DNA from: a virus
IMG/VR virus record: IMGVR_UViG_3300044627_003127
Span: 1-34,139 of that record
Reading direction: 5' to 3' (one strand)
DNA length: 34,139 bases
This document shows positions 1 through 34,139 of the stretch, piece by piece (positions within the stretch are counted from its first letter, which is position 1; each line of letters opens with the position of its first letter). Below the pieces are notes generated by a model. That model saw only the letters and a list, made by a program, of their open reading frames with translations, was not told the DNA's origin and did no database searches. The translations under genes were made by a program, and so were the position numbers.

Positions 1-17
1 GGGGTCTGACATTGAGG
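1..17. repeat. 17-bp direct repeat, copy 1
   Basis: GGGGTCTGACATTGAGG occurs here and again, identical, at 822-838. The copy touches the window edge, so the true repeat may extend left. Copy 2 lies about 40 bp upstream of a leftward gene start. This copy may therefore mark the upstream region of another leftward unit outside the window. That role is inference. Confidence 0.75.
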
Positions 18-18
18 C

Positions 19-46
19 TACCCTAGGGGGTATACAAACTAGGGTA
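19..46. repeat. Inverted repeat TACCCTAG/CTAGGGTA
   Basis: A perfect 8-bp inverted repeat (19-26 and 39-46) has a 12-base spacer. The left arm overlaps the palindrome CCCTAGGG at 21-28. It lies in a stretch (1-209) where I see no credible gene. It could be an operator or an RNA hairpin. There is no U-tract, so it is not an obvious terminator. Confidence 0.5.
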
Positions 47-105
47 AAACGGACATCTCTAAAAACAATTTAAAAAAAGTTTTAGTGACTGTTATGTCCA
101 AATTG

Positions 106-124
106 TATGTCAAGCGACACGCCG
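106..124. repeat. Inverted-copy repeat, left member (TGTCAAGC...GACACGCCG)
   Basis: The sequence TATGTCAAGCGACACGCCG recurs in the opposite orientation at 943-962 with one extra C and one T/C change. Both copies contain TTGAC when read outward. The core resembles a -35 hexamer and also the CTTGACA core of actinophage stoperators. No good -10 follows at standard spacing, so an operator role is as likely as a promoter. The function is inferred. Confidence 0.5.
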
Positions 125-209
125 TGAGTTTTTTAGATCGTAACGTAATTGTTATCATCCGATATGTCCGATTTGGCCCGGCCCCGCAAAACTCATTTGT
201 CAAGTGCTG

Positions 210-236
210 AAAAACCCTTATTTCTAAAGGGTTTTT
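210..236. terminator. Bidirectional rho-independent terminator
   Basis: A 10-bp stem, AAAAACCCTT (210-219) and AAGGGTTTTT (227-236), encloses a 7-base loop and has A/T tracts on both flanks. It sits at the 3' end of the leftward small-gene cluster. The TAG stop of the last gene (224-226) lies inside the hairpin loop and stem. It should work in both directions. Confidence 0.75.
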
Positions 237-394
237 TGGGCCTTAGCCTGCGCGATCAGCGCACGATAGTAGTCAATGCGACTTGCATCCTGTTGCGCTG
301 CTGCATCATGACCAATGCGAGCGACCAATGAGCGACGCGCACGAAGCGCGGCGGAGGAACGAGGGGCAATGCCCTTGTACGCTTGAGTGTTCAT
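224..394 (-). CDS. Small basic Ala/Arg-rich protein, 56 aa
   Basis: I do not recognise the family. The reading frame starts at an ATG at 394 after a GAGGTAG ribosome-binding stretch and ends at a TAG embedded in the terminator hairpin. The protein begins MNTQAYKGIAPRSS. It then has an Arg/Ala-rich segment (SAALRARRSLVARIG) and a helix-prone C-terminus (RIDYYRALIAQAKAQKTL). The gene lies 10 bases after the upstream small gene, so the two look co-transcribed. Both begin MNT. It is richer in GC and in CGC/GCG codons than the structural genes. A small early or host-takeover peptide is possible, but nothing in the sequence identifies a function. Confidence 0.6.
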   Translation of the reverse strand: MNTQAYKGIAPRSSAALRARRSLVARIGHDAAAQQDASRIDYYRALIAQAKAQKTL

Positions 395-404
395 TACCAC
401 TACC

Positions 405-557
405 TCACTTATCCGTGATGATGGTGATTGAGTAGTCAGTCAGAGGGCTACCGCTCTTGTGAGCGTCAATGCACATGATCTGAGTGACAATGCTGTGGAC
501 ACGGTATGTCCCCATGTCTACGCCTCGCTTGGTGAGGCGGTACTTGTGAGTGTTCAT
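405..557 (-). CDS. Small hypothetical protein, 50 aa
   Basis: I do not recognise the family. The start at 557 is preceded by AAAGAAAGG seven bases upstream, a good ribosome-binding site. The protein starts MNTHKYRLTKRGVDMGTYRV and ends DYSITIITDK. The alternating polar/hydrophobic pattern suggests a small beta-rich fold. It has no signal peptide or membrane segment. An 80-base noncoding gap separates it from the upstream zinc-knuckle gene. Ten bases separate it from the downstream 56-aa gene. Codon use is GC-richer than in the right arm. Real expression is likely from the ribosome-binding site and tight spacing. Confidence 0.6.
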   Translation of the reverse strand: MNTHKYRLTKRGVDMGTYRVHSIVTQIMCIDAHKSGSPLTDYSITIITDK

Positions 558-636
558 TATCTAACCTTTCTTTCTATGGTCTGGCCTGAGGCTCACCCGT
601 CTAGCGGTTTATTTGCTCAGGAATATTTAGTTGTTG

Positions 637-780
637 TTACGCGAAAGTCGCGTCACGGTCGCAGTTAGCGCAGATCATCTCCACACCCTGCAGCCGCATC
701 GCACGACCCGCAGGGGTCGCGCACACCGCGCAACGTGCAGCCTGCACGATCTCGCGGACGATAGCCTTAGTGAACCTCAT
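637..780 (-). CDS. Small CxxC/CxxC zinc-ribbon-like protein, 47 aa
   Basis: The ORF begins at an ATG at 780 directly after a near-consensus ribosome-binding site (AGGGAGGTGAAAGG) and ends at TAA at 637-639. The protein has two cysteine pairs, CAVC at about residues 17-20 and CANC at about 37-40. This is the layout of a minimal zinc ribbon. The N-terminal part (MRFTKAIVREIVQAAR) is basic and helical. Such tiny zinc proteins are common among early genes of actinophages, and a DNA- or protein-binding role is plausible but unproven. It is the first gene of a leftward trio ending at the hairpin near 210-236. Base composition is clearly GC-richer than downstream regions. Confidence 0.7.
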   Translation of the reverse strand: MRFTKAIVREIVQAARCAVCATPAGRAMRLQGVEMICANCDRDATFA

Positions 781-821
781 TCCTTTCACCTCCCTTATCT
801 CCATGCCCTAAGGCTATCATG

Positions 822-838
822 GGGGTCTGACATTGAGG
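822..838. repeat. 17-bp direct repeat, copy 2
   Basis: This copy is identical to positions 1-17. It lies about 42 bp upstream of the leftward gene starting at 780. Read leftward it is CCTCAATGTCAGACCCC. It may be part of a leftward promoter or operator. Confidence 0.75.
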
Positions 839-850
839 GGCCAAAACACG

Positions 851-942
851 GCATTATGCGAGTTAATTAGATAACGGTTAGATAACGGTAGAAATCCGCA
901 TTATGCTGGAAAGTAAAGGCTAGATAACAATCCGCATAATGT
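851..942. repeat. Palindrome plus tandem-repeat cluster (GCATWATGC and TTAGATAACGG)
   Basis: GCATTATGC occurs at 851-859 and 898-906, and GCATAATGT at 934-942. The first two are perfect odd palindromes. TTAGATAACGG is repeated in tandem at 867-877 and 878-888, TAGATAACAA follows at 921-930, and GATAACGG recurs outside the cluster at 1061-1068. The order TAGATAAC...CCGCATWATG is repeated twice. This resembles a repressor operator array or short iterons. The element CATAAT could also act as a -10 box. Confidence 0.6.
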
Positions 943-962
943 CGGCGTGTCGGCTTGACGTA
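943..962. repeat. Inverted-copy repeat, right member
   Basis: The reverse complement of this stretch matches 106-124 apart from one insertion and one substitution. The two members face outward on either side of the small-gene cluster and its control region. Confidence 0.5.
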
Positions 963-1107
963 TGGGCGCACTAATGAATTGGGAATATCTTACTTAAAAT
1001 CGTGCATCATACATAATAAAATTTTATTAACATTTTCATGAAATTAAAAGGTAACAATTTGATAACGGCGAAGGGTATGGTAGAAAATCGGCTAATTGTC
1101 TAGTTAG

Positions 1108-1157
1108 ACTGCACTACGATGCAGTATAAAGTAAAGGATTGCTGCACTATGATGCAG
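1108..1157. repeat. Two related inverted repeats, CTGCA-CTAYGA-TGCAG
   Basis: ACTGCA-CTACGA-TGCAGT lies at 1108-1125 and CTGCA-CTATGA-TGCAG at 1142-1157, 33 bp apart. They are near-identical copies just beyond the stop of the leftward HNH gene. There is no U-run, so they look more like protein-binding sites or RNA processing hairpins than terminators. Confidence 0.55.
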
Positions 1158-1164
1158 TAATTAT

Positions 1165-1521
1165 TTAAATACCAAGGAAATGTAAAATACTAGTAGGCTC
1201 ATCATAAACGGGGGGCCTATGCTGATTATAAGAAGCGCGGGTATCACGGGAATGTCGTGCATGACATAATTTACAAATAACACGACACTTATTGATTTCA
1301 TATTCAATAGTAGGCCATGCATAATCGGAACGGATTAAATCGGACACATTGGCTTTCTTTAAATTAGCATCAATATGATCAAAGTCTAGATCTACAGGTT
1401 CAAATAAAAAATCGGACGGAAGTGGACACGTTCCACTCTCACATCCTCTTGATACCTTAATTCGTCCAGAACGACGCCATTTGGCTGCTCTTTGAATATT
1501 ACGTTTTTCATTCCTTGTCAT
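1165..1521 (-). CDS. HNH-type endonuclease-like protein
   Basis: The product (118 aa from the chosen start) has the cysteine/histidine layout of small phage HNH proteins. A first cysteine pair (CESGTC) is followed by a DLDFDHID block, which supplies the HNH Asp-His, and then CRVICKLCHARHS near the C-terminus, which gives the second cysteine pair and last histidines. The family cuts DNA in a metal-dependent way; roles range from packaging accessory to homing. The N-terminus is basic (TRNEKRNIQRAAKWRRSGR), as expected for DNA contact. I chose the ATG at 1521 because AGAGG lies six bases upstream. A longer form from 1542 is open. The start overlaps the upstream gene's end by 14 bases. It could be a free-standing mobile nuclease. 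Confidence 0.75.
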   Translation of the reverse strand: MTRNEKRNIQRAAKWRRSGRIKVSRGCESGTCPLPSDFLFEPVDLDFDHIDANLKKANVSDLIRSDYAWPTIEYEINKCRVICKLCHARHSRDTRASYNQHRPPVYDEPTSILHFLGI

Positions 1522-1729
1522 CGTCATCCTCTGATGTATCATCTTCTAACATCAAACTGGGCGGGGGAGCCATAAGTTGACCTTGAGAGTGCAATTGGAT
1601 TAATTGCAGGGCATCTTCTCCCTTGCCTACTGAATCCGCTATCAGCACTAGCATGTCATAGATACGTCCTAGCATGATATACGTTACTGCACCTAGATTA
1701 TCATTGATATCACTCATTGAGTCAGACAC
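1508..1729 (-). CDS. Small protein with acidic tail, 73 aa
   Basis: I do not recognise the family. A GTG start at 1729 overlaps the thyX stop in the 8-base form GTGTCTGA and has GGAGAAG at good spacing upstream. An ATG four codons later is a weaker choice. The N-terminal two thirds (DNLGAVTYIMLGRIYDMLVLIADSVG) is amphipathic helix-prone. A Pro-rich linker follows, and the tail is strongly acidic (EDDTSEDDDDKE). Acidic tails occur in DNA mimics and in proteins that bind basic partners. Here this is only a structural remark. Overlap on both sides indicates translational coupling with thyX and the HNH gene. Confidence 0.6.
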   Translation of the reverse strand: MSDSMSDINDNLGAVTYIMLGRIYDMLVLIADSVGKGEDALQLIQLHSQGQLMAPPPSLMLEDDTSEDDDDKE

Positions 1730-2411
1730 GATACTTCTCCCATGATGTATATGTAATAGGGAAGGCTTCTTTTACCGCCTCCGCCACAGCAGTAGCATAC
1801 TGCTGCATCTCCCATTGTGCATGGCTTTCTAGACGTAAAGAGATAAAGTGCAGGAGCGCATTGAGAGAAGCCGTCCATCTCCACCTTACATACATAGCAT
1901 AAGCAGGAAGAAACATACGGGCTTGCTCTGTACAAACTCCATCTTTCATTGCAGCATCATAGGCGTTAACTCCTGTTTCTGCAAAGTAACCTAAAAGTTT
2001 AGAATACTTAGCAGAAATTAATGGGTGTACCTCCATGCCGCTTCCTTGTTTTCTATCGGCTGCATGGCCTCTCCAGGAGCCAGGAATATAGAACTCTGGT
2101 TCTTCTGTAACATAACGACGAGAAGACTCATTCCAGCCGTCCTGCTCTTCAGAAGCAACAGCCCCAACATGGTGCTTCCACCACTGTCGGGCTACAAAGA
2201 GTGGAGCATAAATTTCAAAACTCATAGTGCAGTGTCTCAAAACAGAGTCATGCTTATGCCTCACAAGATAATCAATCAAAGAGAGGTCGGTACGACCAAG
2301 AGAAGAAACTGATTTATCAAAAGAGACTCTTGCAGAATTTACAACAGTAATATCAGATCCCATTGTGTCAATGAGATTCACATAGCCTTTATCTAGAACA
2401 TCGATATTCAA
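1722..2411 (-). CDS. thyX: Flavin-dependent thymidylate synthase ThyX
   Basis: ThyX makes dTMP from dUMP using FAD, NADPH and methylene-tetrahydrofolate, supplying thymidine for phage DNA. At 229 aa the length is typical. Recognisable parts are the early LVRHKHDSVLRH segment (about 50-60), the FAD/dUMP region RQWWKHH...NESSRRYV (75-101), and the C-terminal LNALLHFISLRLESHAQWEM block (about 180-200) with the catalytic-region LR and AQxE. The usual RHR triplet reads KHH here, and the gap to the NESSRRY part is longer than the textbook RHRx7S motif. The start is TTG at 2411 with only a weak GGAT upstream. A TATACT box at 2434-2439 gives a short leader. Confidence 0.9.
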   Translation of the reverse strand: MNIDVLDKGYVNLIDTMGSDITVVNSARVSFDKSVSSLGRTDLSLIDYLVRHKHDSVLRHCTMSFEIYAPLFVARQWWKHHVGAVASEEQDGWNESSRRYVTEEPEFYIPGSWRGHAADRKQGSGMEVHPLISAKYSKLLGYFAETGVNAYDAAMKDGVCTEQARMFLPAYAMYVRWRWTASLNALLHFISLRLESHAQWEMQQYATAVAEAVKEAFPITYTSWEKYRV

Positions 2412-2433
2412 AGAAGATCCAATCGTCAGGGAT

Positions 2434-2469
2434 AGTATAGTGTATTCTCATTTCGGCTTTCGATTTCGA
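2434..2469 (-). promoter_or_regulatory. Leftward promoter of thyX
   Basis: Read leftward, a TATACT -10 lies at 2434-2439. An upstream element, TCGAAATC...GCCGAAA, lies at 2451-2469. The same element precedes the other leftward promoter at 3020-3050. No TTGACA-like -35 is present. The predicted RNA starts about 16 bases before the TTG start of thyX. Confidence 0.5.
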
Positions 2470-2483
2470 CTTTTTGCATGGAG

Positions 2484-2570
2484 CGGAAGTAATAGGATTC
2501 GAACCTATGGATCAGTATTACCCGATCACGGTTTAGCAAACCGTTGCAATAACCACTCTGCCATACTTCC
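2484..2570 (-). tRNA. tRNA-Ser (GCT)
   Basis: This is an 87-base class II tRNA. The acceptor stem GGAAGTA/TACTTCC, a D arm closed by GCA/TGC, anticodon stem ACGGT/ACCGT with loop TTGCTAA (anticodon GCT), a long variable arm and T arm ATAGG-TTCGAAT-CCTAT are all visible. CCA is not encoded. It reads AGC/AGT serine codons. Confidence 0.93.
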
Positions 2571-2575
2571 TTGTG

Positions 2576-2648
2576 TGCCCCAGGTAGGAATCGAACCTAC
2601 GACTTACGCATTAGAAGTGCGTTACTCTATCCCCTGAGTTACTGAGGC
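2576..2648 (-). tRNA. tRNA-Arg (TCT)
   Basis: This is a standard 73-base cloverleaf. The acceptor is GCCTCAG/CTGGGGC (one G-T pair), the D stem ACTC/GAGT, the anticodon arm ACGCA-CTTCTAA-TGCGT (anticodon TCT), and the T arm GTAGG-TTCGATT-CCTAC. CCA is not encoded. It reads AGA, the dominant Arg codon in many genes of this window. Confidence 0.94.
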
Positions 2649-2654
2649 GTGTTG

Positions 2655-2736
2655 TACGGCGGGTGGGAATTGAACCCACATGGACCAATTACGGCATTAT
2701 AATCCCTCGCTTATAAGACGAGACCGATACCGCCGC
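2655..2736 (-). tRNA. Aberrant tRNA-like gene, Ile (TAT) by anticodon loop
   Basis: The T arm GTGGG-TTCAATT-CCCAC is perfect, and the acceptor pairs as GCGGCGG/CCGCCGT. The anticodon arm CTCGT-CTTATAA-GCGAG would give anticodon TAT. However, only seven bases separate the acceptor from the anticodon stem, so no D arm can form. About 26 bases lie between the anticodon and T arms, and these can form a long extra arm. It is either an unusual D-armless tRNA reading ATA or a decayed tRNA. It follows the same strand and spacing as the two normal tRNAs. Confidence 0.6.
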
Positions 2737-2747
2737 TCGCTATTAAG

Positions 2748-2993
2748 TTAGGCAGATGATTCGGACTTAGCGTTTATTCGATGCCTTTCATCAACAACTT
2801 CGTAAGCGTCCTTAATCAGTGCGGCTTCAAATGTATCAAAGTGATGTGAGCAAAACAAGAGTTCCCCAGTAAGAAATTTAACCAATACCCAGGCTTGGGC
2901 GGGACAGTTCCCAGTATCACAACGATCTTGCTTATTCAAGAAATATTCAACAGTGCTTGCAGATGCTGTCATGTTATCAGTTGCCGTAGGCAT
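2748..2993 (-). CDS. DUF7455-like small zinc protein
   Basis: The 81-aa product matches the pattern of small actinobacterial and actinophage proteins of the DUF7455 type. A cysteine pair (CDTGNC) precedes PAQAWVLVKFLTGELLFCSHHFDTFEAAL, that is AQA-hydrophobic-GELLFCxHH, and the tail reads EVVDERHRI. The cysteines and histidines probably bind zinc. The function is unknown. I chose the ATG at 2993 because GAGGAG lies five bases before it. A start four codons upstream would place the ribosome-binding site inside the gene. It is the first gene of the leftward unit that continues into the tRNAs, with a TATAAT box at 3020-3025. Confidence 0.8.
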   Translation of the reverse strand: MPTATDNMTASASTVEYFLNKQDRCDTGNCPAQAWVLVKFLTGELLFCSHHFDTFEAALIKDAYEVVDERHRINAKSESSA

Positions 2994-3005
2994 TTTTCTC
3001 CTCAA

Positions 3006-3162
3006 GAGGTAGTAGGTTTATTATATTCTGTTTTCAGTTTCGGATTTCGATCTAGTGCTTGTGTCTTTAATAACATTAAAGAAGTATAATTATTAAAGAT
3101 ATTCAAATGTTAAATATATTTGAAATATTTAATATGTTTATATATGAAAGGATTGTAGCAGA
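3006..3162. promoter_or_regulatory. Divergent intergenic region with leftward promoter and palindrome
   Basis: Leftward and rightward arms diverge here. Leftward TATAAT lies at 3020-3025, with the shared element TCGAAATCCGAAAC at 3037-3050. A perfect 7-bp inverted repeat CTTTAAT-aac-ATTAAAG (3065-3081) is a candidate operator. The remainder is very AT-rich, with TATATA-like boxes before the rightward holin gene. Confidence 0.55.
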
Positions 3163-3387
3163 ATGAGTAAAGAAGAAGCATTACAAGTTACCAAAACGTT
3201 ATTAACTATTTTTATATCTTCTGCCCTCGCCGCTTTTATTGGATTAGGCATAAATATCTTTGACATTAGTTTAGAGGGTTGGAAGGGTATCGCTGGTGCT
3301 GCTATTGCTTCAGTTGCCGTTGCTGCATTCAATTACTTAAATCCAAAAGATACTCGCTATGGAATTGGGGCAAATAAAAATGCCTGA
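3163..3387 (+). CDS. Putative holin, two membrane segments
   Basis: This 74-aa protein has two hydrophobic stretches, about residues 11-32 (TLLTIFISSALAAFIGLGI) and 41-58 (GIAGAAIASVAVAAFNYL), a short loop between them and a charged tail (NPKDTRYGIGANKNA). This layout is usual for small phage holins, which form lesions in the inner membrane to release endolysin. A gene for an amidase lies 116 bases downstream, which supports the call. The ribosome-binding site is weak (AAAGG about 11 bases upstream). The stop overlaps the next start as ATGCCTGA. It opens the rightward arm. Family assignment is by topology and context only. Confidence 0.7.
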   Translation: MSKEEALQVTKTLLTIFISSALAAFIGLGINIFDISLEGWKGIAGAAIASVAVAAFNYLNPKDTRYGIGANKNA

Positions 3388-3390
3388 AGT
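3378..3390. repeat. 13-bp direct repeat at gene junction, copy 1
   Basis: AAATGCCTGAAGT forms the overlap between the holin stop and the 43-aa gene start. An identical copy at 3502-3514 forms the junction of the 43-aa gene with the endolysin. Confidence 0.8.
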
Positions 3391-3511
3391 AGAGGGTGAC
3401 CTAGACTTAGCAGATATCGATACTAATCAGCCCGTTCCAGCGAACTGGGCTCCAGAATTAGATGATTCTGTTTTTGACGCAAGAGATAAGGATGATGATC
3501 CAAATGCCTGA
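3380..3511 (+). CDS. Small acidic protein between holin and endolysin, 43 aa
   Basis: I do not recognise the family. The ORF starts MPEVEGDLDLADID and ends DARDKDDDPNA. It is strongly acidic, with no membrane segment. It overlaps the holin stop and the endolysin start by eight bases each, both times as ATGCCTGA, so translation is probably coupled. The flanking 13-bp direct repeats mean the gene could be gained or lost while leaving an intact holin-endolysin junction. A lysis accessory role (for example regulation of holin timing) is only suggested by position. Confidence 0.6.
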   Translation: MPEVEGDLDLADIDTNQPVPANWAPELDDSVFDARDKDDDPNA

Positions 3512-3514
3512 AGT
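3502..3514. repeat. 13-bp direct repeat at gene junction, copy 2
   Basis: AAATGCCTGAAGT is identical to 3378-3390 and lies 124 bp downstream of it. It contains the endolysin start and the stop of the 43-aa gene. Confidence 0.8.
3504..3514 (+). promoter_or_regulatory. Endolysin translation start overlap
   Basis: ATGCCTGA joins the preceding stop to the endolysin start, copying the holin junction exactly. This favours the ATG at 3504 over the ATG codons at 3462, 3492 and 3495. An AAGGA stretch lies about 11 bases upstream. Confidence 0.55.
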
Positions 3515-4388
3515 TAATGCTGCTACTATCCGCCAGTCTTTGATCGACCATGGCGTTGACGCATCTTTCTATAAAGATTGGGATAAAAAAGGCAATTCTT
3601 GGTCTAACGGTATGCAGGCATGTGTCGTTCATCACACATCAACTCAATCCGCCGTAGATGGTAACGGGGCTCCCTCACTTTATTGGGCAGTAAACGCATT
3701 TTCCCCAATGATGGTTGCCAATCAACTAGTTGGCAAAGATCGTGGAACCAACTGGTATCTTAGTGCTGGCGCAACATATCATTCTGGTGACGGTGGACCT
3801 TGGTCAGCCGTTGGGGTTGGGGTTGGTAACGTTTTGCATTGGCGTGCATGGGGTATTGAGATTGATGATCCAGGTCAATCAAAAACTATTAACGTTTACC
3901 AGATTGAACAAGTAGCAAGAACTTTAGCGGCTCTTTGGGATCTTAATGAGTGGCCTGAAGATGGATCTCGTATTATCACCCACGGAGACTGGACAGACTC
4001 TGGTCCATATCTTGGTGAAAAAAAATATGGTCCATATCGATATCGTAAGAATGACACCTTGCGAGAGTTCTATGATCAAAACTTCTGGCGTAATCAGGCT
4101 AAAAAGTATCGTCTTAAGGCTCAAACATGGGATGGAACTATTCCTTCCCGCTCTATTGCTACAAAGGCTGCTACAGAAAAACTAAAGAATAAGGCTTCAT
4201 GGCGTGTAGCCTGCCGCCTACACGATCTTGGATTCCGTAAGCAAAAGCCCCTCGCTGTAGGCAAGCAATCATTCCCAACAGCCGCTCTTAAGTCATATCA
4301 AGAATCGATTGGAATTAAAGAAGATCGCCGTGACGGTCTGCCTAATAAGACCACCTGGATTAAACTATTTGGAAAGGATAAACCATAA
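3504..4388 (+). CDS. Endolysin, N-acetylmuramoyl-L-alanine amidase
   Basis: The 294-aa enzyme should cut the amide bond between muramic acid and the peptide stem. An Amidase_2/PGRP-type fold is indicated by CVVHHTS (His43/44, first zinc ligand), YHSGDGGPWSAVGVGVGN, WGIEIDDPG (about 117-124), THGDWTDSG (His160, second zinc ligand) and EKKYGPYRYRKND (about 172-184). The rest (about 195-294) is a basic C-terminal region ending in a peptidoglycan-binding-like fold (ACRLHDLGF...FPTAALKSYQESIG...DGLPNKTTW), which probably holds the enzyme on the wall. The gene directly follows the holin and small acidic gene. I am confident of the enzyme class, less so of the exact start. Confidence 0.88.
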   Translation: MPEVNAATIRQSLIDHGVDASFYKDWDKKGNSWSNGMQACVVHHTSTQSAVDGNGAPSLYWAVNAFSPMMVANQLVGKDRGTNWYLSAGATYHSGDGGPWSAVGVGVGNVLHWRAWGIEIDDPGQSKTINVYQIEQVARTLAALWDLNEWPEDGSRIITHGDWTDSGPYLGEKKYGPYRYRKNDTLREFYDQNFWRNQAKKYRLKAQTWDGTIPSRSIATKAATEKLKNKASWRVACRLHDLGFRKQKPLAVGKQSFPTAALKSYQESIGIKEDRRDGLPNKTTWIKLFGKDKP

Positions 4389-4412
4389 AGTTTAACTTGG
4401 AGACAACTTAAT

Positions 4413-4769
4413 ATGAGCAACTGGTTAATAACAGAAAATATTATTGGAGCCGCCGCCCTAATAACAGCAACAACTGTTTTAATAATTGCACTTATCAGAA
4501 CAAGTAAATTTATTAAAAGAGTCGTCCACTTCTTTGATGATTATTTTGGTGAAGACGAAAGGCCAGGAATAGATGCAAGACCTGGATTTTCCGAAAGAAT
4601 GTCTAGCATTGAAAAAAGTTTAAAAAAGGGCGAGGAAAGATTCTCTACAATAGAGTATAAATTAGATAAGATTGACTATGAACTACGTCCCAATTCTGGA
4701 ATGTCTCTAAGAGATGCAGTCAATAGAATTGAAGGAAGACTTAATGCTTTAGAGTCTAAGGAGGGGTAA
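4413..4769 (+). CDS. Membrane-anchored coiled-coil protein
   Basis: This 118-aa protein has one N-terminal membrane segment (about 8-30, IIGAAALITATTVLIIALI), then a basic/aromatic stretch. Next is FGEDERPGIDARPGFSERMSSIEKSL, followed by heptad-like helices (about 60-90 and 100-114). The block ELRPNSGMSLRDAVNRIEGRL near the C-terminus is a pattern often seen in small actinophage membrane proteins next to endolysins. The ribosome-binding site is TTGGAGAC eight bases upstream. It may act in lysis, for example as a second holin, a spanin-like link or an antiholin, but the evidence is position and topology only. It overlaps the next gene by one base (TAATG). Confidence 0.65.
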   Translation: MSNWLITENIIGAAALITATTVLIIALIRTSKFIKRVVHFFDDYFGEDERPGIDARPGFSERMSSIEKSLKKGEERFSTIEYKLDKIDYELRPNSGMSLRDAVNRIEGRLNALESKEG

Positions 4770-5203
4770 TGCCTGATCTTAATGAAATTAAAATAGTTGA
4801 GTATAATGATGTAGACTCGCTATCTCTTAGCATTCCAGACGACGTAACTAATATCTCTATTAGTTACGATCAAACTATTGATAATATAGAGGTTGAATAT
4901 GTAAATGATATTACTGACATTATTATTTCAGTTGGTGAAGGCGTTCAAAGCGTTTACTCTGTAAATAATTTTGTTGGTGCAGTTAACCTAACCTACAGCG
5001 AGATTCTTTCTTCAGTATCCGCCTCATTGGGGATTTACTCCTACACAATTAATCATAATCTATCTAGTAATAATGCAATAGCATCAGTTTATAATGAGTC
5101 AAACAATCAAGTTATAGCAGATTGCTCAATTTTAGGGTATAATAGCATAAAGATAAATTCTTTAAAAAATCTTAATGGATATAAGGTGGTAGTACAAGTA
5201 TGA
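4769..5203 (+). CDS. Beta-rich virion-type protein, 144 aa
   Basis: I do not recognise the family. The sequence is rich in Ile, Val, Ser, Asn and Asp with alternating hydrophobic residues, typical of beta-structured phage appendage proteins. The middle holds VNNFVGAVNLTYSEI, like the collar/fibre motif GxVxLTxSEI. A C-terminal domain follows (YSYTINHNLSSNNAIASVYNESNNQVIADCSILGYNSIKINS). It is translationally coupled on both sides (TAATG upstream, ATGA downstream). A base-plate or fibre-tip component is plausible. Its position before the adhesin module and the coupling to the next small virion-like gene support a structural role, not an enzymatic one. Confidence 0.6.
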   Translation: MPDLNEIKIVEYNDVDSLSLSIPDDVTNISISYDQTIDNIEVEYVNDITDIIISVGEGVQSVYSVNNFVGAVNLTYSEILSSVSASLGIYSYTINHNLSSNNAIASVYNESNNQVIADCSILGYNSIKINSLKNLNGYKVVVQV

Positions 5204-5541
5204 CAATGCCAGCATACAACTCCTTTGAATTATATAAAGGTGATACCCTTAGATTTTCTCTTACTTTACAGACTAGTGGAAGCGCCTATTCAATACCTCC
5301 TGGAACTACATTCTCAGGAGCAGTTAAACAAAAAAACTCTATCACTTCTACATCTAACTTTGACACAAATGTAGTAACTGCTTCAATTGGTAAGGTTTTA
5401 TTTACCTTAGACTCTACTAATTCATCGTTATTATCTTCTAATAAAAGTTGGGTATACGATGTTCAAATGACTAGTGCTGCTAGTGTAGTTACAACATTAA
5501 TGACAGGCAATATCTTCGTTACTGATGAAGTAACCCTTTAA
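5200..5541 (+). CDS. Ig-like/BppU-type small virion protein, 113 aa
   Basis: The product begins MTMPAYNSFELYKGDTLRFSLTLQTSGSAY and continues with TTFSGAVKQK, GKVLFTLDSTNSSLL, WVYDVQMTSA and TTLMTGNIFVTDEVTL. This succession (KGDT-hydrophobic, tF.GavK, wvYDvQ, tlmtG.i.Vt.dVT) is the pattern of small beta-sandwich proteins in phage base-plate and fibre clusters. They often resemble the BppU N-terminal domain. The start overlaps the previous stop as ATGA; an internal ATG two codons later is possible. Its end overlaps the convergent zinc-finger-like gene by 23 bases. Probably a fibre adaptor, inferred from fold pattern and position. Confidence 0.65.
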   Translation: MTMPAYNSFELYKGDTLRFSLTLQTSGSAYSIPPGTTFSGAVKQKNSITSTSNFDTNVVTASIGKVLFTLDSTNSSLLSSNKSWVYDVQMTSAASVVTTLMTGNIFVTDEVTL

Positions 5542-5731
5542 TATATTTTTCTTTGTTATCTCCAAGGTACACCTTTGAATTACAAAATATGCACCATAGA
5601 CATACCACTTCATCCTCATCTATCCAGGGAAATATTTCGTCATGATTAACATCAGATGGACAGACTAATTTTGGAAGTATACCTTTGTCCGATAAATTTT
5701 TATAGGCATGGAGTTCTTGAATTGTAATCAT
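5519..5731 (-). CDS. Small Cys-cluster protein on opposite strand, 70 aa
   Basis: I do not recognise the family. A leftward ORF, MITIQELHAYKNLSDKGILP, has one early cysteine (C24) and the cluster CLWCIFC (C44, C47, C50). These could bind zinc. It is the only leftward gene between the lysis module and the fibre region. I chose the ATG at 5731 because a TATGAT box lies exactly six bases upstream with no ribosome-binding site, as at other leaderless starts in this phage. A longer frame to 5803 would run through a hairpin. Its 3' end overlaps the convergent gene by 23 bases. A late-acquired accessory gene is likely. Confidence 0.65.
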   Translation of the reverse strand: MITIQELHAYKNLSDKGILPKLVCPSDVNHDEIFPWIDEDEVVCLWCIFCNSKVYLGDNKEKYIKGLLHQ

Positions 5732-5737
5732 GTCGAT

Positions 5738-5743
5738 ATCATA
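5738..5743 (-). promoter_or_regulatory. Leaderless-type -10 box (leftward)
   Basis: TATGAT read leftward lies six bases before the ATG at 5731. No ribosome-binding site is present between the box and the start. Confidence 0.5.
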
Positions 5744-5794
5744 GCACAGCAAAAAATCATAGCGTTTAAAAAATATAAGTAGTAGAATTATAAA

Positions 5795-5826
5795 GGTCGC
5801 CATACTAGAGATGGCGACCCATTTTA
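5795..5826. terminator. Hairpin between divergent genes, likely terminator
   Basis: A perfect 9-bp stem GGTCGCCAT/ATGGCGACC (5795-5803, 5811-5819) has a 7-base loop and is followed by CATTTTAT. It would stop rightward transcripts from the lysis side before the reductase gene. The leftward side also ends in a T-rich tract (TTTATAATT). A leader hairpin of the reductase mRNA is an alternative. Confidence 0.55.
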
Positions 5827-5845
5827 TATTTAAACAGGAGTTAAT

Positions 5846-7780
5846 ATGTCAGTTTCTCTACCTACCGCCTATCAACAGGTAATTCATAAAACAAGATACG
5901 CAAGATGGATTGATGAAGAAAACCGTAGAGAGGACTGGCATGAAACGGTAGATCGTTTCATTAAATATATTGTCGAGTGTTTAGAAAAATATAATAATTA
6001 CTCTGTAGACGATAATCTTAAAGAAAAGATCAAAAAGTTTATTTTAGAAACAAGTGTTATGCCTTCTATGCGAGCATTAATGACTGCTGGCCCCGCTTTA
6101 GAAAGAGATAGCACTTGTTTATATAACTGCTCGTACCTACCAGTTGACTCACTCCGCTCATTTGATGAGGCGATGTATATTCTCATGTGTGGAACAGGTG
6201 TTGGTTACTCAGTAGAGTCAAAGTATGTTAATCAACTTCCTGTAATTAATGAACACTTTGAGAACTCATCAACATCTATCGTTGTAGATGATTCTAAGGC
6301 TGGATGGGCAAAGGCTTTAAGGGAACTTATCGCTCTTCTTTATCAAGGCCAAGTTCCTTCTTGGGATATGTCAAATGTTCGTCCTGCTGGAGCAAGGCTG
6401 AAAACATTTGGCGGTAGGGCCTCTGGCCCAGAGCCATTAGATAGATTGTTTAAATTTACTGTAGAAACAGTCAAGGCTGCTTCTGGAAGAAAGTTAACCC
6501 CGCTTGAAGCGCATGACATTATGTGCAAGATTGCGGAAGTTGTTGTTGTTGGTGGAGTTCGTAGATCCGCAATGATTTCCCTGTCCGATCTTGAAGATCG
6601 TAATATGGCATCAGCAAAGGCTGGGTCATGGTGGGAGTACAATGGACAACGCGCTCTTGCTAATAATTCTGCCGTTTATGAATCAAAGCCCAGTATGGAA
6701 GTTTTTATGGCAGAGTGGAAGTCCTTATATGATTCTAAGAGTGGAGAAAGAGGCATCTTTTCTAGAGATGCTGCTCGTAAGGTAGCAGCAGTAAATGGTC
6801 GCAGAGATGCAACAGCAGAATTTGGCACCAATCCATGCAGCGAAATTATTCTAAGGCCATTTGAGTTCTGTAATCTTACAGAAATTGTTGTAAGAGAAAA
6901 TGACACCCTAGAAGACCTTTTAGAAAAAGTTGAGGTGGCGACTATTCTTGGAACCTTCCAGTCTACATTCACAAGATTTAAATATCTACGCAAGCAGTGG
7001 CAAAAAAATTGTGAAGAGGAAAGATTGCTTGGAGTATCACTAACTGGTCAACTTGGTCACAAAGTTCTTAATGGTAGCAAGGGTGAGGCAAAACTTATTG
7101 ATTGGCTTAATTGCATGAGAGAAAAGGCGGTTGAAGTAAATGCAGAATGGGCAAAGACATTAGATATTAATCCCGCTGCCGCCATTACCTGTGTGAAGCC
7201 TTCTGGAACGGTGTCTCAGTTGGTTGGCTGCTCATCAGGAATGCATCCTTGGCACAATGAATTCTACGCCCGTACTATCCGTGGAGATAATAAAGACCCC
7301 ATTACCACTATGCTAAAAGATTTTGGAATTATCTCTGAGCCAGATGTAATGAAACCTTCAGAGACAACAGTGTTTACATTTCCTATTAAGGCTCCAAAAG
7401 GTTCTCTTACTAGAAAAGATCTTACTGCTATAGAACACTTAGAACTTTGGCTAACCTATCAACGTCATTGGTCAGAGCATAAACCATCAATCACCATATC
7501 TGTAAAAGAAAATGAATGGATGGCGGTTGGGGCTTGGGTTTATGATCATATGGATGAATTATCTGGGGTATCATTCCTTCCATATTCAGACCATACATAT
7601 CAGCAGGCCCCCTATCAGGACATAACCGAATCGGAGTATAATGAATTATTAGAAAAAACTCCGAATAGTATTGACTGGACTTGGCTAACTTACTATGAAT
7701 CATCAGATGGAACTACAGGAAGCCAAGACCTCGCTTGTGTCGCTGGTTATTGTGAGGTAGTCGATATTAAATCGGCATAA
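5846..7780 (+). CDS. nrdJ: Class II (B12-dependent) ribonucleoside-triphosphate reductase
   Basis: The 644-aa enzyme reduces ribonucleotides to deoxyribonucleotides using adenosylcobalamin and needs no small subunit. Seen in order: MPSMRALMTAGPAL and STCLYNCS (about 72-96), MCGTGVGYSVES (about 114-125), GGVRRSAMISL (236-246), the active-site loop NPCSEI (329-334, Cys331 and Glu333), CNLTE (342-346), KPSGTVSQLVG, and the C-terminal redox pair CVAGYC (631-636). This is the monomeric RTPR type of Lactobacillus leichmannii (739 aa), here somewhat shorter. AGGAG precedes the ATG. It provides DNA precursors together with thyX. Its position inside the virion/lysis region, bounded by a hairpin, suggests independent acquisition. 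Confidence 0.93.
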   Translation: MSVSLPTAYQQVIHKTRYARWIDEENRREDWHETVDRFIKYIVECLEKYNNYSVDDNLKEKIKKFILETSVMPSMRALMTAGPALERDSTCLYNCSYLPVDSLRSFDEAMYILMCGTGVGYSVESKYVNQLPVINEHFENSSTSIVVDDSKAGWAKALRELIALLYQGQVPSWDMSNVRPAGARLKTFGGRASGPEPLDRLFKFTVETVKAASGRKLTPLEAHDIMCKIAEVVVVGGVRRSAMISLSDLEDRNMASAKAGSWWEYNGQRALANNSAVYESKPSMEVFMAEWKSLYDSKSGERGIFSRDAARKVAAVNGRRDATAEFGTNPCSEIILRPFEFCNLTEIVVRENDTLEDLLEKVEVATILGTFQSTFTRFKYLRKQWQKNCEEERLLGVSLTGQLGHKVLNGSKGEAKLIDWLNCMREKAVEVNAEWAKTLDINPAAAITCVKPSGTVSQLVGCSSGMHPWHNEFYARTIRGDNKDPITTMLKDFGIISEPDVMKPSETTVFTFPIKAPKGSLTRKDLTAIEHLELWLTYQRHWSEHKPSITISVKENEWMAVGAWVYDHMDELSGVSFLPYSDHTYQQAPYQDITESEYNELLEKTPNSIDWTWLTYYESSDGTTGSQDLACVAGYCEVVDIKSA

Positions 7781-7790
7781 TGGAGGATAG

Positions 7791-10700
7791 GTGTCTTACA
7801 GCAAACTAATTTTGCAAGACTCTGCCAATATCGTATGGCCTTTAGATGATATTAGCCAAAGTTCTTCTATCTCTCAGTCCATTAATTTTTTGTCTAGTAA
7901 TCCATTTGCGTATAGTGCATCAATTAATACTTCCAGCACAGACATTATTGAAGTACCAATTTTATTCGGCGGAGGTAAAGCATTAAACTTTACGTCTTCT
8001 GATATTGGTCTTTCTGTACCAGCATTAGATAGATTTTCAGAACTATATAAAAATAAAAATTCTTGTATTTCATTTTGGATTCAAGTAGATCAACTAACTA
8101 CTACAGAAAGACTTATATTTAAAAAAAGGGGAACTGATAACGTTTCTCTTTTAATTAAAGACAATTATTTAATATTTAGATATGGTAAAAATAATGACTA
8201 TATGGAGGCATCTGGATATTTAAATAATCCAGAGGAGCCAAATCATATTGTTCTAGCAAAAACACCAGAGTCTATTTTTATAATTATTAATGGAAATACA
8301 TTTAGCCCAAGAGAGTCTAATAATATTTCTTTGGATAAAGATAATTCGCATAATGACAACAATTACTTAGATTTTTATGGACCATCTATTGGATCATGGG
8401 TTATAGATTCTATTGCAATATACTCAAATATTTTAAATGAATCAAGTGCTAAAAGACATTATGTGTATGGGCTAGGAAAAAACTTTGGTGACGATATTTT
8501 TTATTCAAGAGGCGGAAGCATATACAATCTATCCACCATAGATACTGAAAAACTTTTTAGGGCAAACTGGAGATATCCGCAAGAGTGGTACTCTGCAACA
8601 ATAAATAATTTAAATAATAGTGTAACTGGAATACAACCAGTTAATTTTTCTGAGCCAGACTTTTATACATATGAGTCTAATATTCAAACAGCATCTAATA
8701 GAATATCATTTAGAACTACCAGCGGTTCAGTTTCTGCTGGTTCATATATAGACATAACATCTTTATTTAGAAAAATTGGAACTGGAGAAAATCCGTTTTT
8801 TGTAAAAGTAAAACTAGATGGACCGCTTCCTAATAATTTTGTAAAACAAAGAATTATGTCTATTGGTGAAAAGCCAGATAATGAAATTATTAAATTTAAT
8901 CTGTATAATAATTCTGGTTCCTACCAGTTGATGGTTGAGACTATTGATTCGTCATCCGTTACCTTTAATATAGAAAATATTCAAAGTAAGCCAAGTATAT
9001 ATTTAGGTATGCAATTTATTGGAGATTCAATATTTTATTTCTCACAAGAAGGATCTTCATTAATATCAGAATCATTAAATTATTCTGATGTAGACGGATA
9101 CGGGATTGACCCACTAACCCCATACTTTCCATTATCATCAAATAAACTTATTCGTATAGGAAGTTCTATCTCCTATGATAGAAATAACTTCTCTGTTGAT
9201 TTGCCCTCCGTAGAACAGTTTGGCGGGTCTTTTGAAAGTTTACTTGTTCACGATAAAGAGTTTACATCATCTGTATCGCACGCATATTTAGATAATTATA
9301 GAAATTCATCGTACAAACTCACCTTTGATAGTAATTTAAATAGATTTAAAGCATTTAGTTATGGAGATGTTACATTTAATATTCATGCAATTAATATAAG
9401 TGAATTCATAACCGATACTGAACAAAAAATAGGTGCAAATATTATTAGTGTGGGGTATCCAGATATTATTTCATCGTCACAAGTTTTAGTGTATGTTACT
9501 CATCTAGACTATAGTGCTTCAGTAATATATCCAAAAACAAGAATTTATCAAAATAATTATCTTCCATTTATTAATAATAAAAATATTTCAGGGACATATT
9601 TAAAGTTTGATATAGAGGTATATAGTGAAGACAGCAACTACTACCCGCCAATAATAACAAATTTTGTCATGGAAACGTATAAAGCAAATGATAACAAGGT
9701 AGTCATTAGAAGCGATAGCGCTAACTCATACACTTTACATCAAAGCGCTTCATCTATATATCTTCCAGACATTAAGAGGACTCCTAATATTTTTATAACA
9801 AAATTCTCTGGACTAAAACTTTTTAATTCCGTTGCGGATTTTACGGATACATTTTCTGGAAAACCTCTAGACCCAACAACCATACCATCACTAAAACTTT
9901 GGCTAGATTCAAGATTTATTAATGGACTTGGAAAAACTCAGCCAATAGACGACTCTAGAGTTTCATACTGGAAAGATCTATCTTTTAATAATAATGATGC
10001 ATATCAATTAACAGCATCCGTATCTCCTATTTTTAGAATACAGTCACAGAATCTTTTTACTAATAATCAGGCCAATGGAACAGAGTCTGGAGAAACAAAT
10101 GGAATCGTAAGTATTAACTCAATAGCACAGTCCTCTAGTGACGGAGTTATATCTGGTCGTAAGAGTATCAAAATTATTCCTAATGAAAGTTCAATAGATT
10201 CATATATTAATATGAACCATAACACTGCATCTATATCTGTATCACCAAATCAAAGTTATTCTGTTTTGGGAACAGTAACTGTCCCTAGAGTTCAATCTGC
10301 CTCCGCTTTACATAATATTTCCAGAGGTATTGCGGTATATACGTTTGATGGCAACTCTTTGTCATTTACAGCATCGTCACAAGCAAATAATATCCCAGGT
10401 GAGTATAACTTAAAAACTACTTTTACAACATCATCAGCAACTAAGTATGCTGAAATAAGATTTTATAATGGATCTTATAAAACCTCAGATATTATTTATT
10501 GGGATAATTTAGGTCTATATTCCTACACCTCTAGCGCTATAACATCTTCTTGGTCAATACCTGGGGTTTCATTAAATGATATGCCAGTTATTAAATTTAA
10601 TGGTAATGAAAGATTATTGTCTACAGCATCATCTAATCAACCATATACATTATATTTAGTTGCAAGGTCTTTTAATGAAGGTAATTTAATTGGATATACT

Positions 10701-11027
10701 GCATCTGGTTTATCTCTGTACTCTGCATCTGGATATTTTTATACAAAATCAGTTCTTCCGCTGCTGACCGCCTCATATAATAACTTATTTAATATTTATT
10801 CAATATCTGTAACTTCAGGTTCAGCAGATATTTATATAAATAATAACCTAGTTGCTAGTAATACGATAGGTCAAAGCAAACTGTCTAATATTATTATTGG
10901 ATCTGGAAAGGAGGGAAGTTTCAGCGGAGATATATGTGCTGTCCTACTCTATTCAGAGCAGCATAATTCTTCAGTAAGAACTTTAGTGAACGAGTGGCTT
11001 GAAGAGTCATTTAATATATCATATTAG
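7791..11027 (+). CDS. Large LamG-like adhesin / tail appendage protein, 1078 aa
   Basis: This is a long, Ser/Asn/Ile-rich beta protein. Two lectin-like (concanavalin/LamG) modules are recognisable. The first, about residues 20-240, has IVWPLDDIS, GKALNFTSSD, NSCISFWIQVDQLTTTERLIFKKR and HIVLAK. The second, about 690-1070, has LKLWLDSRFINGLGK, RVSYWKDLSFNNNDAYQ, PVIKFNGNERLL and a GSADIYINNNLVASN segment. Such modules bind glycans, so the protein probably mediates host recognition. Start is GTG at 7791 with GGAGGATAG just before it. The codon use is AGA-rich and strongly AT. It follows the reductase by 10 bases. No chaperone or peptidase domain was seen. Confidence 0.75.
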   Translation: MSYSKLILQDSANIVWPLDDISQSSSISQSINFLSSNPFAYSASINTSSTDIIEVPILFGGGKALNFTSSDIGLSVPALDRFSELYKNKNSCISFWIQVDQLTTTERLIFKKRGTDNVSLLIKDNYLIFRYGKNNDYMEASGYLNNPEEPNHIVLAKTPESIFIIINGNTFSPRESNNISLDKDNSHNDNNYLDFYGPSIGSWVIDSIAIYSNILNESSAKRHYVYGLGKNFGDDIFYSRGGSIYNLSTIDTEKLFRANWRYPQEWYSATINNLNNSVTGIQPVNFSEPDFYTYESNIQTASNRISFRTTSGSVSAGSYIDITSLFRKIGTGENPFFVKVKLDGPLPNNFVKQRIMSIGEKPDNEIIKFNLYNNSGSYQLMVETIDSSSVTFNIENIQSKPSIYLGMQFIGDSIFYFSQEGSSLISESLNYSDVDGYGIDPLTPYFPLSSNKLIRIGSSISYDRNNFSVDLPSVEQFGGSFESLLVHDKEFTSSVSHAYLDNYRNSSYKLTFDSNLNRFKAFSYGDVTFNIHAINISEFITDTEQKIGANIISVGYPDIISSSQVLVYVTHLDYSASVIYPKTRIYQNNYLPFINNKNISGTYLKFDIEVYSEDSNYYPPIITNFVMETYKANDNKVVIRSDSANSYTLHQSASSIYLPDIKRTPNIFITKFSGLKLFNSVADFTDTFSGKPLDPTTIPSLKLWLDSRFINGLGKTQPIDDSRVSYWKDLSFNNNDAYQLTASVSPIFRIQSQNLFTNNQANGTESGETNGIVSINSIAQSSSDGVISGRKSIKIIPNESSIDSYINMNHNTASISVSPNQSYSVLGTVTVPRVQSASALHNISRGIAVYTFDGNSLSFTASSQANNIPGEYNLKTTFTTSSATKYAEIRFYNGSYKTSDIIYWDNLGLYSYTSSAITSSWSIPGVSLNDMPVIKFNGNERLLSTASSNQPYTLYLVARSFNEGNLIGYTASGLSLYSASGYFYTKSVLPLLTASYNNLFNIYSISVTSGSADIYINNNLVASNTIGQSKLSNIIIGSGKEGSFSGDICAVLLYSEQHNSSVRTLVNEWLEESFNISY

Positions 11028-11047
11028 AGTTTTTACCCCCGCTGAGT

Positions 11048-11053
11048 TATAAT
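11048..11053 (+). promoter_or_regulatory. Leaderless-type -10 box
   Basis: TATAAT followed by exactly six bases and the ATG at 11060. No ribosome-binding site fits in the gap. Confidence 0.6.
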
Positions 11054-11059
11054 TAAATT

Positions 11060-11536
11060 ATGGCTATCCCTCCTATTAGAAACCACGGTGAATCAGGACA
11101 TTTACAGGATCATAATGATTTAAGAAATACTCTATCTACTCATGACTCTTATCTAGATCAACCAGTTACAACTAGTAGTTCTCCTACTTTTCAGTCAGTA
11201 TCATACACACATGCTCAGAGTAAATCTTCAACTATTAATTTAACTACTAATTTAATTACCACCGTAGATTCATTTCCAGTATCTACTTTTAGAAGTGCAG
11301 AGTACAATATACAGTTAAATCAAGAATCTAAGTTTACTACTGTAAAAGCAGTAGTTGTACACAATAACTCAGACTCTGGCATATGTGAATATGGAAAGAT
11401 AGAACTGGGAGGCAGCATATCATATACGCTTTCATCAGATGTTATCGACTCAAACTGTACTTTAAGATTGATAGGGCCAGACGCAGATGTAAACAATATC
11501 ATTGTCAAGATATATAAAACAATGATAAGCATATAA
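11060..11536 (+). CDS. Fibre-type protein sharing a C-terminal domain with its neighbour, 158 aa
   Basis: The N-terminus (MAIPPIRNHGESGHLQDHNDLRNTLSTHDSYLDQPVTTSSSPTFQSV) looks like a fibre attachment/collar segment. The C-terminal ~108 residues (TTVDSFPVSTFRSAEYNIQLN...EYGKIELGG...VNNIIVKIYKT) match the end of the next protein (TTIDSFAVTSFTTAEYVIQAK...TNVVIRAIRTALDV). The shared module is probably a trimerising or receptor-binding tip. The gene has its own TATAAT box six bases before the ATG. It is likely a short fibre or an alternative tip paired with the longer fibre proteins downstream. Confidence 0.65.
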   Translation: MAIPPIRNHGESGHLQDHNDLRNTLSTHDSYLDQPVTTSSSPTFQSVSYTHAQSKSSTINLTTNLITTVDSFPVSTFRSAEYNIQLNQESKFTTVKAVVVHNNSDSGICEYGKIELGGSISYTLSSDVIDSNCTLRLIGPDADVNNIIVKIYKTMISI

Positions 11537-11539
11537 TGA

Positions 11540-11545
11540 TATAAT
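11540..11545 (+). promoter_or_regulatory. Extended -10 promoter before fibre gene
   Basis: TGATATAAT includes an extended TGn element. The predicted leader is about 24 bases and carries GTGAGG before the ATG at 11576, so this unit keeps a ribosome-binding site. Confidence 0.5.
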
Positions 11546-11575
11546 TTTATCAAATCCAATTTATGTGAGGTTCGT

Positions 11576-13240
11576 ATGGCTACTGTAAATAAAGACTTTG
11601 TTGTTAAGAATGGTGTGGTGGCTGGTGCAAACGTTCAAGGCGTACAAATCGTATCAACGACCTCATCTCTGCCACCATTTACCGTTACATCATCTGCTAA
11701 TGTAGCGAATTTGAGTGCTGATCTACTTGATGGACTACACTCTGGATACTTTGTTGACTGGAACAATACTACCAATAAGCCAAGCCCCGTCCTTACTTTT
11801 GAAGGCGACGTAACTGGAACATTAACCCTTAGTAACCTTACAAATGCTTCAGTATCTCTTACCATTGCTGCAAATTCTATTGCTCTTGGAACAGATACAA
11901 CTGGTAATTATCTAGCAGCACTTTCAGCAGGGACTGGTGTAAGCATTAGTTCTTCCGCTGGTGAAGGTGCTACTCCTACCGTTTCAATTGGTCAGGATGT
12001 AGCCACATCAGCCAATGTTTCTTTTAATACTATTACTTCAACAGCACTTACTGGAGCCCCGTTTGTAGTTTCATCTTCAGTACAAGTAAATAACTTTAAC
12101 TCACAGTATTTAGGTGGATATACTGTTGATCAACTTCTTTCAATGGGCGGCGTGCAATCTGTAATTGGAACAGTGGATGAAATTGAAGTTTCTGCATCTG
12201 TTGGCAATATTCAGGTGGGACTTCCAGATAGTGTAAGCATTTCTGGAGACCTAACAATTGGTCGAAACCTATATGTAAGTGGATCTACTGTTGTTATTAA
12301 TAGCACTATCGTAGAGATTGATGATCCAATATTTACTTTAGGCGGAGCATCCTTAATAGATGATTCAAAAGATCGCGGCATCGAATTTAGATGGAATGAT
12401 AGTCCAAACACTAAGATTGGATTCTTCGGCTTTGACGATTCTACTGGCAAGTTTACCTTTATCCCAGATGCAACAAATACTGATGAAGTATTTAGTGGTA
12501 CAAAGGGAGAAATCGATGCAAGTCTAGATTGGTCTAATGTTTTAAATAAGCCAGACCCCTCACTAACACTACTTGGTGATGTAAGTGGTAACGCTACATT
12601 TACAGATCTTGGCTCTGCCTCACTTACTGTCACAGTAGAAAAAGACTTTAACCTAGTATTCACTGGTGATGTAACTGGTACAGGAACGGTATCCAATCTT
12701 AATAGTGCAAGTATCGCTCTTACAATTGCCGCTAATTCAATTACACTCGGAACAGATACTTCTGGAAACTATGTAGATGGAATATATGGCACTCCAGATC
12801 AGATTTTTGTTGCTGGGTCTGGAACAGAAACTGCATCTGTCGTATTAAGTCTTCCACAGAGCATTGCTACAACCTCAACACCTACATTTGCTGGTGTAAA
12901 TCTAAATCAAGGTGGAATAACAAGTAGTTCTGTTACTGTTACTGTAAATAGTACCGATACCACGATTGATTCTTTTGCAGTAACCTCCTTTACTACTGCT
13001 GAATATGTAATTCAAGCAAAGCAAGGAACTAAAATGACATCCACTAAAGTTCTTGTTATGTGGGATGGAACAAATGTATATATTTCAGAATACGCAATTG
13101 TTGATAGTTCCGCTGGAGCAGCAAACATTACACTTAGTGCTAGTGAGTCTAGTGGAACGGTATCGCTTACTGCATCATCTCCAGACGCTGCATCTACTAA
13201 CGTTGTAATTAGGGCTATTAGAACTGCATTAGACGTATAA
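11576..13240 (+). CDS. Tail fibre-like protein, 554 aa
   Basis: The N-terminus MATVNKDFVVKNGVVAG is a common start of phage fibre proteins and is shared with the next gene. Internal units include LSADLLDGLHSGYFVDWNNTTNKPSP (about 46-71) and two related blocks of the type (L)LGDVSG...LTNASVSLTIAANSIALGTDTTGNY. These point to a beta-helical or triple-stranded shaft. The middle (about 220-310) has NLYVSGSTVVINSTIVEIDDPIFTLGG...DDSKDRGIEFRWN, also seen in other fibres. The last ~110 residues match the C-terminus of the preceding 158-aa protein. Likely a trimeric fibre; the host-binding tip should be at the C-terminus. Confidence 0.75.
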   Translation: MATVNKDFVVKNGVVAGANVQGVQIVSTTSSLPPFTVTSSANVANLSADLLDGLHSGYFVDWNNTTNKPSPVLTFEGDVTGTLTLSNLTNASVSLTIAANSIALGTDTTGNYLAALSAGTGVSISSSAGEGATPTVSIGQDVATSANVSFNTITSTALTGAPFVVSSSVQVNNFNSQYLGGYTVDQLLSMGGVQSVIGTVDEIEVSASVGNIQVGLPDSVSISGDLTIGRNLYVSGSTVVINSTIVEIDDPIFTLGGASLIDDSKDRGIEFRWNDSPNTKIGFFGFDDSTGKFTFIPDATNTDEVFSGTKGEIDASLDWSNVLNKPDPSLTLLGDVSGNATFTDLGSASLTVTVEKDFNLVFTGDVTGTGTVSNLNSASIALTIAANSITLGTDTSGNYVDGIYGTPDQIFVAGSGTETASVVLSLPQSIATTSTPTFAGVNLNQGGITSSSVTVTVNSTDTTIDSFAVTSFTTAEYVIQAKQGTKMTSTKVLVMWDGTNVYISEYAIVDSSAGAANITLSASESSGTVSLTASSPDAASTNVVIRAIRTALDV

Positions 13241-13265
13241 AATTTTAATGAGGGGATAGGGAACC

Positions 13266-15857
13266 TTGGCAACGGTAGATAAAAACTTTAAAATAAAGAA
13301 TGGCCTTATAGTAGGAGATTCTACAAATCTTGTTAACTATTCATCTGCCTCCCCCTCAAATCCATTCATAGGTCAACTTTGGATTAATGAACCATATCTG
13401 TATGCATGGTCATCTGCATCCACATGGGTATTAGTTGGAGATGGAAACTCTGGTGGCGGTGGAGGGGGTTCTGCCTCAGGAACTCCATTAAATATACCCA
13501 ATACATTAGTTTCTAGAAGTGCTTCTGGAATATTTTCTATTGGCGGCATCGACCTTGATCTCTCTGGAACAGTACCTCTAGGCGTAGGTAGATTACAATG
13601 GAATTCTTCTGTTGGAACTCCAGAAGTTGGTTTAATTGGCGGTAACGTTACTGCTCATATCGGACAGCATGTTCATGCATATGTAACAAATGCTGAAGGT
13701 TCCCCCCTTGTTAAAGGTGATGTTGTTTATTTATTTGGAGCGTCAGGAGATAGAGCATCTGTTAAAAAAGCAATTAACACAGGAGATCCCACATCTTCTA
13801 AAACTTTGGGGGTAGTTGCAGAGGCAATTGGTACTAATCAAAATGGTTTTGTTACCGAATTTGGCGTTGTAAATGGACTTAATTTAAGTGCATATTCACC
13901 TGGAGATACTTTATGGCTATCTGCTTCTGCTGGTAAATTTACTAATATTAAACCTTCTGCTCCAAATCATACAGTTTTTATTGGTGTTGTAGAAAGAGCA
14001 AATTCTGGAAATGGTCAACTTTTTGTTAATGTTCAGAACGGTTATGAGTTAAGTGAAATACATGACGTCTTAATAAATGGCATTGCAGACAACCATATAA
14101 TTTCATACAATCAATCTTCTAGTTTATGGCTTAATCAAAATCTTGCAACGGCTATACAAGAAGTTGACGGATCGGGATCAGGAATAGATGCTGACCTACT
14201 TGATGGACACCATGCATCATACTTTTTAGACACTTCTTCAAACACCCAAGAAAAAACAGGAAATATAACTTTTCATGGAACTTTAACTGTTAATGAATTA
14301 GTAGTATCTGGAAGTTCTGCATTTATAGCAACTCAAGACTTAACTGTTACAGATTCATTAATTTTTCTAGCATCAGAACAATATACTACAGACGGTTTAG
14401 ATATTGGTTTTGTTGGTTCCTATGGTGATGGAACTACTTCTTCTGCCAGTCATTACCATGCCTCACTTGTAAGAGACGCCTCTGAAAATAAATGGAAACT
14501 TCTTTCAAATGGTCCTGCTCCAGTTAATAATGTTATAGATTATTCCGATCCATCTGTTGAGTTTGGAGTATTACAACTTGGCGCTATAGAGATCTCATCC
14601 AGCGCTAAGGTAAATAATTTAAACGCTGACTTATTAGACAATCAAGACGGCTCCTACTATCTGGATTGGACAAATACAACTAATAAACCAGATCCAATTA
14701 TAGGTGTTGAACTTACTGGTAATACGTCTGGAGCCGCTTCTGTTACATTAACAGATTTAAATAGTGGTCAAATTACTATTACAACTAATACTACTCATGC
14801 CACAACTGCATCCTCTATGAATTGGAGCGGAGTTACAGATAAACCAGACCCCATTATTGGTGTATCTTTATCTGGTAATACTACTGGTGCCGCTAGTGCC
14901 ACCCTGACTGATCTTGCTAATGGACAGATATCAATTACGACAAATACAGCACACGCTAATACAGCATCTTCAATTAATGCTTTATTAATTACAGGGACTA
15001 CTCTTCCTGCTGCAATAGTTGGATCAAGTTTAACAAGCGTAGGGACGTTAACAAACCTATCTGTAACAAACGTAATTAGTGGAATAGTAGCGTCTGCAAA
15101 CTTTGCAGTACATGCACTAACTGCTTCTAGTATAGCGGGATCACTAGTTACTGGACCAGTTGGTTCTGCTAATTTTGCGCTTCATGCATTAACGGCCTCA
15201 TCTATTGCAGGATCTCTAGTAACAGGCACTGTAGCAAATGCTACTAATGCTACACATGCAGATACAGCATCAAGTATTAATTCTTCATTACTTACAGGCA
15301 CAACGCTCCCCTCAAGTGTTGTTGACTCAAGTCTTACTAGCGTTGGAACGTTGACTAATTTATCCGTAACAAACGTTATTAGTGGCAGAGTTGCATCTGC
15401 TAATTTTTCCTTACATTCATTAACTGCATCTTCTATGAATTGGGTGGGAATAACAGATGCACCAGATCCAATCATTGGGGTTAATTTAACAGGTGAAGTT
15501 ACTGGCGCTGCCTCCGCTACTTTGACAAATTTAACTAATGGTCAAATTTCTATAACAACAACCATTGCTCCAGACTCAGTTATTCTTGGCACAGATACGA
15601 CAGGAAATTATGTAGCAGGGGCTACTGGTGGTAATGGTATAATTATATCTGGAACAGCAGGAGAAGGATGGTCTCCTACAATTACCGTTCATTCATCTGC
15701 TCTTACAGCAAGTGTTTCTGGAACATCTCCTACAGGAGCCGCAACAGTTAGTGCATCAACAAGTCCAGGAGGATTTAGAAATGTCTTTTTCTCTACAGCC
15801 TCCGCAGGAACAGGCGGCTTTGGAAATGATGGAGATGTTTGGCTTGTCTATGTTTAA
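13266..15857 (+). CDS. Long repeat-rich tail fibre protein, 863 aa
   Basis: The N-terminus MATVDKNFKIKNGLIVG matches the upstream fibre, followed by SNPFIGQLWINEPYLYAWSSASTWVLVG and a Gly hinge (about 63-68). A middle module (HIGQHVHAYVTNAEGSPLVKGDVVYLFGASGDRASVKKA, about 132-170) resembles a common fibre domain. The C-terminal 400 residues contain tandem repeats: NADLLD, DWTNTTNKPDPIIGVELTGNTSGAASVTLTDLNSGQI, and AHANTASSINALLITGTTLPAAIVGSSLTSVGTLTNLSVTNVISG, each present two or three times. Start is TTG at 13266 after GGGGATAGGGA. The repeated shaft units can vary in number by recombination, a usual way to change fibre length and specificity. Confidence 0.75.
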   Translation: MATVDKNFKIKNGLIVGDSTNLVNYSSASPSNPFIGQLWINEPYLYAWSSASTWVLVGDGNSGGGGGGSASGTPLNIPNTLVSRSASGIFSIGGIDLDLSGTVPLGVGRLQWNSSVGTPEVGLIGGNVTAHIGQHVHAYVTNAEGSPLVKGDVVYLFGASGDRASVKKAINTGDPTSSKTLGVVAEAIGTNQNGFVTEFGVVNGLNLSAYSPGDTLWLSASAGKFTNIKPSAPNHTVFIGVVERANSGNGQLFVNVQNGYELSEIHDVLINGIADNHIISYNQSSSLWLNQNLATAIQEVDGSGSGIDADLLDGHHASYFLDTSSNTQEKTGNITFHGTLTVNELVVSGSSAFIATQDLTVTDSLIFLASEQYTTDGLDIGFVGSYGDGTTSSASHYHASLVRDASENKWKLLSNGPAPVNNVIDYSDPSVEFGVLQLGAIEISSSAKVNNLNADLLDNQDGSYYLDWTNTTNKPDPIIGVELTGNTSGAASVTLTDLNSGQITITTNTTHATTASSMNWSGVTDKPDPIIGVSLSGNTTGAASATLTDLANGQISITTNTAHANTASSINALLITGTTLPAAIVGSSLTSVGTLTNLSVTNVISGIVASANFAVHALTASSIAGSLVTGPVGSANFALHALTASSIAGSLVTGTVANATNATHADTASSINSSLLTGTTLPSSVVDSSLTSVGTLTNLSVTNVISGRVASANFSLHSLTASSMNWVGITDAPDPIIGVNLTGEVTGAASATLTNLTNGQISITTTIAPDSVILGTDTTGNYVAGATGGNGIIISGTAGEGWSPTITVHSSALTASVSGTSPTGAATVSASTSPGGFRNVFFSTASAGTGGFGNDGDVWLVYV

Positions 15858-15862
15858 TAGAG

Positions 15863-15868
15863 TATAAT
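15863..15868 (+). promoter_or_regulatory. -10 box before accessory block
   Basis: TATAAT lies about 26 bases before the TTG start at 15894, leaving a short leader that contains AGGAAA. It starts the accessory block after the fibre genes. Confidence 0.45.
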
Positions 15869-15893
15869 ATACCTACTAAGAATAGGAAAAATA

Positions 15894-16622
15894 TTGTTAG
15901 AATTTAGAGTCGATTGGGAAGAATATGGTCTAGGTGAAGACCATCACCTCCATATGTTTAAGCCTGTACCAGCAGTCAAAATGTTGCCAGAATGGTTCAA
16001 AAGGCTAGGAGAAGATTCTGGCTGTGAGCATAATAATTGGCCTACCGCTAAAACCTGTAGAGGCGTTTTTGATTCTATGTCTAGCGGCTACATTATTAAA
16101 TGGCCTTTTGACGTAAGAATACAAAGGGACGAGAATGGTAGACTTTTCTGCTATAAGTCACGAACGGGAGACAACCATGACTTCAAGCCTCATCCACACT
16201 ATCAATTAGAAGGATATCCAGATTTATTATTAGAATCTCAAAGAGACGGTATACAAAAACTCAATCTACCGTATAGGGTTAGAACTCCTGCTGGGACCAG
16301 TATTTTGATGAAGCAGCCAGCATATAGGCCAGACCTAAAAACTGAAGCAATGGAAGGTATAATAGATACCGATAAATTCTATGGAACCTTTAATGTACTA
16401 TTTAACATTAAAAAAATAGATACAAAGAGAAAAGTTGTAATTCCCGCTGGAACTCCGTTGGCTCAAGTTATTCCATTTGTTAGAGGAGAATGGGAGATTT
16501 CATATGGAGAGATTGATCAAGATAAAAAAAAGATCAATGATGATCTAGCAGACAATATAGAAAAGTTTTATCAAAAATATCAATGGGAAAGGAAGATATT
16601 TAAAAATGAAGCAGTTGACTAA
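15894..16622 (+). CDS. Phage protein of unknown function, paralogue A, 242 aa
   Basis: I do not recognise a named family with certainty. Landmarks are PVPAVKMLPEWFKRLG (about 24-39), TCRGVFDSMSSGYIIKWPFDVRI, PYRVRTPAGTSILMKQPAYRPD, GIIDTDKFYGTFNVLFNIKK and VVIPAGTPLAQVIPFVRGEWEISY. The same landmarks in weaker form occur in the leftward protein at 17237-17950 (IPEWYKK, PVFDYLSYGLTLHFPF, DAGTPFMKVIFVKR), so the two are paralogues. The PAGTPLAQ strand pattern suggests a jelly-roll or cupin-like beta fold. Start is TTG at 15894 with AGGAAA upstream. It overlaps the downstream oxygenase-like gene by 17 bases, which implies a functional link. Confidence 0.7.
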   Translation: MLEFRVDWEEYGLGEDHHLHMFKPVPAVKMLPEWFKRLGEDSGCEHNNWPTAKTCRGVFDSMSSGYIIKWPFDVRIQRDENGRLFCYKSRTGDNHDFKPHPHYQLEGYPDLLLESQRDGIQKLNLPYRVRTPAGTSILMKQPAYRPDLKTEAMEGIIDTDKFYGTFNVLFNIKKIDTKRKVVIPAGTPLAQVIPFVRGEWEISYGEIDQDKKKINDDLADNIEKFYQKYQWERKIFKNEAVD

Positions 16623-17262
16623 TTTACCCCCAGGTATTGAAATATTCTCTAATATTATTTCTTACTCAGAGGCAGATGCCATGGTAGATATTATAGAGAG
16701 TGCTATTGATACAAAAAATAACTGTAATTTACAGTGGGGTCTTCCAAAAATGCACTCACCTGACATTTCTTCACTAAGAAGAAATGATGCTGTCGCTGTT
16801 TCAGAGCATACCTTTCTTAACGCAGATTGTTCATGCGGACTTAAAGAAATAGACTCAACATTAGGTAAATTAATGTTAAAGTGTCTAGAAAAATATGTAT
16901 CTAAATATGACATTGGAATAACACAAGACGAGGGGTTTTATTGTGTTAAATATGATAAGTCACATGTTGATTTTGGAGTGGTAGACGATAATCCTTTTGT
17001 CAATAGAGTGGTTTCTATGCATATGCCATTAAATATAAATGAGCCAACAGAGTACATTAAATTTAAAAATTTAGATTTTTCTATTAGTATCTCATCACCA
17101 TCAATTATTTTATTTCCATCCAATTTTCTTTTTTCATACGAAAAACCCTATACAGAGGGTCTATATGAAATTCAAAACTTTTTTAATAATAACCCAGACA
17201 ATCAATTCTTTGATAAAATTTTTGGCGAAGAGGTTTCTATTTCTTTGGAAAAATCTGATTAG
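16606..17262 (+). CDS. Degenerate 2-oxoglutarate/Fe(II) oxygenase-like protein, 218 aa
   Basis: It is a diverged paralogue of the oxygenase at 20994. Shared landmarks are YDIGITQDEGFYCVKYDKSHVDFG (about 101-124; the paralogue reads YEINITQDE...YHVD), VVSMHMPLNINEPTEY (paralogue VLSGLIYLNPTEYEGGE) and SSPSIILFPSNFLF (paralogue EPSIVLFPSNYIY). The His-x-Asp pair (H120, D122) is kept. The distal His ligand is replaced: the aligned position reads SYEKPYTEG, with Tyr178 where the paralogue has KHAAMPVTSG (His161). The EGGETHF block is also lost. It probably cannot hold Fe in the normal way. It may be a non-catalytic binding partner. The 3' end overlaps a convergent gene by 26 bases. Confidence 0.7.
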   Translation: MKQLTNLPPGIEIFSNIISYSEADAMVDIIESAIDTKNNCNLQWGLPKMHSPDISSLRRNDAVAVSEHTFLNADCSCGLKEIDSTLGKLMLKCLEKYVSKYDIGITQDEGFYCVKYDKSHVDFGVVDDNPFVNRVVSMHMPLNINEPTEYIKFKNLDFSISISSPSIILFPSNFLFSYEKPYTEGLYEIQNFFNNNPDNQFFDKIFGEEVSISLEKSD

Positions 17263-17950
17263 TTCTAAGGTTTCTATAAAAACCAGAGCCAAAACTTTCA
17301 ACAAAGTGTCGGGTTTGTTGAATAAACCCTTTATCAGAACCAAACTTCTTATAGTTTAAACTAATGCTATCTCTTTTTACAAAGATTACCTTCATGAATG
17401 GAGTTCCCGCATCGATCTTTCCTTCAAAATTGCTATTAACAAGAAAAGGAAAATTAACGGGGGCTTTATATTTATCAACCTGCACCATTGCACCTATAAA
17501 TAAAAGAGGGTATCCAGTATACGGGTAGTAAGGAATATACACAGCAGAATACCCATCTGGGGCTTCAATATAAAAAGGAAAATCTACTTTATATGGAGCA
17601 TAAGAATATTCTTTTGGATATGGTAGTTCTTGCAACTGCTGGGGAGAGTGATGGCCTAGTTTACAGTTAAAGGACTCAGTGCTAGAACTTAATTGTTGGT
17701 TCAGACCAGTTCCCTCTGCATATAGAGAAAATGGAAAGTGAAGGGTCAGCCCATATGATAAATAATCAAAAACTGGCATACATCTTTTTATAGACTGCGC
17801 CTTATCTTTTTTCACAGACTTACTAAGATTATTTACATATGAATCACTTTTTTTATACCATTCAGGAATTTCATTATCGCTTTTACGAATACAATATTCC
17901 ATGAAGTCGCCACCATAAGTTTCTTCAATTGGATAAACATTAATTTCCAT
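17237..17950 (-). CDS. Phage protein of unknown function, paralogue B, 237 aa
   Basis: A leftward gene related to the protein at 15894. The order of landmarks is the same: EIPEWYKKSD, KRCMPVFDYLSYGLTLHFPFSL, PFYIEAPDGYSAVYIPYYPY, VQVDKYKAPVNFPFLV, and IDAGTPFMKVIFVKR. The N-terminus and tail differ. Start is ATG at 17950 with TAGGAA about nine bases upstream. It ends inside the 3' end of the degenerate oxygenase gene. It shares its direction with the small gene at 17966-18274, 15 bases away, so the two form a leftward pair inside a rightward region. Function unknown; duplication and inversion of paralogue A is a simple explanation. Confidence 0.7.
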   Translation of the reverse strand: MEINVYPIEETYGGDFMEYCIRKSDNEIPEWYKKSDSYVNNLSKSVKKDKAQSIKRCMPVFDYLSYGLTLHFPFSLYAEGTGLNQQLSSSTESFNCKLGHHSPQQLQELPYPKEYSYAPYKVDFPFYIEAPDGYSAVYIPYYPYTGYPLLFIGAMVQVDKYKAPVNFPFLVNSNFEGKIDAGTPFMKVIFVKRDSISLNYKKFGSDKGFIQQTRHFVESFGSGFYRNLRTNQIFPKK

Positions 17951-17965
17951 TAAGAGTGTTCCTAT

Positions 17966-18274
17966 CTATATTTTAGAAATAAAAGATTGAAGTTCTGGAT
18001 AATCTTCAACATTAACATTATACTTCTCAGACATATGCAAAACAATATCTTTAAATATTTTTTTTGCGGAATTCCAAGAAGTAGTAAAACCAGACATATA
18101 AATAATATGATCATGTTCAACTGGTTTAAATATGGTATAGAAAGCCTGCTGACCATGAGACCCTATAATATTAGAGATAGATAATTCGTACCTTTGATCA
18201 TTAGAATCAATAAAAAACTTCTTTATCCTATAATCTGATAAAAATCTATTAGTTGATAAGTCTATATCTGACAC
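17966..18274 (-). CDS. Small hypothetical protein, 102 aa
   Basis: I do not recognise the family. I chose the GTG start at 18274 because the sequence TGCTATAAT followed by six bases leads straight into GTG. This is an extended -10 with leaderless geometry, and the longer TTG-initiated frame would run through this promoter. The product begins MSDIDLSTNRFLSDYRIKKFF. It has a mixed alpha/beta pattern (YELSISNIIGSHGQQAFYTIFKPVEHDHIIYMSGFTTSWNSAKKIFKDIVLHMSEKY) and no membrane segment. It leads the leftward pair with the gene at 17237-17950. Confidence 0.6.
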   Translation of the reverse strand: MSDIDLSTNRFLSDYRIKKFFIDSNDQRYELSISNIIGSHGQQAFYTIFKPVEHDHIIYMSGFTTSWNSAKKIFKDIVLHMSEKYNVNVEDYPELQSFISKI

Positions 18275-18309
18275 AGAATAATTATAGCATGGCGTGATAT
18301 AATTTAGGA
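18275..18309. promoter_or_regulatory. Back-to-back divergent leaderless promoters
   Basis: Only 35 bp separate the two start codons (GTG at 18274 leftward, ATG at 18310 rightward). Leftward TATAAT is at 18281-18286 and rightward TATAAT at 18298-18303. Each has an extended TGn and each lies exactly six bases from its start codon. There is no room for ribosome-binding sites. Confidence 0.65.
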
Positions 18310-20031
18310 ATGGCAAATGCAAAAGTTGGAGGAACTTGGCGAACTGTTAAACTGCCATATGCTAGAGTTTCTGGTCAATGGAAGCCTTGTAAGCAGATGT
18401 ATGCTAAAGTCGGTGGGGTTTGGAAAATAACATTTGATATCACAGCCGCCGACCCATTTGATGGCACTGGATCATTAGATGGACAGTTGACCCCAGGATA
18501 TGCTCCCTGGGAAGTAATAAGTGGTACTTGGACAGAATCTGGTGGAAATGTATCGTCATCAGATACCTCCGATAGAGTTGCTGCACTAGAAACTGGGCTA
18601 ACAGATGTTGAAGTAGAAATTGATAGGACTACGGCAGCAACAGGCGGTGACGGAGTAGCCTTTTGGATTCAAGACCAATCGAATTGGTGGGGCGTGAGAG
18701 CGTACACTGAAGAATATTTCGTTCCATTCACTAATTTTACTTACTATCCATTTAATTGTACTGATTCATTTAGAACAAGAAATATTACACAGAATCCATC
18801 CGTTCCAGGAACAGCAATCCCTGGAACTAATAATATTGCAAGCCCAGGAAATGTTGTAACCCCTGGAAATGTAAGTGCCTTTGGAACATGTACGAATACA
18901 ACTGGGTGTACAGGAACATGTTGTTTTACCCCAGTTCCTTCTACTCCTGTTCCTGGAAGTAATAATATTGTAAATTCTGGAACATTTGTATCCTGTAACT
19001 ATTCCCTCTCTTATTTCAGTATGATTACTAATAGAAATACATTTCTTGCAACAATTTCAACTAGAACTTGTTCATGTAGTGGTAATTCAAATAGTAATTG
19101 TAGTCTTTCGTTTGGTAGTGGAGGTAATAACTGCATTAATGGTTGTGGACCAACAAATTATCCAGGCCCTAGCCCCTTTCCTTGTAATAGAAATCCAGAC
19201 AATAGATCATTCGCAACAAGAATATCTGGATGTGGGAGCGGGTGCGGACCAGCATGTGGACCAATTTGTGGAGCCTCGCCTTCGCCTAGTAATGTTAACA
19301 GCATATTTCAATTATTCTGCCCTAATGCTTCATCATATAATAATTTCTCATTTAATAATGCAAACTGTTCTTGTGCATATGGCGTTAGTGCTACTAAAGC
19401 AAACTTTACTAATAATCCACCGAATTATAATGCTCCGAATAATAACCCTGCTAGTAATAATGCCCCAAGGTTTAATAATCCACCGAGTTTTAATACTCCA
19501 ACTAATAATGTGCCAAATTATAATCCTCCAAATAATAACACCCCTACTCCAGCATCATGCACATGTACAGATGGACCAATTACTAACAGTAATTATCTTA
19601 GTTTTATATCTAGTAACGTAAGTTTTCCTGTATGTGCTAATAATATTCCATGCTCTTCAACTCAACCTACAGGAACATTATATTCACGATCATGTGTAGC
19701 ATGTCCTGCTGGGTCACCTTCTTGTATTACAAGTTTTTCAGGTGTAAATGCAGCATATTACAAACGAGGTCAAATTATTAGAAAATCTGGCGGAACATTA
19801 AATGTAATAACTAATCAAGACTTTGGCGATGTAGGAAACGTCTATGCTTATACCTCTGGGAATACAATTGGATTTAGACAATACTCAGCGACAGGTAGAG
19901 CAGGAACTTCATCAAATCTAGTAACCTATGACGCTGGTCCAATAAATAAAGGGACTAAGCATGGTATAATCGTTACCGCAGTTCCATACACTCAAAGTTA
20001 TTCTATAAGTAGATTTAAGGTGAATGTTTAA
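18310..20031 (+). CDS. Cysteine-rich, Asn/Pro-repeat appendage protein, 573 aa
   Basis: The N-terminus carries three VGGxWK/VxGxWK-type units (residues 4-43). A lectin-like stretch follows (VEVEIDRTTAATGGDGVAFWIQDQSNWWGVRAYT, about 100-135). From about 145 to 470 comes an unusual insert with about 26 of the protein's 27 cysteines, PGTNNI/SPGNVVTPGNV units, and near residues 365-414 a run of xxNxP-type pentads (YNAP, SFNTP, TNNVP, NYNPP, NNNTP). The C-terminal part (AYYKRGQIIRKSGGTLNVITNQDFGD...YAYTSGNTIGFRQYS) resumes the beta lectin-like pattern, as if the insert interrupts one domain. Likely a virion surface fibre. Leaderless promoter directly upstream; overlaps the next gene by one base. 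Confidence 0.7.
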   Translation: MANAKVGGTWRTVKLPYARVSGQWKPCKQMYAKVGGVWKITFDITAADPFDGTGSLDGQLTPGYAPWEVISGTWTESGGNVSSSDTSDRVAALETGLTDVEVEIDRTTAATGGDGVAFWIQDQSNWWGVRAYTEEYFVPFTNFTYYPFNCTDSFRTRNITQNPSVPGTAIPGTNNIASPGNVVTPGNVSAFGTCTNTTGCTGTCCFTPVPSTPVPGSNNIVNSGTFVSCNYSLSYFSMITNRNTFLATISTRTCSCSGNSNSNCSLSFGSGGNNCINGCGPTNYPGPSPFPCNRNPDNRSFATRISGCGSGCGPACGPICGASPSPSNVNSIFQLFCPNASSYNNFSFNNANCSCAYGVSATKANFTNNPPNYNAPNNNPASNNAPRFNNPPSFNTPTNNVPNYNPPNNNTPTPASCTCTDGPITNSNYLSFISSNVSFPVCANNIPCSSTQPTGTLYSRSCVACPAGSPSCITSFSGVNAAYYKRGQIIRKSGGTLNVITNQDFGDVGNVYAYTSGNTIGFRQYSATGRAGTSSNLVTYDAGPINKGTKHGIIVTAVPYTQSYSISRFKVNV

Positions 20032-20198
20032 TGTCAGAAAAAATTAATTATATTAAAGAATTACGGTCTAACAGACTTGATATTTGCAAAAATTGTGAGT
20101 TTTTTAATAAAATTACAACTCAATGCAATAAATGTGGGTGTATAATGTCTATGAAAACATTGCTTGCAGATGCAAAATGTCCTATAGGAAGGTGGTAA
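20031..20198 (+). CDS. Small six-cysteine zinc-binding-type protein, 55 aa
   Basis: The ATG overlaps the previous stop (TAATG). The protein has CKNC (residues 19-22), CNKCGC (32-37) and a last cysteine in KCPIGRW at the end. The pattern CxxC...CxxCGCxMxxK...CPxGxW is typical of small phage and bacterial zinc proteins of unknown function. The CPIGRW end is characteristic of these. It sits between two appendage-type genes and is coupled to both by tight spacing. A folding helper for the Cys-rich protein upstream is conceivable, but no sequence evidence supports it directly. Confidence 0.7.
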   Translation: MSEKINYIKELRSNRLDICKNCEFFNKITTQCNKCGCIMSMKTLLADAKCPIGRW

Positions 20199-20199
20199 C

Positions 20200-20784
20200 A
20201 TGAGAATAATATGTACAGTTGATAATTCATTTTTATTAGAAACAGAAGATGGATTAGTCTATCCATTTAATATGAATAATATTGATGTTCTGGTGGCAGA
20301 ACTATCTTTAGATATTGATGTTTGCAATGAAATAAAAAATAAAGTGCTTGATATAATGAAAGAAAAAATTGATAAGAAGCAACTGACTCAAACACTTTCT
20401 ATTGAAAAAATTGCACAGTATATTCAAAGCCTTATTTTATTAAATGAATATATGCCAGTCCTTGAAATTCTAGATAGATCAACTAGAACACATAAAATGA
20501 TTACTACAGACAAGCCATATGAAACATGGCAGTGGGACTATCAAAAAGAAGAATATGTAGCACCTATGCCATACCCAACAAAATTAGTAGAGTCTGAGCC
20601 AGATAAATATATTTGGAATGATGACTCTCTTTCATGGGAACCTGCTGAACCAGCCCCACATAGAGGTTGGCTGTGGGATTATGCTAAAGAAAAGTATACT
20701 TCTCCCGTACCATATCCATTAGATGCAGAACCAGATGAATTTAAGTGGGATGAAGAAAAAATGTTATGGGTGGTTAATGACTAA
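20200..20784 (+). CDS. Trp/Tyr/Pro repeat protein, possible fibre accessory, 194 aa
   Basis: The N-terminal half is mixed (TVDNSFLLETEDGLVYPFN) followed by helices (CNEIKNKVLDIMKEKIDKK). The C-terminal half contains two copies of a repeat of about 45 residues: WQWDYQKEEYVAPMPYP...EPDKYIWNDDSLSWEP (about 107-148) and WLWDYAKEKYTSPVPYP...EPDEFKWDEEKMLWV (about 153-192). Similar W/Y/PYP units occur in phage tail-fibre-linked proteins that are poorly understood. AGGAAGGTGG precedes the start. It lies between the Cys-rich appendage gene and a small membrane gene. A fibre assembly chaperone or a surface-exposed adaptor are the best guesses. Confidence 0.6.
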   Translation: MRIICTVDNSFLLETEDGLVYPFNMNNIDVLVAELSLDIDVCNEIKNKVLDIMKEKIDKKQLTQTLSIEKIAQYIQSLILLNEYMPVLEILDRSTRTHKMITTDKPYETWQWDYQKEEYVAPMPYPTKLVESEPDKYIWNDDSLSWEPAEPAPHRGWLWDYAKEKYTSPVPYPLDAEPDEFKWDEEKMLWVVND

Positions 20785-20992
20785 ATGGGTAAACTTATAC
20801 ATCTTCCTGTTTTTAATTAATATAATTACTTTAATATTTTTTAACCTATCTATAATATTTACATCTTTACTTGTAATTTCAGCAGGCATTGTGATATATT
20901 TTTCATATAAAAATAAAACTACATCTATCGTTCATGTAGTAATGCTACTACTATCAATATTATTGTTAGTATTATCTATAATAAGGGTTTAA
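20777..20992 (+). CDS. Small membrane protein, 71 aa
   Basis: I chose the ATG at 20777 (MTKWVNLYIFLF), which overlaps the end of the previous gene and has GGGTGG upstream. The protein has about three hydrophobic segments (residues 5-21, 23-42 and 51-70) with a single basic loop (YKNKTTS). No family is recognised. Membrane targeting is clear, but the role is open. It is followed two bases later by the oxygenase gene, so the two are probably co-translated. A holin-like or host-membrane-modifying role is possible but unsupported. Confidence 0.55.
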   Translation: MTKWVNLYIFLFLINIITLIFFNLSIIFTSLLVISAGIVIYFSYKNKTTSIVHVVMLLLSILLLVLSIIRV

Positions 20993-20993
20993 T

Positions 20994-21596
20994 ATGACTA
21001 AAAAAATACTGGCTCCAGGAGTTGTTCAATATCCATTTCCAAAAAAATTAGCCAGAAGTTTAATCGATATGCTTGAAAGTGATGATAGTGTACCCTGGGA
21101 CAGAAGCCTTGTTGGTACTAATGGGCACTCTAGCGATGTAAGAACAAGTGAGCAGATAGCACTTGAAGCAGAAATGCCAATTGCAGCGTCAAAAATAAAA
21201 GAAGTCTTTATTGAGTGTGTTAAAGAATATATGGAAGATTATGAAATTAATATTACTCAGGACGAGTCGCTAGTTCTACTTAGATATAGCGAGTATAATA
21301 AGTACGACTATCATGTAGATGCAAATTGGAATTTATACAGAGTTTTATCAGGTCTTATTTATTTAAACCCAACAGAATATGAAGGCGGCGAGACCCACTT
21401 TGATCAGTTTGATTTATCAATTAATCCTGAAGAACCATCAATAGTTTTATTTCCATCAAATTATATCTATAAACATGCTGCTATGCCAGTTACTTCTGGG
21501 GTAAAATATATTATTGTTACATGGATGAATGACTTACCACCAGGAATTCATCCAACCATTATAAATTCTATTGCACATGCGACAGGAAGACATTAG
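20994..21596 (+). CDS. 2-oxoglutarate/Fe(II)-dependent oxygenase (prolyl-4-hydroxylase-like)
   Basis: The 200-aa enzyme has the full double-stranded beta-helix signature of the prolyl-4-hydroxylase/P4Hc family. YHVDANW holds His107 and Asp109, LIYLNPTEYEGGETHF is the family's characteristic segment (about 121-136), PSIVLFPSNYIYKHAAMPVTSGVKY holds the distal His161 and the 2-oxoglutarate-binding basic residue Lys171. The family hydroxylates Pro, Lys or other residues in proteins, or small substrates. The substrate here is unknown. Cyanophage and other phage homologues are common near fibre genes. It is encoded just after the Cys/Asn/Pro-rich appendage, the W/Y/P repeat protein and a small membrane protein. 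Motif quality makes activity likely. Confidence 0.88.
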   Translation: MTKKILAPGVVQYPFPKKLARSLIDMLESDDSVPWDRSLVGTNGHSSDVRTSEQIALEAEMPIAASKIKEVFIECVKEYMEDYEINITQDESLVLLRYSEYNKYDYHVDANWNLYRVLSGLIYLNPTEYEGGETHFDQFDLSINPEEPSIVLFPSNYIYKHAAMPVTSGVKYIIVTWMNDLPPGIHPTIINSIAHATGRH

Positions 21597-21598
21597 TA

Positions 21599-21604
21599 TA
21601 TAAT
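21599..21604 (+). promoter_or_regulatory. Leaderless-type -10 box
   Basis: TATAAT followed by AATTTT (six bases) and the ATG at 21611. It lies just beyond the oxygenase stop. Confidence 0.6.
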
Positions 21605-21610
21605 AATTTT

Positions 21611-22447
21611 ATGATTAAGTATCTAGGCTCACTTGGCACATTTATTCGTCTTAATGATAGCGATAATAAAAACTATAATTTAGTTAGAATTTTTTCTTCT
21701 TCTGCTGCCTCAAACTTATTATTTTCTGCAAGTGTCAATAATTTAAACGGATCGGTAAGAATCAGCACTGCCTCTACATCTGTATATGTTAATGGAGTAT
21801 CTGGATCTGTTATCCCAAACCAGAAGTGGTCACACCTTTTATTCTCTTTTGATAATAAACTTTATACAAAAGATAGCAATGACTTTTTAATTAGATTTGG
21901 TGATACAGCAAGTTCTAATTTTAATATACAAAACTTATATATGCTTGAAGCATCAACATCCCCAGATGACGCTGAGTATCTACACTATTCTTTTACAGGG
22001 GCGGGTGGCAATGTAATTAGAGTAACCGATACTGCATCTTGCTCAATTAATATAATTGACTATCCTGAAAACAATTTCATATCAGCATCTTCTAATGTCA
22101 TCTATCAGCCCCTGAAAGATCAAAAAAGATATCTTACCGATATCACAGCGCTTTCTGAATTAAGCCTAATCAATTATGTTTCTGCATCAGTCCTATCTGC
22201 CGACCTTTTATATGTCGATGGTTTTCAATTATCAGAAGGGGATAAAGTTCTTTCAGTATTAGATGATCAGATCTATCAGTTAACAGGATCATCTCAACTT
22301 ATTACAATTAGTAGTTCTGTTGGAGACTTTATTAAAGTTATTTCTGGCAATCAATTTAAAAATTCATTCCTAATAAAAACTAGTGAAGGGTTTATTTTTA
22401 CTAATGCTAGGCAAAAAATTGACTATATGATGAACGTTTTTAACTAA
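21611..22447 (+). CDS. Lectin-like virion protein, 278 aa
   Basis: The pattern LLFSASVNNLNGSVRI...VSGSVIPNQKWSHLLFSFDNKLY...DFLIRFGDT resembles a LamG/concanavalin domain (W-x-H-hydrophobic, strand repeats). The second half is beta-rich (VSASVLSADLLYVDGFQLSEGDKVLSVLDDQIYQLTGSSQLITISS), like the end of fibre proteins. It probably binds glycans or completes the appendage set. It has its own TATAAT box six bases upstream and no ribosome-binding site. Codon use is AGA/ATA-rich. It lies last in the accessory block, before the head genes. Confidence 0.6.
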   Translation: MIKYLGSLGTFIRLNDSDNKNYNLVRIFSSSAASNLLFSASVNNLNGSVRISTASTSVYVNGVSGSVIPNQKWSHLLFSFDNKLYTKDSNDFLIRFGDTASSNFNIQNLYMLEASTSPDDAEYLHYSFTGAGGNVIRVTDTASCSINIIDYPENNFISASSNVIYQPLKDQKRYLTDITALSELSLINYVSASVLSADLLYVDGFQLSEGDKVLSVLDDQIYQLTGSSQLITISSSVGDFIKVISGNQFKNSFLIKTSEGFIFTNARQKIDYMMNVFN

Positions 22448-22464
22448 AATAACGCTCAGTATGG

Positions 22465-22470
22465 TACTAT
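22465..22470 (+). promoter_or_regulatory. Extended -10, near-leaderless, before head module
   Basis: TGGTACTAT (extended -10) is followed by seven bases and the ATG at 22478. It may drive the head module. Confidence 0.55.
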
Positions 22471-22477
22471 CTGTTAC

Positions 22478-22801
22478 ATGGGACTACAAGTAGTAAGAGA
22501 TAAGAGCAATTACGGTATATATGTATGGCTTCTGCCAGAAGGCGGAGTTTTTAAGGATGATGATAATAACGTTCTTAATATTCCTTCTGAAAAAGGAGAT
22601 ATCACAAAGATGGCGGAGATTCGTAAAGTCGCCGCTCATTATGGACAGCCAGAAGGACAAGCAGTATTCATTCCTGGAATTGGTCGGGTAACAGAAGAAG
22701 AATACCAAGAAGACAAGTATAGAATGGAAAATGGCCTTCTATCTTATGGAGATACGGGAGCGTGGAGAGATGCAGCAAGAGCAAAAAGATCTCTGGATTG
22801 A
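22478..22801 (+). CDS. Small protein upstream of portal, 107 aa
   Basis: I do not recognise the family. Landmarks are GIYVWLLPEGGVFKDDDNNVLNIPSEKGDITKMAEIRKVAAHYG, QAVFIPGIGRVTEEEYQEDKYRMENGL and the tail DTGAWRDAARAKRSLD. A protein of this type lies directly upstream of the portal gene in some actinophages, in a place where a terminase gene would otherwise be expected. It overlaps the portal start by 32 bases. It is hydrophilic, with no membrane segment. It may be a structural or packaging accessory protein; this is context only. Confidence 0.6.
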   Translation: MGLQVVRDKSNYGIYVWLLPEGGVFKDDDNNVLNIPSEKGDITKMAEIRKVAAHYGQPEGQAVFIPGIGRVTEEEYQEDKYRMENGLLSYGDTGAWRDAARAKRSLD

Positions 22802-24371
22802 TAGTGTTGGCTTAGATAAAGCCATAGGTTCAAGTTCATTTAATGCAAATGAAAAAGATGACTTCAATCAGGATGCCGAAAGTATCCTTAACTTAAATGG
22901 ATTATCACAAAACTTTAAACGTTCTGCTCGTAGAAAAATGAGCAAAGGTTTAGTTACTGCTGGCGGAGTTATTGTAGAAGCAGAAGACAACATGTATGCT
23001 GGTGACGGGGCATCCTCTAAACAAATTATTCCAGACAAGTACGGATATGGACTGTTTGATGTTGTGGAGCCTTTATACAATCAACATGCATTAGCAAAAA
23101 TTTATGAACTTTCTGCTCCAAACTATGCAGCAATTAATGCTAAGGTAGCAAATATTGTTGGCCTTGGATATGATTTAGTTCCAACTTTAAACGTTATGGA
23201 AAAGATAGAATCTATCTCTGATACAGAAGAATTAGGAAGAGTAAGAAGAAATCTTGCTCGTCAAAAGAGTAGAATTATTGACTGGCTAGAAACAAGAAAT
23301 GACGATGATACTCTTACGATGACCCTAATGAAAGCGTATATTGACGCTGAAACTACAGGAAATGGATACATTGAAGTTGGTAGAAAAACAACTGGGGAGA
23401 TTGGTTATATTGGACATATACCCGCTCCAACAATGCGAGTCCGCCGCCTACGCGATGGCTTTGTACAGATTGTGAGTGGAAAAGCCGTATATTTTCGTAA
23501 TTTCCAGGGTGAGGAAAAAAATCCTATTACCACTGATCCACGACCAAATGAAATTATTCATATTAAAAATTACACTCCAACAAACACATACTATGGAGTT
23601 CCAGCCATTGTAGCCGCCAAAAATGCTATGGCTGGCAATGAATTTGCCTCAAGATTCAACCTTGAGTATTTTGAAAATAAAGCAGTTCCTCGTTATATTT
23701 TCTGGCTTAAAGGTGCAAAAATGTCTCGTCAGGCAGAAGAAAGACTATTTGAATTTTTCCAGGGTAGTCTAAGGGGTCAAAGCCATAGAACTGCTGTTAT
23801 ACCTATCCCAGGAGACACCCCTGATAATAAAGTAGAAATGAAGATGGAGCCCATTGAAACTAATATTCAGGATTCATCATTTAATAACTATAAGAAGATG
23901 AATAAGGATGAAATTCTTATGGCTCATCGCGTGCCTGCATCTAAGGTGGGGGCAGCAGAAGGTATTGGTCTTGCAGCAGCAAGAGAGGCAGATAGAACAT
24001 TTAAAGAGCAAGTTTGCCGCCCAGCACAGGATTCTCTAGAAAAGAAAATTAACAAAATTATTGCAGAAAAAACAGACGCATTCAGATTTGAGTTTAATGA
24101 ACTTACCCTAACAGATGAAGAAACTCGCTCAAAAATTGATGAACGATATTTGAGGATGCAAGTAATTGTTCCGAATGAAGTAAGAGAACGTCTTGGAATG
24201 TCAACACTTCCTAGTGGCGATACTCCAATTGTTCTAGGCCCACAGCAACGTGCGGAGCAAACTGCACAGGCAACGGGTAATAGATTAAGAGATCAAGAGC
24301 GGTCGGCTAACCAGTCTGACGCCGCTGAACTTCCAAGAGCAACACAGGGCGATGGGAGACAGCAGAATTAA
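22770..24371 (+). CDS. Portal protein (HK97-like)
   Basis: This 533-aa protein forms the dodecameric DNA entry ring at one capsid vertex. Portal landmarks are NYAAINAKVANIVGLGYDLVP (about 125-145), DWLETRNDD, LMKAYIDAETTGNGYIEVGR, YIGHIPAPTMRVRR, PNEIIHIKNYTPTNTYYGVPAIVAAKNAM and FNLEYFENKAVPRYIF. The C-terminal clip/barrel region is rich in charged residues (KEQVCRPAQDSLEKKINKIIAEKTDAF). A longer open frame to 22731 exists. The ATG at 22770 lies after a GGAGAG stretch and gives a normal portal N-terminus. The Gln/Arg-rich C-terminus is disordered. It precedes the protease by 30 bases. Confidence 0.9.
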   Translation: MQQEQKDLWIDSVGLDKAIGSSSFNANEKDDFNQDAESILNLNGLSQNFKRSARRKMSKGLVTAGGVIVEAEDNMYAGDGASSKQIIPDKYGYGLFDVVEPLYNQHALAKIYELSAPNYAAINAKVANIVGLGYDLVPTLNVMEKIESISDTEELGRVRRNLARQKSRIIDWLETRNDDDTLTMTLMKAYIDAETTGNGYIEVGRKTTGEIGYIGHIPAPTMRVRRLRDGFVQIVSGKAVYFRNFQGEEKNPITTDPRPNEIIHIKNYTPTNTYYGVPAIVAAKNAMAGNEFASRFNLEYFENKAVPRYIFWLKGAKMSRQAEERLFEFFQGSLRGQSHRTAVIPIPGDTPDNKVEMKMEPIETNIQDSSFNNYKKMNKDEILMAHRVPASKVGAAEGIGLAAAREADRTFKEQVCRPAQDSLEKKINKIIAEKTDAFRFEFNELTLTDEETRSKIDERYLRMQVIVPNEVRERLGMSTLPSGDTPIVLGPQQRAEQTAQATGNRLRDQERSANQSDAAELPRATQGDGRQQN

Positions 24372-24401
24372 TAAGATAGAATATAATATAATTTAATTGT
24401 T

Positions 24402-26645
24402 ATGATTATTAATAAAGCGCATTTCGATGTAGACGGAGACAGTCTTCGTCTTACAATGCCTATTGCTAAAGTCGATGAAGAACGTCGAATTGTTAGCGGA
24501 TTTGCTACATTAGATAATGTAGATCGTCAGGGGGATGTTTTATTAACAGAGGCTTCTCGTAAAGCATTTGAAAATTTCCGAGGTAATGTACGTTTAATGC
24601 ACCAACCAATTCCTGCTGGAAAGATTGTTTCATTTAGAGAGAATACCTTCTATGATAAGCAATCTGGAAAAATGTACAGCGGCATCTTTGTTGATGCATA
24701 TATTTCTAAAGGTGCTGAAAACATCTGGCAAATGGTTCTAGACGGTACGCTTACAGGTTTTTCAATTGGTGGCAGGATTGTAGACTACGAAACAAAAATG
24801 GATGACGGTGAAGAACATCCAGGGGTAAGAGTCGTAAAAGAATATGAACTAATGGAACTATCTCTAGTCGATTCCCCCGCAAATCAATTTGCTAATATTC
24901 TTTCTATCCAAAAACTTGGTGATGAAGTTATCACTTCAGGCATCGCTACTGAATTTTCTACTGAAAATGTATTCTGGTGCAGCGCAGATAAAATTGCGCT
25001 AACTGAAAAATCAGACTCATTCAAATGCCCAGCATGTAATTCAGAAATGATTGAAATTGGCTGGGTAGAATCATCAGACGTTAATAAAAATCAAGAGATA
25101 GGCAAACTTGTTGACGCTCTCATTAAAGCAGAATCTTTAAGTGTAGGGGACTTTGTTTCATGGAATTCAAGTGGTGGAACGGCTAGAGGTAAAGTAGAGA
25201 GAATTGCCCGTTCTGGCTCCATCAATGTCCCCGATTCAGATTTTACTATTAATGCAGAGGAAGGAGATGCAGCCGTACTTATTAGGGTTTATCGTAAAGG
25301 TGCAGAAGGCTGGGCAGCATCAGATACTCGCGTCGGACATAAAATGAGTACGCTTAGAAGAATCTCCTCCCTTGATAAAATGCATCATGAAGATATGGAA
25401 GATGATGTAGAGGATGATATGGATGATGAGGATGTAAGAAAAGAAACTGTTACTAATGAAGTAACTCCTAATCGTAATGCTCAACAGGGCCTTCCTAGTG
25501 GCATTGCCCGTCCATCTAAAAAGAAAAAGATTAAGTATAAGAAAGAAGCAGGAGATATTGTTTCTGGAGACTATGTTGCCTTTACAGAAAATGCTAAATT
25601 AGTAAAGGGTCGTGTCGATGTATTAGAAAATACTGTGGCGGCAGTAAGAGTGTATAACAATGAGTCAGACAATAGATTCCGTCCGACAGATACACTAATA
25701 ACAAAAAATATTTCAGACTTAACAAAAATTAAATTAGCCAGCAAAGTAGTTATTAAATCACTTGCGGCAGAGGATGAAGATCATCTAAATTCCTTAATTT
25801 CTCAGCATAATGAAAAATATGGTAATGTTGCTTTTAAGAGTGTCACATTTGATGCCATTCGTCAAGTTTTTGAAAGAGGGGTTGCTGCATTTAAAAGCAA
25901 CCCCATGATGAATAAATCAAATGAGTACTCACCTGAACAATGGGCGTATGCAAGAGTAAATGCTTTCTTGCAGGCGGTAAGAACAGGGAAATACAAAAAT
26001 AGACCATATGACACAGATTTGTTGCCAAAGGGTCACCCATTGACAACGGAAAAGTCAGACGAACTAGAGGAAAACAGTTTGGCTTTACAAAAAAGAGAAG
26101 GAGGTGTTGAAATGGCTGAAGATACAACAAGCCATGAAGAACTTGACACCGCCGAGGCTGCAATCGAGGCTTCTGAAGAAGTTACGTTTGAGGTAGAAGA
26201 AACTGTAGAGGACGTAGTTACGGAAGCCCTTGCAATGGCTAAGTCCGATGGTGTTGAGGCTGAAGTTGCCGAGGACACCACCTCTGACGTTTTCGATATG
26301 GAAAAGGCCCTTGGCGAGGTTAAGTCCTTCGTAGAAGAGACAATTACCAAGTCCACTGAAACAAATACCGAGTCACTTGACAAGATTTCCAGTGCAGTAG
26401 TCGAACTTGCTAAGGCAGTCGATGAAAAAATTGGACAACTACAAGCCAAGTATGAAGAGGTTACAAAAAGTTTATCCGATCTCAATTCCGCCGCGACTGA
26501 AATCGCTACCCGCGTGGAGTCTGTAGAGGAAGAGACGGCTATGAAGAAGTCTGGTGAACTGGAATCCAGTATCCCAGAGCAACCCGTAATGAAGAAATCA
26601 TTATGGGGCGGACGCTTCCTCAGTTCCGCAGAATTATTTAACTAA
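24402..26645 (+). CDS. Prohead protease fused to accessory domains and scaffold, 747 aa
   Basis: The N-terminal ~170 residues are a phage prohead protease of the XkdF/S78 type: RRIVSGFATLDNVDRQGD, RLMHQPIPAGKIV with the likely catalytic His (67), and TGFSIGGRI with the likely Ser (121). Then follow a zinc-ribbon-like part (FWC...CPACNSEM, about 191-216), a Tudor/HVA1-like part (VGDFVSWNSSGGTARGKVERI, about 248-268), an Asp/Glu-rich linker, a second beta part (SGDYVAFTENAKLVKGRV, about 388-405), and an ARVNAFLQAVRTGKYKNRPYDTDLLPKGHP segment. The last ~177 residues are an acidic coiled coil resembling scaffold. The start has a TATAAT 9-14 bases upstream and no clear ribosome-binding site. Length greatly exceeds an ordinary protease. 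Confidence 0.85.
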   Translation: MIINKAHFDVDGDSLRLTMPIAKVDEERRIVSGFATLDNVDRQGDVLLTEASRKAFENFRGNVRLMHQPIPAGKIVSFRENTFYDKQSGKMYSGIFVDAYISKGAENIWQMVLDGTLTGFSIGGRIVDYETKMDDGEEHPGVRVVKEYELMELSLVDSPANQFANILSIQKLGDEVITSGIATEFSTENVFWCSADKIALTEKSDSFKCPACNSEMIEIGWVESSDVNKNQEIGKLVDALIKAESLSVGDFVSWNSSGGTARGKVERIARSGSINVPDSDFTINAEEGDAAVLIRVYRKGAEGWAASDTRVGHKMSTLRRISSLDKMHHEDMEDDVEDDMDDEDVRKETVTNEVTPNRNAQQGLPSGIARPSKKKKIKYKKEAGDIVSGDYVAFTENAKLVKGRVDVLENTVAAVRVYNNESDNRFRPTDTLITKNISDLTKIKLASKVVIKSLAAEDEDHLNSLISQHNEKYGNVAFKSVTFDAIRQVFERGVAAFKSNPMMNKSNEYSPEQWAYARVNAFLQAVRTGKYKNRPYDTDLLPKGHPLTTEKSDELEENSLALQKREGGVEMAEDTTSHEELDTAEAAIEASEEVTFEVEETVEDVVTEALAMAKSDGVEAEVAEDTTSDVFDMEKALGEVKSFVEETITKSTETNTESLDKISSAVVELAKAVDEKIGQLQAKYEEVTKSLSDLNSAATEIATRVESVEEETAMKKSGELESSIPEQPVMKKSLWGGRFLSSAELFN
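26098..26106 (+). promoter_or_regulatory. Internal ribosome-binding site for nested scaffold
   Basis: AAGGAGGTG, a near-consensus Shine-Dalgarno, lies five bases before an in-frame ATG (26112) inside the protease gene. It is stronger than the signal at the gene's own start. Confidence 0.75.
26112..26645 (+). CDS. Nested scaffold protein, in frame within the protease gene
   Basis: An in-frame ATG at protease residue 571, with a strong ribosome-binding site five bases upstream, would make a separate 177-aa protein. It begins MAEDTTSHEELDTAEAAIEAS. It is highly acidic and predicted to form coiled coils (VKSFVEETITKSTETNTESLDKISSAVVELAKAVDEKIGQLQAKYEEVTKSL), and ends PVMKKSLWGGRFLSSAELFN. Position and character match nested scaffolds such as lambda Nu3 inside gene C. 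The codon use also becomes GC-richer here and resembles the capsid gene. The conserved-looking C-terminal hook (SLWGGRFLSSAELF) could bind the capsid protein. Confidence 0.7.
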   Translation: MAEDTTSHEELDTAEAAIEASEEVTFEVEETVEDVVTEALAMAKSDGVEAEVAEDTTSDVFDMEKALGEVKSFVEETITKSTETNTESLDKISSAVVELAKAVDEKIGQLQAKYEEVTKSLSDLNSAATEIATRVESVEEETAMKKSGELESSIPEQPVMKKSLWGGRFLSSAELFN

Positions 26646-26677
26646 CTAAAATAAGAAAGAGAGGTGTAAAGAAAAGC

Positions 26678-27796
26678 ATGAGTGACATTATCAATAAAGC
26701 CGCTGCCGCTGTAAACGTTGGTACTGGTGCAATCATCTCAGATCTCGCTTCAAGCGGTGATATGGAGAACTTGACCAGCAACCCACTAACTCAGAACGGT
26801 GGCGTGCTACTTCCAGAACAATCCCGTCAGTTCCTAGACTATGTGTTTGATCAGATGGTCCTAGGCAATGACGGTCGTAGACAAGTTATGCGTTCAAACA
26901 CCGCTGAATTCGATAAGATTCAGGTCGGTACACGTTTGATCCGCAAGGCATCACAAGCAAGTGAGAACATCTTTGATGCTGGCGCAGGCACAATCGACTA
27001 TGCAAACCGTGGTGCTCAATTCACCAAGGTTGAAATCGTCACTACTAAGTTCCGCTTGGACTACGAACTCTCAACTGAGGCACTTGAGGATAACATTGAA
27101 GGCTCCGCCCTTGAAGATCACATTGTCCGCCTAATGGCTGGTCAATTCGGTAACGATCTTGAAGACATTGCCATCAATGGTCTTGCTGCTCAGGGAACTG
27201 CATCCTACGCTGGTACGACTTACCCATACACAATTGATGGTTTCGTCAAACTCGCTGACGGTGCTGCTGGTGGTACCCACTTTGGTACTGCTGCAACTGT
27301 TACCACAGCATCCACATTCTTCACTGCAGCAACCACCGCAGGTCAACTGAAGTCAGGTTCTGCAATTGCCTTCTTTGAGAATCTCTACAACAGCCTTGGT
27401 CGTAAGTACAAGGCTCGTCGTGGCGAATTGAAGTTCTATGCTTCAACAAAGAACGTTCAAACCCTTCTTACGGATCTTCGTCAGATTGGTTCAGGTGGTG
27501 TTCCTGAGGATATCGCTTCTGGCATCCTTCGTGGCACTCCCCCTCGCGTAGGTGGTCCCGCTGGTATGACAACTTCTATTTACGGTATTCCCGTGATGGA
27601 AGTTCCACTATACCCAGATCACTACGTTGATCTCACATTCCCCCAAAACAGAATCTGGGGCTTCCAGAGAGACGTTACGGTTCACCGTGAGTTCAAGCCA
27701 AAGAAAGACACCGTAGAATACACAGTTTACGTCCGCATGGGTCTTAACATTGAAGAACTTTCTGCAATGGCTAAGGCTAACGCCGTAACTGGCTAA
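26678..27796 (+). CDS. Major capsid protein (HK97 fold)
   Basis: This 372-aa protein follows the protease/scaffold in the usual order. HK97-type landmarks include LLPEQSRQFLDYVFDQMVLGNDGRRQVMRSNTAEFDKI (N-arm and E-loop region), EIVTTKFRLDYELSTEALEDNIEGSALEDHIVRLMAGQFGNDLEDIAINGL (spine helix), LYNSLGRKYKARRGELKFYASTKNVQTLLTDL and GIPVMEVPLYPD (A-domain), and HREFKPKKDTVEYTVYVRMGLNIEEL (P-domain). An N-terminal segment (about 1-35) may be cleaved by the protease, but no site is certain. Arg codons are mostly CGT/CGC, unlike neighbours, as expected for high expression. A ribosome-binding site GAGAGGTG lies about 11 bases upstream. A terminator follows. Confidence 0.92.
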   Translation: MSDIINKAAAAVNVGTGAIISDLASSGDMENLTSNPLTQNGGVLLPEQSRQFLDYVFDQMVLGNDGRRQVMRSNTAEFDKIQVGTRLIRKASQASENIFDAGAGTIDYANRGAQFTKVEIVTTKFRLDYELSTEALEDNIEGSALEDHIVRLMAGQFGNDLEDIAINGLAAQGTASYAGTTYPYTIDGFVKLADGAAGGTHFGTAATVTTASTFFTAATTAGQLKSGSAIAFFENLYNSLGRKYKARRGELKFYASTKNVQTLLTDLRQIGSGGVPEDIASGILRGTPPRVGGPAGMTTSIYGIPVMEVPLYPDHYVDLTFPQNRIWGFQRDVTVHREFKPKKDTVEYTVYVRMGLNIEELSAMAKANAVTG

Positions 27797-27815
27797 TAAA
27801 AATTTAATATTGGTT

Positions 27816-27841
27816 AAGGGGCCGAGAAATCGGCCCCTTTT
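27816..27841 (+). terminator. Terminator after major capsid gene
   Basis: An 8-bp stem, GGGGCCGA/TCGGCCCC (27818-27825, 27830-27837), has loop GAAA and is followed by TTTT. A-T pairs extend the stem by two. This is a strong rho-independent terminator that separates the capsid unit from the connector genes. Confidence 0.9.
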
Positions 27842-27853
27842 CCATATTCAATG

Positions 27854-27859
27854 TATAGT
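27854..27859 (+). promoter_or_regulatory. -10 box before connector genes
   Basis: TATAGT lies just past the capsid terminator, with a leader of about 26 bases to the ATG at 27892. The leader carries GGCGGTG as a possible ribosome-binding site. Confidence 0.4.
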
Positions 27860-27891
27860 AAAATAGAAATATCTTATATCGGCGGTGCTGA

Positions 27892-28809
27892 ATGATTGAA
27901 TATCTAAGGTCTGACAATTTACCATTAACGTTATCATATTCTGCTAGCGCCTATGCTGGCAACGTTTATTTTGAAGTATATGATTTAGATACAGAGGAAT
28001 TTATTCAAGGCGGTAAAGGTGTTCCTAGGGCATCCTCCGCATTCTCTATAACGCTTAATGCCGACTCAACTGCATATGATAGAAATCTAAAAATAGAGTA
28101 TGTAACAACAAGCGCATCTGGAGCATTTAATGATATCCAATATGTCTCTTTAATTAGACCCTATGCTTCCATTAATAGAATTGTTGACCTAGCAGAAATA
28201 GATGTAACTACTCTAGGATCTGCTTCTGCAAGCAAATTACAAAGATTAGAGCGTAGAGCAAGGTTAAGCATTAATTCGTACCTTGGCTTTAACTTTTATA
28301 AAGAAAAAAGAACAGCAACCGTCTATGGGAATAATACAGATGTTTTGACTTTGCCGTACCCAATATATAGAATTGATGCAATATATGAAGATGACATTTT
28401 AATTTATCAAAGAGATAGCGAAACAGAACAACTGGAGTTTCCAGTTGAAATTGGACCATCTTCTAATAGAATTAAAATAGTAAATTCATCTGAAAAAAAT
28501 AAAGAAACATTAGAGTTTCCAAAGTTTTCTGTCTTCTACTATGATGGACTTTTCAAAAAAGATTTTTCTTATAAAATTGATGGAATTTGGGGATGGGAAT
28601 ATATTCCTTCAGAAATAGAAGAGGCTACTGCCCTGCTAGTCAATGATTATTTATGCAATGACTTTAATGTAAGAAATAAGAATATTTCACAACTTTCAAA
28701 TGATTCATATAATATTAAATATAATGCAGATTTCGCAACAGGTATAGGTAATTTATTGGTAGACAATCTATTGGCTCCATATAGAGAACCAAGATATATG
28801 GTGATTTAA
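27892..28809 (+). CDS. Head-tail connector (adaptor) protein, 305 aa
   Basis: The first gene after the capsid is the usual place of the adaptor that binds the portal. The N-terminal ~100 residues are a beta-sandwich-like region (TLSYSASAYAGNVYFEVYDLDTEEFIQGG...YDRNLKIEYV). The rest has the helical adaptor pattern (DLAEIDVTTLGSASASKLQRLERRARLSINSYLGFNFYKEKRTATVYG and EIEEATALLVNDYLC). Typical HK97 gp6-like adaptors are about 100-150 aa, so this version has an added N-terminal domain that may be exposed on the virion. It ends directly before the next ATG with no gap. The call rests on position and helical segments. Confidence 0.7.
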   Translation: MIEYLRSDNLPLTLSYSASAYAGNVYFEVYDLDTEEFIQGGKGVPRASSAFSITLNADSTAYDRNLKIEYVTTSASGAFNDIQYVSLIRPYASINRIVDLAEIDVTTLGSASASKLQRLERRARLSINSYLGFNFYKEKRTATVYGNNTDVLTLPYPIYRIDAIYEDDILIYQRDSETEQLEFPVEIGPSSNRIKIVNSSEKNKETLEFPKFSVFYYDGLFKKDFSYKIDGIWGWEYIPSEIEEATALLVNDYLCNDFNVRNKNISQLSNDSYNIKYNADFATGIGNLLVDNLLAPYREPRYMVI

Positions 28810-29250
28810 ATGAGTGGATGCATACCGTCTACATCATACAACATGAAGGCCGATATCTACAAGCCAACCATATCTCAGGATTCTACTGGTGCTGTGGTAA
28901 AGTCATGGGCTCTAGAAAAAACAATTAATTGTGTTGCTAGAGGCGTAGTAAGAAAAGGTGTAGGGGAAAATTCAACAGCAGTAGAAGTTAACAATTATTT
29001 AAATATATTACATTCTATGGTTAAAGTAAGAGCCTCAGAAATTATTCCATCAGATAGAAGAGTTGTTAGAGTAAGAAACTCTCAGGGAATTATTTTTCTT
29101 GAAAACCAAGATCCATCTTCAGATGGTGGATTTCAGGGCTCTACCATATTTGAACCTAGAGGAAGCACCCCCCTATTAAATTTTGATGGCAGCGTTATTG
29201 AATATGAAACAGTGCTAATGCGTCAAGAAATACAAAGGATAGATGTTTAA
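28810..29250 (+). CDS. Head closure (stopper)-type protein, 146 aa
   Basis: The second connector gene, with the beta-barrel pattern of stopper proteins: MKADIYKPTISQDSTGAVVKSWALEKTINCVARGVV, VRASEIIPSDRRVVRVRNSQGIIFLENQD, and a tail VIEYETVLMRQEIQRIDV. Members close the portal channel and receive the tail. It abuts the adaptor gene without gap and overlaps the next gene by one base (TAATG). Almost all arginines are AGA codons, in contrast with the capsid gene. Confidence 0.65.
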   Translation: MSGCIPSTSYNMKADIYKPTISQDSTGAVVKSWALEKTINCVARGVVRKGVGENSTAVEVNNYLNILHSMVKVRASEIIPSDRRVVRVRNSQGIIFLENQDPSSDGGFQGSTIFEPRGSTPLLNFDGSVIEYETVLMRQEIQRIDV

Positions 29251-29954
29251 TGGCTAAATTAAAAGCATTTAACACTGGTATGTTTTCTGAAAAAGTTTTA
29301 GCCTTGTCTAACTATGATAGTACAATGATCACAAACTTATACCAAAATCCAGCAAATAAACAAAAAATAACTCGCGGCGCAGCCTTCATAATTAAAAATT
29401 ATTTTGACCAGTATCTTGATCAGCGTGCTAGACAAACTCCTAGTGCATACCACCATGTTTATGAGTTTAATAAAACAGGTAAAACAAATTCTCGTTTATT
29501 TAAAGGAACAGTGTCTAATGTTGGAGACTCCGCTGTAATAACATATAATTTTACTGTTGCAAAAGAACCAAATAGAAATGGATATAACTTCCCAAATAAA
29601 GCAGAAGTTATGGAAGAAGGAAAAACTTTAATTATCACTCCAAAAAGAGGAAAATACTTAAAGTATCAACTAGAAGATGGAAAGTTTGTTACTTCAGAAA
29701 AATCTATTGTTGAAAATCCTGGCGGACCAGAAGTAGCAGGCACCTTTGAAGAGACCTTTAATAACTTTATGAATACAACTGGAAGAACCGTACTTGATAA
29801 ATTTGGATTCTTTAAGAAGATAGAAAGAACTATGATAGAGAAAAGAAGACTGGCTATACCAAGAATTAATTCAGGCATGGTTTCAGATGCTATTAGTTCT
29901 GCAAAAAGAGATTCAGATCAAATTGCTGGAGGTGTATCAACATACTATGTCTGA
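29250..29954 (+). CDS. Neck/tail-completion (gp10-like) protein, 234 aa
   Basis: Third in the connector series and of a size common for HK97 gp10-like proteins. The N-terminal half is helical (GAAFIIKNYFDQYLDQRARQTPSAYHHVYEF). A beta core follows (RLFKGTVSNVGDSAVITYNFTVAKEPNRNGYNFPNKAEVMEEGKTLIITPKRGKYLKY). The last ~50 residues are helical with many basic residues (KIERTMIEKRRLAIPRINSGMVSDAI). It probably links the head to the tail tube. The stop overlaps the next start as ATGTCTGA. Name from position; no diagnostic motif seen. Confidence 0.6.
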   Translation: MAKLKAFNTGMFSEKVLALSNYDSTMITNLYQNPANKQKITRGAAFIIKNYFDQYLDQRARQTPSAYHHVYEFNKTGKTNSRLFKGTVSNVGDSAVITYNFTVAKEPNRNGYNFPNKAEVMEEGKTLIITPKRGKYLKYQLEDGKFVTSEKSIVENPGGPEVAGTFEETFNNFMNTTGRTVLDKFGFFKKIERTMIEKRRLAIPRINSGMVSDAISSAKRDSDQIAGGVSTYYV

Positions 29955-30456
29955 TCCAAGAGAATTAGCGGTTGTTCATATAAATAATTATTTATGGGAT
30001 TTAGCAACAGGAAATGTTGCTGGGCAGCCAGCGGTGGCTAGTGCAGTCTGGGACACATCAATCTATACATCAGCGTCTTTAAATTTTAAACCATTCTATC
30101 CAGTTAGTGAAAATCTAGCAGTTGACTCATCTAAAATGCCTTACATACTTTATGATTATATTTTTATGAGGAAGGCGGGAACGTTCTGGCCTATTCAAAA
30201 GGAAGAGGTAGATTATATTATTGTCGGGGATCTGCCACAAATTTTTTATATAAAAAATTATATAGTTGATGCTCTGGAAAGATTTGACGAGTCTGCCCAG
30301 GATGTTAACAGACACCTTTTAAGCGCTCGCCCAACAATTAAATTTAAATATATAACTGTAGACCAGGACAGTTATATTGCCGATGAAAAAAGAATTGATA
30401 GTTTTAAACCTAAGTTTATTACATGCTTGAAAATATGCTATGAATACACAAAATAA
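29947..30456 (+). CDS. Tail terminator/completion-type protein, 169 aa
   Basis: Fourth in the series, directly before the tail tube gene. I chose the ATG at 29947 because it overlaps the previous stop by eight bases (ATGTCTGA), as at other junctions here; the longer frame starting 29887 would overlap the upstream gene by 68 bases. The protein (MSDPRELAVVHINNYLWDLATGNVAGQP...KPFYPVSENLAVDSSKMPYILYDYIFMRKAGTFWPIQKEEVDYIIVGDLPQIFYIKNYIVDALERFDESAQDVN) has the alpha/beta alternation of tail terminators. These cap the tube and join it to the connector. Confidence 0.6.
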   Translation: MSDPRELAVVHINNYLWDLATGNVAGQPAVASAVWDTSIYTSASLNFKPFYPVSENLAVDSSKMPYILYDYIFMRKAGTFWPIQKEEVDYIIVGDLPQIFYIKNYIVDALERFDESAQDVNRHLLSARPTIKFKYITVDQDSYIADEKRIDSFKPKFITCLKICYEYTK

Positions 30457-30471
30457 TCTCTAACATGATAA

Positions 30472-30477
30472 TATAAT
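30472..30477 (+). promoter_or_regulatory. -10 box of tail tube gene
   Basis: TATAAT lies about 48 bases before the ATG at 30525. The leader contains AAGGAGGTGA, the strongest ribosome-binding site in the window, seven bases before the start. This fits the high expression expected of a tube protein. Confidence 0.55.
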
Positions 30478-30524
30478 TTATGAGGAAGCGCAATATCTTT
30501 TCGCTCCAAGGAGGTGAAAATTAA

Positions 30525-31304
30525 ATGGCTAGAGACTTTAATGCAAAAAATATTATCGTTGGTGCTGCCGTTGTTTATGTCGGTAAAGAAGGTGTCGAAA
30601 ACAATCTAATTAACGTTGGATCTTCTTCTCAATCCGCACAGAAGCCCTCAAACGTTACTAACGTTTCTGGCGGCAACTGGTACCATCTTGGCTACACAAT
30701 GGAGGGTGTCACCCTGAACATTGAACCAACATTCAATGACGTCATGGTTGACCAACTTCTTGACACTGCTCGCCTATTCAAAACTTCTCAGAGAGTTACT
30801 GTTGCAACAAGTCTTACAGAAGCAACTCTAGAAAATCTTTATGTTGCTATTGGTGGTAAGGCTGGCGGTGAAGGTGACTACCTAACCGCATCTGCTGGCG
30901 CATCATTCAATCAGATTGCTAATGCAGATGGTTCTAACACTACTTCATCTGCAACTCCAGGTGTATCAGTAGGTGGAACAACTGCTTCTGCTCAAACACA
31001 GAATGTACTCCATCTTAACGGTGGTGCGTTGGGTGTTTCTCCTGTAGAACGTTCAGTATGTTTCGTTGGTTCTGCTCCAACTTCAGTTGCAGAATTAGGT
31101 TCAGTACCCGCAGGACAATCAACAGGTAGCGCAGAAAGAATTTACATGCTCTACCGCGCAGTTTCTGTAGAGGCAGTTGGCGTTGGTGTTCGTCGTGACG
31201 ATTCCACAGTATTCCCAATTAACTTCCGAGTTATGCCTTCAACTTCATACACTGCTCCAGATGGTAACGCCGCATATGGTAAGATCATCGACAGAGTTTT
31301 CTAA
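30525..31304 (+). CDS. Major tail tube protein, 259 aa
   Basis: The N-terminus MARDFNAKNIIVGAAVVYVGKEG and GNWYHLGYTMEGVTLNIEPTFNDVMVDQLLDTARLFKTSQRVTVATSLTEATLENLYVAIGG match phage tail tube proteins (tube strand plus TLEN helix). The C-terminal part (ERIYMLYRAVSVEAVGVGVRRDDSTVFPINFRVMPSTSYTAPDGNAAYGKIIDRVF) completes the tube fold. The middle Ser/Ala/Gly/Thr-rich part may be an extra surface loop. The gene has its own promoter, a very strong ribosome-binding site and a strong terminator. Codon use is relatively GC-rich and CGT-containing, in line with a high-copy protein. A long non-contractile tail is implied by the tape measure downstream and the lack of a sheath gene. Confidence 0.82.
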   Translation: MARDFNAKNIIVGAAVVYVGKEGVENNLINVGSSSQSAQKPSNVTNVSGGNWYHLGYTMEGVTLNIEPTFNDVMVDQLLDTARLFKTSQRVTVATSLTEATLENLYVAIGGKAGGEGDYLTASAGASFNQIANADGSNTTSSATPGVSVGGTTASAQTQNVLHLNGGALGVSPVERSVCFVGSAPTSVAELGSVPAGQSTGSAERIYMLYRAVSVEAVGVGVRRDDSTVFPINFRVMPSTSYTAPDGNAAYGKIIDRVF

Positions 31305-31321
31305 TAACTAAATAAGTTTTG

Positions 31322-31360
31322 TGATAAAGACGCAGTATTTGCTGCGTCTTTATCATTTTT
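31322..31360 (+). terminator. Terminator after tail tube gene
   Basis: A 14-bp perfect stem TGATAAAGACGCAG/CTGCGTCTTTATCA (31322-31335, 31342-31355) with a 6-base loop is followed by TTTTT. A strong rho-independent terminator. Confidence 0.92.
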
Positions 31361-31364
31361 AATG

Positions 31365-31370
31365 TATAAT
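31365..31370 (+). promoter_or_regulatory. -10 box before tail assembly chaperones
   Basis: TATAAT directly follows the tube terminator. A leader of about 20 bases carries AAGGAG and AAAGGA before the ATG at 31396. Confidence 0.55.
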
Positions 31371-31395
31371 ATTTCTAAGGAGCGAAAGGAATAAA

Positions 31396-31731
31396 ATGGC
31401 AACAAAAGTTTATGAAACTATTGAATTAGAACTTCTTGATGGTCGAACCATTACCGTAAAACCACTTAATCTAAAGAATCTAAGATTGGTTATGAAAGAA
31501 TGGCAAAAGGCATCAAATGTAAAGAACGAAGATGAGTTTCTTGACATTCTCATCAAATGTACTTCAATTGCTTTCCGTCAGTTCGCGCCAGATCTTGCGG
31601 AAACAAAAGAAGAACTTGAAGAAGCAGTAGACCTTCAAACTATGTATAAAATTCTTGAAATTGCTGCTGATATCAAGTTGAATGACCCAAACCTAGTAGC
31701 GACGGCTCAGGAACTCGCTGGGACGATCTAG
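31396..31731 (+). CDS. Tail assembly chaperone, upstream frame (G-type), 111 aa
   Basis: The short acidic helical protein (MATKVYETIELELLDGRTITVKPLNLKNLRLVMKEWQKASNVKNEDEFLDILIKCTSIAF...EELEEAVDLQTMYKILEIAADI) sits between the tube and tape measure genes, the standard place of the G/GT chaperone pair. The canonical slippery heptamer C-CCA-AAC lies at 31686-31692 near its end. Ribosomes slipping -1 there would make a longer fusion with the next frame. The chaperones bind tape measure protein during tail assembly and are absent from the virion. Confidence 0.85.
   Translation: MATKVYETIELELLDGRTITVKPLNLKNLRLVMKEWQKASNVKNEDEFLDILIKCTSIAFRQFAPDLAETKEELEEAVDLQTMYKILEIAADIKLNDPNLVATAQELAGTI
31686..31692 (+). 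promoter_or_regulatory. -1 programmed frameshift site CCCAAAC
   Basis: The heptamer X-XXY-YYZ is in the correct phase (ga-C CCA AAC). A stem AGCGA/TCGCT (31698-31702, 31715-31719) lies about five bases downstream. After the shift the -1 frame is open to 32084, reading PSSDGSGTRWDDLDLASMLGEV into the second chaperone frame. Confidence 0.8.
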
Positions 31732-32084
31732 ACCTAGCCTCCATGTTGGGGGAAGTATTTCTTCTGGGACACTGGAAGGATTACGATGAACTTGAATCGT
31801 CGCTATCAATGCCAGAACTTGCTGCAACACTAAAAGCAGTATATGAATCTGAACGTAGGAGGCAAAAGTTTATGGCTGCTCTGCAAGGAATCGATATTGA
31901 TGAGAAAGATGATAGCGATACCAGTGAGCAAAAGAGTGACAGGGTGCCCACTATTGAGGAAATCCAGGCAAGAGCGGTGGCGCGCTTGACTGGCAATAGA
32001 GATATGGCGGGTGCTATTAGCCAAGGTTTCACTCCAGACATGGGAGTAGAATATAAAATAGCGGAGGGTACAGTTCTTGGCTAA
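31692..32084 (+). CDS. Tail assembly chaperone, downstream frame (T-part of the fusion)
   Basis: This frame continues from the slippery site. A -1 shift at CCCAAAC joins about 99 residues of the first chaperone to 130 residues here, giving a fusion of about 229 aa. The coding content upstream of the first internal ATG (31743) reads GTRWDDLDLASMLGEVFLLGHWKDYDELESSL, which is continuous with known T-domains. This shows the frame is used by the shift, not by independent initiation. The end is charged (DSDTSEQKSDRVPTIEEIQARAVARL). The end overlaps the tape measure start as TTGGCTAA. Confidence 0.8.
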   Translation, partial: PSSDGSGTRWDDLDLASMLGEVFLLGHWKDYDELESSLSMPELAATLKAVYESERRRQKFMAALQGIDIDEKDDSDTSEQKSDRVPTIEEIQARAVARLTGNRDMAGAISQGFTPDMGVEYKIAEGTVLG

Positions 32085-34139
32085 CATTAATTCCGTCATA
32101 ACTTATAATGCTAATTTGTCGCCTGCTCAGGCGCAAATTAAGGCTTTAACAGGGCAAATTGCTGGCCTTACTGCTGCATTTAATACCCTTGATAAATCTG
32201 CTCTTTCTGCTCAAAGAAATCTTGCTGGAGCATTTGCGAGAGATGTTGGAAATATTGGCGGCTTTACCACTCAAATGGTACAGGCCCATAATGCCGTAGA
32301 AAATTTTGGAAAACAAATTGCCGCCAATAAACTTACAATGCGTGAGTCATTTCGTGAAGCAATTGCAGGATATACAAAACAAAATAGTTTGATGAAACGA
32401 CTTGCTGAACAGCAAGTAAAGTATCAACAGTCTGTTGCTGTTCCCGTTGGTGGAGGACAGGCAATGATGATGACCCCCGCTGCACTTTCTGCAACGGGAA
32501 CATCTGCTGCTATGGCTGCTCAAAAATTCTCTATATTTAATCAATTAATTGATAATGGTGCGACTTCCATGCTTAACTGGGGCAAAAATACTCAGTGGGC
32601 TGGTCGTCAACTTATGGTAGGTTTTACTTTACCCCTTGCTATGCTTGCTGCGGTTACGTCTAAACAATTCCGAGACTTGGATAAAGAATTAACAAGGTTC
32701 CAAAAGGTTTATGGGTCTGATCTTGGCGGCGCTATTAGTGAATCTACTTCTCGCATGAGAGAACAGGTAAAGCAACTAGCCTTTGATATTTCTCGTACAT
32801 ATGGTATTGCTGCTCAAGAAACCGCTGCTCTCGCCGCCGATATTGCTGCCACAGGAGCAGAAGGCGAACAGTTAATGGAATCTGTCCAACAGACGACAAG
32901 GTTAGCAGTATTAGGTGAAGTAGATAGACAAGAGGCTATGAAGGCTACTCTGGCTCTTCAGTCAGCATTTAAATTGAATACTAATGAATTAGCAGAATCT
33001 ATCAACTTCTTGAATGCTGTAGAAAACCAAACATCTGCAACACTAGAGGATTTAGCAACTGCTATTCCTAAGGTTGGCCCTGTTGTTAGAAGTCTTGGCG
33101 GAGATGTAGAAGACCTAGCAGCACTTCTTGTTGCTATGCGTGAAGGCGGTATTCCAGCAGCAGAAGCAGCAAATGCATTAAAATCTGGTTTAGCATCACT
33201 TATCAATCCAACAAAACAAGCAAGTGAGGTGGCAAAGAAATTTGGAATTGATTTAGTGAGTATAGTAGAGGCAAACAAAGGGCAACTGATGCCTACTATT
33301 TTTGCTATGCAAAATGCTCTATCAGGACTGGACGATTTTGGTCGTGCAAGAGTTATTGAACAAATTTTTGGTAAGTACCAATTTGCTAGAATTTCAGCCC
33401 TTTTTGATAATATTGGAAAAACTGGCTCACAGACGCAGGCAGTATTAGAACTTGCTGCAAAGAGTTCTACAGAATTAGCGGCAGTTGCAAATCAAGAAAT
33501 TAAGACACTTACAGAATCAACTGCTGTTAGATTCCAAAGAGCCATAGAAGATTTAAAGAATGCAGTTATGCCTCTTGGCGAAGTCCTAACTGAAACATTA
33601 ATTCCCATTTTCCAAAAAATTGGAGAGGGGGTTAGAATATTTGCTGATTTCTTCCAGGCTTTACCAGAACCAGTAAAGAATTTTACTAAATATGTTGTTG
33701 CTTTAACCGCTCTTGCAGGTCCAATTATCATGTTGGTGGGTCTATTTGGAAACCTTATTGCCAATGGTTTAAAGATTGGCATGGTTATCATGCGTCTTGG
33801 GGCAAGAATGGCTGGGCTTAGAGTAGATAAATTTGAACTTCTTAATGCAGAGGTTATGGCGGCTAAATTAGGAGTAGACAACCTTACATTATCATTCACT
33901 AGCCAAGAGGCTGCAATGAGAAAACTTGTTGCAATTATGTCTCAATACCAAACATCTTTAAGGCAGTTAGCCACTACAAACCCAGCATTATTTATTCCTG
34001 GGGCCATTCCTGGTCGCGGCGGCTCAGTTCCAATTAAAAGACAATCTGGATCTTCTAGGCCAGAATTTGTTCCTGGTTCAGGTCGGGGAGATAAGATTCC
34101 CGCCATGCTTGAGCCTGGTGAATTTATTGTTAATCGTGC
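32077..34139 (+). CDS. Tape measure protein, 3' end outside window
   Basis: At least 687 residues are present and the gene runs off the window. Start is TTG at 32077, overlapping the chaperone stop by eight bases, with GGAGGG about ten bases before it. The sequence is long, helical and Ala/Gln/Leu-rich. TP901-type landmarks are RQLMVGFTLPLAMLAAVTSKQFRDLDKELTRFQKVYG, QETAALAADIAATGAEGEQLMESVQQTTRLAVLG, QSAFKLNTNELAESINFLNAVENQTSATLEDLATAIPKVG and EVKNAL-like repeats. Later come membrane-type segments (YVVALTALAGPIIMLVGLFGNLI). The final part FVPGSGRGDKIPAMLEPGEFIVNR is a common tape-measure motif. It sets tail length and helps DNA entry. Confidence 0.9.
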   Translation, partial: MANINSVITYNANLSPAQAQIKALTGQIAGLTAAFNTLDKSALSAQRNLAGAFARDVGNIGGFTTQMVQAHNAVENFGKQIAANKLTMRESFREAIAGYTKQNSLMKRLAEQQVKYQQSVAVPVGGGQAMMMTPAALSATGTSAAMAAQKFSIFNQLIDNGATSMLNWGKNTQWAGRQLMVGFTLPLAMLAAVTSKQFRDLDKELTRFQKVYGSDLGGAISESTSRMREQVKQLAFDISRTYGIAAQETAALAADIAATGAEGEQLMESVQQTTRLAVLGEVDRQEAMKATLALQSAFKLNTNELAESINFLNAVENQTSATLEDLATAIPKVGPVVRSLGGDVEDLAALLVAMREGGIPAAEAANALKSGLASLINPTKQASEVAKKFGIDLVSIVEANKGQLMPTIFAMQNALSGLDDFGRARVIEQIFGKYQFARISALFDNIGKTGSQTQAVLELAAKSSTELAAVANQEIKTLTESTAVRFQRAIEDLKNAVMPLGEVLTETLIPIFQKIGEGVRIFADFFQALPEPVKNFTKYVVALTALAGPIIMLVGLFGNLIANGLKIGMVIMRLGARMAGLRVDKFELLNAEVMAAKLGVDNLTLSFTSQEAAMRKLVAIMSQYQTSLRQLATTNPALFIPGAIPGRGGSVPIKRQSGSSRPEFVPGSGRGDKIPAMLEPGEFIVNR

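Follow-up and report, generated by a model that had tools for sequence, protein, structure and literature searches.

On balance, we favour the view that a gene cluster in a 34-kb IMG/VR record of a freshwater phage (hereafter the window, the whole stretch of DNA analysed) is a virion-protein modification module, in which a prolyl 4-hydroxylase (P4H)-like 2-oxoglutarate (2OG)/Fe(II) oxygenase would hydroxylate the insert of a lectin-like tail protein. The oxygenase probably acts on the phage's own tail rather than on host metabolites, because such enzymes recur beside the same tail protein in relatives. Besides this cluster, the window holds genes for ribonucleotide reductase, a tail-fibre region, a capsid-type structural protein, a portal (22731), a head maturation protease (24402), and major-tail-like and tape-measure proteins. 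The portal is 54% identical to those of Streptomyces phages such as BillNye (Stanwilliamsviridae), which makes an actinobacterial host likely; no PF13640 gene is present in BillNye, a related Streptomyces phage. A second contig carries an identical arrangement of the gene cluster (L003/L008). All five open reading frames (ORFs) named in a preliminary description of this DNA are present.

A lectin-like protein with a Cys/Asn/Pro-rich insert

The proposed substrate is a 573-aa protein (18310–20031, + strand) containing 27 Cys, 48 Pro and 69 Asn. AlphaFold2, run with a 24-row alignment, gave a β-strand-rich frame (residues 45–145 and 456–572) with pLDDT values mostly of 85–97, interrupted by a low-complexity insert (residues 150–454; 18757–19671, + strand) that is predicted to be an unstructured loop, with pLDDT about 30 throughout. 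Foldseek comparison to the PDB returned legume lectins and the phage J-1 Dit CBM2 as top matches (E 7e-3 to 1e-1), the best of them with E 7e-3, probability 0.99 and low TM; these modest scores are probably due to the insert splitting the fold. Given the confident frame and the lectin matches, we read the model as a ConA/LamG-like jelly-roll in which one loop is replaced by the 305-residue insert. No Pfam family matched the protein, the LamG profile included. Similarity of fold suggests that it may bind carbohydrate. We infer that it is a tail component from its position in the tail-fibre region and from the neighbours of its relatives, in which upstream genes match tail-fibre PHROGs.

The insert contains 23 Cys, 37 Pro and 56 Asn. 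A non-overlapping scan of the whole protein found ten xxNxP units, of which eight crowd into residues 366–412 (19405–19545, + strand). With 13 Pro in 50 residues, this block is richer in Pro than any other stretch of the 14 window proteins scanned. NxP occurs 13 times in the insert, compared to 6.8 times in shuffled sequences (p=0.008), and distances of 5 and 6 between Pro residues are over-represented as well (shuffle test, p~0.003). These repeats sit within a single loop of the lectin-like fold, a point on which the preliminary description was silent.

An alignment scan identified relatives of the 573-aa protein at 75 viral loci, which we collapsed to 26 clusters at <60% identity. The frames of these proteins keep FWVTDANNWW and similar stretches, and the inserts are wholly different between relatives: Cys octads (CNxFNPPT) in L020–L025, pentads (YNCNP) in L041, and Cys-free runs of Tyr, Thr, Ser and Pro in L104 and L116. 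By these comparisons, the insert is hypervariable across the family. A scan of 84,980 cellular species genomes with a single peptide pattern confirmed no relative, tblastn found none in a cultured-phage collection, and a literature search for freshwater actinophages with lectin-like tail proteins returned no paper.

An intact P4H-like oxygenase and a degenerate paralogue

The proposed modifying enzyme, a 200-aa protein encoded at 20994–21596 (+ strand), matches PF13640 (2OG-FeII_Oxy_3) with 51.1 bits against a cut-off of 27. Its HxD...H iron triad is complete, and the 2OG-anchoring Lys lies 10 residues past the distal His. The preliminary description had called the enzyme intact and P4H-like on the basis of H107, D109, H161 and K171, and our alignment bears this out, all four residues being invariant in the aligned orthologues. 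PDB profile matches are mostly prolyl 4-hydroxylases (best 1e-14). The closest solved sequence relatives are Bacillus P4H-like enzymes (5hv0, 3itq, 5iax), which align over the catalytic core but differ from the phage protein in being cellular and of low identity to it. Similarity to these solved P4Hs suggests that the phage enzyme could hydroxylate peptidyl proline.

A paralogue lies upstream (16606–17262, + strand; E 5e-37 with our own HMM). In alignment it has lost the HxD, the distal His and the Lys, and in the tree a long branch joins it to the P4H-like clade. Because the metal ligands are lost, we dismissed the possibility that this gene encodes another active oxygenase. Neither the paralogue nor the two DUF6065 genes beside it, described below, had been mentioned in the preliminary description.

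Oxygenase genes recur downstream of the lectin family

Co-occurrence of the oxygenase and appendage genes in related phages had been suggested as a check, and the pairing proved both recurrent and directional. In 13 of the 26 divergent clusters, the start of an oxygenase gene falls no more than 4.5 kb downstream of the lectin gene. Genes drawn at random from the same loci gave 4.6, and never as many as 13 in 3000 draws; this control takes no account of synteny shared within tail modules. Upstream of the lectin there was no enrichment (2/26, compared to 3.9 at random). Distance was measured in bases because in the orthologous clade the oxygenase is 6–7 genes away and falls outside a 5-gene limit. 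The pair is kept in all six orthologous contigs that cover both genes. PF13640 alone misses some oxygenases (the L041 group), and absences were rechecked with phrog_61 and our own HMM. One caveat is that the loci behind the 26 clusters are metagenomic fragments. A nearby oxygenase is absent in the other 13 clusters, among them some contigs of 88–105 kb without PF13640 or phrog_61 matches. Conversely, the oxygenase has relatives without the lectin (L015–L019).

The oxygenases found near lectins belong to several subfamilies, with the window clade being P4H-like with the Lys and others having Arg and different N-termini. This diversity points to repeated recruitment of oxygenases beside the lectin rather than one inherited linkage. 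On a tree of 71 oxygenase sequences, the adjacency label changes at least 8 times, with 11 changes being most parsimonious.

Insert motifs and composition as possible substrate

The preliminary description proposed the appendage repeats as the substrate of the oxygenase. The link to the appendage protein is supported by its recurrence across clusters; the xxNxP pentads fare less well. The block of eight pentads is not conserved in orthologues. Across the orthologous clade, NxP counts are 13, 6, 3, 3, 1, 0 and 2, and the oxygenase is retained in all. The zero comes from the L024 pair, and on this ground we rejected the pentads as the defining substrate. An oxygenase kept without a Pro/Asn repeat, which had been named as evidence against the proposal, was thus found with respect to the pentads but not with respect to the appendage protein as substrate.

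Insert composition was compared between clusters with and without an oxygenase. Asn content showed no difference (p=0.76), and Pro content differed weakly (7.2% versus 5.1%, p=0.065). The one significant signal was a weak difference in the dipeptide GP (p=0.008, uncorrected among many tests), and we therefore rejected amino-acid composition as a predictor of the oxygenase. No (Gly-x-x)5 run, as expected of a collagen-like substrate, was seen in any ORF of the window, a record that may be incomplete. Within part of the clade (L020–L023), the site [AN]PP[FY]GF would be a better candidate target.

A proposed mechanism and its alternatives

In the mechanism we propose, the 573-aa lectin would display its hypervariable Cys/Asn/Pro-rich loop on the tail or appendage, and the P4H-like oxygenase would hydroxylate side chains of the loop in the host cytoplasm during assembly. 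Pro is the most likely residue, with Asn or another possible. Virion location, the insert as substrate, the residue, the order of steps and the benefit (receptor binding, shielding or stability) are all things we infer here.

An unlikely alternative is that the oxygenase targets another structural protein of the tail module and that the lectin is a mere neighbour. Candidates would be a downstream 278-aa LamG-like protein or the 194-aa Trp/Tyr/Pro-repeat protein (20200–20784, + strand; phrog_7759-like, E 2e-5), which is Pro-rich, contains one PYP unit at residue 124 and another at residue 171, and is encoded close to the oxygenase. Several relatives carry 5–7 PF13640 genes each, spread over the tail-fibre region, and the best-scoring match in S-SCSM1 lies among tail-fibre genes and other oxygenases, as this alternative would predict. 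It is at odds with the enrichment of oxygenases being specific to the region downstream of the lectin family. Moreover, the Trp/Tyr/Pro-repeat protein has no clear counterpart beside the oxygenase in orthologues and hence is not a recognisable constant partner.

That the oxygenase is instead an auxiliary metabolic gene, acting on host 2OG/nitrogen balance, or a DNA-repair gene seems quite unlikely to us. Both roles have been proposed for the 2OG-Fe(II) oxygenases of cyanophages, as 2OG/nitrogen modulation (PMC3037559) or DNA repair (PMC2984593). These cyanophage enzymes (phrog_61) belong to the same superfamily, and a genome often carries several, some of which adjoin tail-fibre genes; among the matches listed, they are at most about 32% identical to the window oxygenase. 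Cultured phages show both contexts, with a homologue in the tail-fibre cluster of S-SCSM1 and one adjoining uvsX in S-CRM01. In the window, however, the gene has appendage genes on one side and the portal gene on the other, no gene for replication or repair adjoins it directly, and its best PDB relatives are prolyl hydroxylases rather than AlkB. Nor would a metabolic or repair role explain why oxygenases are repeatedly paired with a tail lectin.

Phage tail regions are mosaic, and many lectin clusters lack an oxygenase, as would be expected if tail modules were hot spots of gene exchange in which these genes hitch-hike without a functional link, but we regard this as very improbable, given that the gene order (lectin, DUF6171, (DUF6065/GT60), oxygenase) is directional and conserved, that different oxygenase subfamilies fill the equivalent slot, and that the random-position control was exceeded.

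GT60 glycosyltransferases and known hydroxylation systems

In relatives, GT60 (PF11397) enzymes are found near the same tail-lectin family. In four orthologous contigs (L022–L025), a PF11397 match above cut-off precedes the oxygenase by two genes, the order being lectin, short ORF, DUF6171, short ORF, DUF6065, PF11397, DUF6065, oxygenase. A separate GT-only scan, blind to the lectin, yielded 56 loci in 30 clusters; the relatives came from an alignment scan, a single-sequence scan having recovered only the query. The lectin family lies within 8 genes of GT60 in 19 of the 30 clusters (12.5 at random, p~0.001). Within 2 genes of GT60, an oxygenase is found in 8/30 (1.8 at random) and DUF6065 in 21/30 (8.0 at random). 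GT60 and lectin also occur together without an oxygenase, in L028 and most of L102–L118, and in such cases Ser/Thr may be the acceptor. A profile search of the phage GT60 against the PDB gave no match. The window, possibly an incomplete record, has no PF11397/GT60 match within its 34 kb, and we therefore propose hydroxylation alone for the window phage.

PF11397/GT60 also covers a polypeptide GlcNAc-transferase of T. cruzi. The member most relevant here is Gnt1, which puts GlcNAc on Skp1 hydroxyproline and depends on a P4H; in Toxoplasma, the GT60 enzyme Gnt1 requires hydroxylated proline (PMC6939170). In relatives with GT60, hydroxylation would be followed by transfer of GlcNAc to the modified residue, as happens on Skp1 in Dictyostelium and Toxoplasma. 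Like the pathway of Skp1 P4H (PhyA) and Gnt1 in these organisms, the four phage contigs combine a P4H-type oxygenase with PF11397, and in both systems the two enzymes would act in the cytoplasm. Differences are that the window lacks GT60, that the putative phage substrate is a tail lectin, and that no later glycosyltransferases were identified in the phages.

Other viral systems offer partial parallels. Chlorella virus PBCV-1 has a prolyl 4-hydroxylase but, unlike the window phage, infects eukaryotes, and we know of no tail lectin linked to that enzyme. According to a review (PMC7019647, citing its reference 162), amino acid analysis found no Hyp in PBCV-1 virions, which by analogy would be a caution against the hydroxylation model. 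For mycobacteriophage Maravista, phage enzymes have been suggested to glycosylate the phage's own virion protein; the abstract of that study mentions no 2OG oxygenase partner, unlike the case of the window phage (PMC11256854).

Flavin Trp-halogenase homologues occur near some lectin relatives. A broader scheme, which we offer tentatively and with some doubt, is a widespread tail-decoration system in which interchangeable 2OG hydroxylases, GT60 hydroxyproline/Thr GlcNAc-transferases and flavin Trp halogenases would tailor the lectin loop. It is a similarly speculative thought that such decoration might be akin to the tailoring of peptide natural products, taking place on a virion protein instead. 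2OG oxygenases are common, unexplained genes in aquatic phages, with 24 in one cyanophage (PMC9602691), and the lectin link gives some of them a testable substrate. If the proposal is true, phages hydroxylate their own host-contact proteins and, in relatives, carry out hydroxyproline-type glycosylation too; this would matter for receptor recognition and shielding, as well as for how the eukaryotic Skp1 pathway originated in evolution.

Other genes of the cluster

Of all neighbours of the tail lectin, the most constant is a six-Cys DUF6171 protein, encoded within 5 genes downstream in 22 of the 26 clusters (4.8 expected). The window version (55 aa; 20031–20198, + strand) matches phrog_13558 (E 8e-15) and PF19668, the latter just above cut-off (27.1 bits versus 27). 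It would accompany the Cys-rich loop, perhaps for folding or metal binding, making it a possible chaperone or metal-binding partner. A small hydrophobic, presumably membrane, protein of 89 aa (20723–20992, + strand), supported by the ORF only, has no family match in Pfam or PHROG, and its start is more likely at ~20777.

Two DUF6065/phrog_7084 proteins, 24% identical to each other, are encoded on either side of the degenerate oxygenase paralogue, at 15894–16622 (+ strand; PF19541, 26.8 bits) and 17237–17950 (− strand; phrog_7084, E 1e-23). The AlphaFold2 model of the former (pLDDT 87.5) has a predicted dUTPase-like fold, with dUTPases making up 50/50 among the PDB matches listed (best E 5e-5). 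The DUF6065 consensus includes SGIVDxD, which we take to resemble dUTPase motif 3.

Gene neighbourhoods of the oxygenase and the tail lectin

Genes for PF13640, the P4H-like 2OG/Fe(II) oxygenase family, number as many as 7 on a single phage contig (L013, L010, L014 and other orthologous contigs). On these contigs, they are interspersed with tail-fibre and DUF6065 genes. In the window, two DUF6065/phrog_7084 genes (15894-16622 and, on the minus strand, 17237-17950), whose products are predicted to adopt a dUTPase-like fold, flank a 2OG-oxygenase paralogue (16606-17262) that is degenerate, the HxD motif, distal His and Lys all being gone. In relatives, DUF6065/phrog_7084 genes often neighbour those for GT60 glycosyltransferases (PF11397) and the ConA/LamG-like tail lectin. 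Homologues of flavin tryptophan-halogenases are found close to tail-lectin or GT60 genes in several relatives: L057, L058, L063 (13685-15313), L064, L077, L084, L132 and L139.

Contig L066 carries a lectin homologue and, a few genes further downstream, a gene (12115-12741) whose product has a collagen-like Gly-X-Y run; PF13640 is absent from this contig. In the hypervariable lectin inserts of L023 and L024, N-x-S/T sequences (e.g. WNAST, WNASN) are abundant and Cys-spaced in octads, a pattern that may be a mere effect of composition.
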